DNA of 64,000 nt from Candidatus Nitrosocaldus sp. (GTDB taxonomy: Archaea > Thermoproteota > Nitrososphaeria > Nitrososphaerales > Nitrosocaldaceae): positions 1 through 64,000 of the forward strand of contig JANWZS010000007.1 in assembly GCA_025054855.1 (NCBI GenBank), read 5' to 3'. Under the pieces are notes generated by a model. The model was not told the DNA's origin. It made no database searches and saw nothing but the letters and a program-made list of their open reading frames with translations. The translations under genes and the position numbers were made by a program. Positions 1-64,000 of this stretch are shown one piece after another. Numbering within the stretch: the first letter of the stretch is position 1; each line of letters opens with the position of its first letter.

Positions 1-221
1 TGCTACTAGCCTATAGGCATAATCCATGATGATGATGTTGTTGTTGGTAGTGATTGGCAGATATGTTGTACGCACTAAAGTAGACTGCAGGACTGGGCTA
101 TCGCCAGTTTTGAATGGCAGGCTACTGGTTATACCAGCAGGAATGCGTATTATATGATGAGGGAGAGTTGAGAGATTGATTGATGAGCAGCAGTATAGAG
201 GAGCGAGGGGCATAGCCAGTA

Positions 222-1466
222 TCACGTAGACCTGTACCTGCTGTACGGTGATATCCTCCTCAACTCCCTCACAACCCTCCTCATCACATCAAGTGCATAC
301 TCTATATCCTGCTCATCGTTCTGTATCCCTAGAGTAAGCCTCAATGAACCGTTGATCTCCTCCCTCTTCAGGCCCATTGCTCTCAGCACATGCGACTCCC
401 TCTGCTTGAGTGTTGAGCATGCAGAGCCAGTGGATGCCTCTACACCATACTCATCAAGCTTCATTATGAGGTCCTCACCGTTAACCCCAAGGAATGATAC
501 ATGCACGTTGTTTGGGAGCCTCATCTCAGCATGCCCGTTCAGTCTCGTGTATGGTATCTCAAGTATACCTGCCATGAGTCTGTCCCTCAACCGCTTAACC
601 TTGCTCCCATACATCGAGATCAGCATGGGTACCAGTTCAGCGACCTTCCCAAACCCTACTATCGCTGGGACGTTCTGTGTACCAGATCTGAGCCCATACT
701 CGTGTCCCCCTCCATGCATAACAGGCTCCAACCTAACATCCCTACTACTACTACTACTAATGCATAACGCTCCTATACCCTTGGGCCCGTAGACCTTGTG
801 TGCAGATATAGTCAACATATCCACCTGCAGTGCTCTAGCATCTATGGGTACCTTGCCGAACGCCTGTGCAGCATCACTGTGCACCAATGCACCATGGTCA
901 TGTGCTATCACTGCAATCTCCCTGAGCCTCTGTATGGTACCAACCTCGTTGTTTGCAAGCATCACACTCACAAGCATGCTCTTCCCTTCTGCAGAGCGCA
1001 ACTCCCCCTCAAGGCTCTCAGGCCTCACCATGCCATACGAATCCACTGGTAGGTATCTCACATCGAACCCATCCCTCTCTAGTGCCCTGCACGGTTCCAG
1101 CACTGACTCATGCTCCACACTGCTTGCGATCACCATGACATCATCCCTACTCTTACCATCTCTAAGCATAGCATATGCGAAGCCCTTGAGTGCGAGGTTG
1201 TTGGCCTCTGTTGCACCGGATGTGAATACTACTAATGCCCTGCTACTACCACTACTACCACTACTATAGCCACCATCCATCATCCCGACTGCCCTCTCTA
1301 TCCTCTCCCTAGCCCTATCCACAGCAGCCCTGGCCTCCCTTCCTAAAGCATGGAGTGAGGATGGGTTGCCGTATCTGGAGTTCATGTACGGTAGCATCTC
1401 CTGCACTACCTCATCCAGCACGGGTGTGGTTGCTGCATTATCGAGGTAGACCCTCCTCTTCTCCAT
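222..1466 (-). CDS. Cysteine desulfurase (NifS/IscS family)
   Basis: PLP enzyme that takes sulfur from L-cysteine and passes it on as a persulfide. The N-terminal YLDNAATTPV motif, the PLP-lysine segment SAHKVYGPKG and the catalytic cysteine loop STGSACST are all present, and the length of about 414 residues is normal for the family. A start at 1484 is possible because that ATG directly follows the larE stop. The ATG at 1466 is better, since a GGAAGGTG purine-rich site lies just before it and the protein then begins MEKRRVYLDN, as relatives do. A serine/glycine-rich insertion sits near residues 67-76. It is the last gene of a leftward larC-larE-desulfurase run, so a role in supplying sulfur to LarE is an inference from position. 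General Fe-S or tRNA sulfur supply is equally possible. Confidence 0.93.
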   Translation of the reverse strand: MEKRRVYLDNAATTPVLDEVVQEMLPYMNSRYGNPSSLHALGREARAAVDRARERIERAVGMMDGGYSSGSSGSSRALVVFTSGATEANNLALKGFAYAMLRDGKSRDDVMVIASSVEHESVLEPCRALERDGFDVRYLPVDSYGMVRPESLEGELRSAEGKSMLVSVMLANNEVGTIQRLREIAVIAHDHGALVHSDAAQAFGKVPIDARALQVDMLTISAHKVYGPKGIGALCISSSSSRDVRLEPVMHGGGHEYGLRSGTQNVPAIVGFGKVAELVPMLISMYGSKVKRLRDRLMAGILEIPYTRLNGHAEMRLPNNVHVSFLGVNGEDLIMKLDEYGVEASTGSACSTLKQRESHVLRAMGLKREEINGSLRLTLGIQNDEQDIEYALDVMRRVVRELRRISPYSRYRST

Positions 1467-1484
1467 ATACTGGCACCTTCCCAT

Positions 1485-2336
1485 CTATCCTATCACATTC
1501 AGGCTACCGTGCCTGTAGCCTCTGGCATCTATGGCAACGTATCTGAAGCCTAGGGCCTTCAGCCTCTCATCGAGTGCATCCAACCTGCTGGGGTCGAAGA
1601 GCATCATGCGTTCATCCCTCCCAACCTCTATCCTTGCTGTACCATCTGCATGTAGCCTTACCCTCACCTGCCTCACATTGAATAACTCCCTGACCACCTT
1701 CTCTGCCTCCTCTATGGCCATGAGCCTCTCCCTAGTAACCTCTACACCATATGCTATCCTAGATGCAAGGCATGCATTAGAAGGCTTGTCGTGAACAGAT
1801 AGCCCTGCCTCCCTTGCGATAGCCCTCACCTCCTCCTTGCCTATATTCAACTCTGCTAGGGGGCTCCTTATGCCATGCTCCCTCATAGCCACTATACCTG
1901 GTCTGTAATCGTTCAGGTCATCAGCGTTCGTACCATCGACTATCAGTTGTGCGCCCTCCCTCCTTGCCACGCCTATAAGATGCTCTGCAAGTTCGTTCCT
2001 GCAGTGGTAGCACCTCATCGTATCATTTGCAACGAACGATGGATTGCTCAACTCATCGTACTCTATAACCTCATGCCTTATCCCTATCTCCCTTGCTACC
2101 CTCTTTGCTGACTCGAGTTCTTCCCTGGCAAGTGTCCTGTAATCTGCTGTTACTGCTAGCGCTCCATCTGCCAACGCACGGAATGCAGCGTATGCAACGA
2201 CAGCACTATCAACACCGCCAGAGAGGGCGACTATGGCCTTGGTCCTGGTGTGCACTGCACCATCTGCACCATCTATACATGCACTCCTGAACCACGATAC
2301 TAGTTCAACCAATCTTGTGCATCTGCACGCACTCAT
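1485..2336 (-). CDS. larE: LarE, sulfur transferase for nickel-pincer cofactor
   Basis: ATP-pyrophosphatase (PP-loop) enzyme that converts the two carboxylates of the pyridinium dicarboxylate precursor to thiocarboxylates during NPN cofactor synthesis. The PP-loop ALSGGVDSAVVA lies near residues 37-48 and the family segment PSNACLASRIAYG near 185-197. Cysteines are at C109 and C112 (CYHC) and at C189. LarE proteins with a single cysteine sacrifice it as the sulfur source. Those with three conserved cysteines are known to bind a 4Fe-4S cluster, and the pattern here fits the latter. The start ATG overlaps the larC stop by four bases, so the two are translationally coupled. A cysteine desulfurase gene begins within 20 bases of the stop. 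Other LarE-like PP-loop proteins exist, but larB and larC nearby make this call firm. Confidence 0.9.
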   Translation of the reverse strand: MSACRCTRLVELVSWFRSACIDGADGAVHTRTKAIVALSGGVDSAVVAYAAFRALADGALAVTADYRTLAREELESAKRVAREIGIRHEVIEYDELSNPSFVANDTMRCYHCRNELAEHLIGVARREGAQLIVDGTNADDLNDYRPGIVAMREHGIRSPLAELNIGKEEVRAIAREAGLSVHDKPSNACLASRIAYGVEVTRERLMAIEEAEKVVRELFNVRQVRVRLHADGTARIEVGRDERMMLFDPSRLDALDERLKALGFRYVAIDARGYRHGSLNVIG

Positions 2337-3613
2337 CCACTGCTATCACCTATGAGTCTAGATGTGATACCCTTATTTATAATGGAGTGGGCTAGCCTGT
2401 ACGGCATACCTAGTGCCCTTGCTATCATGGCAACATCATCATGTTCCGCCTTGATGTACACTACCCTCCCACCCCCATCCCTCACCACCTTCGCCCTCAC
2501 ATTGAACTCCCTCCCCTCTATGCTCATGGGTACGCTGATGATCTCCCTTGGGAGTACATACCTCATGCACTCCTGCACCCTCACACCCAACGTGCCAGAC
2601 TCCTTGAAGATGATATCTAGTATAGTGCCCATGCTCTGGCTATCACATATCACCCTCAGTATGTAAGATGGTCTACCCTTCTTGCCTATAGCGCTTACAA
2701 CGGATACATCCCTGGCACTGCTCTCCATAAGCCTCTCTACCATGTTGCCTATATGCTCACCCTCTACATCGTCTATGTTGGTTTCGAGGATGAGCACAGA
2801 GTCGGTTCCAAGCATACCGTGCATGCTGCCCAGCCTCCTCCTGCCCAGCACGACCTTGAGTACATTAGGTACGCTAGTAAACTCATGCATACCAGCACCG
2901 TAACCGACGTTTACACACTCGAATGCAGGATAGTTATCCACAGAACCCTCCGCAAGGCTAACGAGCATAGCTGCACCCGTTGGGGTTGTGAGTTCGTGCT
3001 CCACGGGCCCCCCTACGAGGGTGAACCTCCTGCCCTTGAATATCTCGAGTATAGCGCTGGCAGGGTTGCTCACCGTCCCGTGTGAGAATGTGAGGTATCC
3101 CCCACCTACTGCTACCCTGGTTGCGTATACATCGGCATCGAGTAGCCTGAGGTCCTGGAGAGCCAAGGCAGTACCCACTATATCCACTATGGTATCTGCA
3201 CTGGAGATCTCGTGTAGATGTACATGCGAGCGATCCTCCCTGTGTATCCTGGCCTCAGCCCTGATTATCTCATCTATACTCTTCAATGCAAATGCCCTTG
3301 CCCTTCCATCCAATGCAAGGTGGTCACAGCACCTCACTATGGCATCGTGAACCTCGCTACCACTACGCTCATGCTCGCCATCACCGCTATAGGAGATATT
3401 CAGCATCATGGCCCTGAACCCAGATCTGCTGACCTCGCTGAATGAGATCTCCCTTATCCTCAACCACTCCACTACATCCTGGCATGAGTAGAGCGCATCG
3501 ATTATCCTCTTGCCATCTGCCCCGAGGTCTACGAGGGATGCAAGGAGCATATCCCCTGATATACCTGTAGTCTGGCAGTCTATGATCAGCATCATCCTCT
3601 CCACAGTCATCAT
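2333..3613 (-). CDS. larC: LarC, nickel insertase for nickel-pincer cofactor
   Basis: CTP-dependent cyclometallase that inserts nickel into the dithiolated pincer nucleotide. The N-terminal DCQTTGISGDMLLASL motif (about residues 12-27) and the histidine-rich segment SHVHLHEISSADTIVDIVG (about 129-147) are diagnostic of the family, and the C-terminal half is also present. At 426 residues it is one uninterrupted reading frame, unlike the Lactobacillus gene, which needs a frameshift to join LarC1 and LarC2. The start at 3613 lies about 24 bases from an AT-rich element at 3631-3644, consistent with a leaderless message. Internal ATGs at 3595 and 3592 are alternatives. It heads the larC-larE-desulfurase run and is divergent from malate dehydrogenase. 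Confidence 0.93.
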   Translation of the reverse strand: MMTVERMMLIIDCQTTGISGDMLLASLVDLGADGKRIIDALYSCQDVVEWLRIREISFSEVSRSGFRAMMLNISYSGDGEHERSGSEVHDAIVRCCDHLALDGRARAFALKSIDEIIRAEARIHREDRSHVHLHEISSADTIVDIVGTALALQDLRLLDADVYATRVAVGGGYLTFSHGTVSNPASAILEIFKGRRFTLVGGPVEHELTTPTGAAMLVSLAEGSVDNYPAFECVNVGYGAGMHEFTSVPNVLKVVLGRRRLGSMHGMLGTDSVLILETNIDDVEGEHIGNMVERLMESSARDVSVVSAIGKKGRPSYILRVICDSQSMGTILDIIFKESGTLGVRVQECMRYVLPREIISVPMSIEGREFNVRAKVVRDGGGRVVYIKAEHDDVAMIARALGMPYRLAHSIINKGITSRLIGDSSG

Positions 3614-3630
3614 CTATGATGCAGATATGC

Positions 3631-3644
3631 AAAATATATATTAA
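3631..3644. promoter_or_regulatory. Shared TATA element between larC and malate dehydrogenase
   Basis: AAAATATATATTAA is the only AT-rich element in the 53 bases between the divergent starts of larC (3613) and mdh (3667). Its centre is about 24 bases from the first and 30 from the second, the usual archaeal TATA spacing in both directions. That both transcripts use it is inferred. Confidence 0.55.
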
Positions 3645-3666
3645 TGGTGCCTCAGGAAGATGCACA

Positions 3667-4581
3667 ATGCTCACCATAGTAGGGTCTGGCAAGGTTGGGA
3701 GTTCCATAGCACTTCAGGCAGGGATGAGGGAGGTGGATAGCAGCATACTCCTCCTCGACATAGTCAAGGGCCTCCCACAGGGCGAGGCCATGGACATAAA
3801 CCATACGCTGGCGGAGCAGGGCAAGGATACTCTTGTGAGGGGCTCCAACGACTATGCTGATATGAAGGGCTCAGATGTGGTCGTTATAGTGGCTGGGGTT
3901 GGGAGGAAGCCAGGGATGACCAGGATGGACCTACTCAACACAAATGCTGGAATAGTGAGGGATGTCGCAAGGAAGGTTGCAGAGTATGCAAGGGGCTCGA
4001 TAGTTGTAACTGTGACCAACCCATTGGACCCCATGACCTACATAACCCTCAAGGCAACAAACTTCAAGGCCAACAGGGTCATGGGTATGGGTAACCTCCT
4101 CGATCTATCGAGGTTCAAATCCTTCATAGCCGAGGAGTTGAGGGTCTCTAGGCACTCCATACATGCTCTGGTGATAGGGGAGCATGGAGAGAATATGCTC
4201 CCACTGGTCAGGTACTCATCCATAGCAGGTATACCACTGACACAACTGATAACTGCGGAGAAGGCTAGGGAGCTCGTGGAGAGGACCAGGAGGGTTGCTG
4301 CGGAGGTTATAGCGCTCAAGGGCGCAACCATATATGCGCCAGCGAATGCAGTAGCTGAGATGCTCGATGCCATAACCAAAGATAGGAGGGATGTAATGCC
4401 CGTATGTGCATACCCAGATGGCAAGTACGGTGTGAGGGATGTATGCATAGGCGTCCCAGCCATAATAGGCAGGGATGGTGTGGAGGAGATAATAGAGGTG
4501 GAGTTGAGTGATGAGGAGAAGGTTGTGTTCGATAACGGTGTCAAGGCAGTAAGGGAGGCTGTAAGATCTGTAGAGATCTGA
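3667..4581 (+). CDS. mdh: Malate dehydrogenase (LDH/MDH superfamily, NAD-type)
   Basis: Interconverts malate and oxaloacetate with NAD(P). Numbered from the ATG at 3667, the Rossmann motif VGSGKVG is at residues 5-11 and D31 at the end of the second strand favours NAD. Substrate-binding arginines R80 and R86 lie in RKPGMTR, which marks malate rather than lactate dehydrogenase. VTNPLD is at 116-121 and the catalytic histidine H173 is in GEHGE. The length of 304 residues is typical. The frame is open from 3616, but that start would lie inside the promoter and add 17 unrelated residues. The gene is divergent from the NPN genes and upstream of the ETF genes. This raises the possibility that the enzyme handles a malate stereoisomer step as well as the usual central-carbon reaction. 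Confidence 0.93.
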   Translation: MLTIVGSGKVGSSIALQAGMREVDSSILLLDIVKGLPQGEAMDINHTLAEQGKDTLVRGSNDYADMKGSDVVVIVAGVGRKPGMTRMDLLNTNAGIVRDVARKVAEYARGSIVVTVTNPLDPMTYITLKATNFKANRVMGMGNLLDLSRFKSFIAEELRVSRHSIHALVIGEHGENMLPLVRYSSIAGIPLTQLITAEKARELVERTRRVAAEVIALKGATIYAPANAVAEMLDAITKDRRDVMPVCAYPDGKYGVRDVCIGVPAIIGRDGVEEIIEVELSDEEKVVFDNGVKAVREAVRSVEI

Positions 4582-4671
4582 AACTGAGATATTCACAGAC
4601 CGCTATTTATGCATGTTATAGATAATTGTAAGCAAAGGTTAAAAGTTAGTGTACCCGCTCCACTTATTGAT

Positions 4672-5550
4672 ATGAATGGTGATACCCTGAACGTGGCTGT
4701 GATGGTCAAGCTCGAGCCAGATCTATCGGAGGGGAACGTGAGTTACAACCCAGATGGCACTCTCAACAGATCGCAGACCAAGAACATACTCGGTCCTCAC
4801 AGTGCCATAGCATGCAGGGCAGGTATGTATGCGAAGGTGTGCTACGATGCCTGGGTTGCCGTGTGCTCCATGGGCCCTCCCACAGCTGAGATCGCACTAA
4901 GGGATGCCATGGGCATATGCTGCGCAGATGAACTGCACCTCTACAGTGACAGGATATTCGCCGGTGCAGATACGCTAGCAACTGCGGAGACCATAAAGCA
5001 CGGCATAATGAGGATGGGTAGGAGGATAGATCTAGTGTTCAGTGGGCACAGAGCAGTAGATGGGGAGACTGGGCAGACTGGGCCCCAGACCGCATGGAAG
5101 CTGGGGTTCAACTTCATAGGCAATGTTGTAGACTACAGCGTAGATGTGAGCAGGAGGATGGTGAGGGCTAGGAGGAGGGTCGACCTACCTGGGCTATACA
5201 CGGTGCTGGAGGATGTGGAGTGCCCACTACCAGCACTCATAGCACTAGACCCAGGCTACAGGGATAACTACAGGAGGGTATCCGAGAGGCTCATGTATGC
5301 TAGGCTGGAGAAGGAGGCTAGGAGGAGGGTAGCAGATTACAAGAACCATCTGAAGGTATGGAGTGCCAAGGACCTTGGTGTAGATCTCAGGTACGTGGGG
5401 CTTGCTGGGTCCCCAACCATAGTCTACAAGGTCGAGAAGATACCCAAGGCAAAGGCCAGCAGGAGGGCAAGGGTTGTAGGTTCCAGCAGCGTGGAGGAGT
5501 TGAGGGAGGTTGGGAACCTCATACTCAACATAGCGCTAGGAGAGAAGTAG
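4672..5550 (+). CDS. etfB: Electron transfer flavoprotein beta subunit (EtfB/FixA)
   Basis: Small subunit of an electron transfer flavoprotein that carries electrons from NADH or flavin dehydrogenases toward a quinone. The N-terminal strand NVAVMVKLEPD, the segment VCSMGPPTAEIALRDAMGICCADELHLYSDRIFAGADTLATA (written here only to name the nucleotide-binding fold, about residues 65-106) and GETGQTGPQ are family features. The frame is open from 4609. The ATG at 4672 is preferred because the AT-rich GTTAAAAGTTA lies about 28 bases before it and the family sequence begins here, giving 292 residues. It is followed by etfA and the quinone oxidoreductase on the same strand, so the three likely form one unit. 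Confidence 0.88.
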   Translation: MNGDTLNVAVMVKLEPDLSEGNVSYNPDGTLNRSQTKNILGPHSAIACRAGMYAKVCYDAWVAVCSMGPPTAEIALRDAMGICCADELHLYSDRIFAGADTLATAETIKHGIMRMGRRIDLVFSGHRAVDGETGQTGPQTAWKLGFNFIGNVVDYSVDVSRRMVRARRRVDLPGLYTVLEDVECPLPALIALDPGYRDNYRRVSERLMYARLEKEARRRVADYKNHLKVWSAKDLGVDLRYVGLAGSPTIVYKVEKIPKAKASRRARVVGSSSVEELREVGNLILNIALGEK

Positions 5551-5620
5551 ACCATGGATGGGGTGGTATGATATGATGTGGGATGTGTGGTGGGGTGTAG
5601 TATGATGGGGTGATCATTGG

Positions 5621-6916
5621 ATGAGGTACCAGCATATGTTCGTGCTCTTCGAGCATGATGATGGCAATGCACTCAACGTGAGTTATGAGATGCTAGGTGA
5701 GGCTAGGAGGCTGATGGATGGGTTCAACAGCAGGTACTCCCTGGATGAGAAGGTCATAGCCATACTGCTGGGCTCGGGTGTTAGAGATCTTGCATACAAG
5801 GCCATAGATGCTGGTGCAGATGCAGTCGTACTTGCAGATCATGAGGAGTTGAGGTATCCGAGGGTCAACCTGTACACCAAGGTGATATGCTCCATAGTCA
5901 GGGATAGGATGCTCATAAAGCAGGCTGCACCAAGCACCAGCGATGAGTATGTGAAGCCAAGGTACATGCTATTCGGTGCGGATAGCATAGGCAGGCATAT
6001 ATCCTCTACCGTGCTTGCAGAGCTGGAGTCTGGACTGGCATCAGATGTCAACAAGCTCGTGATAGACGATGTGACCATAACGCATCAGTACAAGACCAAC
6101 GGCAAGCCAGAACTGTACAGGCAGATACTCTTCATGTACAGACCAGACTTCTCCGGCTTCCTATGGACGCAGATCCTCTGCCTCGATAACAAGAACCCAG
6201 CAATAGCAAGGGAGTACTCTCCTCAGGCATGCAGTGTGATACCTGGGGTATTCAAGCCACTGCACCACGACGGGGATTCGAGCAGGGTTGGGGAGAGGAG
6301 GGAAGATGGGGAAGGTGCAAGGATAGTAGAGTACAGGCCAGAGTTCAGTAGCGATGATCTCAGGTACAGGATAGTGAAGAGGGAGATAGTGAGGGATGAG
6401 GTAGGGCTTGAGGATAGCAGTGTGATAGTTGCCTTTGGGAGGGGCATAAAGGATGACCCAGAGGGGAATATAAGGATGATAGAGGAGTTCGCTAGGCTCC
6501 TGAACGCAAAGATAGCCATATCACTACCATTATCCAAGCAGCCGTTCAGCGTGAGCAGTGAGCTGAAGGATAGGTACCTTATACCAGCCAGGGTGGTTGG
6601 GAGCAGTGGCAAGAGGGTTACCCCTAGGCTCTACATAGCAATAGGGATAAGTGGGGCCATGCAGCATATAGTAGGTATGAAGGAGAGTGATACTGTTATT
6701 GCGATAAACCCAGACCCAGATGCCCCAATCAAGGATGAGAGCGATGTATTCATACAGGGTAGGCTCGAGGAGGTTCTACCCATACTCATAGAGAGCATAA
6801 AGGGCTCTGGTAAGGATGTTGGGGATGGAGATGGTGGTGCTGGTGCTGATGCTGGTGCTAGGGTGCTGGAGATGGAGAAGGGTAAGGTTAAGGATAGGGA
6901 TAGGGCAAGGGTGTAG
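5621..6916 (+). CDS. etfA: Electron transfer flavoprotein alpha subunit (EtfA/FixB)
   Basis: Large FAD-binding subunit partnering EtfB. The N-terminal alpha/beta domain begins HMFVLFEHDDGNALNVSYE. The C-terminal FAD domain holds VAFGRGIKDD, RVVGSSGKRVTPRLYIAIGI and the stretch ISGAMQHIVGMKESDTVIAI, then NPDPDAPI, all diagnostic. At 431 residues it is longer than common EtfA proteins. Part of the excess is a final tail of about 40 residues rich in Gly, Asp, Ala, Lys and Arg that looks like repeat expansion. The 70-base gap after etfB is a GT-rich stretch without a clear promoter. Whether this ETF bifurcates electrons cannot be decided by eye. Confidence 0.88.
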   Translation: MRYQHMFVLFEHDDGNALNVSYEMLGEARRLMDGFNSRYSLDEKVIAILLGSGVRDLAYKAIDAGADAVVLADHEELRYPRVNLYTKVICSIVRDRMLIKQAAPSTSDEYVKPRYMLFGADSIGRHISSTVLAELESGLASDVNKLVIDDVTITHQYKTNGKPELYRQILFMYRPDFSGFLWTQILCLDNKNPAIAREYSPQACSVIPGVFKPLHHDGDSSRVGERREDGEGARIVEYRPEFSSDDLRYRIVKREIVRDEVGLEDSSVIVAFGRGIKDDPEGNIRMIEEFARLLNAKIAISLPLSKQPFSVSSELKDRYLIPARVVGSSGKRVTPRLYIAIGISGAMQHIVGMKESDTVIAINPDPDAPIKDESDVFIQGRLEEVLPILIESIKGSGKDVGDGDGGAGADAGARVLEMEKGKVKDRDRARV

Positions 6917-6937
6917 GTAGGTAGGTAGATAGATAGA
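6913..6937 (+). repeat. GTAG/ATAG tetranucleotide tract
   Basis: About three GTAG units followed by about three ATAG units fill the whole gap between etfA and the quinone oxidoreductase, so the tract contributes the leader of the latter gene. It is one of a dozen such tracts in the window. Confidence 0.85.
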
Positions 6938-8904
6938 TGGATGTATTCGATGCTGTGATAGTTGGAGGGGGCTCCGCTGGTCTAGCAGCACTCATGGAGC
7001 TCTCGAAGTTGGGTATACAGGCTGTGCTACTTGAGAGTGGCAAACCTGTAGGCTCGAAGAACGTCACAGGGGGCATACTCTACAGCAAGAGCTACCCTGA
7101 TGGCAAGGTGTACAACGTTGAGGATATCTACCCTGACTTCGCTGATGCTCCAGTTGAGAGGAGGATAACCCGTTACTACCTCAACGCACTATCTGGGAGC
7201 AAGGTGTACACCATAGACCTAACCGAGGCGCACAACTACAGGACCAACTTTGCGTATTCAGTACTCATGGCTAGGCTGAACAGGTGGTTCGCCGAGAGGG
7301 CAGGGGAGGAGGCGGCAAAGGTTGGTGGTGGCATAGTAGATGGTGTGCATGTGAGGGATATAGTATGGATGGATGATGGTGCTAGAGGTAGCAGGAGCAG
7401 CATAATAGTTACGGATGAGTTGGAGGAGTTCGGTGCAAGGGCGATAATAGCAGCGGATGGCGTGAACTCAGAGGTAGCGCTCATCTCAGGTGCAAGAAGC
7501 AAGTTCAAGCCAGAGGCGCTCTACCAGGGTGTGAAGTGCATAGTACGACTGCCAGAGGATGTGATAGATGAGAGGTTCGACGTAGATGGGGATGAGGGTG
7601 TTGCACACCTCTTCGCTGGTGACATATCCAGGGGGCACAATGGAGGGGGCTTCCTCTACACCAACAGGGATACGCTCTCCGTAGGGCTTGTATATCATCT
7701 GGACTCGCTCCTGAAGAGCCCAATAGAGCCCTACCAGCTGCTGAACGAGTTCCTCACCATCCCCGTGATAACCAACTCCATAGTCGATGAGGTTCCAGTG
7801 CCAAGGGAGGTGGATAGGAACCTTCCAAGGGAGGAGCAGTTGAGGATAAGGTTCGGGCTTAGTAGGTTGCTCAAGCAGTACGAGGAGTTGAGGTACACAT
7901 ACTACTCTAAACGTGCAAGGCTGAATGCCATAAGGCAAGGGCTGTACAGCAGTGAGGAGGAGATCAAGGCAAGGCTCGACGATGTCAGGAGTAGGCTTGA
8001 GAAGGAGTATGGTGTACAATTTACAAACGACTATGTGGAGTTGGAGTACGCATGCAAGTTGGTGCCAGATGGGAAGAGGGCCATGATGGACAAGCCTTAC
8101 AGGCACAACATACTCTTCATAGGTGATGCTGCTGGCAAGGGGATATTCGTTGGCACGAGGATAGAGGGCATAAACATAGGTATAGATGATGCTGCTAGGG
8201 CAGCAAGGGCAGTGGCTAGAGCAAAGGAGATGAACAACTTCTCCGAGGATTACATGGGCAGATACTATGCACACCTTGTAGAGGAGAGCCCCTATACTGA
8301 TGATATAAGGAGGATAGACTTTGAGTACATGAAGATATTCGTCAAGGCCAGCAGGAACATACCCACTGAGCCATTCCCACTATTCCTCAGGCTTGCATTC
8401 ATGCTCATCCAGAAGACTACAGTACAGGAGCTTGCAGCAAAGATAGCGAGGATGATGGATCAGAGTACGTTGCTCAAGATAATAGAGAGCAACGATGCTT
8501 ACGTGAGGATACCCATGGAGGTTGCCGAGAGGATTGGTATAGAGGTAAAGCCAGTGGCAGCTATAAGGCCATTGAGCATAGATGAGAGGGTGGCAAGGAT
8601 GAGGATAAGGGAGGATGAGGTTCCACACATAAGGATAAGGGATGCTAGGAGCAGGTTCATAAAGGCCATGGTACACCTCTGCCCAACGAAGTGCTACATG
8701 ATGGAGGTTGTAGGTGAGGGAGCAGGTAGGGGGGAAGGGGTTAGAGCAAAGGAAGAGGGGAAGGAGGGGGAGAAGGGTGTGAAGGCTGTAGTATCCAGTG
8801 TCATACTGCAGCATGAGGGGTGCATAGAGTGTGGCACATGCTCATTGGAGACTGAATGGAGGCATACCAGGGGGGAGAAGGGTGTAGTGTATGAGTATGG
8901 ATGA
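6937..8904 (+). CDS. fixC: ETF:quinone oxidoreductase with fused ferredoxin domain (FixC-FixX)
   Basis: Flavoprotein that takes electrons from EtfAB and reduces membrane quinone. The FAD motif DAVIVGGGSAGLAAL is at residues 5-19, followed by the EtfQO-type GSKNVTGGILYSK, and a second FAD segment FIGDAAGKGIFVGTRIEGI lies near 393-411. The last 90 residues contain CPTKCY and, after a basic/acidic low-complexity insertion, GCIECGTC. That is the FixX ferredoxin pattern, so FixC and FixX are one polypeptide of 655 residues. Gene order etfB-etfA-fixCX matches the EtfABCX complexes known from thermophilic archaea and nitrogen fixers. The physiological electron donor is unknown. Confidence 0.9.
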   Translation: MDVFDAVIVGGGSAGLAALMELSKLGIQAVLLESGKPVGSKNVTGGILYSKSYPDGKVYNVEDIYPDFADAPVERRITRYYLNALSGSKVYTIDLTEAHNYRTNFAYSVLMARLNRWFAERAGEEAAKVGGGIVDGVHVRDIVWMDDGARGSRSSIIVTDELEEFGARAIIAADGVNSEVALISGARSKFKPEALYQGVKCIVRLPEDVIDERFDVDGDEGVAHLFAGDISRGHNGGGFLYTNRDTLSVGLVYHLDSLLKSPIEPYQLLNEFLTIPVITNSIVDEVPVPREVDRNLPREEQLRIRFGLSRLLKQYEELRYTYYSKRARLNAIRQGLYSSEEEIKARLDDVRSRLEKEYGVQFTNDYVELEYACKLVPDGKRAMMDKPYRHNILFIGDAAGKGIFVGTRIEGINIGIDDAARAARAVARAKEMNNFSEDYMGRYYAHLVEESPYTDDIRRIDFEYMKIFVKASRNIPTEPFPLFLRLAFMLIQKTTVQELAAKIARMMDQSTLLKIIESNDAYVRIPMEVAERIGIEVKPVAAIRPLSIDERVARMRIREDEVPHIRIRDARSRFIKAMVHLCPTKCYMMEVVGEGAGRGEGVRAKEEGKEGEKGVKAVVSSVILQHEGCIECGTCSLETEWRHTRGEKGVVYEYG

Positions 8905-8926
8905 TGATAATGATGATGCATGGCAT

Positions 8927-8961
8927 CAAATTTTAAATTGCTGGAGTGTAACTAGCACTCC
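8927..8961 (+). promoter_or_regulatory. larB promoter with inverted-repeat operator candidate
   Basis: A TATA-like CAAATTTTAAATT (8927-8939) precedes larB. Between it and the ATG lies a perfect six-base inverted repeat, GGAGTG at 8943-8948 and CACTCC at 8956-8961, separated by seven bases. It covers the expected transcription start, where a repressor would block initiation. A regulator binding here is inferred, and no second copy was found near larC. Confidence 0.45.
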
Positions 8962-8964
8962 ATA

Positions 8965-9837
8965 ATGAGTATAAGGGATATACTGAAGGCACTGGCAGAT
9001 GGCAGGATAGGCATAGATGATGCTGAGCAGATGCTACGGTTGCACAATATAGAGTACGTTGAGGATATGGCAAGGCTTGATATCAACAGGGAGTTGAGGA
9101 GGGGTATACCAGAGATAGTCTATGCTGAGGGCAAGGAGTACAGTGATCTGGTCAAGATCGCTCTAACCGCTCTGCGGAGCAAGGATACCCTTGTCATAAG
9201 CAGGGTGAAGCAGGAGTACATGGATATGCTAGTGGAGGCGTTGAGCAAGCATGCTACTGTGAAGAGCAGCAAGAGGGGGAGGATAGTAGTGGCAAGGAGG
9301 ATGGGGGGAGAGTCACTCCATACCAGTGCTCTCCACTCATCTGGAGGTGTGGTTGGGGTTATAACCGCAGGTACATCGGATATAGGCGTTGCCGAGGAGG
9401 CGAGGCTTGTAGCAGAGGCCATGGGCTGCAAGGTTATCGCAAGTTACGATGTTGGTGTTGCTGGACTACACAGGTTATTCCCTGTGCTCAAGGATATGAT
9501 TGCCAGCGAGGTGGATGCCATGGTGGTCGTTGCTGGCATGGAGGGTGCCCTTCCCTCTGTAGTAGCATCGCTGGTCGATGTACCCGTCATAGGTGTACCA
9601 ACGTCTGTAGGCTATGGGTTCGGTGCTGGTGGTGTAGCAGCGCTGACATCCATGCTCCAGAGCTGCACGCTGGGGCTCGCTGTAGTCAACATAGATAACG
9701 GGGTCGGTGCTGGTGTGCTTGCCTCCATGATAGCGAAGAGGGTGGGGAGGTACAGGTCAGAGCACGAGGCGGATAGGGGTGCAGGTAGCAAGGATATGGT
9801 CGAGGGTTTAGCTGAGCGGATCGATGGCCATGCATGA
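8965..9837 (+). CDS. larB: LarB, pyridinium-3,5-biscarboxylate mononucleotide synthase
   Basis: First enzyme of nickel-pincer nucleotide synthesis: it carboxylates and hydrolyses nicotinic acid adenine dinucleotide. The N-terminal segment with RRGIPEIVYAEGK is typical of LarB. The PurE-like C-terminal domain contains GVITAGTSDIGVAEEA, VVVAGMEGALPSVVA and GVPTSVGYGFGAGGVAAL. The length of 290 residues is normal for LarB and longer than stand-alone PurE. It lies on the other side of the mdh-etf block from larC and larE, with its own promoter. All three NPN biosynthesis genes are therefore present within 10 kb while the cofactor-using enzyme LarA is not in the window. Confidence 0.93.
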   Translation: MSIRDILKALADGRIGIDDAEQMLRLHNIEYVEDMARLDINRELRRGIPEIVYAEGKEYSDLVKIALTALRSKDTLVISRVKQEYMDMLVEALSKHATVKSSKRGRIVVARRMGGESLHTSALHSSGGVVGVITAGTSDIGVAEEARLVAEAMGCKVIASYDVGVAGLHRLFPVLKDMIASEVDAMVVVAGMEGALPSVVASLVDVPVIGVPTSVGYGFGAGGVAALTSMLQSCTLGLAVVNIDNGVGAGVLASMIAKRVGRYRSEHEADRGAGSKDMVEGLAERIDGHA

Positions 9838-10159
9838 TAACATGCACAATAACGATGATGGAATATCCAGATCGCCATCGAAACCAATGGCACCAAAGAG
9901 GTCCTTGCTGTTGCTCCTAATCTCTGGCACAACATCTGGATTGGCAAGTGCGCTGTACCTCTACATCAACAGTGAGCCTTATGCCATCCAGTTGGCTGTA
10001 CATGCACTGATCCTCATATCAGGCTACATAGTGTATAAAATGAAGATATACACTGCTACCAAGGGCATCGCACTTTACATGGCCTGTGCCCTTCCATCGC
10101 ATCTAGCCATCCACATCCTCCTTATCGGGGATATCACCACTGCACTATCTACACCTTGA
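9824..10159 (+). CDS. Small membrane protein of unknown function
   Basis: A 111-residue frame whose start overlaps the end of larB by 14 bases. After a charged N-terminus of about 25 residues come three hydrophobic stretches, about residues 27-49, 53-70 and 78-103. The segments are separated by short loops, with KMKIYTATKG after the second. No motif identifies a function. The overlap suggests co-expression with larB, so a membrane role linked to nickel or to the NPN enzymes could be imagined, but nothing in the sequence shows it. It converges on the next gene with an 11-base overlap of the ends. Moderate confidence that it is a real gene. Confidence 0.55.
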   Translation: MAMHDNMHNNDDGISRSPSKPMAPKRSLLLLLISGTTSGLASALYLYINSEPYAIQLAVHALILISGYIVYKMKIYTATKGIALYMACALPSHLAIHILLIGDITTALSTP

Positions 10160-10778
10160 GCAGCCTTGCATCCAGCATCTGCTGGACAAGGTTCACGACC
10201 TGCCCCTCAAGCTCTATCCTCGGTAGCCTCATCTTTAGACTGAACTCATCTATTATCTCGTTTATACTCTTGCTGCCATCGCACATACCCCAGAACTCCA
10301 GCAGAGCATCGTTGACCATGAATCCCTGCCCAAGATCATTAACAAGCACTAGGGAGCCATCCTCCTGCCTCACGAACTGCCCCTGCTTCAACGGTCTAGA
10401 CCTCTCAAGGTCTATGGTGAACCTCAAGCTCCTCGAACCGTATCCAGCAGAGGGGGCACGAGCAGACCTTGCACCAAAGACCTTCTCCCTTGCCTCAGGG
10501 CTCATCCGCTCAGGTGTCCATGGCGGGTCCCAGACTATCTCAACGCTCACATCCTTTATCCCCTCTACCTTGTTGAGTGCCCTCTTCACATCCCTAACCA
10601 GTGTGTTGTGCAGTGGGCATCCTGGGGTGGTCATGGTCATCTTTATCTTGATGTTGTTCTCCTCATCTATATCTATGCCATAGATCAGCCCTAGATCAAC
10701 AACGCTCAGGGGTATCTCTGGATCCATGCACTGCTTGAGCGCATCCAGTACCTGCTGCTCACTAACCTTGGCCTTCAC
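10149..10778 (-). CDS. SufT/MIP18-family protein fused to a PqqD-like domain
   Basis: Residues 1-100 form a DUF59 (MIP18/SufT/PaaD) domain, with MDPEIPLSVVDLGLIYGI and the conserved cysteine in MTTPGCPLHNTLV. Such proteins help deliver iron-sulfur clusters. Residues 130-209 look like a PqqD-type peptide-binding domain (LVLVNDLGQGFMVNDALLEF, then CDGSKSINEI), the module that presents substrates to radical SAM enzymes. The two are joined by a segment starting WDPPWTPERMSPEAR, also seen in SufT-type proteins. The combination suggests a partner that both recognises an apoprotein or peptide and assists cluster insertion; that is inference. It converges on the small membrane protein gene. Confidence 0.8.
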   Translation of the reverse strand: MKAKVSEQQVLDALKQCMDPEIPLSVVDLGLIYGIDIDEENNIKIKMTMTTPGCPLHNTLVRDVKRALNKVEGIKDVSVEIVWDPPWTPERMSPEAREKVFGARSARAPSAGYGSRSLRFTIDLERSRPLKQGQFVRQEDGSLVLVNDLGQGFMVNDALLEFWGMCDGSKSINEIIDEFSLKMRLPRIELEGQVVNLVQQMLDARLLKV

Positions 10779-11022
10779 ATTCTATCTATCCTGCAGGGGA
10801 TATTTATCTTCTGTCATGTAGTAACTGTTAACACTGGTAGACCGATTCACTGCCTGCCAGCACCTGTTATCCTGCCATCAAACCTTACTCGGTCCATCCT
10901 CTTATGATGTCTATGAAACTTCAGCTGGTTTACTGATAATTATTATGAATAGTTATGTTTAAATTATAATTGAAAGATATGATTATATGTAAATATTGCC
11001 TATACGGTGGTAGGTGATAGGA

Positions 11023-11181
11023 ATGATAGAGGCGGTGTATGCGATAGCTGTATTCATGATAGGTATGTTTGGTACTTACACCCTACTGGATATAGTAAGC
11101 AGGAGAGTCAAGGGTGCGGAGAAGGCTGAGGAGGAGAAGGAGAGAGTGACCAGTGTTGCAACGACAGCTGTAGGGCAGTGA
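11023..11181 (+). CDS. Tiny single-span membrane protein (52 residues)
   Basis: An ATG at 11023 opens 52 codons ending with TGA at 11179-11181. The protein has one hydrophobic span (about residues 2-24, with VYAIAVFMIGMFGTYTLL) followed by a charged tail rich in Lys, Arg and Glu. A TATA-like AAATATT is centred about 28 bases before the ATG and a pyrimidine-rich, T-run terminator follows, so it looks like a self-contained, probably leaderless gene. A protein of the same size and plan is encoded at 61823-61984. Small single-span proteins of this kind are often accessory subunits of membrane complexes, but no family is recognised here. Confidence 0.6.
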   Translation: MIEAVYAIAVFMIGMFGTYTLLDIVSRRVKGAEKAEEEKERVTSVATTAVGQ

Positions 11182-11202
11182 TATATGCAGATCTGGATAC
11201 CG

Positions 11203-11250
11203 CTTCTTTTTTTGTTTGTTTGCTTGCTTGCTTGTTTGCTTGTCTGGTTT
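11203..11250 (+). terminator. T-rich terminator with TTTG/CTTG repeats
   Basis: A run of seven T (11207-11213) continues into tandem TTTG and CTTG units to about 11250, directly after the tiny membrane protein gene. Archaeal RNA polymerase terminates at oligo-T, so this is the likely end of that transcript. Confidence 0.6.
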
Positions 11251-11255
11251 CTTGC

Positions 11256-11939
11256 TTGTAATAATGCTCTTTTTTCTCAACGCCAGTCCACTGTTAGTAG
11301 TTAATAATAGTCATATGGATACCATTGCTAAGTATATGTGTAATGCATTATGATCTTCTCATCTGCATCACCAAGTTTCTCCGCACTCCGCCTACCATGC
11401 ATGTCTCTTAACTCCAGTTCTTTGCATGCAGTGGTGCTGGGTCAATGGAGTGGTTAGGTATCATGGATTCTCCATCCTAAAAGTACAGTATGCGTTATAG
11501 CTTCCTCATAGAATCTACAACTCAGAAATTGAACCTGAACCGCTTCCTGCTATTCCTTGCTAGGGCATATCTCCTTGAGTACCCAGGCTACTATGCTCAT
11601 GATGCCCAGTCTCCTTCCTTACTTTATTCCATGTATTCGGTTGCAGTACTCTTCTGTTAGTATCATGATCCTACTCTATCATATACCTGCACGGTGACTC
11701 CAATTCTACTCACTGCCCATCTTATCCCCATACATCCTCCCATCATTCTAGGCATATATATCAAGGGATGCTCCTACTCAATCTAGTATGTATCGTCAAC
11801 GCTGATATTGGGCACGGTAGGTAGATAGATGATAAATATAGGTACCAACCATATCCATCTTCTCTACCTATACATTATATACTGCTTAAGCATAATTCAT
11901 CCTATGCAGCAGAACTAACTGAAGAAGGTACTGCTGGAT
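11256..11939. other. Gene-poor stretch, nothing recognised
   Basis: This 684-base stretch contains no open frame with a convincing start and no RNA gene that I can recognise. The sequence is less GC-rich than coding neighbours. The leftward strand between about 11480 and 11700 has short open pieces in different frames that could be a decayed gene, but no family is identifiable. Confidence 0.5.
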
Positions 11940-12531
11940 ATGCTTGATAAGGATGTGGAGTTCAGGCATGCCGTAGCAGGGCTGATAGGCTACAAGGAGA
12001 TACTGGATAGGATAACCAGTCTGGAGGAGAGGGTAGTCAAGTTGGAGGAGAGGATGTCAGAGAACCAGGCAAGGAACGAGGAGAGGTTCTTAAGGGTATG
12101 GGAGGAGATAAGGAACCTGAGGAAGGATATGCAGGAAGGCTTTAGAAGGCTGGATATAAAGTTGGACTCTCTAGGTGCAAGGTGGGGTATCATGAGTGAG
12201 CAGTCGGTGAGAGAGGCATTGAGAGGCATAGTAGGCAGGGAGTTGGGCTACACCATACAGGAGTGGAATACACAGGATGAGGAGGGCTATGTGTATGGCT
12301 ATGCAAGTAATGTGCAACTCGATATAGTCGTGAGTGATAGCAAGATAAGCAGTAGAGGTAGTAGCATCACATGTTAAGAGGAGCGACCCATTGATACTCA
12401 AGAGGAAGGTTGAACTATACAGGAGGAGGACAGGCAGAGAGGTGAGCAGGGTAATGTTCGTAACACCATTCATAGATTATGAGGCTAGAGAGGCATGCAG
12501 TAGGCTAGGTATAGAGGTGTATACTGCATGA
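11940..12531 (+). pseudogene. Frameshifted coiled-coil/nuclease-fold protein (DUF3782-like)
   Basis: The first frame encodes 145 residues: a long coiled coil (ITSLEERVVKLEERMSENQ and onward to about residue 75) and then a restriction-nuclease-like start, SVREALRGIVGRELGY to NVQLDIVVSDSK. It stops at 12377. In the next frame, from 12352, the sequence continues VEVVASHVKRSDPLILKRKV and VTPFIDYEAREACSRLGIEV to a TGA at 12529-12531. This is exactly the expected rest of the domain. One extra base (or two missing) near 12340-12355 therefore splits a protein of about 196 residues. Proteins of this plan are common in thermophilic archaea and bacteria and unknown in function. A true pseudogene, a sequencing error and programmed frameshifting are all possible. 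Confidence 0.75.
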
Positions 12532-12984
12532 TATACTGCATATATTATATCACATCATAATGTAGTTTATGAAATGATGTAGTCATAACCAACTCAACTC
12601 TGGATCTATCACCATTACAGCCAACATTAAATTGAATTACACTACATTATGTTACATTACCATTATGCTTCTAATATTTGAATAGAATAGAAGTATAGTA
12701 ACAGTAGTAAGTCTAAATAATAACATAGCTCTCTGCTAATCCTTTAACCGCCTCCTACCCTTGAAGTAGTGCAATTGCAGGGTATAGATCTGCTCTGGTC
12801 TTGCACGATAGGTAAGCGAATGCTTCAGCAGTATGATTATACCACATGTGAAACCAGAAGTAAAGCCACACGCTACATTACCCTATTGTCATGCCTACTG
12901 TTAATATCTTAATGATATTACTACTGTTTCTCCTATTTTTATTATTGTTACTCGCTTGAGTTGCTACACACCTTCGATTAATAA
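12532..12984. other. Intergenic stretch, nothing recognised
   Basis: This 453-base AT-rich gap between the frameshifted gene and tRNA-Gly holds no supported coding region. Neither strand gives a frame with a plausible start and family resemblance. A small RNA cannot be excluded by eye. Confidence 0.5.
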
Positions 12985-13059
12985 TGGTGCGGGATGCGGG
13001 ATTCGAACCCGCGCCGTTGGCTTGGGAAGCCAACATCCTGACCACTAGACCAATCCCGC
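12985..13059 (-). tRNA. tRNA-Gly (anticodon CCC)
   Basis: Read on the minus strand, the acceptor GCGGGAT (13059-13053) pairs with ATCCCGC (12995-12989). The anticodon stem TTGGC/GCCAA encloses loop TTCCCAA, anticodon CCC. The T arm carries GGTTCGAATCC and an encoded CCA occupies 12987-12985. No intron is needed. A TATA-like AT-rich element (13083-13097, minus strand) lies about 30 bases upstream of the 5' end. Confidence 0.95.
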
Positions 13060-13120
13060 CTGTGCGGATGCTATGGGCGTACACCTATTTTATTTATTTA
13101 TTTATTATTTCTTTGTCTTA

Positions 13121-13504
13121 TCATCTCAAGCCAGCACTGGATGACTTTCTGTATGGCCCTCTGCTCCTGAACCTTGCCCTCTCCCTATCCTCCCCCCTCC
13201 TGAGCAATTCATCCTCCTCATCCACATCACCAGCATAGTTCATCTCATAGAGCTCATCCACCGCTCTGGCTATGGTAACATTTGCATCATCATGTGCAGG
13301 AAGTAGGAGCATGACGCTACTCCCCTCGACCACTATGGTAGGAACCTTCGTCAACCCCTTACCCTCTATCACTGCTGCAATATCATTGACCATCTCTATT
13401 GCCTCTGTGAACGAGCCCAGCATGTAACGCTTATGCAGCCTCCCATCCTCATACACCCATCCCCTGCTCCTCAACATATCTATGGCCTTGCCATCATCAT
13501 CCAT
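13121..13504 (-). CDS. Pterin-4a-carbinolamine dehydratase-like protein
   Basis: A 127-residue protein whose core resembles the PCD/DCoH fold. It has RGWVYEDGRLHKRYMLGSFT, then EAIEMVNDIAAVIEGKG, PTIVVEGSSVMLLLPAHDD and ARAVDELYEM. True dehydratases carry a His-His-Pro motif before the third strand; here the corresponding place reads LTKVPT, so the catalytic histidines seem to be missing. A dehydratase reaction is therefore doubtful and the fold may serve another purpose. The C-terminal 30 residues are highly charged and serine-rich. It stands alone between tRNA-Gly and the ABC export operon, with a folE pterin gene elsewhere in the window. Confidence 0.65.
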   Translation of the reverse strand: MDDDGKAIDMLRSRGWVYEDGRLHKRYMLGSFTEAIEMVNDIAAVIEGKGLTKVPTIVVEGSSVMLLLPAHDDANVTIARAVDELYEMNYAGDVDEEDELLRRGEDRERARFRSRGPYRKSSSAGLR

Positions 13505-13599
13505 ACCAATACTATAGAGGGATTACGTTCATTTATTGATTCGCCAGCTCGTTCATCCTAGTATGTTGATTACAGCAGTCGATCAACATAGCAAACTAT

Positions 13600-14844
13600 C
13601 TACAACCTTCCAAGTGCGACTATAGGGTCCAACCTGCTCGCCCTGAACGACGGGTAGAGGCCAGATACTGCGCTCAAACCTATGGATAGTGCGCATACCC
13701 TCGCTACATCATCCACAGTGTACAATGGTCTCGATCTTGCCTCTGGTGGAGCCTCCCTGTTCCCTGGTGCAAGGTTTGAGAGCAGATCCCCTCCAGCCAT
13801 GCCCAGTGGTATACCCACTACGGCACCTATGCTCCCTATTATGAGAGCCTCCATGAGGAAGAGCATGAGTATATGCCTGTTCTGTGCCCCTATGGCCTTG
13901 AGTATGCCTATCTCCCTTGTACGTTCAAGTACCGATGTGTAGAGTGTGGTTATTATCCCTATCGCCCCAACGACCAGTGAGATGACTGCTATGCTGAAGA
14001 GGAACGTCGTTATCCCCCCTATGAACTGCCTTATCGTTGCGAGTATGACCTTGGATGATGTTATCCCAACGTCGTTACCATAGAGCCTCCTTATCCCATC
14101 CTCAACCTCCTCAACCAGATCCGTGTTCCTTGCAAGTACGACTATGCCATCGTACCTGCTCTTCTTGTTCATGAGCATGTTTGCGGTATCTGGATGCAGT
14201 ATAGCAGCACCATCTATCGTTGGATTGCCAGTCAACTTGAATATGCCCCTAACCACAAGGGTTCTAGAGTTGGTCTTCCTCTCCCCATCCTCATCAACAT
14301 ACGTGTACTTCACAACCACTGTCTGGCCAAGGGTTGCGAATGGTACGGATTCTCCAGGTGGCCTTGCTATCCTCTCCGATATTATTATGGAGGAGGTGTT
14401 ATTCGCTACTATAGAGCCCTCCTCGAACTCTATCCCTGGAGCGATGGAGTATATCTTCGTCGCATCCTGTGCGAATACCCTGACGCTCTGGACCTTGCCC
14501 CTAGACTCGAGGGTGACTGCACCAGTGTAATTGGGTATCGCATCACCAACACCAGGGAGGTTCCTTATCTTATCGACCACAACTGAGGTCAGGACTATCT
14601 TCGGTGCTGGTGGAGGTCCCCCACCCAATCCACTATCCTCAACTGGTGCTGGGCTCACGAATATCACGTTCGGTGCGAGCATGCTGAACTGTCTATCAGC
14701 GAATGCAAGGAAGCCAGTGGTCAAGCCGTTCACAGCTATGAGCAGGCTAGTGCCAGTGGTGACCATAAGTATTGTAAGTATTGATCTTACCTTACGCTCC
14801 CTGAGCGCATCGAACGCAAGTTGGATTATCTTTATTGCATCCAT
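13600..14844 (-). CDS. ABC transporter permease, MacB/FtsX type
   Basis: Membrane subunit of an ABC system, 414 residues. One membrane span near residues 16-40 is followed by a large outer domain of about 220 residues (MacB-like periplasmic core). A FtsX domain with three spans comes last, about residues 280-310, 325-350 and 375-400. The coupling motif LERTREIGILKAIGAQNRHI is typical of FtsX/MacB permeases. Unlike transport channels, MacB-type proteins often work by mechanotransmission, for example to move lipoproteins or peptides. It is the last gene of a leftward unit after the ATPase and the surface protein, with a 16-base gap. Confidence 0.9.
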   Translation of the reverse strand: MDAIKIIQLAFDALRERKVRSILTILMVTTGTSLLIAVNGLTTGFLAFADRQFSMLAPNVIFVSPAPVEDSGLGGGPPPAPKIVLTSVVVDKIRNLPGVGDAIPNYTGAVTLESRGKVQSVRVFAQDATKIYSIAPGIEFEEGSIVANNTSSIIISERIARPPGESVPFATLGQTVVVKYTYVDEDGERKTNSRTLVVRGIFKLTGNPTIDGAAILHPDTANMLMNKKSRYDGIVVLARNTDLVEEVEDGIRRLYGNDVGITSSKVILATIRQFIGGITTFLFSIAVISLVVGAIGIITTLYTSVLERTREIGILKAIGAQNRHILMLFLMEALIIGSIGAVVGIPLGMAGGDLLSNLAPGNREAPPEARSRPLYTVDDVARVCALSIGLSAVSGLYPSFRASRLDPIVALGRL

Positions 14845-14860
14845 ACCCCATCAGGGAATC

Positions 14861-16669
14861 TCACACCCTCATCATCTCCTCTACCCTCCTACTCCTCCTG
14901 CGCCTCCTCCATGCTATGTACCCTGCAACTGCAGCACCAGCAACCCCTATCAGTATCACAGATGCTGGAGACTGGCTTGGGAGTAGGGTTGGGCTACCCT
15001 CGCTCCTATCCATTGCCGATACCCTGACTGGTGAGTAGTAAACCTTCCCTTCAAGTATCAGCTCATGCGCATTCCTCAGGGCATCCTTGTAGTATACCTT
15101 AACCCTCACATCGTATAACCCTGGCTCACCAGTACTACCATCTATAGGTACGTTGAATGGCAGTGGTGAGTTCACTAGTAGATCGCCTAGGTACTGTGCC
15201 CCTGCAGTGGGCTTGAGCGTATCCTCGAGCATCTCGACGCTTGTGAAGAACGCTGTATCTGAACCCTCGTTGAGCAGATACCCTGTAAGGTTGGGCTCAT
15301 TGCCTATGTATGTTATGCTCAGATCGTACATCCTTATGCTTGCACTCCCAAGGGCGTACACGCTTATGCTCCTCTCTATACTATGTAGCCCTCCAGTGGC
15401 ATCCAGGTATGTTATCCTCACAGGTATATCGAATGTCCTGTTGTTCGCATCGCTGGTAGCAAAGAGGCTGATCTGGATCCTCCTGCTCTCCCCTGGCATC
15501 ATATCCCCAAGTTTGTAGTACCCATCACCATCGACTACGCTTATGGGTGTACTGCTGAGAGCCATGGTATTGACTGTGACCTCAACTGCTCCAGCTACCT
15601 CATCACCCACATTGCTTATCACAACCGTGAGATCGTTCTCCCTTATAGTCTCTATGACGTAGCGCTCGGATGAGACCCTGAGGTCTGCGCTCCCAACACT
15701 CCCCTTCACCAGCAGGCCTATGCCCATGGAAGTGCTCCTATGCTGCCCATAAGAGTCTGTGTAATCTAGGTTGATCTGCAACTGCTGGAGCGTATTCGCT
15801 GTGTTGGGGTTGGCGTAGAGGGTGAGATCTATATGCTTGACCTCCTTCGGCTCTATACTGCCTAGGCTCCAGACGCTCCCCCCTATGTTGAGTAGCGTAC
15901 CTGTAGAGGCTACCCTCGCTGTGACACTTGATGCTGGTGCGCTCCCATTATTCGCTATGCTTATCCTCACAGGGTTATCCCTGCCAGGTGTTAGCACGCT
16001 AGCATCGGCCCTGACATCTATCACACTCTTACCAGTCAGCATGAACTCAACGTTGAAGTTCCTGAAGTGCAGGCCGACATCGTTGGATCTGTAGTACTCA
16101 ACCCTCATCCATGCCTGATGGATGCCTAGAGCAACGCCATCCGTCACCCTGACAGGGAACTCGAAGTAGAACGTGCCTCCCCTCGCTACAGTAAAGTCGT
16201 ACGTATCGAACGCTGGCTCGTTACCCTCCCTACCATACGCCTCGAACCCCACTGGTAGGTAGAGCCATGCCCTGAGTCCTGTGAGCTCGAATGCCCCAGA
16301 GTTCGCCATGACAGCGATGAGGGTACCAACGCCATCCCCTGGTGCCATCTCAACCTTCATAGGGAACCCGTTGACTATGCTGTTCGGGTCCCCGAAGTAG
16401 AGGTTCACGAACTTGACCTCCTTGCTTATCTCCTGCTGCTGCTCTATCTCGCACGGGCTTGGCTTGCCTACTATCTGCACGCTTGGGCAGTCCTCAGGGT
16501 TCCTGGGCTCTGGTACTGCAGAGTATGCTGCTGGCAGTATGCTGGTGGAGAAGAGCAGGAGTGCAATCGCTGCTATCATCGAGGCATGTGTTAGAGCCCT
16601 GATAGCACTAGCATCACCATCACCATCACCATCTCCTGCAGACTCTGCATGACCATAGCGATACCTCAT
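14861..16669 (-). CDS. Secreted, membrane-anchored CARDB/S-layer-like protein
   Basis: A 602-residue extracytoplasmic protein. After a charged N-terminus it has a signal or anchor span (about residues 30-50, ending PAAYSA) and then repeated beta-sandwich units of the CARDB/COG1361 kind. Each unit carries phrases such as VRISIANNGSAPASSVTARV and LTVVISNVGDEVAGAVEVTV. A C-terminal span (SVILIGVAGAAVAGYIAW) is followed by a run of arginines, which places the tail inside. It sits between the ATPase and permease genes of an ABC system and overlaps the ATPase stop by four bases, so it is probably the partner that the MacB-like machine acts on or with. Confidence 0.85.
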   Translation of the reverse strand: MRYRYGHAESAGDGDGDGDASAIRALTHASMIAAIALLLFSTSILPAAYSAVPEPRNPEDCPSVQIVGKPSPCEIEQQQEISKEVKFVNLYFGDPNSIVNGFPMKVEMAPGDGVGTLIAVMANSGAFELTGLRAWLYLPVGFEAYGREGNEPAFDTYDFTVARGGTFYFEFPVRVTDGVALGIHQAWMRVEYYRSNDVGLHFRNFNVEFMLTGKSVIDVRADASVLTPGRDNPVRISIANNGSAPASSVTARVASTGTLLNIGGSVWSLGSIEPKEVKHIDLTLYANPNTANTLQQLQINLDYTDSYGQHRSTSMGIGLLVKGSVGSADLRVSSERYVIETIRENDLTVVISNVGDEVAGAVEVTVNTMALSSTPISVVDGDGYYKLGDMMPGESRRIQISLFATSDANNRTFDIPVRITYLDATGGLHSIERSISVYALGSASIRMYDLSITYIGNEPNLTGYLLNEGSDTAFFTSVEMLEDTLKPTAGAQYLGDLLVNSPLPFNVPIDGSTGEPGLYDVRVKVYYKDALRNAHELILEGKVYYSPVRVSAMDRSEGSPTLLPSQSPASVILIGVAGAAVAGYIAWRRRRRSRRVEEMMRV

Positions 16670-17376
16670 TGGTATACCACCTCCTTCTCGATCATCCCAT
16701 CTCTTATGTATATCGACCTAGTGCTCATGCTCGCATGCTCCAGGTTGTGGGTGACCATAACGACCGTCTTGTGGTACTTGGTGCATAGAGTGCTCAGGAG
16801 TTCTATGACCTCTAAACCAGTCTTACTGTCGAGGTTACCTGTAGGCTCATCCGCAAGTATAACCGCTGGATCGTTGATCAGTGCCCTTGCTATGGCTACC
16901 CTCTGCTGCTGCCCCCCAGAGAGTGATATGGGCTTGAAGTTGGCCTTATCTTCTATGCCCAGCATCCTGAGCAACTGCATGGCCTTGGCTACCCTAACAT
17001 CACTTGGGATACCTGCTATTATGGCAGGCATCTCCACGTTCCTCAGCACCGTGGTCCTGTTTATCAGGTTGAATGCCTGGAAGATGAAGCCTATCTTCCT
17101 GTTCCTTATCATGGCCAACTCGCTGTCACCATAGGAGTATATGTCTATTCCATCTACGTACACCTTGCCGGATGTTGGCCTATCGAGGGCACCAAGCAAA
17201 TGCAAGAGCGTTGACTTGCCAGAGCCCGATGGTCCTATTATGGTAACGAACTCCCCCTTCCTTATGCTTATGTTAACACTCTTCAGCGCTGCAACCCTGA
17301 CGTAGCCGCCATTGTAGACCTTGCTCAGATTCTCTGTCCTCAATACCAGGCCCGAGTCCATATCATGATTGTACAT
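16666..17376 (-). CDS. ABC transporter ATP-binding protein (MacB/LolD type)
   Basis: ATPase subunit of 236 residues driving the adjacent FtsX-type permease. Walker A GPSGSGKST, the Q-loop region IGFIFQAFNLINRTTVLRNV, signature LSGGQQQRVAIARAL, Walker B VILADEPTGNLD and the switch histidine in VMVTHN are all intact. It is the first gene of a three-gene leftward unit (ATPase, CARDB protein, permease). An AT-rich TATATATAA-like stretch before the start at 17376 is a plausible promoter shared with the divergent Lrp-type regulator gene. Confidence 0.93.
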   Translation of the reverse strand: MYNHDMDSGLVLRTENLSKVYNGGYVRVAALKSVNISIRKGEFVTIIGPSGSGKSTLLHLLGALDRPTSGKVYVDGIDIYSYGDSELAMIRNRKIGFIFQAFNLINRTTVLRNVEMPAIIAGIPSDVRVAKAMQLLRMLGIEDKANFKPISLSGGQQQRVAIARALINDPAVILADEPTGNLDSKTGLEVIELLSTLCTKYHKTVVMVTHNLEHASMSTRSIYIRDGMIEKEVVYQ

Positions 17377-17449
17377 AACTTTTCTAATATATAACTTCTT
17401 CCGTAAATTATAGACATATATACTAGGAAGATGTCCGATCTATTGTACA

Positions 17450-18328
17450 ATGGATGGCAAAGATCTGGCCATACTCAGGGTACTCCTGATGGATGGTAGG
17501 GCATCGTACAGGAGCATAGGCAGGAGGGTTGGGTTGAGCACCAGTACCGTAAGGAGTAGGGTCCTCAACATGCTCAACTCTGGCCTCATAACAAGGTTCA
17601 TAGCGAGCCTTGACCTGACGGCCCTAGGCTACAGCCTCGTGCATGTGGTGGTTAAGCACAGGGGTGACGAGGATTATATAGTTGAGAGGTTGAGGCTGCT
17701 AGGCAACATACTGATGAGCGTTGCATGCGTAGGGGATATAACGGTATTCGGGCTCGCAAGCAAGGGTATGCTCAAGGAGAGGCTTGACCTTCTACAGGTA
17801 GTACTCCAACCCAACACCATACTCTACACATCGAGTATGGAGGCCATGCCTAGGAGGCTACTACGCAACGATCTGAGGATAATCAGGCATCTACTCGTTG
17901 AGCCTAGGGCAAGCATCAAATCGATAGCATCGAGGCTCAACATATCTGCGCGTACGGTGAAGAGGAGGCTTGAGTACATGGTTGATAGTCAGTTGCTACA
18001 CTTCACAGTACTCATAAACCCCCTTGCGATGAAGGACTTTATAAACTTCAGCATGATAATCACTCTCGATGATGAGCATAGCGACCATGGTATCATCGAG
18101 AGGATCAGCAGGGCACTGGATAGCAACCTTCTCATGCCATTCATCCCCGTATCCCAGAATAGGCTCGTTGGTGTGCTCTACAGCGAGAGCGTAGAAGGCA
18201 TGAACGAACTGATAAGGAGGGCTGGAGGCATAGAGGGGGTCATCAACGTGGACTTCCTCATAGCCCAGAGGGTAAGGTGGGATGATGGGTGGATAGTTAG
18301 AGTGATAGATGGTATGCTGGAGGGGTAG
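17450..18328 (+). CDS. Lrp/AsnC-family regulator with two HTH domains
   Basis: A 292-residue DNA-binding protein made of two tandem halves. Each half has an AsnC-type helix-turn-helix: about residues 5-50 (DLAILRVLLMDGRASYRSIG) and about 140-185 (DLRIIRHLLVEPRASIKSIA). Each is followed by a ligand/dimerisation-type alpha-beta segment. Double-length Lrp-like regulators are common in Nitrososphaerota. The gene is divergent from the ABC export unit with 73 bases between the starts, so it may regulate that operon or itself. The ligand is unknown. Confidence 0.85.
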   Translation: MDGKDLAILRVLLMDGRASYRSIGRRVGLSTSTVRSRVLNMLNSGLITRFIASLDLTALGYSLVHVVVKHRGDEDYIVERLRLLGNILMSVACVGDITVFGLASKGMLKERLDLLQVVLQPNTILYTSSMEAMPRRLLRNDLRIIRHLLVEPRASIKSIASRLNISARTVKRRLEYMVDSQLLHFTVLINPLAMKDFINFSMIITLDDEHSDHGIIERISRALDSNLLMPFIPVSQNRLVGVLYSESVEGMNELIRRAGGIEGVINVDFLIAQRVRWDDGWIVRVIDGMLEG

Positions 18329-18434
18329 GCTAGATGGTTAGATCCATCGTTAGGTTGGAGGTGTGGTTGTTCGTTACAACCCTGACATCTAAACCCATAA
18401 TAGTCTATTAGCGTAGATCATACGGGTATGGGTA

Positions 18435-19358
18435 ATGGATATAAGCACTATACTCATGATCCTCAGGTCCATTGGGGATGAGGAGATAAGGCCAAAGATA
18501 AAGAGCATGGGCCTGCTCTACGATATAAAGGGTATGGAACTTACTCCTGAGCAGATCAATGAGTGCAGGGAGAGCGAGTTGCTACTCCAGGTCTCAAGGT
18601 ATTCGTATCCAGCATGCAACACGTGTGGCAGCACAGCACTCCACATCATCTTCGAGTGCCCATCGTGCAGGAGTAGCATGCTCACCAAGCATGATATCAT
18701 GGTGCATTACGAGTGCAGTTACACAGCCCCTGCTGAGGAGTTCAGAGCAGTCAGTAGGAGTGATATGGTGCATACATGCCCAAGGTGCGGTAAGCAGTTC
18801 AGAAAGGTGGGTATAGACTATGGAAGGCCAGGGTTCGGGTTCAGGTGCGAGAGGTGCAGGTTCATAACCCAGTATCCAGCAGTAAAGGTCGTATGCAGCA
18901 ATGATCATGTATCAAACATATACGATCTCAACATGCTCATGGTTGAGGGCTACAGGGTCAGCAGCACGGCCAACAGCCTGGCAGCAGTGTATGAGGAGAT
19001 GGTCACTGCAGCAAAGATGCTCAAGGGTCATGGTGTAGAGGCAGATGTACTCTGCAAGGTCACTGGCACGAGTGGGGCGGTTCACATAATCCCCTTGATG
19101 CTCAAGGACTCTAGCATAAGCGTTATGGTAGACTACATGTCCAGACCCAACGATATGATGCAGTGGTTCAGGATCATCGCTAGGAGTGTAGACCTGCCAG
19201 ATCTATCGACCATTATAGTGACCGATGAGCCCATAGATAGGCATATACTTGCAACGATCAACACAGCAAGGTTGAGGGTACTCTACAATAAGGATGGGGT
19301 GAGGATCTCGCAGCTGATAGTGCAGGAGGTACTGAGGATGGTTGAGGGTCTGGTATAA
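18435..19358 (+). CDS. TackOD1-type zinc-binding protein
   Basis: A 307-residue protein with a cysteine-rich centre: PACNTCGS, ECPSCRSSM, HYEC, HTCPRCGKQF, RCERCRF and VVCSND between about residues 55 and 155. This could hold two or more zinc ions. The arrangement matches the thaumarchaeal output domain (TackOD1), found alone or fused to receiver domains in this lineage. The C-terminal 120 residues, with VDYMSRPNDMMQWFRIIARS, form an alpha/beta segment of unknown role. Its end overlaps the following glycosyltransferase start by 17 bases, which points to tight co-expression, perhaps control of polysaccharide synthesis. The family call is from memory of the pattern. Confidence 0.65.
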   Translation: MDISTILMILRSIGDEEIRPKIKSMGLLYDIKGMELTPEQINECRESELLLQVSRYSYPACNTCGSTALHIIFECPSCRSSMLTKHDIMVHYECSYTAPAEEFRAVSRSDMVHTCPRCGKQFRKVGIDYGRPGFGFRCERCRFITQYPAVKVVCSNDHVSNIYDLNMLMVEGYRVSSTANSLAAVYEEMVTAAKMLKGHGVEADVLCKVTGTSGAVHIIPLMLKDSSISVMVDYMSRPNDMMQWFRIIARSVDLPDLSTIIVTDEPIDRHILATINTARLRVLYNKDGVRISQLIVQEVLRMVEGLV

Positions 19359-20709
19359 GGTATCCATATTCCTCGTCTGTGCAGCATCACTCCTACTAAC
19401 AGTTGTGCTCATGCCCAGGCAATCGCTTGAGGTCATCGTGTATGTACTATTAGCACTCTACACCACATGGGGCATATACCATCTTCTACTGCTCTACCAT
19501 GGGCTGAAGAGACAGTTCGATCCCCTGGATGGTATGGTGCGATCTATGCCAACTTACCCAAAGATATCCATGATAATACCTGTCAGGCAGGAGCCTATAC
19601 TGAGCAGGACCATAGAGGCATGCCTACTACACACAGACTACCCAATGCATAGGAAGGAGGTTGTGGTGGTCACGGAGGATGAGGATATGGCTAGGATAGC
19701 GCTCTACTACCAGCAGAGGTACCCAGAGAATGTGAGGATACTCATGCGCAAGAACTACTACCCAACGAAGCCCAGCGCACTGAACGATGCGCTAGTGCTC
19801 TGCACTGGTGAGATAGTGGGGGTTGTGGATGCTGAAGATATAGTTGAGGTTGATCTGCTCAGGAAGGTGGCCTATGCAATAACGTATCATGGCTACGATA
19901 CCGTTCAGGTCATGCTAAGGATAGGCAATGTGGATGACTCGTGGATATCCAGGCTCTTTGCGATGGAGTATGCTGGCTGGTTCGGGATATGGCTCAACGC
20001 AAGGTCCAGGCTGAGGCTATACACACCTCTTGGGGGCACAGGTAACTACATAGCGAGGGCAGCGTTGAGGGAGGTTGGGGGCTGGGATGCCACGAACCTT
20101 GCTGAGGATGCTGAGCTGGCTATAAGGCTGATGCTTGCTGGGAAGAGCATATGCCTTATAGATGCTAGGCAGTGGGAAGAGGCACCAACAGCATTCAGAG
20201 CATGGCTGAAGCAGAGGACCAGATGGTATAGAGGATGGCTGCAGAGCCTCTGGAAGTACATGCCAGTTATGCTCAGACCATCAACTGCAAGGAGGATAGG
20301 CGTAGTGAATGTGATCGCAACCATCTTCATGCTCATAGCACCACTGGTTGTTATGCTCAACTACATAGCATACTCATTGACCATGCTCTGGCTTCTGGAC
20401 TCCGTGCTTGCTAGTGGTATAACAAGGTACCTCTTCCCATCCATAGCAGTCATCCCACTGATCTTCAATACCATATACTACTCTGTGCTGGCCGTGGGAG
20501 CAAGGAAGGAGGGGATAAGGGTTAGGGCAGTGGATATGCTCTATGCGTTGGTGTACATGAATGTGATGATGCCCCTGGCAGCACTACGTGCATTCTACCA
20601 GTCCATATTCAAGGATGTATTCTGGGAGAAGACCAAGCATGAGGGTAGAGGAGTCAGGTGGGTTTATGAGGGAGGCTCTCCACAGCCATCAGCAACTACA
20701 CACCACTAG
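19342..20709 (+). CDS. Membrane glycosyltransferase, family 2 (cellulose synthase-like)
   Basis: A processive-type GT2 enzyme of 455 residues that adds sugars from nucleotide donors at the membrane. Two N-terminal spans (about residues 5-25 and 28-52) precede the catalytic domain, which has ISMIIPVRQEP, the acidic VVDAEDIV (DxD-like), LAEDAELAIRL and the QxxRW motif KQRTRWYRGW near residue 295. Three or more C-terminal spans follow (about 315-345, 350-395). It starts with TTG inside the end of the TackOD1 gene, so it is probably translationally coupled. The product polymer cannot be predicted. Confidence 0.87.
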   Translation: MRVWYKVSIFLVCAASLLLTVVLMPRQSLEVIVYVLLALYTTWGIYHLLLLYHGLKRQFDPLDGMVRSMPTYPKISMIIPVRQEPILSRTIEACLLHTDYPMHRKEVVVVTEDEDMARIALYYQQRYPENVRILMRKNYYPTKPSALNDALVLCTGEIVGVVDAEDIVEVDLLRKVAYAITYHGYDTVQVMLRIGNVDDSWISRLFAMEYAGWFGIWLNARSRLRLYTPLGGTGNYIARAALREVGGWDATNLAEDAELAIRLMLAGKSICLIDARQWEEAPTAFRAWLKQRTRWYRGWLQSLWKYMPVMLRPSTARRIGVVNVIATIFMLIAPLVVMLNYIAYSLTMLWLLDSVLASGITRYLFPSIAVIPLIFNTIYYSVLAVGARKEGIRVRAVDMLYALVYMNVMMPLAALRAFYQSIFKDVFWEKTKHEGRGVRWVYEGGSPQPSATTHH

Positions 20710-20822
20710 ACCCATAGAGGTTCCGTGCATTCTACGCCTTGTACAGCTGGCCTGAATCGTTACACTATAGCCTGTTCAGTTCATTCAGTTAACGATATAA
20801 TCCACTGCTACAGAGTATATAC

Positions 20823-20999
20823 ATGCTGGATGCAAAGTGCCCAGTATGCGAGAAGAGGGCTAGGGTGCTGGATGATATGAGCAGGGTGGTATGCGATCAC
20901 TGTGGGTATGAGGATGAGTATGATGCGTACATAGAGAGGATGAAGGATAGGATATACAGTATAGTCGATGAGTTCATGATGGATAGGCAGGGTTGTTAA
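20823..20999 (+). CDS. Small zinc-finger protein (58 residues)
   Basis: A short frame with an ATG at 20823 and TAA at 20997-20999. The sequence has KCPVCEKRARVLDD and VVCDHCGYEDEYDAY, a four-cysteine zinc ribbon of the kind found in TFB N-termini, then an acidic helix ending QGC. A TATA-like GATATAATC about 27 bases before the ATG fits a leaderless gene. Such one-ribbon proteins are frequent in archaea and usually unnamed; the function is unknown. Confidence 0.65.
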   Translation: MLDAKCPVCEKRARVLDDMSRVVCDHCGYEDEYDAYIERMKDRIYSIVDEFMMDRQGC

Positions 21000-21097
21000 T
21001 GGATGTGATGGTAGTAGATGTGCAATGGGCATAAACATCTTACCATCCATACCCATTGCCTTCTCTTCATGGCTCGCAGAGAGAAGGTAGTGTGATA

Positions 21098-21406
21098 CTA
21101 CCAGTATGCACTCTCGCCCTTGTATAGACTGCCATCCATCCTCGCCTGTACATACCTTGCTATCCCATCAACCCCCCTGAATATCCCCTCTGGTGCAAAT
21201 AACGCTGGCGTCTCTGTCCTGAAGCCACCACAGCAACCAGATGGCTCCTCGTCCACGTTGTACTCTACGAACTCTATCCCTGCGTTTGAGAGCATCTCCC
21301 TGATCTTTGCTATGCTCTCACCATTACCATTGCTCCAAAAGAGTACGGGCTTCCTACCGCTTCTGCTACCGCTGCCACCCATATGATGATCACCACACAC
21401 TGCCAT
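21098..21406 (-). CDS. Thioredoxin-fold (glutaredoxin-like) protein
   Basis: About 100 residues with the order expected of a glutaredoxin fold. A strand KPVLFWSNGNGE is followed by a helix SIAKIREMLSNAG, a strand EFVEYNVDEEP, the cis-proline region ETPALFAPEGIFRG and a last helix VDGIARYVQARM. The usual CxxC at the end of the first strand is missing; instead a CCGG pair sits in the middle. It may be a redox or metal-binding relative rather than a classical glutaredoxin. The start is uncertain: ATGs at 21406 and 21382 are both possible, the latter beginning MGGSGS. It is divergent from the eS6 gene with a 36-base gap. Confidence 0.6.
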   Translation of the reverse strand: MAVCGDHHMGGSGSRSGRKPVLFWSNGNGESIAKIREMLSNAGIEFVEYNVDEEPSGCCGGFRTETPALFAPEGIFRGVDGIARYVQARMDGSLYKGESAYW

Positions 21407-21442
21407 CTATATTCGTAGTCGAAAGGTTGATTAACTCTGCAG

Positions 21443-21856
21443 ATGGATGCAACTGTATTGGTCAACTTCAAGCTGGTGGTTGGTAGCAAGGATGGCAAGA
21501 GTACAAGCTATGAGGTTAAGGATGAGCAGGCCAAACCACTCATAGGGTTGAGGATAGGCGATGTATTCGATGCAACAGTTATAGGCCTGCCAGGGAGGAT
21601 AAGGATAACTGGAGGGAGTGATAAGGCTGGAGTCCCGATGAGGCCTGATGTGCATGGTGCGGTGAAGAAGTACGTACTCCTGACCAAGGGTATAGGACTG
21701 AGGAGGGCCAGAAAGGGTGAGAGGATAAGGAAGTTGGTTAGGGGGAATATGATAAGCGATGAGATATACCAGATAAATGCTGTATTGGTAGAGGGCGATA
21801 GTGATAAGGGTAAGGGAGGAGAGAAGAAGAAGGAGGAGGAAGGAGGAAGAAGGTAA
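21443..21856 (+). CDS. rps6e: 30S ribosomal protein S6e (eS6)
   Basis: Small-subunit ribosomal protein shared by archaea and eukaryotes. The core has IGLRIGDVFDATVIGLPGRI, the highly conserved ITGGSDKAGVPMRPDVHG and a basic segment with VRGNMISDEIYQIN. The 137-residue length includes a Lys/Glu/Gly-rich tail of about 20 residues that looks like low-complexity growth. The order eS6 then aIF2 gamma is conserved across archaea and supports the call. Confidence 0.95.
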   Translation: MDATVLVNFKLVVGSKDGKSTSYEVKDEQAKPLIGLRIGDVFDATVIGLPGRIRITGGSDKAGVPMRPDVHGAVKKYVLLTKGIGLRRARKGERIRKLVRGNMISDEIYQINAVLVEGDSDKGKGGEKKKEEEGGRR

Positions 21857-21959
21857 GAAAGGGTAAGTGGAGGAGAAAGGTAGTCACAGTGCAGCAAGCA
21901 GGACTGTAGTATACCGAGGGTGCATGTAATACAACCATCGTATAATCAATCATAATCAC

Positions 21960-22007
21960 CATCACCACCATCATCATCATGATATGATGATGATAGTGAT
22001 GGTGATG
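21960..22007. repeat. Long inverted repeat of CAT/ATG triplets
   Basis: The 48 bases are an almost perfect palindrome: a left arm of CATCACC/CATCATCAT units and a right arm ATGATGATG...GTGATGG...GATG, meeting at TGATATGA. Folded, it would give a stem of about 20 pairs in the gap between eS6 and aIF2 gamma. It could end or protect the eS6 transcript, or may be only a by-product of triplet expansion. Confidence 0.6.
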
Positions 22008-22060
22008 CATGCATTACATACATATACAAAGGTTAATACCATCCCTCACCATTAGCAAGT

Positions 22061-23335
22061 GTGTTGAACTGGAGAGATACCCTACCAGAGTGGTATGTGA
22101 GTAAGTATGGATATCAACCATGCCTGAACATAGGTACTGCAGGCCATGTGGATCACGGGAAGACCACACTCGTAGAGGCCATAACTGGTGTATGGACCAG
22201 TGCACACAGTGAGGAGTTGAAGAGGGGCATAACGATAAAGGTTGGGTATGCAGATGCAGCATTCTACAGATGCAGGGCATGTGATGAGCCAGAGTGCTTC
22301 TCTACATCCCCATCATGCAGCAGATGCAATAACGCTTGTGAGTTGAGCAGGGTAGTGAGCTTCGTCGACTCGCCAGGGCATGAGAGCCTAATGGCTAACA
22401 TGCTATCTGGTGCAGCGCTCATGGACGGTGCTATGCTGGTCATAGCAGCAAACGAGCCAGTACCCAAGCCACAGACCAGAGAGCATATGATGGCGCTCAA
22501 GATACTGGGCATAAGGAATATGGTGGTTGTACAGAACAAGGTGGATCTGGTGAGTTACGAGGAGGCTAAGGCAAACTACGAGAGCATAAAGGGGTTCATG
22601 GCTGAGTACATGGATGAGGGTGGGAGGAGCATACCAGTGATACCCGTATCTGCACAGCAGCGTGTCAATATAGATGCGCTCATACAGGCTATAGAGGCTA
22701 GTATACCAACACCATCCAGGAACCCCTCACTCGAGCCCATAATGCATGTGATCAGGTCCTTCGATGTGAACAGGCCTGGGACCAGGATAAGCGAACTCAA
22801 AGGGGGTGTGCTTGGTGGCTCACTACTCCAGGGCGAGTTGAGGGTTGGGGATGAGATAGAGGTGAGGCCTGGGCTGTACAATGAGAAGAGGGCCGTGTAT
22901 GAGCCCATAGTCACCAAGGTTGTGAGCCTTGCTACTGGTGCAGGGTTGGTTGAGTTCGTTAGGCCTGGGGGGCTTGTGGCTATAGGTACCCTACTGGACC
23001 CAGCATACACCAAGAGCGACTCCCTGGTAGGCTCCATAGTTGGTAGGCCTGGCAGGCTCCCAGATGAGTTGGATGAGCTCACGATAGAGAGCGACCTCTT
23101 CGATACTGCAGTTGGTACACAAGAGCTCATCAAGGTTGAGCCTGTGAGGGTCAACGAGTCGCTGAGGCTCAACATAGGTACTGCTGCTGTACTTGCTACT
23201 GTCAGATCTGTACATGATGGTAGGTTCACAGTAAGACTGAAGAGGCCTGTATGCGCAATAGCAAAGAGCAGGGTAGCCATAAGCAGGAGGATAGCAGACA
23301 GGTGGAGGCTGATAGGTGCTGGGATCATACTGTAG
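22061..23335 (+). CDS. eif2g: Translation initiation factor aIF2 gamma subunit
   Basis: GTPase core of archaeal initiation factor 2, which brings initiator tRNA to the small ribosomal subunit. G1 AGHVDHGKTTLVEAITGV, switch 1 RGITIKVGYADA, G3 DSPGHE, G4 NKVDL and G5 VSAQ are visible. The zinc knuckle has CRAC, ECF, CSRC and CELS. Domains II and III follow, with KGGVLGGSLLQGELRVGDEI. The 424-residue length is normal. It starts with GTG at 22061, about 27 bases after a GGTTAATACC TATA-like element, and the protein begins MLNWRDTLPEWYV as in relatives. Confidence 0.97.
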   Translation: MLNWRDTLPEWYVSKYGYQPCLNIGTAGHVDHGKTTLVEAITGVWTSAHSEELKRGITIKVGYADAAFYRCRACDEPECFSTSPSCSRCNNACELSRVVSFVDSPGHESLMANMLSGAALMDGAMLVIAANEPVPKPQTREHMMALKILGIRNMVVVQNKVDLVSYEEAKANYESIKGFMAEYMDEGGRSIPVIPVSAQQRVNIDALIQAIEASIPTPSRNPSLEPIMHVIRSFDVNRPGTRISELKGGVLGGSLLQGELRVGDEIEVRPGLYNEKRAVYEPIVTKVVSLATGAGLVEFVRPGGLVAIGTLLDPAYTKSDSLVGSIVGRPGRLPDELDELTIESDLFDTAVGTQELIKVEPVRVNESLRLNIGTAAVLATVRSVHDGRFTVRLKRPVCAIAKSRVAISRRIADRWRLIGAGIIL

Positions 23336-23396
23336 GGGTATCGTACCTATACCTGTTTGTGTACCTGCTCATCCATGCTAGTAGTGGTCGAGTCGT

Positions 23397-23879
23397 ATGG
23401 GCGAGGTGCTACTGGATACCAGCTTCCTCATGGCCATGGCGAACAGACCTATAAGGGGTATGGAGAGGCTGGAGATCAACCTGGGTAGGGTTGAGTTCCT
23501 GATCCCAGATGTGGTTGTGCATGAACTGGAGAGGATAGCTGGAGAGGGAATAGGGGTGAGGGGTGTGAAGAGGGCCAAGGAGGCCAAGGCAGCGTTACAG
23601 ATCATCGGTGATAGAGCATTCAGGTTCAGGATTATAGCGCTAGGCAGGAGCGTGAAGGGTGGGGAAGATAGCGGTGGTGGTAGTGGTAGTGGTAGTGGTA
23701 ATGGTAATGGTAATGGTAGTGGTGGTAGTGGTTATGCTGTGGATGATCTGATAGTTGGGTATGCAGAGTCCATGCGATGCTACGTTGCGACCCTCGATAA
23801 GGGCATGATCAGGAGGTTGAGGGGCAGGTGCGCTGGTATAGTGACCCTGCAGGATGATGCACTAACCATACTGATATAA
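23397..23879 (+). CDS. PIN-domain RNase-like protein with Gly/Ser/Asn insertion
   Basis: A PIN domain next to aIF2 gamma, as found in many archaea. It begins EVLLDTSFLMAMANRP, holding the first active-site aspartate. VVVHELERIA supplies the glutamate and VDDLIVGYA and ATLDKGM supply the later aspartates, so the metal site looks complete. Between the core helices and VDDLIVG sits a stretch of about 21 residues made only of Gly, Ser and Asn, encoded by GGTAGT and GGTAAT repeats. A role in rRNA processing (Fcf1/Utp24-like) or as a toxin-like nuclease is possible. The neighbourhood favours a housekeeping role. Confidence 0.82.
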   Translation: MGEVLLDTSFLMAMANRPIRGMERLEINLGRVEFLIPDVVVHELERIAGEGIGVRGVKRAKEAKAALQIIGDRAFRFRIIALGRSVKGGEDSGGGSGSGSGNGNGNGSGGSGYAVDDLIVGYAESMRCYVATLDKGMIRRLRGRCAGIVTLQDDALTILI

Positions 23880-23909
23880 GTTTTTAAATGTTCTGATGTA
23901 AGCAAGGAT

Positions 23910-24590
23910 ATGGAGTACAAGGGCGTGAGGATAGAGTGGCTTGGGCACGATACCTTCAAGTTACGTGATGGCTCTGGCACTACCATATACATCGATCCCT
24001 ATAGGTTGAAGAGGGATGCCAAGGATAAGGCTGATGTACTGCTCATCTCGCATGAGCACTTCGACCATCTGAGCGTGGATGATGCAAGGAAGGTAGCATC
24101 TGCAGACAAGACCATAGTAGTAACCACCAGGAGCTGTGCCGATGGGCTGAAGGGTCTGAAGGTGAAGGAGGTGAAGGTGGTCAAGCCATGGGAGAGGGTT
24201 GATCTGCAGAGGGTATTGGTTGAGGCTGTACCAGCGTACAACACGAACAAGATCAACCCTGATACCAGGAAGCCCTTCCATCCAAAGGATGCTGGCATGG
24301 TTGGGTTCGTGGTGACCATCGGGGGTGTGAGGATATACCATGCCGGGGATACCGATGCGATAGAGGAGTTGAGGCGCCTCTCAAATATAGATGTGGCACT
24401 ACTCCCTGTGAGTGGCACATACGTGATGACGGTAGAGGAGGCTGTAGAGGCTGTGAGGATGGTGAGGCCAAATGTTGCCATACCCATGCACTATGGCACG
24501 ATAGTTGGTTCTGCAAAAGATGCTGAGAGGTTCAAGAGCATGGTCAAGGAGTGTGAGGTTCACATACTGAAGCCTATAGATGATTACTGA
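23910..24590 (+). CDS. Metal-dependent hydrolase, UPF0173/UlaG-like metallo-beta-lactamase fold
   Basis: A 226-residue hydrolase of the metallo-beta-lactamase fold. The N-terminus VRIEWLGHDTFKLRDGS, the metal-binding LISHEHFDHLSVDD and IYHAGDTDAI, and the late histidine in AIPMHYGT match the UPF0173 group. The substrate is not known for this family. A TATA-like GTTTTTAAATG (23879-23890) lies about 25 bases before the ATG at 23910, so transcription is probably leaderless and separate from the PIN gene. Confidence 0.9.
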   Translation: MEYKGVRIEWLGHDTFKLRDGSGTTIYIDPYRLKRDAKDKADVLLISHEHFDHLSVDDARKVASADKTIVVTTRSCADGLKGLKVKEVKVVKPWERVDLQRVLVEAVPAYNTNKINPDTRKPFHPKDAGMVGFVVTIGGVRIYHAGDTDAIEELRRLSNIDVALLPVSGTYVMTVEEAVEAVRMVRPNVAIPMHYGTIVGSAKDAERFKSMVKECEVHILKPIDDY

Positions 24591-24609
24591 TGTTCCATAT
24601 TCCTTTTTC

Positions 24610-24666
24610 TTCCATCCATCCATCCATAAAAATCCATCCATCCATCCATCCATCCATAAAAATCCA
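24610..24666. repeat. CATC tandem repeats with ATAAAAAT spacers
   Basis: Two blocks of CATC units are separated and ended by ATAAAAAT, forming a direct repeat of about 25 bases. It fills the gap after the metallo-hydrolase gene, just past a short T-run. Confidence 0.85.
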
Positions 24667-24734
24667 TGCATGAACGCATATCACGACGATAATAGAACCT
24701 CTATGTCTCTAGCGAGATGCCTATATCTACTACC

Positions 24735-24929
24735 TTAACCACTTCTACTACTGTCGTCACCATCCTCACCTATCTTCCTGTACCTCTCCGCTATCCTATA
24801 CCTGGCATATCTGTCATCTGGAGAGAACCTTGGTGGGTGTGGGTCGTGTGTTGCGCCATTGCACCTTGGGCACTCCTGCTTGAGAGTGTATATCCTGCAT
24901 GCTGGGCACCTCCTCATCATGCGCCTCAT
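24735..24929 (-). CDS. nop10: H/ACA ribonucleoprotein subunit Nop10
   Basis: Small zinc protein (64 residues) of the H/ACA RNP that guides pseudouridine formation in rRNA. The zinc ribbon reads MRRCPACRIYTLKQECPRCNG (four cysteines), followed by the family signature HPPRFSPDDRYARYR. The start overlaps the stop of aIF2 alpha by four bases, a coupling conserved in archaea. The C-terminus is a short acidic/serine tail. Confidence 0.95.
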   Translation of the reverse strand: MRRMMRRCPACRIYTLKQECPRCNGATHDPHPPRFSPDDRYARYRIAERYRKIGEDGDDSSRSG

Positions 24930-25750
24930 TGCGATCTCACACTCTTCCTGGACTCCTCCCTAGTGAACTTGAATGTGCCCCCCTTCCTCTCCATCCCCTT
25001 CTGTATGCTCTGGAGTACGGAGTTGAGTGCCCTCTCTGCGACCTTGAAGTTCTCAGCACTTATAACAAGCCTGTACCTCGGTGCGCCCAGGTAGGTTATG
25101 CTCACATCGGCACCATGCTTGTTACCCTCTACACTTGCAAGCACATCCTTTATAACATTCATGCCATCTGCCCTAGGGCATGTCAGCTCCAGCACCCCCC
25201 CAACCTCCACCCTGGGAAGAGGTATCTTGCTGCTGATCTCTACTATCGAGTCGATCAGCTCCCTTGGTAGGTTGAGCCCCTCAAGTACCCTTGTACCCTT
25301 GCTTGCTACCTCCTCGAACATGTCGTAGAGCATAGGATACTCATCCCTGAGCAGAGCAACACATCGCTCGAACTCAGCATCACTCATGCTGGAGCATCTC
25401 TCCCTTATCAGGTTGAGGAATGCACTTGCCTTCTCCGCCCTCTTGACCTCCATGACCTTCAGCCTCCTCTCCTCATGGGTGACCTGCCTCAGTGAGAGGT
25501 CGACCTCCCTCCTCGCCCTATTCACCCTTATGACCTTGAGTACGACCTTCTGCTTTGGTCTGACGTAATGCTCTATGTTCCTTATCCACCCAGTTGCTAT
25601 CTCGGATACGTGAAGGAAGCCGAGCATCCCACCATACTCATCGAGCGTGACATATGCACCCTGGGGGAAGACCTCCTGCACAGTAGCCATGACCAGGTCC
25701 CCCTCCTCTGGGAGTTGATCCTGCTGGTACCTCATCCCATCCCATCCCAT
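24926..25750 (-). CDS. eif2a: Translation initiation factor aIF2 alpha subunit
   Basis: Alpha subunit of aIF2. The N-terminal S1 domain has LPEEGDLVMATVQEVFPQGA and GFLHVSEIATGWIRN, then a helical domain and a C-terminal alpha/beta domain that contacts aIF2 gamma. The length of about 270 residues is normal. Two starts are possible: ATG 25735 gives the usual MRYQ-type N-terminus, while ATG 25750 lies about 24 bases from a TAATTTAATC element and would be leaderless. nop10 is coupled downstream by a four-base overlap. The eL44 and eS27 genes that often precede this gene in archaea are not here. Confidence 0.95.
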   Translation of the reverse strand: MGWDGMRYQQDQLPEEGDLVMATVQEVFPQGAYVTLDEYGGMLGFLHVSEIATGWIRNIEHYVRPKQKVVLKVIRVNRARREVDLSLRQVTHEERRLKVMEVKRAEKASAFLNLIRERCSSMSDAEFERCVALLRDEYPMLYDMFEEVASKGTRVLEGLNLPRELIDSIVEISSKIPLPRVEVGGVLELTCPRADGMNVIKDVLASVEGNKHGADVSITYLGAPRYRLVISAENFKVAERALNSVLQSIQKGMERKGGTFKFTREESRKSVRSQ

Positions 25751-25796
25751 ATCATCCAGCAGGAGGTGTAATTTAATCTAATAATATTGCACTCCA

Positions 25797-26423
25797 CTAA
25801 AAGTCCACGCCCTTGAGCGCCCTCATCCCCTTCCTGAATGGGTGCTTGACCTCCCTCATCTCCGTAACCAGGTCTGCCATATCTATGATACGCTCGTCTG
25901 CGTAGTTGCCCGTGAGCACGAGCGTTGTGCTGTACGGCTTGGCCCTTATCAGTTCGAGCACATCATCAACTCCTATAAGCCCAAGCCTCACAGCGTAGTT
26001 CACCTCATCCAGTATAACTATATCGTAGATGCCAGATAGCAGCCTCTCCCTGCTGAGGTTGAGTGCCTCCCTCGCAGCATCCACATGCGCCTCCCTTGGG
26101 AGATCATCATCTATTATGCCGACGAAGCCCCGTCCAGCCGTTACGAGTTCGAACTCTGGCATGAGCCTCTTCACCCCCTCCATCTCGCCGTAACGCCAGG
26201 AGCCCTTGATGAACTGCACCATGACAACCTTCATGCCATGGCCCACTGCCCGCAGTGCCATACCCAGCGCTGCCGTTGTCTTGCCCTTACCGTTACCAGT
26301 GTAGACTATCACCAGCCCCCTCCTCGCACCTCCCCTAGCTCCTGCCTGCACCCCCTCACCCCCACCACCCGTACCACCCACAGCGCCGACACCGCCAGCA
26401 GTAACCTGTGAGCTCTCACTCAT
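25797..26423 (-). CDS. cobO: Cob(I)yrinic acid a,c-diamide adenosyltransferase (CobO/CobA type)
   Basis: Transfers the adenosyl group from ATP to cob(I)yrinic acid a,c-diamide, or to cobinamide in salvage. The P-loop VIVYTGNGKGKTTAALGMAL, VVMVQFIKGSW, VILDEVNYAV and LTGNYADERI are diagnostic of the CobA/CobO/BtuR group. The core is preceded by about 35 residues of Gly/Ala/Val-rich low-complexity sequence. An ATG at 26462 is also in frame, but it adds MHVCMGAYWKARG from a repeat-rich region, so 26423 is preferred. It is back to back with cbiA, and the two catalyse neighbouring steps. Confidence 0.92.
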   Translation of the reverse strand: MSESSQVTAGGVGAVGGTGGGGEGVQAGARGGARRGLVIVYTGNGKGKTTAALGMALRAVGHGMKVVMVQFIKGSWRYGEMEGVKRLMPEFELVTAGRGFVGIIDDDLPREAHVDAAREALNLSRERLLSGIYDIVILDEVNYAVRLGLIGVDDVLELIRAKPYSTTLVLTGNYADERIIDMADLVTEMREVKHPFRKGMRALKGVDF

Positions 26424-26462
26424 ACCCCTCGCCTTCCAATACGCCCCCATGCATACATGCAC

Positions 26463-26532
26463 CCATCATCATCCATCCACCATCCATCCACCATCCATCC
26501 ACCCATACATACATGCATGCATGCATACATCC
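26463..26532. repeat. CATC/CACC and CATA/CATG tandem repeats
   Basis: About 70 bases of CATC, CACC, CATA and CATG units occupy the gap between divergent cobO and cbiA. The cbiA promoter (GTTTAAATAAAA, about 26550-26561) lies just to the right. Confidence 0.85.
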
Positions 26533-26577
26533 ACCCCTATCCAGTGCTTGATGTTTAAATAAAAACCATATGTAGCA

Positions 26578-28059
26578 ATGGGCATGGGTGAGCATGGTGA
26601 TGATGGTTACAGTCACCGTGACCATTACGGTTATACTGGTACAGATACGGGCAGTATGATGGGTGAGCGTGGGAGCAGTGCTCACTCAAGGGTGACCATA
26701 GCAGGCACGAGCAGTGGAGTGGGCAAGACCAGCGTAACCATAGGGATCATGCATGCCCTCAGGGAGAGGGGCTACAGGGTCCAGGGCTTCAAGGTTGGGC
26801 CAGACTACATAGACCCATCGTACCATACGAGTATAACGGGTATAGCAAGCAGGAACCTAGACCCATGGCTGATGGGCGAGGATGGGGTGCTCGAGAGCTT
26901 CCTGAACGCAATGAGCACATCGGGTGCTGATGTGGCAGTTATAGAGGGGGTGATGGGGCTCTACGATGGCCTATCAGGCATGGATGACTATGCAAGCACT
27001 GCGCATGTCGCTACCCTGCTCGATAGCCCAGTGATACTCGTGGTGGATGCTGGCAAGGCAGCAAGATCTGTAGCTGCAATGGTCCTAGGGTTCATGGAGT
27101 TCAACAGAGGGGTGAAGATAAGGGGGGTTATACTCAACAACATCGCAGGGGATAGGCATGCAAGGTACTGCCTGGATGCACTCGAGCAGGTTGGCCTGCC
27201 AGTGCTTGGGGTTGTGAGGCGCAGCAGGGATGCGCTCCTGAAGGAGAGGCACCTCGGGCTCGTACCGACCCATGAGAGTGATGAGGCTAGGGGTGATGCG
27301 CTAACGACTGCAAGGTATGTGAGCGAGCATCTCAACGTTGATATGATAATCGATGTCGCAAGGGGTGCACCAGCACTGAAGCCTAACAGGCATGCAGATA
27401 CCGATGCTTTAGCCAACGAACCCTCAGCAGATAGACCAGTGATAGGTGTGGCACTGGATGAGTCGTTCAACTTCTACTATGCAGACAACCTAGAGATGCT
27501 CTCCAGGCATGCAAGGCTGGTCTACTTCAGCCCTATCAGGGATGTGGAGCCCCCAGAGTGCGATGGTCTATACATAGGCGGGGGCTTCCCAGAGGTCCTT
27601 GCCAAGAGGCTTGCAGGTAACACGAGCATGATGCGCAGGATAAAGGATCATGCTGAGGATGGTATGCCTGTGTATGCGGAGTGTGGAGGGCTCATGTACC
27701 TGAGCAGGAGCATAACGGATATGGATGGTGCGAGGTATGGTATGGTTGGGCTCATAGATGCAGATACCGTGATGGGGAGGAGACTCACGCTGAACTACAC
27801 GGAGGCTAGGGTGCATACCCCATCCATACTTGCAGAGTCTGGCATGGTAAGGGGGCATGAGTTCCACTACTCAACACTGACAGATGTTGCAGGGGATAGC
27901 AGGTTCGCATATGAGATGATCAGGGGAAGGGGTGTGGATGGCAAGAGCGATGGGTTTGTAGTGCATAACACTCTTGCATCCTACATGCACCTCCACTTCT
28001 CAAACAGGAGGCTGGTCGAGAGGTTCGTGGAATCGTGCAGGAGTTACTCCTCAAGATGA
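26578..28059 (+). CDS. cbiA: Cobyrinate a,c-diamide synthase CbiA
   Basis: Glutamine-dependent amidation of the a and c side chains of cobyrinate (anaerobic cobalamin route). After a His/Gly/Asp-rich N-terminus of about 38 residues, the synthetase domain begins RVTIAGTSSGVGKTSVTIGI. GFKVGPDYIDPSYH follows, then a C-terminal class I amidotransferase-like domain with GLYIGGGFPEV, the cysteine in YAECGGLMYL and GHEFHYS. The 493-residue length fits. The ATG at 26578 is about 24 bases from a TATA element; an internal ATG at about residue 28 would remove most of the odd N-terminus. It is divergent from cobO. Confidence 0.95.
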   Translation: MGMGEHGDDGYSHRDHYGYTGTDTGSMMGERGSSAHSRVTIAGTSSGVGKTSVTIGIMHALRERGYRVQGFKVGPDYIDPSYHTSITGIASRNLDPWLMGEDGVLESFLNAMSTSGADVAVIEGVMGLYDGLSGMDDYASTAHVATLLDSPVILVVDAGKAARSVAAMVLGFMEFNRGVKIRGVILNNIAGDRHARYCLDALEQVGLPVLGVVRRSRDALLKERHLGLVPTHESDEARGDALTTARYVSEHLNVDMIIDVARGAPALKPNRHADTDALANEPSADRPVIGVALDESFNFYYADNLEMLSRHARLVYFSPIRDVEPPECDGLYIGGGFPEVLAKRLAGNTSMMRRIKDHAEDGMPVYAECGGLMYLSRSITDMDGARYGMVGLIDADTVMGRRLTLNYTEARVHTPSILAESGMVRGHEFHYSTLTDVAGDSRFAYEMIRGRGVDGKSDGFVVHNTLASYMHLHFSNRRLVERFVESCRSYSSR

Positions 28060-28206
28060 TCTCGTTGTAGCACCGCAATGGTGGGCAGGAGGTGGTATAG
28101 AACCAGCCACCATGGACGGTTGTATGATAGTAGTAGTAGTAATGGTAATGGTAATGGTAGTAGTGTTGTAGGGTATGGCGTGGTATTGTGGTGGTACTCT
28201 ACTCTG

Positions 28207-28887
28207 CTAGACCCGTGCTGGACCCTTCTGCATGTACAGCCTGAACAGTGCGTTCAGTATGGATGCTACCACGGTGCTACCGCCCTTCCTCCCCCTGTTG
28301 GATATGTACTCTACCCCATGCTCCCCTGCTATGCTCATCAGCATCATCTTGCTCTCTACTGCAGAGACGAACCCCACGGGGAGCGCTATGACGAGCATGG
28401 GCCTTACACCCTCATCCCTCACCATCCTTGCCACTTCGTAGAGTGCTGTTGGTGCATTACCCACAGCGACTATACCATTGCTGATATGCTCCCTCATCAT
28501 CCTCATGGCAACCTCCGCCCTGGTCATGTTACTCCTCCTCGCTTCTTCTATGACCAATGGGTCTGATATCCTGGATATGCACTCCAATCCCAGAGACTTG
28601 AGTGCGCTCCTGTTGAGTGCAGCAGGTATTATATCGGTATCGCATACTATCCTGCACCTGCTACCTATGGCCGATAGTGCGCTACCTACTGCGTCCCTGC
28701 TGAAGATTATCGAGTCTGGTCCCCCCTTGACGTAATCGAAGTCGGCGGTAGCATGTATGACCCTCCTCACAACGATCCACTCATCACTCGAGTAGTTGTT
28801 CTTCGAACTTCCAGCCTCCTCCTCTATCATCTGCATGCTCCTCTCCTCTATCTCATCCCCCTTGGATACCATCCCCATACCCTCCAT
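28207..28887 (-). CDS. cbiC: Cobalt-precorrin-8 methylmutase CbiC
   Basis: Moves the C-11 methyl group to C-12 to form cobyrinate. The core has VIHATADFDYV with the catalytic histidine, then DTDIIPAALNR, AVGNAPTAL, IALPVGFVSAVESK and NRGRKGGSTVVASI, all characteristic of CbiC/CobH. The 226 residues include a variable N-terminus of about 35. It is the last gene of the leftward run cbiD-cbiG-cbiX-cbiC. A tract of TGCC/TACC repeats at 28902-28941 separates it from cbiX and supplies its leader. Confidence 0.95.
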   Translation of the reverse strand: MEGMGMVSKGDEIEERSMQMIEEEAGSSKNNYSSDEWIVVRRVIHATADFDYVKGGPDSIIFSRDAVGSALSAIGSRCRIVCDTDIIPAALNRSALKSLGLECISRISDPLVIEEARRSNMTRAEVAMRMMREHISNGIVAVGNAPTALYEVARMVRDEGVRPMLVIALPVGFVSAVESKMMLMSIAGEHGVEYISNRGRKGGSTVVASILNALFRLYMQKGPARV

Positions 28888-28901
28888 CGCTATGATCCTG
28901 C

Positions 28902-28941
28902 TTGCCTGCCTGCCTACCTACCTGCCTGCCTACCTACCTAC
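28902..28941. repeat. TGCC/TACC tetranucleotide tract
   Basis: Alternating blocks of TGCC and TACC units lie in the 42-base gap between cbiX and cbiC, inside an apparent operon. Confidence 0.85.
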
Positions 28942-29706
28942 ATGGTCACCTGCCCCTCCCGCCATCTCTGCCTCCCTGATCCTATCCATTATGACCCTGA
29001 CCATCCTCCTATCGGTGCCCAGGTGCCTCGCCATGACCACAGTGCACGATGGCCTGAACTCCTCCAGCGCTGCATCCACCTCCTCCCTTATATCATGCTT
29101 CATATGCTCTCCGTTGTGGAGGAAGTACGGCATGAGTATGAGCATCCTGGGCTCTCCTGCCAGCATGGCCTTGATCCCCTCGCCTATGTTGGGCTCATCG
29201 AGCTCAAGGAAGCATATGCCAAGGTTCCTGTAGTATGGCTTTAGCCTCTCACCTATGAGCCTGAATACCCTCCTGGCATCCTTGTCGCTGCTCCCATGGC
29301 CTATGAGGAGCAGATCGCACTCAGCCTCCGAGTACATGCTGCTCCCTGCCCTGGCCTCATCCACCCTTGCCCTAACCAGTTCTATGAGGGCATCATGGTA
29401 GTTCAGGCAGTCCGTGACAGTGCACCCAATACCGAGCATCCTTGCACCCTCGATACCCTTGCTCACGGCAGCCTTCATCTTCATGCCTGGGTAGAGGAAG
29501 TAAGGTACTATGGTAACATGCTCTACACCGTAGCCCAGTGACTCCAGGAGCGCATCCTCTATGGTCGGTGAGGTGACCTCGAGTAGTGCATATGTGGCAT
29601 GGTCGTACCGTGACTCAGCCTCCACCATACTACACAGCTCTGCGAGTTCGATGAGCACATCTGGATCGTTGCTACCCCTGTCTATCAGGAGTATACCCCT
29701 CTTCAC
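28930..29706 (-). CDS. cbiX: Sirohydrochlorin cobaltochelatase CbiX, two-domain
   Basis: Inserts cobalt into sirohydrochlorin, the entry to the anaerobic cobalamin route. The 258 residues form two repeated CbiX units. The second has LLIGHGSSDKDA and LMPYFLHNGEHMKHDI, with the metal/catalytic histidines in place. The first reads LLIDRGSNDPD and VPYFLYPGMKMK, so both equivalent histidines are replaced. Catalysis would then rest on the C-terminal unit alone. The gene lies 15 bases after cbiG and its C-terminus (AGGAGDHVGR) runs into the repeat tract before cbiC. Confidence 0.92.
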   Translation of the reverse strand: MKRGILLIDRGSNDPDVLIELAELCSMVEAESRYDHATYALLEVTSPTIEDALLESLGYGVEHVTIVPYFLYPGMKMKAAVSKGIEGARMLGIGCTVTDCLNYHDALIELVRARVDEARAGSSMYSEAECDLLLIGHGSSDKDARRVFRLIGERLKPYYRNLGICFLELDEPNIGEGIKAMLAGEPRMLILMPYFLHNGEHMKHDIREEVDAALEEFRPSCTVVMARHLGTDRRMVRVIMDRIREAEMAGGAGDHVGR

Positions 29707-29721
29707 GCACCACCTACTAGC

Positions 29722-30879
29722 CTAATCGTATTTAATCCTTGCAACTGCCACGGTTAGGTTGGGGGGGAACTTGCGCTTCTGCACAACCAACTCTCCCATG
29801 CCTCCACCCCTACCCTTACCCATCGTGCCTACTAGTGCTGCTGCCTCGGCAACACTAGGCGTACCTTCGTACATCCTCACCATGCTGGATGGGTTTGGCA
29901 CATCTATGGATGCGAGTTGATCCTTGCTGTAGTACTCTACTGGTATACCTGAACTCCTGCTGAACTCCTTGAGGCCCATCACCTCATACCCCCTCTCAAG
30001 AGTTGCTATGCACCTCACCGACTCCATGCTGAGCATGGCATCCCTGAGCGTATGCTCCACACCTCTAGCTATCTCCTCACTGCTCGTATCCCAGTGCAGT
30101 CCTAGACCCACTACGAGGCTCTTCGGCCTGTAGACGACTGACCTTGCGAGGAGCGAGTCTGAGCCTATGATCATCCTATCGGTTATTATGAGTGCCTTGA
30201 GCCCTGATGCGTTGAGTTCATCTATGCTGTTGAATACACGTACGTTCTTTGGCAGGGCTCTACCGCTCCACCAGTCACGCTCTCCAGCATCCTGGTATAT
30301 ACCTATGGGCTCCTCATTCACCATGGCAGCGCTCATCATGGTTACATTATGCTCACTCGCCCTATCTATAACCCATCCGAACTCCCTGCCCAGAAGGTCC
30401 ACGGGTATGGTCTCGTTGACATCTGCTGCAGTGGTTATCACTGGTGTAGCGTTGAGTATCCTTGCTACCAACCTCGCAAGTTCATTCGCACCCCCAAGAT
30501 GGCCAGAGAGCGCACTTATCACGAACCTCGCAGTATCATCTATCACGAGCACTGCAGGGTCACTCCTCTTATCCCTTATGTGTGGGGCTATCATCCTTAT
30601 AACCGCGCCCAGGGAGAATATGCATACGAGCGCACTGTACGAGTTGAAGAGCCTTGCCATGAGTGCTGTGCTAGGCTCGCTGTACCATCTCACCTCTACT
30701 ACCTCCTCCCTACCCTCATCCTTACCCTCGCCACCACCCTCCCTGAACTTCTCAGGCGCATATACATCCCACTCACCCATGATGCGCTTCAACCTGCCTG
30801 CTATCTCTATACCATGCTTGGTTATCGCTACTATGGCTACCCTCCTCTTCTCCCTACCAGCAGGGATAGAGTCGCTCAC
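29722..30879 (-). CDS. cbiG: Cobalt-precorrin 5A hydrolase CbiG
   Basis: Opens the delta-lactone of cobalt-precorrin 5A, releasing the two-carbon fragment. The sequence has RRVAIVAITKHGIEIAGRL, a variable middle, FSLGAVIRMIAPHIRDKRSD, PAVLVIDDTARFVISALSGH then LGGANELARLVA, and a C-terminal domain with VVGLGLHWDTSSEEI. These match CbiG; 385 residues is normal. It overlaps the end of cbiD by four bases. Confidence 0.94.
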   Translation of the reverse strand: MSDSIPAGREKRRVAIVAITKHGIEIAGRLKRIMGEWDVYAPEKFREGGGEGKDEGREEVVEVRWYSEPSTALMARLFNSYSALVCIFSLGAVIRMIAPHIRDKRSDPAVLVIDDTARFVISALSGHLGGANELARLVARILNATPVITTAADVNETIPVDLLGREFGWVIDRASEHNVTMMSAAMVNEEPIGIYQDAGERDWWSGRALPKNVRVFNSIDELNASGLKALIITDRMIIGSDSLLARSVVYRPKSLVVGLGLHWDTSSEEIARGVEHTLRDAMLSMESVRCIATLERGYEVMGLKEFSRSSGIPVEYYSKDQLASIDVPNPSSMVRMYEGTPSVAEAAALVGTMGKGRGGGMGELVVQKRKFPPNLTVAVARIKYD

Positions 30880-32126
30880 ACGGCATGCACCTCCCTCTGC
30901 ACTGCCCTACCTATAACCCTGCCATCGAAGTCGAACATTATGCACTCCACACTCGCCCTCCCCTCCACGTACGATGCAAGCCTCTCGCATACCCTCATGC
31001 AGAGCCTATCGAAGTAGCCCTGTAGGTTGCTGGCCATAACCATCTCCATGACATGCCTTGCAGTATTCGCCACTCTTATACTCTCCTGCAACTCAGCACT
31101 TGCATTGCACTCCCTTGCTACCTCAGCAAGGAACTCCATGTCAACATGCGAGCCCTTGACGTGGGTCTGCTTCACACCCTTGGCTGCCTTGGAGAGCTTG
31201 CCTATGAACCCTGCAACGACTATGCGCCTTATGCCCTTCATGGCTGCCTGCCTAACGGAGTATGCAACAAAGTCACCCATCTGCACGAAGCAGTGGTCTG
31301 GGAGATCTGGCATGATCTGCCTGGCAAACTCCTCGCTCCTGCCACCAGTGGTGAGCACTACGGTATCATTGCCCATGGCTACAGCAACGTCTATGCACTG
31401 CCTTATGCTCGCTGCGAATGATGCGGTTGAGTATGGCAAGACTATCCCTGTAGTGCCGAGGATGCTTATGCCCCCAACTATACCAAGCCTAGGGTTATCT
31501 GTCTGCTTTGCTAGTTCCTCACCCTTGGGCACAGATATGGTGACCTTCACACCCCTGCTCTTGAGATGCTCCCCTGCCGTCTCCCTCACAGCCTCGATTA
31601 TCATGCGCATAGGCGTTGGGTTTATAGCATGCCTTCCTATCTCCAATCCAAGCCCAGGCTTCGTGACTATACCCACCCCCTTACCCCCTGTGACCTCTAT
31701 CCTCCCAGGCTCACCATCTATCCACTCCACCCTGGAGACGATCTCTGCACCATGGGTAACATCTGGGTCATCCCCAGCATCCTTTATTACTGTGCACTCT
31801 GCATAGCCATGGCCATCACCATCGCCATCACCATTACCATTACCATTACCATTACCATGATCATCAGCAACAGTGCACCCCTTGACTGGTAGCGTAGCCT
31901 TGAGACCCTTGGGTAGGGTAACGGTCACCTCTGCAGGTATCTCCCTGCTTATGAGTGCGATGAGCGCTGCCTTGGTTGCTGCTGTAGCACATGTACCAGT
32001 GGTGTAACCTGTCCTGAGCAGACCCTTCCTCTTCTTCTCCCTTATCTCCTCTGGCAGCTCCTGTTCCATAGCCTTCAGCATAGGATCGCTATCATCGAGA
32101 CCATCACTACTCGTGCCCATACCCAT
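30876..32126 (-). CDS. cbiD: Cobalt-precorrin-5B C1-methyltransferase CbiD
   Basis: Methylates C-1 of the corrin precursor using S-adenosylmethionine. The signature LRTGYTTGTCATAATKAALI, the KGVGIVTKPGLGLEIGRHAI region and NPTPMRMI are diagnostic. Between residues 90 and 115 there is a run of alternating Gly with Asn or Asp, encoded by GGTAAT/GGCGAT-type repeats, that relatives lack. It is the first gene of the leftward cobalamin run. S-adenosylmethionine supply is next door but one (metK). Confidence 0.95.
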   Translation of the reverse strand: MGMGTSSDGLDDSDPMLKAMEQELPEEIREKKRKGLLRTGYTTGTCATAATKAALIALISREIPAEVTVTLPKGLKATLPVKGCTVADDHGNGNGNGNGDGDGDGHGYAECTVIKDAGDDPDVTHGAEIVSRVEWIDGEPGRIEVTGGKGVGIVTKPGLGLEIGRHAINPTPMRMIIEAVRETAGEHLKSRGVKVTISVPKGEELAKQTDNPRLGIVGGISILGTTGIVLPYSTASFAASIRQCIDVAVAMGNDTVVLTTGGRSEEFARQIMPDLPDHCFVQMGDFVAYSVRQAAMKGIRRIVVAGFIGKLSKAAKGVKQTHVKGSHVDMEFLAEVARECNASAELQESIRVANTARHVMEMVMASNLQGYFDRLCMRVCERLASYVEGRASVECIMFDFDGRVIGRAVQREVHAV

Positions 32127-32201
32127 ACAATATACTTCAGTACGCTCAGAGTCTATTTATTTATTTTATATTATGCCTAACCATTGCCTATCATAGTGTC
32201 A

Positions 32202-33077
32202 ATGCTCGGTATAGCAGGGTATGTGAGGGATCTGGAGTACGAGGAGGTTAGGGTACTGAAGGCACTTGCGAGGCTGATGAGGGATGGCGAGAGTGTTGAT
32301 GTGGAGAGGATAGCCATCAGTGCAAGGATGCATACAGACAGGGTATCCTATGCCCTGAGTAGGCTCAACGAGAGGGGTCTGGTACACAGGGCAGGTAGGG
32401 GTTACCACCTCATCTATCCTGGCTTGGATGTCCTGGCACTCAGGGAGCTTGCGGATAGGGGCATCATAGCCAGCATAGGCAGGCATATAGGCGTTGGGAA
32501 GGAGGCCGATGTGCTTGAGGCCATGGATGAGCATGGTAGGATGCTTGCAGTGAAGTTCTTCAGGATAGGGAGGATAAGTTTCAGGGATGTCGCAAGGAAG
32601 CGTACGCTCAGGGATGTGCACAGCTGGTTGCTCATAAGCATGGAGAGTGCCAGGAGGGAGTTCCAGGCACTGAGGAGGCTGAGGGCTGCAGGTGTGAGCG
32701 TGCCAGAGGCTGTAGCGCTGGCCAGGCATGCCCTTGTGATGGAGTACATAGATGGTGTGAGGCTGGTAGAGTGCAGTGCACTGGATGATCCTGAGCATGT
32801 ACTGGAGGATGTGCTGGAGAATATAAGGCTGGCTCATACAGCAGGGATGGTCAGTGCTGATCTCAGCGAGTACAACATACTCTACGATACCAATGGCAGG
32901 GTATGGATAATAGACTGGCCGCAGAGCATAGATGCAAGGACGCATCCGAACGCCAGGACACTCCTCGAGAGGGATCTGAAGAATATACTGCGCTTCTTCA
33001 GAAAGAGGTTTGGTGTGGAGTACGACCTGAACAAGGCAATAGTCTATGTATCTATGCATCCCACCCCACAGCCCTGA
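32202..33077 (+). CDS. rio2: Serine/threonine kinase Rio2
   Basis: Atypical RIO kinase/ATPase needed for late small-subunit ribosome maturation. An N-terminal winged helix (residues about 1-85) is followed by the RIO kinase domain: IGVGKEADVLEA (P-loop-like), AVKFFRIGR with the ATP-binding lysine, the RIO2-type VHSWLLISMESARREFQAL, catalytic SADLSEYNIL and metal-binding IIDWPQ. The frame is open from a TTG at 32184. The ATG at 32202 is preferred because it sits about 30 bases after the TATA-like TATTTTATATT, giving 291 residues. Confidence 0.93.
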   Translation: MLGIAGYVRDLEYEEVRVLKALARLMRDGESVDVERIAISARMHTDRVSYALSRLNERGLVHRAGRGYHLIYPGLDVLALRELADRGIIASIGRHIGVGKEADVLEAMDEHGRMLAVKFFRIGRISFRDVARKRTLRDVHSWLLISMESARREFQALRRLRAAGVSVPEAVALARHALVMEYIDGVRLVECSALDDPEHVLEDVLENIRLAHTAGMVSADLSEYNILYDTNGRVWIIDWPQSIDARTHPNARTLLERDLKNILRFFRKRFGVEYDLNKAIVYVSMHPTPQP

Positions 33078-33085
33078 ACGTCTGA

Positions 33086-33154
33086 GAAGGGAAGGGAAGG
33101 GTAGGGTAGGGTAGCAGGTTACACCAGCGGACAGCAAGCAAGCAAGCAAGCAGG
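33086..33154. repeat. GAAGG/GTAGG and AAGC repeat tracts
   Basis: GGGAA and GGGTA units (33086-33113) and then AAGC units (33132-33154) lie between the convergent ends of rio2 and metK. Confidence 0.8.
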
Positions 33155-33209
33155 AGAGCAAACAAACACCGCATAATAAATAGATGCCTCGTCTATCCCT
33201 TGCCGATAC

Positions 33210-34355
33210 TTACCCTGCCAATCCCCTGAACATATCTACCCTATCCAGCCTCTCCCATGTGAACTCTGGCTCACTCCTACCAAAGTGCCCATAGGCTGCT
33301 GTCTTCCTGTATATGGGCCTCCTGAGGTCTAGGGACTCTATTATCCCTGCTGGTGTTAGGTCGAAGTTCCTCATTATGTACATGCCCAACTCCTCATCGG
33401 ATACCCTGCCAGTGTTGAATGTATTCACATACAGCGCTATCGGCTCTGCGACACCTATAGCATATGCTACCTGTAGTTCGCACCTTCTAGCCAGCCCTGA
33501 TGCGACTACGTTCTTGGCTATGTACCTCATCATGTACGATGCGCTCCTATCAACCTTTGTAGGGTCCTTGCCCGAGAATGCCCCTCCTCCATGCTTGCAT
33601 GCTCCTCCATAGGTATCTACTATCACCTTCCTGCCTGTGAGGCCTGTGTCCCCTGCTGGTCCTCCTATGACGAACCTCCCGGTAGGGTTTATGTAGAACC
33701 TCGTACTACTGTCTATCAGCTCATTGCACACTGGCAGTATGGCCTTCTCCATCAGCTCCCTCCTTACAGTCTCTATATCGACGTCTGGTGCATGCTGTGC
33801 AGATAGCACTATGGCCTTCACACCCCTCACCACACCATCCTCATACTCCACGGTGACCTGGGACTTGCCATCTGGCCTGAGCCATGGTATGATCCCTCTC
33901 TTCCTCAACTCTGCTAACCTCATGCACAGTCTGTTTGCCAGCATTATGGGCATGGGCATCAACTCCTCCGTCTCATCACATGCGTATCCGAACATGAGCC
34001 CCTGATCCCCTGCGCCTATGCTGTTGCCCCTAACCACACCCATAGCTATATCTGGACTCTGCTCGTGCAGTGATGTTATCAGCTTGCATCTATCCAGATC
34101 GAGACCAGAGTCACTGCTACCATAGCCTATATCCTGCACAACCTCCCTCACAACCCTTGGGATATCAACATGTGCACTGCTGGTGACCTCCCCTGCAACG
34201 ACGATGAGCCCAGCAGTGGCAAGTATCTCCACTGCAACCCTAGAGTACTTATCCCCTGCTATGTACCCATCGAGTATGGCATCTGCTATGCTGTCGCATA
34301 CCTTGTCTGGATGACCCTCGGTAACAGACTCTGAGGTGAAGAGCTGCTTCATCAT
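33210..34355 (-). CDS. metK: S-adenosylmethionine synthetase, bacterial type (MetK)
   Basis: Makes S-adenosylmethionine from methionine and ATP. The sequence is the bacterial/eukaryotic form: [20 protein letters not shown], the [18 protein letters not shown] motif, [20 protein letters not shown] followed by [10 protein letters not shown], and DLRRPIY near the end. Most archaea use a very different archaeal MAT, so this copy may derive from a bacterial gene. The length of about 381 residues is normal. The start MMKQLF at 34355 lies about 25 bases from a TATA-like ATTATAAAAT; an upstream ATG at 34370 adds five residues. Confidence 0.95.
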
Positions 34356-34443
34356 GGCTACACCGTTCAAGGCTATTATAAAATCTTCCTCCCTTCACTC
34401 ACTCACTCCCTTCCCTGCACTACCCTCATCGCTACCAGTGTAG

Positions 34444-34460
34444 TTGCTTGCTTGCTTGCT
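34444..34460. repeat. TTGC/CTTG tract
   Basis: Four tandem GCTT-type units lie just past the LSm stop codon, on its downstream side. Confidence 0.75.
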
Positions 34461-34467
34461 CTACAGC

Positions 34468-34728
34468 CTAGAGTTCATCCTCCAGCCTTATGAAGAGCAC
34501 GTTGTTGCCCCTTATCACTACCTTGCCGTAGTTTGCAAGATGGGTTGCACCGTTGAACTCCTCCGCATCCTCCAGTATGAGATTCATGTAGGAGTCGACG
34601 TTGCTCATCTTCCCCCTATACTCGGCCTCGTTCTTCAGCCTAACGGATACCTTCTTGTTTATTGCCCTCTGCAGTACCACCAATGGTTTCTTTGGATGCT
34701 GTTGCTGCTGGTTTGACAAGGACTTCAC
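34468..34728 (-). CDS. LSm/Sm-like archaeal protein (SmAP)
   Basis: RNA-binding ring-forming Sm protein. The Sm1 motif reads KKVSVRLKNEAEYRGKMSNV plus DSYMNLILEDAEEF, and Sm2 reads KVVIRGNNVLFIRLED. The frame is open to 34788, but the extra 20 residues are unlike the family and cover the promoter. A GTG at 34728 gives 86 residues beginning with a glutamine-rich segment and sits 28 bases from the TATA centre. It is divergent from the RecA-like gene and appears to share that TATA element. Confidence 0.9.
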   Translation of the reverse strand: MKSLSNQQQQHPKKPLVVLQRAINKKVSVRLKNEAEYRGKMSNVDSYMNLILEDAEEFNGATHLANYGKVVIRGNNVLFIRLEDEL

Positions 34729-34749
34729 TTGGAAGATGAAGAGACCCCA

Positions 34750-34762
34750 AGATAAAAATCTT
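34750..34762. promoter_or_regulatory. Shared TATA element of LSm and RecA-like genes
   Basis: AGATAAAAATCTT is the only TATA-like element between the divergent genes. Its centre is about 28 bases from the GTG of the LSm gene and about 27 from the ATG of the RecA-like gene. The element is nearly palindromic, as a bidirectional TATA would be. Use in both directions is inferred. Confidence 0.5.
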
Positions 34763-34782
34763 ACTAGAGTATTATCTCCTAC

Positions 34783-35622
34783 ATGCATCTGATAGGTACT
34801 GGTTCAAGGGCGCTCGATGCACTACTGCTAGGTGGGGTTAGGAGGGGTCTGCTCTACTCCGTGTTTGGTGCATCGGGCTCTGGGAAGACACAGCTCTGCA
34901 TGCAGCTTGCATTGAACGCTGCAAGAGGCATGCATGATGATGCAAGGGTGCTTATAGTTGATGCAAAGGGTGACTTTAGGCCTGAGAGGATGCTGGAGAT
35001 GGATAGGATGGGGATGCATGGGGAGAGTTACTACGCTGGTAGGGATGAGGATGAGGGTAGGGATGGTTGTGATGCAAGTGGTGAGGGGTGCAGATATGGG
35101 CTAGGGGATGGCTCTATGAGTTTCATGGACAGGGTGTATGTGCAGAGGGCTTACGATGTTGATGGCGTACTCGATTCTCTCAGGTATGTGGATCGTATGT
35201 ATGAGAGGCATACAGTACCCCTTGTTATAGTGGAGGACTCTCCATCACTCTTCAGGCTGGAGTACGGGAGCAAGAGCGCTGAAGGGCACTTCAGGTTGAT
35301 GAGGCTCATGCATGACCTTGCCCTTAGGGCGGTGTTGAGGAATACTGCTGTAGTAGTCACCAATGGTATAGCATCTGCTGCTGCAGATGGCATGTATGGT
35401 GGTGAATCGAGTGGATCTCGTGGAGAGAGGCAGATAATGGATAGATCGGTATCTATGTTCTCACACTTTAGGATCAGGCTTGAGAGGTATGAGAGGAGAG
35501 AAGGTAATTCAGTAGATGGGATGGTGGCTAGGGTATTCAAGGCAACGCTACTACAACCTCTAGCGAAGAATAATACAGCGCTCTTTGGCATAGAGGGTAA
35601 GGGTATAGTTGATGTGATATGA
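34783..35622 (+). CDS. RecA/RadB-like ATPase
   Basis: A RadA-paralogue-type ATPase of 279 residues. It has the RecA-fold entry TGSRALDALLLGGVRRGLLY, Walker A FGASGSGKTQLCMQLALNAA, Walker B VPLVIVEDSPSLF and the segment RNTAVVVTNG. It lacks the N-terminal helix-hairpin-helix domain of RadA, as archaeal RadB proteins do. Between the first and second core parts is an acidic glycine-rich insertion (GRDEDEGRDGCDASGEGCRY). A role in recombination or repair is likely by family, perhaps as a RadA helper. A specific RadB call is not certain. Confidence 0.75.
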   Translation: MHLIGTGSRALDALLLGGVRRGLLYSVFGASGSGKTQLCMQLALNAARGMHDDARVLIVDAKGDFRPERMLEMDRMGMHGESYYAGRDEDEGRDGCDASGEGCRYGLGDGSMSFMDRVYVQRAYDVDGVLDSLRYVDRMYERHTVPLVIVEDSPSLFRLEYGSKSAEGHFRLMRLMHDLALRAVLRNTAVVVTNGIASAAADGMYGGESSGSRGERQIMDRSVSMFSHFRIRLERYERREGNSVDGMVARVFKATLLQPLAKNNTALFGIEGKGIVDVI

Positions 35623-35721
35623 TATATGGTGTGACATGACATACTAACGTGTTGACCTATATGCGCTACTACTCTTCGCCCTATCTGCTATTTGATGGGA
35701 TCGGTGTAATATAAGCTGTAA

Positions 35722-35731
35722 GCTTTAAGTA
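35722..35731 (+). promoter_or_regulatory. TATA element of the cupredoxin gene
   Basis: GCTTTAAGTA is centred about 28 bases upstream of the ATG at 35755, inside an AT-rich stretch, giving a probably leaderless and strong promoter. Confidence 0.5.
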
Positions 35732-35754
35732 CTGGTCACTCGAATAGTACAACA

Positions 35755-36690
35755 ATGAAGTACAGTAATCTCCTTACCCTGAGCATACTGAGCATTGCGG
35801 TAGCATCCCTAGCATTGTATGGCAACAGCAAGCAGGCAAGTGCAGCAGAGTTCATAATAGAGATGCCCGTAGGCTCACAGAACATGGCATGCAATCCAGC
35901 ATACTCTCCAACTGGTGACTGGATGAAGATGCTAAATGATAAGTGCTTCAAACCAGCAACGCTCACAGTTCCAGCAGGCAGCACCGTAACCTTTGTGAAC
36001 AAGGATACTGCAAGCCATACCGTCGCATTTGCCAGCAACCCACTGGATGCAACCACATGGAAGTTGGGTGATCCAAAGTTCGACTCTGGCCTAGTGCTAC
36101 CAAATGGCAAGTGGAGCGTTGTGCTAGAGGAGGCTGGTGAGCATCCATATGTATGCTACGTGCATCCATGGATGATAGGCAGGGTTATAGTTGAGGCTGC
36201 TGCCCCTCCTCCAGCGAACCTCATAACCCTAAGCACGGATAACAACAGAGTCAAGGTCGAGGTTGAGTTCAGTGCTGGTACTGCTACGGATAGCATGCTC
36301 ACAGTTGATCCACCACAGGAGGTGACCTTCAACATAAGGTTCATAGACCCTGCTAGTGGCAAGTTGATAGAGCATGTGAACTATGACTTTAAGGTCATTG
36401 ATGCCAATGGTAATGCTATAGTCAACAGGCCTGAGCAGCATACACATACCGGTGATGCAAGCCACAAGGTGAACTTTGCAAGCACTGGTGCATACACCAT
36501 AGACATAAACGTCCTAGGCACTGGTATAAACAAGCCATTCGATACAAAGCATAGCGGCAAGTCAGCCCTCAGCATATCCGTTGTGCCAGAGTTCCCACTA
36601 GGCATGATTGCTGTCTTCGCCTCCATAGCGGGTATAGCAGTAGCCATGAGCAGGTTGAGGGGTAGACTCTCCATGCCTATGAACTACTAA
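35755..36690 (+). CDS. Secreted cupredoxin (plastocyanin-like) with C-terminal membrane anchor
   Basis: Blue copper protein exported to the outer face of the membrane. A signal peptide covers about residues 1-30 (cut near QASAAEF). The copper ligands expected of a plastocyanin fold are H88 (ASHTV), C134, H137 and M140 (in PYVCYVHPWM). C46 and C64 may form a disulfide. A second beta domain (about 155-285) follows without obvious copper ligands. The protein then ends VPEFPLGMIAVFASIAGIAV and basic residues, the PEF-type sorting/anchor tail seen in this lineage. Ammonia oxidisers use many such proteins as electron carriers in place of cytochromes c. Its redox partner is not known. Confidence 0.92.
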   Translation: MKYSNLLTLSILSIAVASLALYGNSKQASAAEFIIEMPVGSQNMACNPAYSPTGDWMKMLNDKCFKPATLTVPAGSTVTFVNKDTASHTVAFASNPLDATTWKLGDPKFDSGLVLPNGKWSVVLEEAGEHPYVCYVHPWMIGRVIVEAAAPPPANLITLSTDNNRVKVEVEFSAGTATDSMLTVDPPQEVTFNIRFIDPASGKLIEHVNYDFKVIDANGNAIVNRPEQHTHTGDASHKVNFASTGAYTIDINVLGTGINKPFDTKHSGKSALSISVVPEFPLGMIAVFASIAGIAVAMSRLRGRLSMPMNY

Positions 36691-36701
36691 CTAATAACCA
36701 C

Positions 36702-36718
36702 TTTTTTGTATGGTTTTT
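36702..36718 (+). terminator. Oligo-T terminator after the cupredoxin gene
   Basis: Two T-runs (six T at 36702-36707 and five at 36714-36718) begin 12 bases after the stop codon. Confidence 0.6.
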
Positions 36719-36809
36719 ATTGAATGATGAGTCTCGCAAGATTGCCACTCGTTCCACTCCCTACTATACTATTCATATGGGACACATCAATATCTACTGG
36801 TAGGGCATC

Positions 36810-39800
36810 ATGGTACATGAACAGTGTAGGGGTTACTGTACTGGTATAGAGATGGAGATTCTGAGAATATTCGAGAGGTTAGGCTACTCACACCTCACAC
36901 CAATACAGAGGAAGAGCATACCGATACTTGCCAGGAGGAGGGATACACTGATAGTAGCGCCAACTGGTTCAGGGAAGACCGAGGCTGCGATGATCCCTAT
37001 ACTCACCATGGTGGCCAGTAGAGGTACAGATGGGGGGAGGGAGAGGGATGGGGATGGCGTAGGGAGGGGCAGGGGTATAAAGGTGCTCTACATAACCCCC
37101 CTAAGGGCACTCAACAGGGATATGCTCAGGAGGCTTGTACGCTACGCTGAGGTCCTTGGTCTGAGGGTAGATGTAAGGCATGGTGATACAAGCAGTTACA
37201 GGAGGAGGAAGATGCAGCATGATCCTCCAGATGTACTCATAACCACGCCAGAGACCCTAGCCATAATACTGGTAGGGGGGATGGGTAGGGCGCTACGTGA
37301 TCTGGAGTGGGTGGTCATAGATGAGTTGCATGAACTGCTGTCCAACAAGCGTGGGGCACACCTGGCATTGAGCATCGAGAGGGTTGAGAGGTTAGCGGGC
37401 AGGAGGGTGACTAGGGTAGGGCTGAGCGCAACCATAGGCAACCTGGATAGCGCATCCAGGTTCATATCCCATGCAGGTGGGGAGCAGCGTACAGGAGGGG
37501 GAGTAGGGGGGAGGGGCAAGTCTGCAGTGGTCGTTGATGACTCTCTCCGCAGGTACGATGTAGATACCGTGTATCTCGATGCCCCCATGGCTGATATAGC
37601 GAAGCGCATCATGGAGTACGTGAAGAGCAACTGTAGGGGGCAGTCTGTACTCCTCTTCACCAACACCAGGGATGAGGCTGAGTACATGGCAAGCATGATG
37701 CGTGAACTGAGCGACTCTACTGTGAGTGTGGATGTGCACCATGGCTCACTCTCCAGGGAGGTCAGGGAGGAGGCTGAGAGGAGGCTGAGGGAGAAGGGTG
37801 ACCGTAGGGATGGTGATGATCCTGCCGATTATGCTAGCGATGCTGGACATGATGGAAGGACAGATGTGGTGGTGTGCACATCCTCCCTAGAGCTTGGTAT
37901 AGATGTGGGTAGCGTAGGCACTGTCATACACTACGGCTCACCTAGGCAGGTAGCAAAGATGGCCCAGAGGATAGGGAGGAGCAGGCATAGGGCATCGGAG
38001 TCAGCCAAGGGGGTGATATTCATCAACAGCCCTGATGATGAGATTGAGGTACTGGCAATACTCAAGAGGCTTGCTGATGGTGATGTGGAGGAGCAGAGGG
38101 TCCACGACTCCCCTCTAGATGTGCTTGCACACCATATAGTAGGGCTGGCGCTGGAGCGGTACGGGATGGGGAGAGTCATGGCTGATGGTAATAACAATGA
38201 TGATGGGTATGAGAGGGGAGGAGGGAAGAGTGAGGTGAGTGCTATGGAGGTGCTGGAGATGGCAAGGAGGGCCTACCAGTTCAGGAGTCTCAGCATGGAT
38301 GATGTCGCTGGATGCCTGGAGGTCCTTGACAGGAGTGGTATAGTGAGGTTCGATAGGGATAGGCTGGTATTCAGGGCCGCAAAGAGCAGGGCGTACTACT
38401 ACGACAACGCATCCATGATACCCGATGTGCTCAAGTTCGATGTCGTTGATACTGCAAGGAACAGGATCATAGGCTCACTGGATCAGGAGTTCGTGGGGGA
38501 CTATGGTGAGCAGGGCAACGTATTCGTACTCAAGGGTATGCAGTGGAGGATACTTGCCATAGACTACTCCAAGAGGAGGGTCAGTGTAGAGCCATACTAC
38601 GCTACGAGCATGAACGTGCCATACTGGAGTGGTGAGATGATACCAGTTGAGTATGCCACTGCACAGATGGTGGGTAGGATGAGGAGGCTTGTAGTACATG
38701 GCAGGTCAAGGGTCATGAGCAGTAGCAGAATACTCGATGCGTATAAGGCACTGGGCAATACGATACCAGACGATAAGACCATCGTGGTGGAGTATACTCC
38801 CAACCTGGTAGTGATACACGCATGCCTGGGCACGAGGATAAACAACACACTCGCATCCCTACTCTCGACCATAGTATCATCTGGCATTGGTTATACGGTC
38901 AACGTGAGATCAGATGCGTACAGGATCATGCTAAACTCAACTGCAAGGATAGGTAAGAGGCATATCATGGACTGCCTGCTGGGAGATTACGATGTGGAGG
39001 AGATAGTCGTGGCATCGCTCAGGGATACGCATAACCTCAACTGGAGCATATGGAACGTAGCCAAGCGCTTCGGACTGGTTGATAGCGATGCAGTGTACGA
39101 TAGGAGGATGGCCAGGGTGATCTATGAGAGGTACATGGGTACTCCAGTTGCTAGGGAAGCGGTGAGGGAGGTGCTGCATGAGAAGTACGATATCGATGGT
39201 GCGAGGGGTGTGATGGAGCGGTTGAGGAGTGGCATGATGAGGATGGTATGGAGGGATGTGGGTGATGGCTCTGGTCATGGGAGTGATGGTAGTGTAGTTG
39301 TAGATGGCCAGTTCTCACCCCTGGCACTGCCCATAATGGAGAGGAGCAGGGTTGGGGGATACTCCAGCCCGGTGAGCAGTGAGCAGGCGCTGATGGGTAT
39401 GGTGAGGGATAGGTTGATGAGGAGCAGGCATAGGCTGGTGTGCCTCAAGTGTGCGTCGAGCAGGATAGTCGAGGTTAGCAATGCTCCAGAAGAGTTATCA
39501 TGCCCAGAGTGCAAATCCAGGATAGTCGCTGCTATACACCCTTACGATGATGAGACGTACGATGCCATACTGCTCAAGGTGAGGAACGCTAGACTGGATG
39601 GTGAGCAGGAGCACAGGTTCAGGAGGGCATGGAAGTCCGCATCGCTACTTCATACGTTCGGGAGGAGGGCACTGCTGGTACTCTCTGGGTATGGTATCGG
39701 GGTGGATACAGCAGCAAGGATACTCAGGAACTATGCCGATGAGCGGGAGGAGGTGCTCCTGAAGTACATATACGAGGCTGAGAGGCGGTACATAACCACT

Positions 39801-39821
39801 AGAGGGTTCTGGGATGACTGA
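36810..39821 (+). CDS. Large superfamily 2 helicase, Lhr type
   Basis: ATP-dependent nucleic-acid helicase of 1003 residues. The Q-motif region HLTPIQRKSIPIL, Walker A APTGSGKTEAA, DELH box VVIDELHELL, motif III GLSATIGNL, motif IV LLFTNTRDEAEYMA and motif VI QRIGRSRHR are present. An Lhr-type winged-helix and beta-barrel core and a zinc ribbon (VCLKCASSRI...SCPECKSRI, about residues 875-905) follow. The excess length comes from at least five Gly/Asp/Asn/Arg-rich insertions, for example after motif I and after the HHGSLSREVREEAERR segment. Family members act in DNA repair and R-loop handling. The ATG at 36810 is used; residue 15 is a second methionine. Confidence 0.92.
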   Translation: MVHEQCRGYCTGIEMEILRIFERLGYSHLTPIQRKSIPILARRRDTLIVAPTGSGKTEAAMIPILTMVASRGTDGGRERDGDGVGRGRGIKVLYITPLRALNRDMLRRLVRYAEVLGLRVDVRHGDTSSYRRRKMQHDPPDVLITTPETLAIILVGGMGRALRDLEWVVIDELHELLSNKRGAHLALSIERVERLAGRRVTRVGLSATIGNLDSASRFISHAGGEQRTGGGVGGRGKSAVVVDDSLRRYDVDTVYLDAPMADIAKRIMEYVKSNCRGQSVLLFTNTRDEAEYMASMMRELSDSTVSVDVHHGSLSREVREEAERRLREKGDRRDGDDPADYASDAGHDGRTDVVVCTSSLELGIDVGSVGTVIHYGSPRQVAKMAQRIGRSRHRASESAKGVIFINSPDDEIEVLAILKRLADGDVEEQRVHDSPLDVLAHHIVGLALERYGMGRVMADGNNNDDGYERGGGKSEVSAMEVLEMARRAYQFRSLSMDDVAGCLEVLDRSGIVRFDRDRLVFRAAKSRAYYYDNASMIPDVLKFDVVDTARNRIIGSLDQEFVGDYGEQGNVFVLKGMQWRILAIDYSKRRVSVEPYYATSMNVPYWSGEMIPVEYATAQMVGRMRRLVVHGRSRVMSSSRILDAYKALGNTIPDDKTIVVEYTPNLVVIHACLGTRINNTLASLLSTIVSSGIGYTVNVRSDAYRIMLNSTARIGKRHIMDCLLGDYDVEEIVVASLRDTHNLNWSIWNVAKRFGLVDSDAVYDRRMARVIYERYMGTPVAREAVREVLHEKYDIDGARGVMERLRSGMMRMVWRDVGDGSGHGSDGSVVVDGQFSPLALPIMERSRVGGYSSPVSSEQALMGMVRDRLMRSRHRLVCLKCASSRIVEVSNAPEELSCPECKSRIVAAIHPYDDETYDAILLKVRNARLDGEQEHRFRRAWKSASLLHTFGRRALLVLSGYGIGVDTAARILRNYADEREEVLLKYIYEAERRYITTRGFWDD

Positions 39822-39952
39822 TGGTTGTGATGTTACTGATATCCAGTATCTGTCCGTGCTGGTTGGGTTACTGGATAGGATAGATGGGGTGAGCTGGTGA
39901 GGCGTTCAGTATCCAATAGATCGCATCGAGTGGCGAGGAGGTTACCTACGTG

Positions 39953-40011
39953 CGCAAGCAAGCAAGCAAGCATGTATGTATGTATGTATGTAGCGTATGT
40001 AGCGTATGTGC
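39953..40011. repeat. AAGC and TATG/TAGC repeat tract
   Basis: AAGC units pass into TATG units and then two copies of TAGCGTATG, between the convergent ends of the helicase and RPA genes. Confidence 0.85.
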
Positions 40012-40035
40012 ATGTAACCCGTACCAGCAGGCATG

Positions 40036-41655
40036 CTAACCTATGCGCCTTACGACGGTGAACGGTCTGACGTTGAGCTCATAGGCATCACCACCATAGC
40101 CATGCTCAGCCATGCTATCATCACCCATGCCATGGCCAGTACCATCCCTCCTCACCATCACTGGCCTCCTCCTGGCGGTCACGCCGTAGAGCCTTATCCT
40201 CTCCCCGACCCTAAGGCTCTCTATGCTCTCCACCTGCCTATCCCATGCTATCAGCCTGGCCTCCCTCGTATCATCCCCTACGAGGGCTTCTGCACGCCTT
40301 CTCATACTCCCATCCCTGAGCCTCATCTCATCCACCCTGGGTGCGGTGAGCACTATGGCCTCGATGATGTAGAGTTGCTCCTCATCCCCAACATCTGCTA
40401 TCTTGCTAGTAGGTTCGTGTATGGCTGCCTTACTGCGCTGACGTTGCTCCTCTCCTCCTCCTCCTATGTATGAGTCCTCATCCAGGTATATGGTGTAGCC
40501 GAGGAGCCTGCTTGGTATGCACTCTATGATCATCCCCTCACTCACCCTTCGCAGCGATGATGTATTGAGCAGGTACACCCTGGTCTTGCCACTGTAGTCC
40601 TCAACTGTGACTATTGCGTATCTACCTGTAGTGGTGACACCATCACCCATACTACTACTACTACCATCTATGCTATACTCAACCTCTCCACCAGCACCAG
40701 CACCAGCACTACTCACTGCCAGTATACTTAGCCTCATCAACCCCAGACCCTCATCGGTAGAGCCAGCATAACCTATGTTGCCATGATCCCCTAGAGCCTT
40801 TATCACGCTTCCAGCATCGCCATGGAGTTCTACCCTATCCCCATCGTGCCTGACCCTCACACCAGTTACCATCACCCTGGAGTTGATGGGCACAATCTTT
40901 GCCAGGTTTGCATAGTTGAGATCCCATACCACTACCCTTACCCTCCTTGCTGTACTGCCCTGGAGTAGCATGCTCATGACCCTGCTCAACTCGCCATCCC
41001 TGTTACTGTACGTAGAGATGGTGGGGTTGGAGCATAGGGTGCCAGTGACCACCAGATTATCCCCCTCTGTAGCATAGCCAACATCCAACGCAATATCCTC
41101 TAACCCCCTTATCTCTACTAGACCAGTACCCCCACCTACGCTGACGAGTTCCACACTGCTCCTCATCCCAGTATTTATGACTAGGCTTCCATTCAGCCCG
41201 CTCTTCACGTATGCCCTGGAGACCATTATCGCATCCCCAGCCACTATGCCGAGCCTCTCTATGGCATCTGCAGCATCATCCCACAGGTTCAGGCCCATGG
41301 TCCTGTCGTTGTCATACACCACAAGCCTCCTAAGGACCAGGGATGTGCCGTCGCCCTTGCTGTACCTCCTCACTGGATAGATCTTCATAACCCTTGCTAC
41401 TATGCTCACATCCCTTGCGCCAGAGTAGAGGTCCTTGAGCGCAACCGTAGCCCCTCCTCCCACCATCCTCATCCTGCCTATCTCCTCATCCACCCTTATG
41501 CCCAGATCCGATGCTACAAGGAACAGTGCGCCCTGCTCTGTTAGGTACCCAGCGCCTATACTCTTCATCTTCTCCCTGGCCATCCTCAGCACATCCTCCC
41601 TGCTTAGGTCTGGCCTATGCCTGAGTATCATCGCAACTATGCCCTCTGTATCCAA
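40036..41655 (-). CDS. rpa: Single-stranded DNA-binding protein, RPA-like with OB folds
   Basis: Archaeal replication protein A of 539 residues. It has an N-terminal helical segment (DLSREDVLRMAREKMKSIGAGY) and then successive OB folds. The first includes VSIVARVMKIYPVRRYSKGD followed by LVVYDNDRTMGLNLWDDAAD. A second is near RVRVVVWDLNYANLAKIVPI, and a further one near IIEAIVLTAPRVDEMRLRDG then RLIAWDRQVESI. No zinc ribbon is seen. RPA coats single-stranded DNA in replication and repair. A TATA-like TTTAATTAA lies about 27 bases from the start. It is divergent from a zinc-ribbon protein gene. Confidence 0.9.
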   Translation of the reverse strand: MDTEGIVAMILRHRPDLSREDVLRMAREKMKSIGAGYLTEQGALFLVASDLGIRVDEEIGRMRMVGGGATVALKDLYSGARDVSIVARVMKIYPVRRYSKGDGTSLVLRRLVVYDNDRTMGLNLWDDAADAIERLGIVAGDAIMVSRAYVKSGLNGSLVINTGMRSSVELVSVGGGTGLVEIRGLEDIALDVGYATEGDNLVVTGTLCSNPTISTYSNRDGELSRVMSMLLQGSTARRVRVVVWDLNYANLAKIVPINSRVMVTGVRVRHDGDRVELHGDAGSVIKALGDHGNIGYAGSTDEGLGLMRLSILAVSSAGAGAGGEVEYSIDGSSSSMGDGVTTTGRYAIVTVEDYSGKTRVYLLNTSSLRRVSEGMIIECIPSRLLGYTIYLDEDSYIGGGGEEQRQRSKAAIHEPTSKIADVGDEEQLYIIEAIVLTAPRVDEMRLRDGSMRRRAEALVGDDTREARLIAWDRQVESIESLRVGERIRLYGVTARRRPVMVRRDGTGHGMGDDSMAEHGYGGDAYELNVRPFTVVRRIG

Positions 41656-41745
41656 CCTATTAGATCTGCGTGCATCAGTTAATTAAACTTGCTTCGGCCA
41701 TCCGCCCAGCAAGGATTTTTATATGTGGATGGTGTAGCTCCGCTG

Positions 41746-41943
41746 TTGGCCACTACCAATACATGCCCTGAGTGTAATGGGAACCTGCTGTACGAGGTCA
41801 GCACCAAGCACTTCATATGCAAGAACTGTGGGCTGTATGTGACGAGGGAGCAGTTGGATGATATAAGGGATAGGTTGAGGCCTCAGAGGAGGAAGGGTAG
41901 CAGGGAGTCAGAGTACCTGGAGTGGTGGATGAGCAAGAAGTAG
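41746..41943 (+). CDS. Small zinc-ribbon protein
   Basis: Zinc ribbon NTCPECNGNLLYEV and HFICKNCGLYVTREQ (four cysteines) followed by a basic, helical tail ending SEYLEWWMSKK. The frame is open from 41689, but a strong TATA-like GATTTTTATATG (41714-41725) sits inside that extension. A TTG at 41746, 26 bases downstream, is the likely leaderless start and gives 65 residues. The ribbon resembles those of TFB and other transcription factors. The function is unknown; it is conserved-looking and next to RPA. Confidence 0.7.
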   Translation: MATTNTCPECNGNLLYEVSTKHFICKNCGLYVTREQLDDIRDRLRPQRRKGSRESEYLEWWMSKK

Positions 41944-42221
41944 GTGTAGGTGTGGAGCAGGAGGGTAGATGGTGATGATGATGCTGCTGCTGGTCTGTAG
42001 TATGGACGGGGGGTATGGGGGAGGAAGGAAGGGAAGGAGAAAGGGGTACAACATACCCCACCCATATAGGGGGAGACCTAGCAGCACCAGCAGCGGTATT
42101 CCATGATCACCAACTCGAACGACCGATGGACCAGTAGTCGGTTAGAACCACAATGGCATCACGGGTGAACGGGTGAACTGATAAGGATACGGTTTAATAT
42201 GGTCCAGGGGGATGTCATGGT

Positions 42222-42629
42222 ATGAGTGAACTACCAAAGTGGGCTGAGGATGAGATAAACTCCATAACAGACTCCTCGTTCAGGCTCGAGCAGGAGTGGG
42301 AGGGTACAGGTTACTTCCTCGACATAGATGGTGACGGGAGGCTAGTTGATATAAACTTCTACGAGAGGCTCCCCAACGGCAAGCATATAATAACTGCAAG
42401 GGTAAGCGATACACTCGACATAGATGGGTTCAGGAAGGGTATAGTCTACACATACAGGGTGAGGGTGCTGAAGGCCCCAATAAGCGATAGGCTTGCTGAG
42501 TACCTCAAGAGCAACTTCAACCTTCACATGGATGGGGTCTACAGGTTCGAACTCTACTCCCTCGAACCCCTCGAGGATGTTGGGTATGAGGGCAGGAGCG
42601 GTGAGGGAGGGGAGGAGGGGGAGGAGTAG
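42222..42629 (+). CDS. Conserved-looking protein of unknown function
   Basis: A soluble 135-residue protein starting MSELPKWAEDEINSI, with alternating hydrophobic strands (GTGYFLDIDGDGRLVDINFY, HIITARVSDTL, YTYRVRVLKAP) suggesting a small beta barrel. A helix SDRLAEYLKSNFN and an acidic Gly/Glu tail follow. I do not recognise the family. A TATA-like GTTTAATAT is about 27 bases before the ATG, so it is a genuine, probably leaderless gene. Confidence 0.65.
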   Translation: MSELPKWAEDEINSITDSSFRLEQEWEGTGYFLDIDGDGRLVDINFYERLPNGKHIITARVSDTLDIDGFRKGIVYTYRVRVLKAPISDRLAEYLKSNFNLHMDGVYRFELYSLEPLEDVGYEGRSGEGGEEGEE

Positions 42630-42669
42630 GATAGGATAGGGTAGGGTAGGGTAGGGTAGGATAGGATAG
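42627..42669. repeat. GATAG/GGTAG pentanucleotide tract
   Basis: Tandem AGGAT and AGGGT units run from the stop codon of the unknown gene through the gap to the transporter gene. Confidence 0.85.
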
Positions 42670-42684
42670 TAGAGGGGTGACCGC

Positions 42685-44889
42685 TCACCTCTGCAGTATC
42701 CTCTTGAGCATCATCTTCGCCTGATGCATAGCATGTATGGTGAAGTGCCTAGCGACTATCAGGTTGCAGTCTAACATGGCAATGACCCTCTGCATGCTCT
42801 GGCTGCTGATCATGTTCATGCCCATCAATGTCGCAGGTATCACCACAACGTCTGGCTCGTATGCCCTTGCCTTCTCGATTATCAGGTTTGCGAGCCATCT
42901 ATCGCTCATCCTGTCCGGTATGGTAGCCTCTACAACCTCACAACCATGTGCCCTCAACCTATCCTTCTCATTAACGTACTCTATCCCCTCCAGCCGGGAG
43001 AGGTAGACTACAGTCCTCTCCGTACCATCCAACCACCCGAGTACCTTCAGTACGAGCCTAGAGTGCTCCCCCTCATCATCGTAGAATGCAAGGACCCTCC
43101 TGCACCCATCTATGCCCTTCACATCCTTAACAGCAAGCACATCACACGTCAGTAGCATCTGGAGCCTCCTGTTACGCCTGAAGCCATCGAACTCATGCAC
43201 GAGCAGGTCTATCCCCTGCTCCTCCACACTCGCAAGCACTGCATCTGTGACATCATGCGCTATCCTCGGCATGTAGTGGTATGGCACCTTCCTCTCCTCT
43301 ATGGCACTCCTTACAGGGGCGAAAGATCTTATGGCATCATCCACGAAAGCTACTCCACTGGAGAGGGGCATCTGGTATGGCACGGTTATCACCCTGAGTA
43401 TATTGACCTCCCCATCTGCACTCTCCGCTATCCTCATGGCATACCTAATGATCTTCAGGGGGTCCTCTGGCATGTACGGTACGAGTACCCTGAAGCCCCT
43501 CCTCTCCATGTAGCCAGTAGATGCAAGTAGTGGAGCTGTGTGCTCAACCTCCTGCCTGAACGAGTACAACCTGTACATGAGGAGCCCTATGGCAACCCAT
43601 ACGATCATCACCAGCAGGCTCACTGGCTGTGTTACTATTATGTACAAAGCAAGTGCTATGTTCAGGAGTATGCCTATCATGGGGACTGCAGGGAAGAGGG
43701 GTATCCTGAACCCGTACTCAAGCCTCTCACCGTAGAGCCTCCTTATGTTTATCACCGCAGCGTTAACCTGTGCAAAGAGCACGAGGAAGATCAGCCCTGC
43801 TGCCTTTGCTATCTCCTGCAGTGGGAAGAAGTACGCCATGAGAAGTGTTATCCCTGCAGAGACCATTATCGCTACATGCGGGGTCCTGTTCCTTGCATGT
43901 ATCATGCTCAGCACGTGGGGCAGGTTGTAGTACCTCCCCATGGCCAGTGCGACCCTGGCAGAGGAGAATATGCTGGCGTTGAGCGCAGCGAGCATGGATA
44001 CCATGCCCCCAGCGAGTACCAGCAATGCTCCAAATGGTATGAATGTATCTGCAGCCCTCATTATGCCCAGTTCGCCATGCATGCCTATGAACCTCCATGC
44101 TGGAGTATCTGTACCAGTATCAGTCGCTCCTATGGCAACTATGGCTATCAGGCTGTATATGGTTGCCACACATGCTATAGAGATGAATATGGCAATGGGG
44201 ATGTTCCTCCTTGGATTCCTGACCTCCTCCCCCGCCTGTACTATGACCTCATAACCCTCGAAGGCTATGAACGTCAGGGCCATGGCAGCCAGTATGCCCG
44301 CTACCCCCATAGGTGCGATATCAGAGAACTGAACAGTCCACTCGGGCTTCTCGCTCATGACGTACAGTCCAGTCACTATGAAGGCGAGTGCCACTCCCAA
44401 CTGCGATAGCGTTATTACATTGCCAGTCCTACCTGTGGGTGATGCACCCCTGAAGTTGACATATGCAAGTGCTGCTATGGCTATGGTAGCGAATACCTTA
44501 TCCCCATGCTCCAGATCCATACCTGCTAGAGCAAGGAGGCCATTCATGAACGTGCCGAAGCTCACAGCGTACAGGCTCGTGGCAACTATGTGTGCGAACC
44601 AAGCGAGCCAGCCGTTTATGAATGGCATGGGTCTGGGCAGACCCTCCCTTATCCATCTGTAGCCCCCACCGACCTCTGGTATCGATGATCCCAGCTCTGC
44701 ATAGGACATGGCTGTGAACAGTGTTATCACGGCGTTGAGTGTGAATGCTATGACTACGGCAGGACCAGCGAGCCCTATGGCAGGGCCTACGAGCACGAAC
44801 ATGGCTCCCCCTATCATAGCTGCTATACCTATCATCACCACATCCAGCAGCCCTAGTGTACGTACAAGCCTAGGCTCATGCTCAACCAT
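42685..44889 (-). CDS. APC-superfamily amino acid/amine transporter with USP-type C-terminal domain
   Basis: Membrane transporter of 734 residues. The first 450 contain about 12 spans, starting with IGIAAMIGGAMFVLVGPAIG, the glycine-rich unwound helix of APC transporters, and including FIAFEGYEVIVQAGEEVRNP, then RRNIPIAI. The last 270 residues are soluble and form one or two universal-stress-type units (FRVLVPYMPEDPLKIIRYAM; CRRVLAFYDDEGEHSRLVLK). Such cytoplasmic domains may sense nucleotides and gate transport. The substrate is not predictable; cation/amino-acid uptake or polyamine exchange are options. Confidence 0.87.
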   Translation of the reverse strand: MVEHEPRLVRTLGLLDVVMIGIAAMIGGAMFVLVGPAIGLAGPAVVIAFTLNAVITLFTAMSYAELGSSIPEVGGGYRWIREGLPRPMPFINGWLAWFAHIVATSLYAVSFGTFMNGLLALAGMDLEHGDKVFATIAIAALAYVNFRGASPTGRTGNVITLSQLGVALAFIVTGLYVMSEKPEWTVQFSDIAPMGVAGILAAMALTFIAFEGYEVIVQAGEEVRNPRRNIPIAIFISIACVATIYSLIAIVAIGATDTGTDTPAWRFIGMHGELGIMRAADTFIPFGALLVLAGGMVSMLAALNASIFSSARVALAMGRYYNLPHVLSMIHARNRTPHVAIMVSAGITLLMAYFFPLQEIAKAAGLIFLVLFAQVNAAVINIRRLYGERLEYGFRIPLFPAVPMIGILLNIALALYIIVTQPVSLLVMIVWVAIGLLMYRLYSFRQEVEHTAPLLASTGYMERRGFRVLVPYMPEDPLKIIRYAMRIAESADGEVNILRVITVPYQMPLSSGVAFVDDAIRSFAPVRSAIEERKVPYHYMPRIAHDVTDAVLASVEEQGIDLLVHEFDGFRRNRRLQMLLTCDVLAVKDVKGIDGCRRVLAFYDDEGEHSRLVLKVLGWLDGTERTVVYLSRLEGIEYVNEKDRLRAHGCEVVEATIPDRMSDRWLANLIIEKARAYEPDVVVIPATLMGMNMISSQSMQRVIAMLDCNLIVARHFTIHAMHQAKMMLKRILQR

Positions 44890-44960
44890 ACGCTATTGGT
44901 GCATCTTACCCTGTAAGGTATATGAGTCAATCCCCAGAGGAGATGATGATCCTCTGCTCG

Positions 44961-45944
44961 CTATCCCTTCAGAGAACGTATGAGGAGTGCCCAGCTCACG
45001 AAGAGTGGTACATGATACGATGCTATCCTCCACGCAACTATAACATCCCCGAACGCTGCTGGGTCTACACCGAACGTGTTCAGGTAGTACGCTACACCCA
45101 ACTCCGTGAGCCCAGAGCCACCAGGGGTTATGGGTATCGTGCCTATGGATATGGCAGCAGCCACCATTATAAGTGACTCGAAGAAGCCAACCGATGCCTT
45201 GGCGCTCGCTATCACCATGAATGTCAGGGCATGGAGTGATGCCCCAGCGAACGTCAGTGCTAGCCCTATGGCAAATACCCGCAGGGATGACCTCCTGAGG
45301 TATATCCTTGACATCTCGCAGAGCTCTCTAAGGCTATCGTTCATGAAGTTGGTCCACCTGACTCCCTTCTCCTCCCCGAATAACCTCGTAAGCAGTGGCC
45401 TGGTGAACCTGGGCATCTGTATGACCCTCTTGGCAGATAGCGTCAAGAGCACCAGGTATGAGGCGAATACGGGTGTGGTTATGAGCAGTATCGCTGTCGA
45501 GATGACGTAGTTGTGCGCACCGAATGCAACCACCATGGCTATGTATGCTAGAGTGCTACCCACTAGCACATCGCTTATTATCTCTATGGTTATTATCCAG
45601 AGCCCCTTCCCCGAGTGCACACCATTCTTGTGCAACCATGCTACCCTGACCCACTCACCCCCAGTGTATGCAGGTGTTGTGAGGGTTACGAACTCACTCC
45701 CCATCCTTATCTGCACGCTCTTGTAGATGCTTGCTACATTGCTCCCCACGAACGATCTGACGTAGTAGTGGAACCTCAATCCCTGCATGAAGAGCTTCGC
45801 AACTGCTATGAGGCATGATACCACGAATGGGAGGAGGCCTATGGCTAGTATATCCTCAACCCTGACGTTGAGGAGCAGGCTTATTATCACGAGTGGTACT
45901 ATGCTTGCTACTATGGCTATTATCCTCCCCAGCCCTCGTCTCAT
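44961..45944 (-). CDS. UPF0104/lysylphosphatidylglycerol synthase-type membrane protein
   Basis: An integral membrane protein of about 327 residues with six to eight spans. It has the family phrases GLRFHYYVRSFVGSNVASIY and the nearly invariant ITPGGSGLTELGVAYYLNTF close to the end. Relatives include the membrane part of MprF, which moves lipids across the membrane, and archaeal AglD-type proteins. The frame is open to 46283, but that part is antisense to the GPN GTPase gene. The ATG at 45944 is the first outside the promoter region shared with that gene. No synthase domain is attached. Confidence 0.8.
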   Translation of the reverse strand: MRRGLGRIIAIVASIVPLVIISLLLNVRVEDILAIGLLPFVVSCLIAVAKLFMQGLRFHYYVRSFVGSNVASIYKSVQIRMGSEFVTLTTPAYTGGEWVRVAWLHKNGVHSGKGLWIITIEIISDVLVGSTLAYIAMVVAFGAHNYVISTAILLITTPVFASYLVLLTLSAKRVIQMPRFTRPLLTRLFGEEKGVRWTNFMNDSLRELCEMSRIYLRRSSLRVFAIGLALTFAGASLHALTFMVIASAKASVGFFESLIMVAAAISIGTIPITPGGSGLTELGVAYYLNTFGVDPAAFGDVIVAWRIASYHVPLFVSWALLIRSLKG

Positions 45945-45970
45945 CTTTGCGTATATGATGCCGAGAAGAA

Positions 45971-45982
45971 TTAAATAATTTA
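45971..45982. promoter_or_regulatory. TATA element between flippase-like and GPN GTPase genes
   Basis: TTAAATAATTTA, nearly palindromic, lies about 24 bases from the GPN GTPase ATG at 46000 and about 32 from the ATG at 45944 on the other strand. Bidirectional use is inferred. Confidence 0.45.
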
Positions 45983-45999
45983 TCTTCACGCTCCCATAC

Positions 46000-46758
46000 A
46001 TGTACGCTGTACTCATACTCGGTACAGCAGGCTCTGGAAAGAGCACACTAGCATCCAGGCTGGTGGAGTGGTACACAAGCAAGGGTGCCAATGCCGTAAC
46101 GCTCAACCTCGACCCAGGTGTGACCGATCTACCGTATGAGCCTGATGTGGATGTTAGGGAGTACGTGAGCGTTGAGGAGATAATGGACAGGTACAGGCTT
46201 GGTCCGAACGGTGCGCTAGTACTTGCGAGTGACCTCATCGCTGATAGGCTGGAGGATATACAGAGGGATGTAGATGGGCTCAATCCTGACTATCTCATAG
46301 TAGATACTCCTGGCCAACTGGAGCTCTTCGCATACAGGGCCAGTGGGGTTATGATTGCTAGGGAGTTGAGGTGCGATGCAAAGGCATCGGTCTTCCTCTT
46401 CGACTCCATGCTCGTCGACTCTCCATTGAACATGCTCTCCATAGCACTGCTGGCAACATCGATAAGGCTCAGGCTTGGGCTGGCACATCTCAACGTGCTC
46501 TCAAAGATAGACCTGGTCAGGGATAGGCTGGATGAGATCATAGGGTACTCTGCAGACCCAGCAAGGCTCGAGTATGCACTGCAGATGGAGAAGGACAGCG
46601 AACTCTACATGCTTGGGGTATCCATACTCAGGGGTGTGAGGAGGTATGGGCTATCAATGGGTTTATTAGCGGTATCGAGCCTCACGTATGAGGGCATGGC
46701 CAATCTGGCAGCTGCACTAGCAAGGATGCTCAGGGAGGGGGAGGATGCAGAGCAATGA
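46000..46758 (+). CDS. GPN-loop GTPase
   Basis: A 252-residue GTPase of the Gpn/XAB1 family, whose eukaryotic relatives help assemble RNA polymerase. P-loop LGTAGSGKSTLASRL, LNLDPGVTDLPYEPDVDVRE, the defining GPN insertion YRLGPNGALV, DTPGQLELF (G3) and LSKIDLV (G4) are present. It overlaps the start of the homoserine kinase gene by four bases (ATGA), so the two are co-expressed. That pairing has no obvious metabolic meaning. Confidence 0.94.
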   Translation: MYAVLILGTAGSGKSTLASRLVEWYTSKGANAVTLNLDPGVTDLPYEPDVDVREYVSVEEIMDRYRLGPNGALVLASDLIADRLEDIQRDVDGLNPDYLIVDTPGQLELFAYRASGVMIARELRCDAKASVFLFDSMLVDSPLNMLSIALLATSIRLRLGLAHLNVLSKIDLVRDRLDEIIGYSADPARLEYALQMEKDSELYMLGVSILRGVRRYGLSMGLLAVSSLTYEGMANLAAALARMLREGEDAEQ

Positions 46759-47777
46759 GCGATGGTGATGGTGATGGTAGTAGTAGTAGTAGTGCAGGGT
46801 TGAGGCCTAGGTTCGGTTATGTTAGGGCAATGGCTCCAGCATCTACGGCCAACCTAGGCCCTGGGTTCGATGTATTTGGGTTGGCACTGGATGCCTACAG
46901 TGATGAGGTTGAGTTGATGGTGCTTGGTGATGGTGATCGTGATGGTAAGGGTTCACTTGCCATAGAGACCTATGGTGCAAGCATGAAAGTTGAGCATATA
47001 CCGGTTGATGCGGAGCGTAACTCCGCTGGACTAGCACTCCTGAGCATGATAAAGGCTTATGGTATAAACGATAGGATAAGGGTGAGGATCAGGAAGGGTG
47101 TACCAGCAGGGTATGGCCTCGGGAGCAGTGCTGCATCTGCTGTAGCTGCTGTCAGGGCACTGGATGCCATGTATGGTCTGGAGTTGGACCCACTCGTACT
47201 GTTGGGGCATGCTGCACGGGGCGAGGTGGCATCCGCTGGCACTGCACACTACGATAACGTTGCCGCATCGCTCCTTGGAGGGTTCGTGGTAGTGAGGCAG
47301 GAGCCATTGCATGCTATAAGCATAGATCCTCCAGACGACCTTCTACTCTGTGTAGCAACGCCAAGGGTGGATGTGCCTAAGGGCAAGACCGGTGTTGCTA
47401 GAAGCGTCCTCCCGGATAGGGTGCCCTTGGGGAAGATGGTCAGCAACGTGGCGAATGCAAGCCTGTTGGTTGCAGGTCTACTCAGGAAGGATGTTAGGCT
47501 GATAGCGGATGCCATGATGAGGGATGCCGTAGTCGAACCGGCAAGGATGCATATAATACCTGCATATGCTGGTGTTAAGAGGGCTGCACTGGATGCTGGT
47601 GCTCTAGCAGTGACCATAAGCGGGGCAGGCCCATCCATGCTGATCATGGTGGATGCAGAGAGGGCAGAGGGCGTTGCCAAGGCTGTAAATGAGGCATACT
47701 CCAGGGATGGCATAGAGTGCTCCATCAGGATATGCAGGGCAGCAAAGGGTGCAACGGTACTGGAGCGTAGGTTGTGA
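46755..47777 (+). CDS. thrB: Homoserine kinase (ThrB, GHMP family)
   Basis: Phosphorylates homoserine on the way to threonine. GHMP motifs: APASTANLGPGFDVFGLALD, the ATP loop KGVPAGYGLGSSAASAVAAV and the C-terminal SGAGPSMLIMVD. The 340 residues include an N-terminal Asp/Gly/Ser run (encoded by GATGGT and AGT repeats) of about 15 residues before the conserved core, and a short DGDRDGKG loop. Translation is coupled to the GPN GTPase by the ATGA overlap. Confidence 0.94.
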   Translation: MSDGDGDGSSSSSAGLRPRFGYVRAMAPASTANLGPGFDVFGLALDAYSDEVELMVLGDGDRDGKGSLAIETYGASMKVEHIPVDAERNSAGLALLSMIKAYGINDRIRVRIRKGVPAGYGLGSSAASAVAAVRALDAMYGLELDPLVLLGHAARGEVASAGTAHYDNVAASLLGGFVVVRQEPLHAISIDPPDDLLLCVATPRVDVPKGKTGVARSVLPDRVPLGKMVSNVANASLLVAGLLRKDVRLIADAMMRDAVVEPARMHIIPAYAGVKRAALDAGALAVTISGAGPSMLIMVDAERAEGVAKAVNEAYSRDGIECSIRICRAAKGATVLERRL

Positions 47778-47813
47778 TGGGGGATTATACGTAGTGATAC
47801 CAACTGATCGATC

Positions 47814-49193
47814 TCAACGTGGCATGAGCGGGAACTGTATGTAGAGCAGTAGTATCGCCAGCAACAGTGTGGGTACAGATACCAGTAGACCAGGCTTTAT
47901 CCACTGGACCAGTGTTATATGCCCGAGCTTCTGCCTCTCAAGCATGCCTACTGCTACTATGTTCGCAGTGCTCCCTATAACGGTCATATTCCCGAAGAGC
48001 GTACCTCCAAAGAGCAGACCCCACCATAGTGGGTATGCATGGACCCCTAACGCCTCCATCTCATGCACTATGGGTATGAACGTAGCCACTGCAAGTATGT
48101 TATCCATGAATGCGGTCATTATCCCCGCTATGAGTGTGAAGAGCAGGAACAGGATAGTATCGTTACCATTGCTGGCATCGAAGAGCGCCTTGGCTATAAG
48201 GTAGGTTACCCCTGTGACCTTCAACGTGCCTACTGATGCGAAGAGGAAGATGAAGAAGCTCAAAGTCCACCAGTCTACCCTCTTCTCAACCATCTCCCTT
48301 GCTGCGTTGCGGTTCACGAAGAGCGTGACCCCAGCTGCGCCCAGAGCAGTGCCAAGCAGCATGGCATTCTTCTCCAAGCCCAGCAGTGACTCCACTGGCC
48401 CATGTGCTACCAGGCTTGCTATCGTGCCAAGGAAGAGTATCCATGGCAACTTGAACGACTTGTTCTCCCCAGGGTTGTTAACCGCATTAGGGATGCTCTT
48501 GAGCGACTCCATCATCTGCCCCATCTTCTTTATATCACTCGAGAAGTACTTCAGCGATAATGGGATCGTGACTGCTAGTGCAGCTATGGAGATGGGTGTA
48601 GCCCATCTGAGGAAGTCCATGAACGTGAGTTCAGCCCTCAACGCTATCAGCACACCGACTGGGTTCCCTACAACGGTTGCACTGCTCCCTATGTTGGTTG
48701 CAAATACTATCATGATCACGAACGGTATAGGGCTTATCCTCAACTTGGATGTGAGATGTAGTATGGTAGCGGTCATGAAGAGTATCGATGTGACCTCATC
48801 CACCAATGCAGCGAATAACCCTGCGAGGAGCATGAGGAGCACGATGAGCCTCGTTGGGTTGCTCCCAACCCTCCTGACTATCCTCTCGATCAGGTGCTCG
48901 AAGAAGTGCCTCTCCTCAAGGTAACCTATCACTATCATCATGCCCACGAGGAAGAGGATGATATCGAACCCTGCGAACTGGATCAGGGTCCCAGTGTTGA
49001 TCAGGCCGAAGGCCATGAGTGCTGCTATGCCACAGAGCGCAAATGCAAGCCTGAACCTCCAGTACATGAGTGTACCAGTTATGAGACCAAGGAAGATTGT
49101 AAGGGAGGCAACCTGGAGCGGTTCAAGACCTAGGCTTGCTGCTACTATGACTACACCAGCAAGCACACCAGGATATGCAAATGTTTTCAGCAT
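47814..49193 (-). CDS. ArsB/NhaD-type anion or sodium/proton transporter
   Basis: A 459-residue membrane protein with about 11-12 spans of the ArsB/CitT/NhaD (ion transporter) superfamily. Typical phrases are FVIMIVFATNIGSSATVVGN (the serine/threonine-rich re-entrant hairpin) and its second-half counterpart GLLFGGTLFGNMTVIGSTAN. EVTSILFMTATIL also fits. Possible substrates are arsenite, dicarboxylates or sodium in exchange for protons, and the sequence does not decide. It converges on homoserine kinase with a 36-base gap. Confidence 0.87.
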   Translation of the reverse strand: MLKTFAYPGVLAGVVIVAASLGLEPLQVASLTIFLGLITGTLMYWRFRLAFALCGIAALMAFGLINTGTLIQFAGFDIILFLVGMMIVIGYLEERHFFEHLIERIVRRVGSNPTRLIVLLMLLAGLFAALVDEVTSILFMTATILHLTSKLRISPIPFVIMIVFATNIGSSATVVGNPVGVLIALRAELTFMDFLRWATPISIAALAVTIPLSLKYFSSDIKKMGQMMESLKSIPNAVNNPGENKSFKLPWILFLGTIASLVAHGPVESLLGLEKNAMLLGTALGAAGVTLFVNRNAAREMVEKRVDWWTLSFFIFLFASVGTLKVTGVTYLIAKALFDASNGNDTILFLLFTLIAGIMTAFMDNILAVATFIPIVHEMEALGVHAYPLWWGLLFGGTLFGNMTVIGSTANIVAVGMLERQKLGHITLVQWIKPGLLVSVPTLLLAILLLYIQFPLMPR

Positions 49194-49276
49194 GACCTCT
49201 CTTAGAGTTCAGCACTTTTAAGTGTTCTCTTAATATATATGCGAAATGCCCTACATGTTGATACATTCTAGATGCA

Positions 49277-49477
49277 TCAGTCTACCGATGGCTTTGAGAG
49301 TATGATCAACCTGCCTGATCTCCTCTTGATCCAGACCTCATAGGATGCATCAGCCAGCAGGTTGAATACATCCTTCCACGGGAAGAAGTCTGGATTGTGC
49401 ACGATGATCTCATAACCTCCATACTTCTCGCTCACCTCACCCTCACTCCCTACCACCATCTTCAGCTTCATAAGCAT
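49277..49477 (-). CDS. Small conserved-looking protein of unknown function
   Basis: A 66-residue soluble protein with KLKMVVGSEGEVSEKYGGYE, HNPDFFPWKDVFNLLADASY and IKRRSGRLIILSKPS, suggesting a beta-alpha-beta fold. A TATA-like CAGTAAAATACT lies 26 bases from the ATG at 49477; an ATG two codons in is an alternative. The family is not recognised. Confidence 0.6.
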   Translation of the reverse strand: MLMKLKMVVGSEGEVSEKYGGYEIIVHNPDFFPWKDVFNLLADASYEVWIKRRSGRLIILSKPSVD

Positions 49478-49608
49478 GCACTATGTAATGGCATGTGAGT
49501 ATTTTACTGTTTCTAAGTTTATATCAGGAATGGGGAGAAGATGATTAGTTATACAATGTTCACTCGAATATTGTTGAATAGTTCAATGAACGATATATAA
49601 GATATGTA

Positions 49609-50658
49609 TCAGCCTAGGTGCCTCCTTATCAGCATCCTCAGCCCACGCATGTACCCCCTCGCAAGCACAGAGGGGCTCTGCGATGAGTACCATATACAGG
49701 CTAGCACATCGCACTCCTTACAGTGCCTGACCTCATCCCACTCCTCCCTCCTACTCCATACATACTCCACATCATGCTCAAGCAGGCTATACGCATTATC
49801 CCTGTACCTCCAGCATGGGACCATTACAGTTCCATCAGCATTGACGAATATGCTCTTCCACACACCACACTCATCGAAGAGTACCCTGCCATGGGCGATT
49901 ATCTGCTCCCAGTAGAGTGGGGGTATGAGTATGAATGGCTCATCGTGCCTCTTCATGTAGTCCAGGATGCTGTGGCATACATTGAGCATGGTCTGCCTAT
50001 CTGGGAGCAGGGAGTAGTCAACGTCAGACCTATCCTCAACGAACGTCATGCTCACAGTCCTGAGTCCAAGGCTCCTCGCTGTATCAAAGTACTCCTGTGT
50101 TATGAACTCCTCAGCATTCCACTTTGTTATAACAGAGTTTATGTAGTGCCTTATGCCATGGTCCTTGAGGAGGATCAGGTTGCTCATGACCCTGTTGAAC
50201 GCTTCGGGCTTGACACCCCTAACCTTGCAGTAGGGCTCCTGCTTGAGCGAGTCTATGCTTAGGCATATGTAATCTACAGAGTGCTTCAGCCTATCTATGT
50301 CAAGGGTATGCAGTAGCGAGCCATTGGTTATCATCGTGACCGGTAGACCTAGACCCTTGAGGTGCTCCAAAAGCTCAAGTATATCCTTCCTGCTGGTCGG
50401 TTCTCCTCCCTCGACTATGCTCCATATAACGTAAGGGGCTACCTTACTCATAACCTGCTTCCACTGCTCAGTGCTGAGATCTCTCTGCATGGCAAGCCTC
50501 AACTGCGCATCCTTCTCAGGGTCTCCGAATGGGCACATTGCACAGTAGTAGTTGCAGTAGTGTGTCATGCTGAATACTGCTACCAGAGGCCTCCTCTTGC
50601 CCTGCAACCTGCTCAGAGACCATCTACCAAGTACCCTGAGTGCTCTTATCTTATCCAT
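49609..50658 (-). CDS. Radical SAM protein with C-terminal cysteine-rich (SPASM-like) region
   Basis: A 349-residue radical S-adenosylmethionine enzyme. The cluster motif CNYYCAMC (CxxxCxxC) lies near residues 34-41, followed by SIVEGGEPTSRKDILELLEH (GGEP, SAM binding) and ITNGSLLHTLDIDRL. A C-terminal region with DECGVWKSIFVNADGTVMVP, then CWRYRDN and HCKECDVLAC could hold an auxiliary cluster. Members modify peptides, lipids or cofactors; no substrate gene is evident next to it. A TATA-like element about 26 bases from the start (near 50684) indicates a leaderless single gene. Confidence 0.87.
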   Translation of the reverse strand: MDKIRALRVLGRWSLSRLQGKRRPLVAVFSMTHYCNYYCAMCPFGDPEKDAQLRLAMQRDLSTEQWKQVMSKVAPYVIWSIVEGGEPTSRKDILELLEHLKGLGLPVTMITNGSLLHTLDIDRLKHSVDYICLSIDSLKQEPYCKVRGVKPEAFNRVMSNLILLKDHGIRHYINSVITKWNAEEFITQEYFDTARSLGLRTVSMTFVEDRSDVDYSLLPDRQTMLNVCHSILDYMKRHDEPFILIPPLYWEQIIAHGRVLFDECGVWKSIFVNADGTVMVPCWRYRDNAYSLLEHDVEYVWSRREEWDEVRHCKECDVLACIWYSSQSPSVLARGYMRGLRMLIRRHLG

Positions 50659-50730
50659 GGCCTGTGTTCACACCAATAGGATATAAGGTTGTTGCTTGCT
50701 ACCCTGCTTGCTCGCATTATCCTGTATCGA

Positions 50731-51468
50731 TCATCTACACATGTGCGTGTATGGGCAGAAGAACATGCCAGTAAGATAACCCTTGATGACTGAGAGTGTG
50801 ACCTCGCCCACGAACTGCTCGTATGGCTTGCCAACGCATGCTGGCTCGGATGGTGGGCAGAACTCCCCATACACACTACCATCATCACTGACTACATACC
50901 TTGCTCGTGTAGTAGAAGATCAGCCCTGGAGCCCACCTCTCCTCTGCTGGAGCATCTAGGAACATGATATACCTGCCATCCTGCACAAGCGTACCATCGC
51001 TGGTATTAACCCTGCTCACCTCATCCAGCATACCACCTATATGGGCAACTAGCATGGTACTGTTATCCCTAGCGTACATGATGCCCTTGAGCACATGCTC
51101 AACCCTGATCTCGTAGAATGTATATGGTGTTGGATAGTAATAGGTATTGCATCCACCAGGGAACCCTTAACATCGAGAACCCTCCAACTATTATCACCTT
51201 GCTTGCATTAACAAGCTCATCCAAGCTTGCATAGTGTGCATAATTTATAAATATATGAACCCTTGCCTCAGCATCGTAGGTAGTTGATTGGTGTGAACCT
51301 GTAACCCTGAATATCTGGCAGGTTACCATAGTTGACCCTGTAAGCATCTATTGCTTCAACCGCTACTATAGATACTATGTAGGATGCTACTGCTATTATG
51401 GCTATTAATATGAACCTATTCATCACAGTAGATGTAGGGGTACCTGTATATGCACCATAATCCTTCAT
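50731..51468 (-). pseudogene. Decayed secreted-protein gene, paralogue of 56292-57029
   Basis: Read leftward, pieces in several frames line up with the intact protein at 56292-57029. First come a signal-like start MNRFILIAIIAVASYIVSIV and GYRFTPIN (intact copy: KYRFIPIN). Next are YASLDELVNASKVIIVGG (intact: YLTWDELVKEHDTIIVGE) and VLDVKGSLVD (intact: VVKVRGSLVR). YEIRVEHVLKG then leads through GGMLDE to DGRYIMFLDAPAEERWAPGL (intact: EGERYVMFLLGPAELEWANG). Another frame gives YVVSDDGSVYG through to a stop at 50731-50733. At least four frame changes are needed, so this is a dead gene rather than a sequencing slip. The intact family's function is unknown. Confidence 0.75.
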
Positions 51469-51621
51469 GTTGCCCGTATTAACTGTATATTATCACTCCC
51501 ACATCACGTGTAAACCCCAATACCATCATAGAATGAGTGTTGAACTTACTTGCTGTATGGTTTACAGTACTCATATATGAGTAAAGATAGCAGTTAAGTT
51601 AATCTTTGCCATAATACTAGC

Positions 51622-52380
51622 ATGAGCATGGACAGCAACAAGGCCGTATGCATACTCAGCGGGGGGCTGGACTCTGCATGCACAGCAGCATACCTGAAGG
51701 GGCAGGGTTACGAACTGTATGCAATAACATTCTACTATGGGCAGAGGGGCAGGTACGAGATCGATAGAGCTAGAGCGATAGCAGCAAGGGTTGGTGTGGT
51801 GGAGCATGTCGTTGCAGATATAGGGTTCATGGGCTCACTCTACAGGGATAGCAACCTGCTGACCAGAAGCGATGGTGCGAGCATACCCAGCAGGTTCGAG
51901 TACAGCATAGTCGTGCCAGCAAGGAACGCTATCTTCCTTACGATAGCAGGGGCATGGGCATTCAGCATAGGTGCGAGTATGGTTGCATATGGTGCACATG
52001 CAGATGATGAGAAGAACTACCCAGACTGCAGGGTGGAGTTCGTAGGGAGCATGGAGCATGCACTCAACCTTGCAGAGAGTGATGGGATAGAGCAGGGGGT
52101 GAGGAGGAGGCTCAGGGTATGGAGTCCTGCAGTTGATGGCATGGACAAGGCAGACCTAGTAGGCATAGGTTATAGGATTCTGGGCGATGCGCTCTTTGAG
52201 ACATGGAGCTGCTACACAGATGGGGTAGAGGTCGATGTTGATGGTGAGAAGAGGGTGAGGGTGCAGTGTGGCTCGTGCGAGTCATGCGTGAACAGGATGA
52301 AGGCGTTCAAGCAGGCAGGGATAGAGGACAAGACGGTATACGCTAGAAGCATTAGTTTAAATAAGATCCATAAAGGTTAA
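51622..52380 (+). CDS. queC: 7-cyano-7-deazaguanine synthase QueC
   Basis: Converts 7-carboxy-7-deazaguanine to preQ0, the precursor of archaeosine in archaeal tRNA. PP-loop AVCILSGGLDSACTAAYL, then YGQRGRYEIDRA, VPARNAIFLTIA, AYGAHADDEKNYPDCR and the zinc site CGSCESCVNRMKAF are present. The 252-residue length fits. It is followed 18 bases later by queE. A TATA-like TTAATCTTT lies before the ATG. Confidence 0.96.
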   Translation: MSMDSNKAVCILSGGLDSACTAAYLKGQGYELYAITFYYGQRGRYEIDRARAIAARVGVVEHVVADIGFMGSLYRDSNLLTRSDGASIPSRFEYSIVVPARNAIFLTIAGAWAFSIGASMVAYGAHADDEKNYPDCRVEFVGSMEHALNLAESDGIEQGVRRRLRVWSPAVDGMDKADLVGIGYRILGDALFETWSCYTDGVEVDVDGEKRVRVQCGSCESCVNRMKAFKQAGIEDKTVYARSISLNKIHKG

Positions 52381-52398
52381 TCTCAGGTCTGGTAAGGG

Positions 52399-53115
52399 TT
52401 GAGGGTGGGCATAAGCGAGGTATTCACGAGCATAGAGGGGGAGGGTATATACCTAGGCACGAAGACCCTATTCATAAGGCTTGCGGGATGCCCCCTCAGG
52501 TGCTTCTACTGCGATACACCGTATGCGCTCAGCATGGGCAATGGTAGGTACTACAGCATGGATGAGGCAAAGGCACTGATAGGGAGCAGGGTCAAGGGTA
52601 ACACATTCAAGGCCAACTTCACCGGTGGGGAGCCACTGCTCCAGCATGAGGCCGTGAGGGAGCTCGCTAGGTATGTTAGGGATGAACTGAGGCTCAAGAC
52701 CTATCTGGAGTCATCGTGCTATGACGCATCCAGGTTCGCATACGTACTCCCATACATAGATATATGCAAGATAGAGTTCAAGCTCAGCGATGCCCATGCA
52801 GTGATGGACAGTCACCATGGTAGGTTGCTTGAGAACGAGCTGTTATGCCTAAGGTATGCTGTTGAGCACGGGAAGGCAACATACATAAAAGTCGTGGTCA
52901 CTGCTCAGAGTAGGAGGGAGGAGGTAGAGGAACTGCTCGGGATGATATCTGGGGATGGGTTGGGCAAGGGCATAGAGGGGTTCGTACTCCAGCCTGTAAA
53001 TGGTACTGGTGAGCCTACGCTGGAGCACATGCTCGCTCTATACGATACCGTGTACAAGTACCATCCCAACGTTAGGATAATACCACAGATGCACAAGGTG
53101 ATGGGCATACCATGA
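52399..53115 (+). CDS. queE: 7-carboxy-7-deazaguanine synthase QueE
   Basis: Radical SAM enzyme that contracts 6-carboxytetrahydropterin to 7-carboxy-7-deazaguanine. The N-terminal [20 protein letters not shown] and the cluster motif CPLRCFYC are followed by [15 protein letters not shown] and a C-terminal [15 protein letters not shown]. It starts with TTG at 52399, the only start that gives the conserved N-terminus, with a GGTAAGGG purine-rich stretch just before it. It overlaps folE by four bases (ATGA). Confidence 0.94.
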
Positions 53116-53924
53116 GAGGTAGTGATGGTAGTAATAGTAGTAGCAAGGATGATGGTGATGATAGGCATGGTAGCATAAGTAGTAGCGGTGGTAGCAACGA
53201 CAGCAGAGGCAGCAGTCTGAGTAGTAGTAGCAATAGTTATGGTAGCAAGGGTGCAGATGTAGGCAGCAAGAAGGAGGGCAGGAGGGTGAAGGCTGGAACC
53301 AGGACCAATGCCAGCATGGTGGATGGAGACGGTGAGAGGATGATAGGCTCTGGCAGGAGTAGGAGGCACTCCATATCAAGGATAAAGAGGCTGGTAAGGC
53401 AACTCCTGATAGAGCTTGGAGAGGATCCAGATAGGGAGGGGTTGGTAGATACCCCGGAGAGGGTTGCAGAGATGTATGCTGAGATCTTCTCTGGCTACAC
53501 CATGGACTCTGAGTTGGATGTTACGTTCACCGAGGAGAGCGATGTGGTGGTAGCAAGGGAGATACAGTTCTACAGCATGTGCGAGCACCATATCCTTCCG
53601 TTCTTCGGCAAGGTACACATAGCATACATACCAGATGGCAAGGTATTCGGCATATCCAAGCTAGTTAGGCTCGTTGAGAAGTATGCGAAGAGGCTCCAGA
53701 TACAGGAGAGGATGACCAAGCAGATAGCGGATGAGCTGGAGGATAAGGTCAAGGGCGTGCTGGTCGTGGTTGAGGGGGATCACATGTGCATGCGCATGCG
53801 TGGTGTGAAGAACAACAGCAGGATACTGACCATAGCCTACAGGGGGGAGTTCGAGAACAGGGAGTTGAGGGAGCAGATACTCGCACTTCTGAGGGACAAC
53901 AGTACGAGGATGTATGGTATATAA
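53112..53924 (+). CDS. folE: GTP cyclohydrolase I (FolE, type I) with serine-rich N-terminus
   Basis: Opens GTP to 7,8-dihydroneopterin triphosphate, the first step to 6-carboxytetrahydropterin and so to preQ0. The catalytic part (about residues 85-270) has [20 protein letters not shown], then [40 protein letters not shown] and [13 protein letters not shown], with the zinc Cys and His residues intact. The first 80 residues are almost only Ser, Gly, Asp, Asn and Lys, encoded by AGTAGT/GGTAGC repeats. ATG 53112 is coupled to queE, but later in-frame ATGs would remove much of this tail. The queC-queE-folE order indicates deazaguanine synthesis; no queD is seen here. Confidence 0.94.
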
Positions 53925-53947
53925 GGTATGGCAGTATAGATCAGTGC

Positions 53948-54970
53948 ATGGGCACGAGTGTGCTTGCAGGCCCAGCATCCAGGGATATTGCGAAGAGCAT
54001 AGCAGTTGCACTAGAGGCAAGGCTCGTGGATGTGGATCTACGCATATTCCCAGACGGTGAGAGCAAGATAAGGATCACAGGTCCCATGGAAGGGGATGAT
54101 GTGATCGTAGTCCAATCCACCCATCCCCCGGTAGATACCCATATGATGCAGCTCTTCTTCATGCTATCGAGGGTGAGCAGGATAGCATCCAGGGTTATAG
54201 CGCTTGTACCCTATCTGGGCTACGCTAGACAGGATAGGGAGTTCCTTGCTGGGGAGGTCGTGAGCATGGATACCATAGCAAGGATAATCTCATCCTATGG
54301 GATAGATGCGCTTATAACGGTAGATGCACACAGCACTCTGGCACTATCATACTTCACCATACCCGTATACAATCTATCCGCAGTACCACTACTCGCTGGG
54401 TACTTCAAGGATAGGCTCAGGGGTGAGGGTGTGGATGCTGATGATGTGGTGAGTGTATCCCCAGATGCTGGCGGGGCGGGTAGGGCAGAGGCCTTCGCAG
54501 GGGTCATAGGATGCTCACATCTAGCGTTAAGGAAGAGCAGGGACAGGACTACAGGTAGCATAAGTATAGACCATGATATGCTCAAGGGTATCAGTGATCA
54601 CCTCAGGGGCAAGGTAGCCGTTGTTGTTGATGATATGATAAGCACTGGCAGTAGTGTTGCGGAGGCCGTGAGGGCATTACTTGAGCATGGGTGCAGGAGG
54701 GTGTATGTGACATGCACACATGCGCTCATGCTTGATGGTGCGCTTGAGAGGATAAAGGGTAGTGGGGCCAGTGCCATAGTCTCTACCAATACAGTGCCAA
54801 GGGGTGTTGGAGGGTTGACGGTTGAGGTAGACGTTGCCCCACTTGCAGCATCCGCACTGCTGAGCATACTCATGGGCAGATCTGGCATGGATGGCATGGA
54901 TAGGGAAGAGAGGGGGGAGGGGGAGGAGGAGGGGAGCAAGGAGGGTAGTAAGAGCATATCCAGCGTATAG
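53948..54970 (+). CDS. prs: Ribose-phosphate pyrophosphokinase (PRPP synthetase)
   Basis: Makes phosphoribosyl pyrophosphate from ribose 5-phosphate and ATP. Recognised by RIFPDGESKIRI, YLGYARQDREFLAGEVVS, TVDAHS and the PRPP-binding loop VVVDDMISTGSS. The frame is open from 53786, inside folE, but the conserved N-terminus begins at the ATG at 53948 (MGTSVLAGPASRDIA), 23 bases after the folE stop. The core is followed by an acidic Gly/Glu/Lys/Ser tail of about 25 residues. Position after folE suggests the same transcript. Confidence 0.94.
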   Translation: MGTSVLAGPASRDIAKSIAVALEARLVDVDLRIFPDGESKIRITGPMEGDDVIVVQSTHPPVDTHMMQLFFMLSRVSRIASRVIALVPYLGYARQDREFLAGEVVSMDTIARIISSYGIDALITVDAHSTLALSYFTIPVYNLSAVPLLAGYFKDRLRGEGVDADDVVSVSPDAGGAGRAEAFAGVIGCSHLALRKSRDRTTGSISIDHDMLKGISDHLRGKVAVVVDDMISTGSSVAEAVRALLEHGCRRVYVTCTHALMLDGALERIKGSGASAIVSTNTVPRGVGGLTVEVDVAPLAASALLSILMGRSGMDGMDREERGEGEEEGSKEGSKSISSV

Positions 54971-54980
54971 GGGGCATGCT

Positions 54981-55898
54981 ATGCTACTCAGGATAATCTT
55001 CCTGGGCACATCGTCCGCAGTACCAACCGCAAGGAGGGGCCTCACATCCATAGCGGTGCAGAGGGGTAGCGAACTGCTCATATTCGATGCTGGGGAAGGG
55101 ATGCAGAGGAACTTCCTGCAGAGCGGGCTTGGGGTGAATAGAAGCACTAGGGTATTCATAACACACATGCACAGCGATCACGTGCTTGGGCTCCTCGGGT
55201 TCATGCAGACCCTAGCATTGAACGGTAGGGATATGCCTCTCCACATATACGGTCCTGAGATACTCAGGGAGTACATGGATGTCAATACTAGGCTGCTGAA
55301 CGTTAACCTCACCTACGATGTGCACTTCAAGGCGGTCGGTGAGGGTGTGGTCATGGAGGAGAGGGAGTACACCGTCAAGGCATGCAGGGCAGAGCATACC
55401 ATACACTCATACTCATACGTGATAGAGGAGCATGATAGACCTGGCACGTTCTACCCTGAGAGGGCTCTGGAGCTGGGAGTGCCCAAGGGCAGGTTATGGC
55501 ATAGACTGCAGCATGGAGAGGATGTGCTCATCGATGGGAGGGTTGTGAGATCCAGCGATGTAACAGGGCCGAAGAGGAGGGGCAGGAGGATAGGCATATC
55601 TGGTGATACTAGAGCGAACAGCAGGCTTGAGGAGTTCTTCAGGGGCTGCGATCTACTCATATTCGACTCTACGTTCAGCGATGATGAGAAGGGTAGGGCT
55701 GTAGAGACCATGCACTCAACTGCTAGAGAGGCTGCTGAGCTCGCTGCTAGGGCAGGTGTGAAGACGCTAGTGCTAACGCACTTTAGCGCTAGATACGATG
55801 ATGTTAGCATGCTGGTCAAGGAGGCATCTATGGTGCACAACCACGTGATTGCAGCAGAGGATATGATGGTTATAGATGTGCCCTATCCCTCAGATTGA
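54981..55898 (+). CDS. rnz: Ribonuclease Z (tRNA 3'-endonuclease)
   Basis: Cuts the 3' trailer from tRNA precursors. Metallo-beta-lactamase motifs: IIFLGTSSAVPTARRGLTSI, LLIFDAGEGMQRN, THMHSDHVLGLLGF with the zinc ligands, GISGDTR and, near the end, LTHFSARY. The length of 305 residues from the ATG at 54981 is normal. The frame is open from 54891, but that part overlaps prs and is unlike the family. It begins 10 bases after the prs stop. The encoded CCA ends of the tRNA genes here mean correct cutting after CCA would matter. Confidence 0.95.
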   Translation: MLLRIIFLGTSSAVPTARRGLTSIAVQRGSELLIFDAGEGMQRNFLQSGLGVNRSTRVFITHMHSDHVLGLLGFMQTLALNGRDMPLHIYGPEILREYMDVNTRLLNVNLTYDVHFKAVGEGVVMEEREYTVKACRAEHTIHSYSYVIEEHDRPGTFYPERALELGVPKGRLWHRLQHGEDVLIDGRVVRSSDVTGPKRRGRRIGISGDTRANSRLEEFFRGCDLLIFDSTFSDDEKGRAVETMHSTAREAAELAARAGVKTLVLTHFSARYDDVSMLVKEASMVHNHVIAAEDMMVIDVPYPSD

Positions 55899-55982
55899 CT
55901 CTACCCATCTGCTGGCGAGAGATGTGATATGGGCAGAACCCCTTGTGAGGCACATCATAAACACCTATTACTCAAACTAGGC

Positions 55983-56288
55983 TCAACTAGAGGCAGACCA
56001 AGTTTGACCATTCGCATCAGTCGTACTATCATATATAGTTTTTATAATTATTCTTGCGTTATCACTAGTAGTCTCTGTAATAGATAGACCACTAGGGACA
56101 TTATTCCAATTTGCTACTGCTAGCCTAAGAGCCCTTAGATAATCTGATGGCAGATTGGATGGTTTATATGTAGTGAGTGCGATATCAGGGCACCTGTAGT
56201 ATGAATATGCATCTACATCTTTATATTGTGACATGATAAATATACTGACTAATGCTATAATTAGAACGAAAATATAAAGCATGCTCAA
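55983..56288 (-). pseudogene. Truncated secreted protein, possibly a metallopeptidase remnant
   Basis: About 100 residues: a signal peptide (MLYIFVLIIALVSIFIMS) and then YYRCPDIALTTYKPS, LRALRLAVANWNNVPSGLSI and RIIIKTIYDSTTDANGQTW. The AVANWNNV type of phrase resembles the N-terminal half of secreted matrixin-like peptidases, which should go on to a HExxH zinc site. The frame stops first, and the next 80 bases encode no such site in any frame. It may be a gene cut short by a deletion, or a small protein in its own right. It starts 4 bases after the stop of the upstream secreted protein, in AT-rich DNA. Confidence 0.45.
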
Positions 56289-56291
56289 TCC

Positions 56292-57029
56292 TCATCTCCC
56301 TCCAACATTATTAATTATTGCTGTTATATCATCTATGAACTCCTGCAATGGTTTGCCATCAACCTTAAGAGGATTACCTTTTCCCTTGTCATAAATATAC
56401 TCTGTTGAATATACTCTATCATCGATTATAAAATACCTTGTATATATACCCGTCCCATAGGCTATTAATCCGTTGGCCCATTCTAACTCAGCAGGTCCAA
56501 GTAAGAACATGACGTACCTCTCACCCTCTTTGAGGATTACATCGTAGTCACTCAGTGCAATATTCTCCTCATCTAGCATGCCTCCTGTCTGTTTTACTAT
56601 TATTGTATCACCTTCCCTTATGTTAGTACCCTTCAACACCTTCTCTACTATGATATCAGAGAATGTAAAGGGAATGCCATACTCCACCTTCTGTCCTTCG
56701 TACATAACCTCAGACTTCCTTACAAGTGAGCCTCTCACCTTTACAACCTCTCCAACTATTATCGTATCATGCTCCTTCACAAGCTCATCCCATGTCAGAT
56801 AAGCATGCAACTGTGATGAGATGTACCCTCTTACATTGGCACTCTCATTTATGGGTATGAACCTGTACTTTGAGTCTATATCGTTGATAGTGCTGGTATT
56901 ATTGCTGCTGCTACTACCACCACTATAACTGATCTGATTATTATTATTGTAACCTGATATTACAGAGATTGCTATTATTAATGCAGCGGATGCTATCCCT
57001 ACAGTTATTAGCAGTAACGCCTTCCTCAT
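56292..57029 (-). CDS. Secreted protein of unknown function
   Basis: A 245-residue protein with a clear signal peptide or N-terminal anchor (RKALLLITVGIASAALIIAI) and a Ser/Asn linker. A domain of alternating strands follows: YLTWDELVKEHDTIIVGEVV, DIIVEKVLKGTNIREGDTII, GGMLDEENIALSDYDVILKE then GERYVMFLLGPAELEW, and a last part with YGTGIYTRYFIIDDRVYS. The family is not recognised; similar phrases occur in other secreted archaeal and bacterial proteins. Codon choice is clearly more AT-rich than in neighbours. A TATA-like GTATATATC is about 26 bases from the ATG. A decayed relative lies at 50731-51468. Confidence 0.75.
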   Translation of the reverse strand: MRKALLLITVGIASAALIIAISVISGYNNNNQISYSGGSSSSNNTSTINDIDSKYRFIPINESANVRGYISSQLHAYLTWDELVKEHDTIIVGEVVKVRGSLVRKSEVMYEGQKVEYGIPFTFSDIIVEKVLKGTNIREGDTIIVKQTGGMLDEENIALSDYDVILKEGERYVMFLLGPAELEWANGLIAYGTGIYTRYFIIDDRVYSTEYIYDKGKGNPLKVDGKPLQEFIDDITAIINNVGGR

Positions 57030-57275
57030 CAGGTAATATTATAATGAATACCTGTATATATCGGAATCTATTATACCCACTCTCCCGATTCTTCTTGTAT
57101 AATTTATAATTTAAACCTAAAATATAACGATAAGTTCAGATAACACTTGGTAATCTCTATCATCTACCACAGTTCTAGCAAAGGCTTTATGCATACTACG
57201 AGGGCTTCACATACACAGCGTCCTACCTTAAGGATCAATGCCATGAATCCTTCGCTATTGGATCATCCTGTCAGA

Positions 57276-57689
57276 TCATCCTGTCAGCCAGTCTATAATC
57301 TTCCTGATCCTTACACCCCTACTCCTTATGGTAACCCTTATAGGCCCTAGGGGAGACTCTCCAGCATCCTCACACACAACGACTGAGCCTGCATAAGCAG
57401 CCTGCTTGTTCAGGTAAAGCCATGTAGCATACCCATCCTCGCTCTCATTCTCAAGCATTATCCTCCTGAACGTATTCATCACCTGCCTAGACTGTATCTG
57501 CCTCTTCATGGTTGATAATGCGTGTATGCCAGATGCCCTTGCCCTAACCGTATCATCCTCATGGACAGGCTCTATACCATCTATCACATTCTTGATGGCC
57601 TTTATGACCTTGCTTGGGTCCTCAGATGGATAGACCTTGCACTCAACCTCCACCAACGTTGACCCTGAACCTGCATCGAGCATGCCCAT
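57276..57689 (-). CDS. UPF0201 family RNA-binding-fold protein
   Basis: A 137-residue archaeal protein of the UPF0201/COG1325 family. It has VEVECKVYPSEDPSKVIKAI near the start and the signature YLNKQAAYAGSVVVCE followed by SPLGPIRVTI. The family has a double-strand RNA-binding-like fold and is often listed next to UPF0200, as here. The function is not established; a link to RNA processing is suspected. The ATG at 57689 is about 23 bases from a CAATTTAAATC element. Confidence 0.88.
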   Translation of the reverse strand: MGMLDAGSGSTLVEVECKVYPSEDPSKVIKAIKNVIDGIEPVHEDDTVRARASGIHALSTMKRQIQSRQVMNTFRRIMLENESEDGYATWLYLNKQAAYAGSVVVCEDAGESPLGPIRVTIRSRGVRIRKIIDWLTG

Positions 57690-57807
57690 ACATGTACGGG
57701 ATTCAATTTAAATCAAGCTTATTCGTTCATATGCCATCTACTAATCATTAGTCACCATAACCATCCATCCTCCCCATAATCATAATCACTCATCACCCTT
57801 CCCATAC

Positions 57808-58443
57808 CTAATCATCATCATCATACTCTTCCACCCAGCACTTGACCACATCCACTGCATGCTTGGTCAGTTCATCTACTGTTGTATCATTGCTGACTAT
57901 GGCATCGGATAGCGCTATAGCCTCCGCTATACCAACATCTATCTCACGCTTATCCCTTGCATAGAACTCGTTGAGGTCTGATGGTGCATCCCTCCTGCCC
58001 CTACTCACGAGGAACCTGAACCTCCTCTCCCTTGATGCATGCACCGCCAGTATCTTCACAACCCCGTACTCCTTGAGCCTCTCAGCCTCCTTGATGTTCC
58101 TGAGCCCATCCACTGCGAAGTAGCAGTTACGCTTCCTCCTGCCCTCATCCTCACTCCTATCCCTGCTCTCATCACATCTACAGGAGTTCAACCTCCTTAT
58201 ATCCTCACCAACGAGCATGGCTATGGCATCAGGTCCATGGATGCTCCTCAACCCAAGCATCACCCTGCCAAGGTTTGCATCCGTAGGGTCGAGCCCCTGC
58301 CTCTCAGCCTCCCTCCTGACCACATCCCCCATACTTATTACTGTGAAGCCCAGACCCTTGAGTGCGTTTGCTACCGTGGTCTTGCCTGCTCCAGGTAGCC
58401 CAGTTATGCATACTATGAGTGGTTTATCCTTCCCCAACGCCAT
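57808..58443 (-). CDS. UPF0200 family nucleotide kinase-like protein
   Basis: A 211-residue P-loop protein related to dephospho-CoA and adenylate kinases. Walker A CITGLPGAGKTTVANAL, then GDVVRREAERQGL, VDGLRNIKEAERLKEYG and a late FYARDKREIDVGIAEAI match the UPF0200 group. The substrate is unknown. A Cys/Arg/Asp-rich insertion (about residues 90-107) is unusual. The C-terminus ends in a run of Asp. It precedes UPF0201 on the same strand, a common archaeal pairing. Confidence 0.88.
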   Translation of the reverse strand: MALGKDKPLIVCITGLPGAGKTTVANALKGLGFTVISMGDVVRREAERQGLDPTDANLGRVMLGLRSIHGPDAIAMLVGEDIRRLNSCRCDESRDRSEDEGRRKRNCYFAVDGLRNIKEAERLKEYGVVKILAVHASRERRFRFLVSRGRRDAPSDLNEFYARDKREIDVGIAEAIALSDAIVSNDTTVDELTKHAVDVVKCWVEEYDDDD

Positions 58444-58517
58444 GACTCCTCTGCAACCGTTATTATAGCATTTACACCATCAAGTTAGGGCTATATTTAA
58501 GTGAGTTGGGGAAGAGT

Positions 58518-59144
58518 ATGAGCATGCGTGTATTCGTTGCTATGGATGTTAGGGATGAGGGCTCAATAGGGAAGATGCTGGAGGTGCAGAGGGAGTTCAT
58601 TAGCCTGGGGCTGGATGCGAAGCCAGTGAGTAGGGGGCAGTTGCACTTCACACTGCTCTTCCTCGGCGAGATAGACCCTAGCATGCTTGAGGGCATAAAG
58701 GATAGGCTATCCAGCATGGCATTCGAGCCTGTGAACGTTGCATACAGGGGAGTGGGAGTATTCCCCAACATGAAGCATCCTAGGGTCATCTGGGTTGGTG
58801 TCGATCAAGACTCTGCATCCAGGCTTGTAGAGGTAGCAAGGGGCGTAGAGGATAGGCTCAAGCCAATGGGCTTCAGGAGCGATAAGCAGTTCACCCCGCA
58901 CATAACGCTACTCAGGGTGAGGGATGGTGGCATGGGGGGAGGGGGAGGAAGGTCCAGGAGGAGTGTGCTCGATGCCCTAACAGCAACTATAAACAGGCAT
59001 AGCAACTCTTACTTTGGGAGCGATGTGCTGGATGAGATAAAGGTGAAGAGGAGTGAACTGAGGTCTGAAGGGCCTGTATACACAGATATCTTCAGCGTAA
59101 AGGCATGCCACAGATCCATGGAGGAAGGTGCTGGAGTGGGATAG
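58518..59144 (+). CDS. thpR: RNA 2',3'-cyclic phosphodiesterase (ThpR, 2'-5' RNA ligase family)
   Basis: 2H phosphoesterase that opens 2',3'-cyclic phosphates on RNA and can join halves of tRNA in vitro. The two catalytic motifs are LHFTLLFLGE and PHITLLRV. A Gly/Arg-rich loop follows the second. The frame is open from 58506. The ATG at 58518 is preferred, about 24 bases after the TATA-like CTATATTTAAG. cca starts three bases after its stop, so the two tRNA-related genes form a unit; tRNA splicing is especially relevant given the intron-rich tRNA downstream. Confidence 0.92.
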   Translation: MSMRVFVAMDVRDEGSIGKMLEVQREFISLGLDAKPVSRGQLHFTLLFLGEIDPSMLEGIKDRLSSMAFEPVNVAYRGVGVFPNMKHPRVIWVGVDQDSASRLVEVARGVEDRLKPMGFRSDKQFTPHITLLRVRDGGMGGGGGRSRRSVLDALTATINRHSNSYFGSDVLDEIKVKRSELRSEGPVYTDIFSVKACHRSMEEGAGVG

Positions 59145-59147
59145 CAT

Positions 59148-60629
59148 ATGCCATCCCATGGAGCAGGATTGGAGAGGATCGTGGAGGAGGCGTACAGGCT
59201 GGTCGAGCCGAGCAGGGAGGATAGGGCAAGGGTAGACTCGATGGCAGGGATCTACCTCAAGAGGGTCAAGGATGCAGCACTGGAGTACAGCAGGGAGGTA
59301 AGCGATGTCGTGCTCGTTGGCTCCTATGCCAAGGATACATGGCTTGCAGAGAGCGTCGATATCGATGTATTCGTGAAGATGAGGCCTGATGTTGATGAGG
59401 AGAGGTTCGAGCATGTAGCGATGGAGATAGGGTTGAGGGCACTGCATGATGCTGGTCCTTACCTAAGGTATGCGCAGCACCCATACGTCGAGGCTGTTAT
59501 AGATGGGATTAGGGTGAACGTTGTGCCATGCTACGACGTCGAGATGGGCAGGTGGAGGAGCGCAGCGGATAGGAGCCCATACCATACGGAGTACATGCTT
59601 GAAGCGTTGGATGATGCGAAGAGGAGGGAGGTGAGGTTGCTCAAGAGGTTCATGAAGGTAATAGGTGTGTATGGTGCAGAGATAGCAGTGCAAGGGTTCT
59701 CTGGCTATGCGTGCGAGGTTCTCATACTCAGGTATGGCTCGTTCATAGGCACACTGGAGCATGCATCGAGGTGGAGGGATGGGGAGGTCATAACTCTCAC
59801 GCAGGTGGGGCAGGTAGGGGGAGGGGGTATGGTAGACGATTCACATAGGCGTAATGGGTACAGAGGTAGCCCCATAGTGATACTCGATCCCATAGATACT
59901 AGCAGGAATCTTGGCTCTGCAATCTCATACGAGAGTGTGGGCAGGTTCATACTATCGGCAAGGAACTTCCTTAGGAGACCCAGCATCGCTTACTTTACTT
60001 ACGATGGTAGAGTTGCCAGAGCCCCAATGATAGATGGTGGTAAGGCTATGAACATGGTGATGGTGCATTTTAGGCACTCTCCAAGGAGCGAGGATGTAGT
60101 GTGGGGGCAGCTTAGGAGCAGTATGGATGCCATAGCAAGGCAACTCTCCATCAACGGCTTCAGGGTTCTCAGGTATGCATGCTACACTGATGGCTCTAAT
60201 GCGTTCATCTCGTTCATGCTAGACTCGTTGAGCATACCACGCATGGTACTCAAGCGGGGACCGAAGGTATTCGATGCTAAGAACTCAGATAGGTTCATAG
60301 CCAAGAACAGGGAGAAGGGTGTACTCCTATGGGTCAGCGATGAGGATGGTAGGTTACTTGCCCTGGTAGAGAGGAGGTTCCATCATGCCAGGGATATGCT
60401 GAACCACATCATGGGCAGGGCCCTAGAGAGTAGCGGGATGAGCAGGGGGCTTATAGATGATGTGAGGAGCAACGGGTTCAGGGTATACACGTGGGATGAT
60501 GTGAAGGGGTACATGGATGGCACTTATAGCATCGAGGGCTCAGCGGTAGCATCTGCAGTAAGGAAGATAGTAGAGTATATGGTTGTAAATGATAGGTTTG
60601 CATTTGCAGATGAACCTGATACCTGTTGA
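59148..60629 (+). CDS. cca: CCA-adding enzyme, archaeal class I
   Basis: Adds or repairs the 3' CCA end of tRNA without a template. The nucleotidyltransferase motif VVLVGSYAKDTWLAESVDID, then VFVK has the GS and DxD residues. Following segments include YVEAVIDGIRVNVVPCYDVE, LLKRFMKVIGVYGAEIAVQG, then FSGYACEVLI and the body and tail domains of archaeal CCA enzymes. The length of 493 residues is somewhat above the usual 440-460, with a Gly/Arg loop near residue 225. Both tRNA genes in the window encode CCA, so a repair role is likely. The kinase gene that follows overlaps its end by 20 bases. Confidence 0.94.
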   Translation: MPSHGAGLERIVEEAYRLVEPSREDRARVDSMAGIYLKRVKDAALEYSREVSDVVLVGSYAKDTWLAESVDIDVFVKMRPDVDEERFEHVAMEIGLRALHDAGPYLRYAQHPYVEAVIDGIRVNVVPCYDVEMGRWRSAADRSPYHTEYMLEALDDAKRREVRLLKRFMKVIGVYGAEIAVQGFSGYACEVLILRYGSFIGTLEHASRWRDGEVITLTQVGQVGGGGMVDDSHRRNGYRGSPIVILDPIDTSRNLGSAISYESVGRFILSARNFLRRPSIAYFTYDGRVARAPMIDGGKAMNMVMVHFRHSPRSEDVVWGQLRSSMDAIARQLSINGFRVLRYACYTDGSNAFISFMLDSLSIPRMVLKRGPKVFDAKNSDRFIAKNREKGVLLWVSDEDGRLLALVERRFHHARDMLNHIMGRALESSGMSRGLIDDVRSNGFRVYTWDDVKGYMDGTYSIEGSAVASAVRKIVEYMVVNDRFAFADEPDTC

Positions 60630-61518
60630 GCAGCTGCTCAGAGAGCCCTTCATCAAGATAGTAGGGTACCCTCACTGTAGCGTGGAGGATGCAAGGGAGA
60701 AGGTCAGGGAGATGGATATGCTGGGTGTGAAGGGTATACTGCTTGGAGGCAGGAGCATGGTGGATGGGTTGCGTGTGCTCGGCAAGGGCTGTACGAGCAT
60801 AGTAGTCAAGGCACTACTCGATCGGTGCAGTGATGGCGATGGTGGTGATGGAGTGTGTAGTGGAAGGAGTGAGGATAGAGGTACGGATCACCATGGGGCT
60901 ATAGTGGCGCTCAAGATAATGAGGAGCGACTCTGGTAGGGCGAGCATGGAGCATGAGGCGAGGATGCTAACTATAGCCAATGGTGTTGGCGTGGGCCCTA
61001 GACTGGTAGCATACGGTAGCAAGGTACTTGTGATGGAGTTGGTTGATGGTATGCATATGATGGAGTTGGTAAGGAGGGGGGGTATGGAAGGTAGTAATAG
61101 CAGTAATAGTAGTATGGTAAGGGATGCATGTACATGCAGGATTATGGATGGGAGCGGTAATGGCTTTAGAATAAGCATAAGGTCTGTGTTACTGGATGTG
61201 CTTGAACAGTGCTTCCTCCTGGATGGTATAGGGTTGGATCATGGTGAGTTGGGGAACATGGATAGGCATGTTATGGTTAGTGACAGGGCATACATAATAG
61301 ACTTTGAGAGTTCTAGCATGGTTAGAAGGGTATCCAACGTAACGTCTGCAGTGAACTACCTACTATTTGGCAGGGGGAGCAGACTGGGAGGTATGCTCAT
61401 ACATGACCTCTACAGCAGGAGGGATGGGATAATACATGCGCTGAGGAGGTACAGGTTGGATATGGATAGGGAGAGGTTCGATGAACTCCTCCAATCGTTG
61501 GATTTAAGATTTTTATAA
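60610..61518 (+). CDS. Predicted serine/threonine protein kinase (COG2112-like)
   Basis: A kinase-fold protein of 302 residues. An N-terminal part (about 1-45) leads to KGILLGGRSMVDGLRVLGKG (glycine-rich), IVALKIMRSDSGR with the ATP-binding lysine, HEARML, the hinge VLVMELVDGMHM, GLDHGELGNMDRHV in place of the usual HxD catalytic loop and AYIIDFESSS as the metal-binding DFE. Two Gly/Ser/Asp-rich insertions (about residues 78-97 and 160-172) reflect repeat growth. It overlaps cca by 20 bases, using the ATG at 60610. A role in tRNA or ribosome biology is suggested only by position. Confidence 0.82.
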   Translation: MNLIPVEQLLREPFIKIVGYPHCSVEDAREKVREMDMLGVKGILLGGRSMVDGLRVLGKGCTSIVVKALLDRCSDGDGGDGVCSGRSEDRGTDHHGAIVALKIMRSDSGRASMEHEARMLTIANGVGVGPRLVAYGSKVLVMELVDGMHMMELVRRGGMEGSNSSNSSMVRDACTCRIMDGSGNGFRISIRSVLLDVLEQCFLLDGIGLDHGELGNMDRHVMVSDRAYIIDFESSSMVRRVSNVTSAVNYLLFGRGSRLGGMLIHDLYSRRDGIIHALRRYRLDMDRERFDELLQSLDLRFL

Positions 61519-61519
61519 A
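61511..61519 (+). promoter_or_regulatory. TATA element of the tRNA-Pro gene
   Basis: TTTTATAAA is centred about 27 bases before the first base of the tRNA. It overlaps the last codon and stop codon of the kinase gene, so one stretch serves as both coding end and promoter. Confidence 0.6.
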
Positions 61520-61541
61520 GAGGGTTGGGGTGAGACTATGA

Positions 61542-61694
61542 GGGGCCGTCGTCTACAGCATGCATAGAGGCATGCTGGCGGAGAGCTTGGTCTAGGATAC
61601 CAGAACCATCACGTGTAGAGGTGGTGAACCTGGGGGCCATGCTCACATGCTGGAACGCTGGCGGTCCGGGGTTCAAATCCCCGCGGCCCCACCA
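61542..61694 (+). tRNA. tRNA-Pro (anticodon GGG) with three introns
   Basis: The acceptor GGGGCCG (61542-61548) pairs with CGGCCCC (61684-61690); the T arm CGGGG-TTCAAAT-CCCCG lies at 61667-61683; CCA is encoded at 61692-61694. The cloverleaf closes only if three stretches are removed. These are 29 bases in the D loop (about 61556-61584, with a perfect eight-pair hairpin CAGCATGC/GCATGCTG), 25 bases between positions 30 and 31 (about 61604-61628) and 20 bases after position 37 (about 61636-61655). The joined anticodon arm is CCAGC-CTGGGGC-GCTGG, anticodon GGG, and the mature tRNA without CCA is 76 bases. Exact splice points could shift by a base. Confidence 0.85.
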
Positions 61695-61822
61695 TCATCA
61701 TGATAGTAGCAATAGATATACTTGCTTGGATATTTATTATATGTACTTGATATGGGAAAATATCGTAAACTAGTGGAACGTACTAACTAAATCTAATATA
61801 TCGCTCTCTCATAATATTTGTA

Positions 61823-61984
61823 ATGGCAGAGGCGTTCATGGCACATATGTATGCTATGGCTGGCACGTTTGCTGTATCCACTGCTATATGGTTCAGTATT
61901 AGGGCATCTAGGGGTAGGAGTAGAGGAGGAGAGATCGGCAGGGATGTGGAGAAGGAAGGGGAGGAGAAGATAGGAGAAGCATAG
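61823..61984 (+). CDS. Tiny single-span membrane protein (53 residues)
   Basis: ATG at 61823, TAG at 61982-61984. Residues 3-26 (ending AGTFAVSTAIWFSIRA) are hydrophobic and the rest is a charged Arg/Gly/Glu/Lys tail. A TATA-like TCTAATATATC is centred about 26 bases upstream. Size, single N-terminal span and charged tail are the same as in the protein at 11023-11181, and both start with an M-x-E-A motif, so the two may be distant paralogues. The function is unknown. Confidence 0.6.
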   Translation: MAEAFMAHMYAMAGTFAVSTAIWFSIRASRGRSRGGEIGRDVEKEGEEKIGEA

Positions 61985-61995
61985 ATGTACGGACT

Positions 61996-62044
61996 GATGG
62001 ATAGATAGATGGATAGATGGATAGATAGATGGATAGATGGATAG
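61996..62044. repeat. GATA/GATG tetranucleotide tract
   Basis: About twelve GATA or GATG units lie just downstream of the tiny membrane protein gene. Confidence 0.85.
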
Positions 62045-62139
62045 TGCTTGCCATCAACCCAACCTATATTTCCTATAATTACTTGCTATATCATCCCCAT
62101 CACTATATAATATGTGTAACCTCTACAAGTCATACTTAC

Positions 62140-62760
62140 TTATAGTGCCTTACGCACTCCTACGAACATACCATCACTGCCCCTAACCACTACGCTACCT
62201 ACTGGCACGTATTCATCTGGGGGTACTAGGTATGTTATACCATCTATTATCACGAGTACGTACCTATACACTGGTAAGAGCATGCTCTCCCTATCATCCA
62301 AGAGTCTGCGTAATGGGATCAGCAACGTGCTTCCAGCCATACTACTCCTACTCCTACTCCTACTGCGTTCATCCCATACCTTCATGCCATCCCCTCCTTC
62401 GCCATCGTCCCTAGGCCTATTCCTAACGTATAGCAACTCTGGCCTGTACACCATGATCATGCTTATCGCTACCATGGCAACACCAAGCAGGAAGGATCTG
62501 AGCGATATTATGTAGAACCTATCCTTGCTTATGCTCCCCATGGTGAGCATATGGGGCAAGAGCATCATAGAGCCCAGTATGCATAGCAGCCCTATAGCCA
62601 TTATGACTGTAGCAAGGGACCTCTTCCATGCAACTGCCAGCACTATAGGCGCTGTGATGATAGGGGCGATTATGTACGCTAACCTGAACGTCGATGGCGA
62701 GGTATTTGTAAGTATCACCGCTTCAAGTAGTGCAAGTGCTACCATAGATAGTGCACTCAA
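62140..62760 (-). CDS. Membrane protein of unknown function
   Basis: A 206-residue protein with four hydrophobic spans in the first 110 residues (about 3-20, 25-45, 48-70 and 84-107). A basic/serine-rich linker follows, and then a soluble C-terminal part, YRYVLVIIDGITYLVPPDEY then VPVGSVVVRGSDGMFVG, that reads like a small beta barrel. The overall plan resembles NfeD-like membrane proteins, but no diagnostic motif is seen. The start is a TTG at 62760; an ATG at 62745 is an alternative. Confidence 0.55.
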   Translation of the reverse strand: MSALSMVALALLEAVILTNTSPSTFRLAYIIAPIITAPIVLAVAWKRSLATVIMAIGLLCILGSMMLLPHMLTMGSISKDRFYIISLRSFLLGVAMVAISMIMVYRPELLYVRNRPRDDGEGGDGMKVWDERSRSRSRSSMAGSTLLIPLRRLLDDRESMLLPVYRYVLVIIDGITYLVPPDEYVPVGSVVVRGSDGMFVGVRKAL

Positions 62761-62962
62761 CTCTAACAGTGCCCTCTTACTTTACTTACCATGAGTATAT
62801 CTCTCATCTGGGATATTTAAGATTGGTTAGTGAGAATAGGCGCAGGTATGCATGTATACATGCATACATGGATGGAATATTGGTATCAACAAAAGAAGGA
62901 AGAAGTTATTGCATACACCTTCTTCTTCTCCCCTCTTCTATCCATCTACTGCTTGTGGCTCG

Positions 62963-64000
62963 CTATGTAGTTGCATATGCCTTCTCTCCATGCTGTGCTA
63001 TATCCAACCCGATCTCCTCCTCTCTAGGCGTAACCCTTATCCCTCCAGGCCATACAAGGTCCATGACCTTCAGTATCAGCAGTGTTATGCCAAATGCGTA
63101 TGCTATGCTCACGCCAGCACCTAGAGAGTTTATGGCTATCTGCATGTAGTTCCCCTCCCATCCTCCAGCGACACCACCTATATGCTCATTGGCCAGCACA
63201 CCAGTAAGTATGGCACCAACCGTACCTCCCATGCCATGCACTCCCCAGACATCGAGTGCATCATCCCACCTCCTCCTGTTCTTGAAGACCACGCATGCAT
63301 AGCATATTATCCCTGCTGCGAGGCCTATTATTATGGCGCCCATGACACCAACGAATCCTGAGGCTGGGGTTATGGCAACAAGGCCTGCAACTGCACCACT
63401 AGCAGCACCAACTATGCTTGGCTTCCCAGTGTGTGCCCAGCTCATGAATACCCATGCCAGCGATGCCATGGCCGTTGCTGTATTCGTAACCACAAAGGCA
63501 CTTGTATCCCTGCCATCTGCAGCCAGACCGCTGCCAGCGTTGAACCCGAACCATCCGAACCAGAGCATGGATGCGCCTAGCACAACCAGGGGCACGTTGT
63601 GGCTCTCCATCGCTACCTTACCATAGCCTATCCTCCTCCCCAGTATCAGTGCACCAGCGAGTGCGCTCCAGCCAGATGTTATGTGCACCACAGTACCCCC
63701 AGCGAAGTCCAATGCGCCCATATCCATCAGGAAGCCCCCGCCCCATACCCAGTGTGCAACTGGATCGTACACGAACGTTGCCCAGAGCACTATGAATATA
63801 ACGAATGCGCTGAACTTTATCCTATCCACCAATCCTCCAACTATCAGTGCTGGGGTTATTATTGCGAACATCGCTTGGAAGATCATGAACGTCTGATGGG
63901 GTATGCTCATCCATGTGCCAGCCTCATAGTTGCCCAGTGGTGCCTCATGAGATACACCGTTAAGCAGTGCGTATGAGAAGTCGCCAACGAAGTTGTGCAC
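62963..64000 (-). CDS. amt: Ammonium transporter Amt (N-terminus beyond the window)
   Basis: Ammonium channel/transporter of the Amt/MEP/Rh family. Only the C-terminal 345 or so residues are inside; the gene enters from the right edge. The twin pore histidines are seen in VVHITSGWSAL and VWGVHGMGGTVGA. GASMLWFGWFGFNAGSGLAA, FMSWAHTGKPSIVGAASGAV, then AGLVAITPASGFV and a last span VSIAYAFGITLLILKVMDLV are typical. The cytoplasmic tail is short (VTPREEEIGLDIAQHGEKAY), with the pattern that binds PII-type regulators in other Amts. In an ammonia oxidiser it would supply ammonium for oxidation or assimilation. Confidence 0.96.
   Translation of the reverse strand: MHNFVGDFSYALLNGVSHEAPLGNYEAGTWMSIPHQTFMIFQAMFAIITPALIVGGLVDRIKFSAFVIFIVLWATFVYDPVAHWVWGGGFLMDMGALDFAGGTVVHITSGWSALAGALILGRRIGYGKVAMESHNVPLVVLGASMLWFGWFGFNAGSGLAADGRDTSAFVVTNTATAMASLAWVFMSWAHTGKPSIVGAASGAVAGLVAITPASGFVGVMGAIIIGLAAGIICYACVVFKNRRRWDDALDVWGVHGMGGTVGAILTGVLANEHIGGVAGGWEGNYMQIAINSLGAGVSIAYAFGITLLILKVMDLVWPGGIRVTPREEEIGLDIAQHGEKAYATT

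What the first reader, a model, noticed from the sequence alone, without database searches (positions are those of the whole stretch)
61542..61694. tRNA-Pro(GGG) interrupted by three introns, two of them at non-canonical sites
The tRNA folds only after removing 29 bases in the D loop, 25 bases at position 30/31 and 20 bases at 37/38. The first intron has a perfect eight-pair hairpin. Three introns is about the most known in any tRNA and is otherwise typical of some thermophilic archaea. It needs a splicing endonuclease with broad specificity. Standard gene finders may miss this tRNA. thpR and cca lie just upstream.
Basis: seen in the sequence. Interest (0 to 1): 0.75.

Follow-up and report, generated by a model that had tools for sequence, protein, structure and literature searches.

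The report
Three-intron proline tRNA in thermophilic archaeon
The gene for one proline transfer RNA in this hot-spring ammonia-oxidising archaeon is interrupted by three short introns, two at unusual places; seven related species keep the same layout, so it is real, but three-intron tRNAs are a known kind, and the newer lead is a more distant relative whose copy of this gene appears to have four.

Summary
Window 61542-61691 (+) encodes tRNA-Pro(GGG) in four exons (76-nt mature form) split by introns of 29, 25 and 20 nt. Each boundary has the archaeal bulge-helix-bulge layout: two 3-nt bulges around a 4-bp exon-intron helix. The first intron is best placed at position 13/14 (14/15 gives the same mature RNA); the others are at 30/31 and 37/38. 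All six sampled Nitrosocaldus-type genomes and one other genus of the family have all three at the same positions. Exons are identical in the six, intron interiors diverge, and an exon-intron pair changes on both sides. No contiguous tRNA-Pro(GGG) was found in the 98.9% complete genome. The genome encodes a two-subunit splicing endonuclease with the catalytic triad and the lysine loop tied to broad specificity, plus RtcB ligase. ARAGORN and Rfam miss the gene in every genome tested. Three-intron archaeal tRNAs are already described, so this is a new member of a known kind. The same gene has none to four introns across the class. The four-intron copy (one unnamed order-mate) exceeds the 'up to three' stated in the papers read. 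Splicing itself is inferred, not shown.

The parts
61512..61519 (+). TATA-box-like element TTTATAAA, 23-30 bases upstream of the tRNA 5' end
   Evidence: TATAAA-type element at a similar distance in all six Nitrosocaldus-type genomes and as TTATATAA in the other genus; promoter function inferred
61542..61554 (+). exon 1: acceptor 5' strand, U8, C9, D-stem 5' strand (tRNA positions 1-13)
   Evidence: identical in 7 genomes
61555..61583 (+). intron 1 (29 nt), position 13/14; bulges CU^A and AG^A, central helix UCGU/GCGG, 8-bp inner hairpin
   Evidence: MFE fold of the whole pre-tRNA contains this motif; register 14/15 (61556-61584) yields the same mature RNA
61584..61603 (+). exon 2: D loop, D-stem 3' strand, position 26, and positions 27-30
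61604..61628 (+). intron 2 (25 nt), position 30/31; bulges AG^A and AA^C, central helix UACC/GGUG
   Evidence: site present in 17 genomes of 6 families, with a double-sided change of pair 26 from A-U to G-C
61629..61635 (+). exon 3: positions 31-37 with anticodon GGG (61632-61634)
61636..61655 (+). intron 3 (20 nt), canonical position 37/38; bulges GG^G and AA^C, central helix CUGG/CUGG
   Evidence: pairing in register in 27 of 28 genomes
61656..61691 (+). exon 4: position 38 to discriminator base A73
58506..59144 (+). thpR-type RNA 2',3'-cyclic phosphodiesterase gene upstream
   Evidence: TIGR02258 equivalog, 118.9 bits, cut-off 65.7
59148..60629 (+). archaeal CCA-adding enzyme gene (cca)
   Evidence: TIGR03671 equivalog, 374 bits, cut-off 281; the tRNA follows it in four named relatives too

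Best explanation
This is the organism's working gene for tRNA-Pro(GGG), interrupted by three archaeal bulge-helix-bulge introns. The primary transcript would fold so that exon and intron bases form 4-bp helices flanked by 3-nt bulges. An (alpha-beta)2 splicing endonuclease with the broad-specificity lysine loop would cut in each bulge, RtcB would join the exons, and the CCA enzyme would add the 3' CCA, giving the tRNA that reads proline codons CCC and CCU. Shown by sequence: gene anatomy, conservation in seven genomes, exon-intron pairing, presence of the enzyme genes, no contiguous copy found. Inferred: that splicing happens, the order of the cuts, and that the product is essential.
For: The spliced 76-mer is called tRNA-Pro(ggg). 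The three sites are conserved in seven genomes; the mature sequence is identical in six while intron 2 ranges from 25 to 47 nt, and is 13 nt in the other genus. Exon base 26 and its intron partner change together, A-U to G-C, in two genomes of two families. In the intron 1 inner helix one pair goes C-G to U-G to U-A. The 37/38 helix pairs in 27 of 28 genomes, 0 of 28 when shifted. Two PF01974 genes: the alpha subunit aligns with Aeropyrum pernix EndA (E = 4e-41), keeping Tyr, His133, Lys and the loop residues K44 and Lys/Arg46, while beta lacks the His (residue roles from PMC12397907 and PMC6379350). RtcB at E = 2.8e-181. No other Pro(GGG) found. TATA-like element conserved.
Against: Free-energy folding does not favour all three motifs at once: the intron 1 helix has pair probability up to about 0.45 in the full transcript, intron 2 reaches about 0.46 only after introns 1 and 3 are removed, and the intron 3 helix (two G-U pairs) stays near zero. 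No RNA data were available. The host genome is a 42-contig draft, so a contiguous copy in a gap cannot be excluded for it alone.
Confidence: 0.95

Rival explanations
1. It is a decayed or inactive copy of tRNA-Pro(GGG), and another contiguous or split gene supplies the tRNA.
For: Standard finders reject it; the genome is a draft of 42 contigs.
Against: Exons are 76/76 identical in six species while introns drift. No contiguous copy was found in this genome, and the best match to the mature sequence in the single-contig relative G001 is the same interrupted gene. The promoter-like element is conserved.
Confidence: 0.02
2. The interruptions are fewer or lie elsewhere, for example two introns or a different D-arm register; the three-intron reading is one of several parses.
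For: The first intron has two registers with the same product, and a two-intron parse of lower structural quality exists for the single sequence (raw 31, odd anticodon).
Against: The three-intron parse scores best on the window (raw 39 against 31) and is the best parse in all seven family members. Relatives carrying only 37/38, only 30/31, or both show these two sites as separate introns.
Confidence: 0.02
3. The segment is trans-spliced or permuted rather than cis-spliced.
For: Split and permuted tRNAs exist in archaea (PMC3218864).
Against: All four exons lie in order within about 180 bases in seven genomes.
Confidence: 0.005

Closest known systems
Three-intron tRNAs of Thermoproteales, e.g. 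tRNA-Glu(UUC) of Pyrobaculum calidifontis and tRNA-Pro(UGG) of P. islandicum (PMC4390854)
   Same: Three introns in one tRNA gene, at canonical and non-canonical sites, recognised as bulge-helix-bulge motifs; (alpha-beta)2 endonuclease in that lineage (PMC6379350)
   Different: Different isoacceptor and a different lineage (ammonia-oxidising Nitrososphaeria); positions were not compared site by site here
Non-canonical tRNA introns of Thaumarchaeota (PMC8450103, tRNAscan-SE 2.0, which reports 107 of them)
   Same: Same broad group of organisms and same intron kind
   Different: The passages read do not name this gene or give per-gene positions; whether databases already list it could not be checked
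Multi-intron tRNAs of Caldiarchaeum subterraneum (PMC3293823)
   Same: Multiple introns, including D-arm sites, in tRNA genes; population evidence for intron gain
   Different: The gene described in detail has one or two introns, in tRNA-Thr(GGU)

Membership tests
Archaeal bulge-helix-bulge tRNA introns | Splice sites in two 3-nt bulges separated by a 4-bp helix between exon and intron | tested here: met
   All three introns in seven genomes; intron 3 has a weak inner helix, so its motif is of the relaxed type
Archaeal bulge-helix-bulge tRNA introns | Removal restores a canonical cloverleaf with conserved bases | tested here: met
   ARAGORN calls tRNA-Pro(ggg) on the spliced sequence
Archaeal bulge-helix-bulge tRNA introns | Exon-intron helices maintained across divergence, with compensatory change | tested here: met
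   Pair 26 A-U to G-C and pair 27 C-G to U-A; 37/38 helix 27 of 28 in register, 0 of 28 shifted
Archaeal bulge-helix-bulge tRNA introns | The motif is the favoured fold of the precursor | tested here: inconclusive
   Intron 1 moderately favoured, intron 2 only after introns 1 and 3 are removed, intron 3 not favoured by the energy model
Archaeal bulge-helix-bulge tRNA introns | Introns excised and exons joined in vivo | not testable with these tools
   No RNA data available
(alpha-beta)2 splicing endonuclease with Crenarchaea-specific loop | Separate catalytic (Tyr, His, Lys) and structural subunits | tested here: met
   Two PF01974 genes; alpha aligns over the triad, beta lacks the His
(alpha-beta)2 splicing endonuclease with Crenarchaea-specific loop | Loop lysine (A. 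pernix K44) with Arg/Lys at 46 | tested here: met
   Query ..plgipKpKdaef.. against ..PLDVEKPRGADF..; residue roles from PMC12397907
(alpha-beta)2 splicing endonuclease with Crenarchaea-specific loop | Cuts relaxed motifs at non-canonical sites | not testable with these tools
   Needs a cleavage assay
Three-intron archaeal tRNA genes | Three separate introns in one colinear tRNA gene | tested here: met
   Best parse has three introns in seven genomes

The most novel reading that the evidence does not exclude
tRNA-Pro(GGG) is a hotspot of intron accumulation in Nitrososphaeria, with present-day genes carrying none, one, two, three and four introns. The four-intron gene (G022:C30:38739-38916, sites 15/16, 20b/21, 30/31, 37/38) would exceed the documented maximum of three for an archaeal tRNA. 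The evidence does not exclude this; the four-intron case rests on one genome assembly and on sequence only.
Probability: 0.65. Interest if true: 0.5.

Novelty: new member of a known kind. Interest (0 to 1): 0.4.

Why it matters
A tRNA needed to read two proline codons is invisible to two common gene finders in a whole archaeal family, so tRNA counts there may be too low; the published Nitrosocaldus cavascurensis genome reports only 29 tRNA genes (PMC5797428). The series of none to four introns in one gene gives a direct way to study how tRNA introns are gained, lost or moved by a base or two, in organisms some of which are cultured.

Tried and rejected
A T-arm-like match at window 4112 lies in what reads as a protein-coding stretch and gives no tRNA. 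My first hand register for intron 1 (14/15 with a strict motif) failed on bulge size; 13/14 fits. Two- and three-intron searches over single sequences produce spurious parses, so single-sequence scores were not relied on. The first version of the shuffle script had a fault and returned no parses at all; it was rewritten. ARAGORN's 'Pro(ggg)' in L167 of genome G022 was considered as a contiguous rival and rejected: by eye it is an interrupted tRNA-Arg(TCT). A shared ancestral D-loop intron with families f3 and f17 was considered and not claimed: those fit 15/16 better than 13/14 (f17; f3: by hand). Pattern hits for the 30/31 intron in family f10 were mostly not tRNAs.

Full report
What is there. 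Window 61542-61691 (+) is a tRNA-Pro(GGG) gene in four exons. Removing three introns (61555-61583, 61604-61628, 61636-61655; 29, 25 and 20 nt) leaves GGGGCCGTCGTCTAGCTTGGTCTAGGATACCAGCCTGGGGCGCTGGCGGTCCGGGGTTCAAATCCCCGCGGCCCCA, 76 nt, which ARAGORN calls tRNA-Pro(ggg); it finds nothing in the unspliced sequence. Neither ARAGORN nor Rfam at its gathering score reports this gene in the window, and a permissive Rfam scan gives only a sub-threshold tmRNA-like match resting on the acceptor and T arm. Both tools also miss it in the six relatives' loci tested.

Splice sites. Each intron shows the archaeal bulge-helix-bulge layout: a 4-bp helix between exon and intron, flanked by 3-nt bulges. Intron 1: UCGU/GCGG with bulges CU^A and AG^A and a perfect 8-bp inner hairpin, position 13/14; the alternative 14/15 gives the same mature RNA. 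Intron 2: UACC/GGUG, position 30/31. Intron 3: CUGG/CUGG with two G-U pairs and a weak inner helix, position 37/38.

Chance. With the acceptor and T-arm ends fixed, 400 dinucleotide shuffles never reached the raw cloverleaf score (38 against at most 35), but two exceeded the intron-penalised score. A single sequence is therefore not conclusive; comparison is.

Relatives. A scan with the CCA enzyme brought in four relatives with record titles: Nitrosocaldus tengchongensis, N. schleperae, archaeon HR04 and an uncultured Nitrososphaerales archaeon. All have the tRNA at the same place after cca with the same three introns. Counting the window genome, one further genome of the genus and one of another genus of the family, seven genomes share the three sites. 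In the six of one genus the 76 exon bases are identical while intron 2 varies from 25 to 47 nt; in the other genus the introns are 22, 13 and 12 nt. Variable boundary bases fall in the bulges. Exon base 26 and its intron partner are A-U in 13 of 17 genomes, G-C in 2 and G-U in 2; pair 27 is C-G in 16 and U-A in 1. For the 37/38 intron the exon CUGG can pair with the predicted intron stretch (CCAG, CUGG, CUAG, CCGG, UCAG or UCGG) in 27 of 28 genomes, and in 0 of 28 at each of five shifted registers. The pattern used to collect those 28 did not ask for pairing.

Is it the only copy? Searches with the mature sequence, the tRNA family and a T-arm pattern found no contiguous tRNA-Pro(GGG) in the host genome, which is 98.9% complete. 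Pro(CGG) is contiguous and Pro(TGG) appears to have its own intron. Around a dozen other tRNAs of this genome appear interrupted too, so the genome is intron-rich in general.

Machinery. Two genes match the tRNA-intron endonuclease family. The first aligns almost end to end with the Aeropyrum pernix catalytic subunit (E = 4e-41), keeping the Tyr, His133 and Lys of the active site and the loop residues K44 and Lys/Arg46. PMC12397907 and PMC6379350 link that loop to broad specificity, and PMC4090602 assigns alpha2-beta2 enzymes to Thaumarchaeota. The second gene's product is nearest to archaeal endonucleases but lacks the catalytic His. RtcB, the archaeal tRNA ligase, is present on the same contig as the alpha subunit, about 3 kb away. 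A TATAAA-type element sits at a similar distance upstream in the family. So the pathway is complete on paper; that it acts on this RNA is inferred.

A caution. Energy-based folding supports the intron 1 motif moderately and the intron 2 motif mainly after introns 1 and 3 are gone; it gives the intron 3 helix almost no weight. Sequential removal, or stabilisation by the enzyme and the tRNA fold, would be needed. The tRNAscan-SE 2.0 authors describe genes where one intron must go before another motif can form (PMC8450103).

Across the class. The same gene is contiguous in several families, has 37/38 alone in families f18 and f19, 30/31 alone in f10, 30/31 with 37/38 in f12, f14 and f23, and three introns in the window's family. 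In G022 (family f17) the only coherent strict parse has four introns: 15/16 (49 nt), 20b/21 (16), 30/31 (17) and 37/38 (20), giving a perfect tRNA-Pro(GGG). Its contiguous Pro tRNAs read TGG and CGG, and no other Pro(GGG) was seen. The only other genome held for that family, 70% complete, has no full-length match, so this is unreplicated.

Known or new. Papers read state up to three introns per archaeal tRNA (PMC8450103, PMC4390854, PMC3293823), with examples in Pyrobaculum, and many non-canonical introns in Thaumarchaeota. [quoted passage not shown] their per-gene counts could not be read, so a four-intron tRNA may already be listed somewhere. The window gene is a new member of a known kind. 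The published N. cavascurensis genome counts only 29 tRNA genes (PMC5797428), which fits the idea that such genes were missed.

Noticed in passing
L160 (G022:C30:38739-38916): tRNA-Pro(GGG) of an order-mate parses coherently only with four introns (15/16, 20b/21, 30/31, 37/38), one more than the maximum stated in the papers read.
   Followed up: partly
host-genome loci L015, L022, L023, L026, L027, L028, L030, L102, L105, L106, L107: Many other tRNAs of the host genome appear interrupted by introns, including likely sites in the D arm and the variable region; several are missed by ARAGORN.
   Followed up: partly
L025 (G000:C39:12853-12968) and L109 (G000:C11 near 57381): Two long-variable-arm tRNA genes did not resolve cleanly with one or two introns and may carry several.
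   Followed up: no
window 60589-61518: A 309-aa ORF between cca and the tRNA has no Pfam or NCBIfam match at E 0.001.
   Followed up: no
G000:C37:6252-7559 and 10380-10613: The RtcB ligase gene and the catalytic endonuclease subunit gene lie about 3 kb apart.
   Followed up: no
intron 3, window 61636-61645, and relatives L079-L085: The first ten intron bases, (A/G)CCATGCTCA, are nearly unchanged in the six Nitrosocaldus-type genomes although they are not part of the exon-intron helix; the reason is unknown.
   Followed up: no
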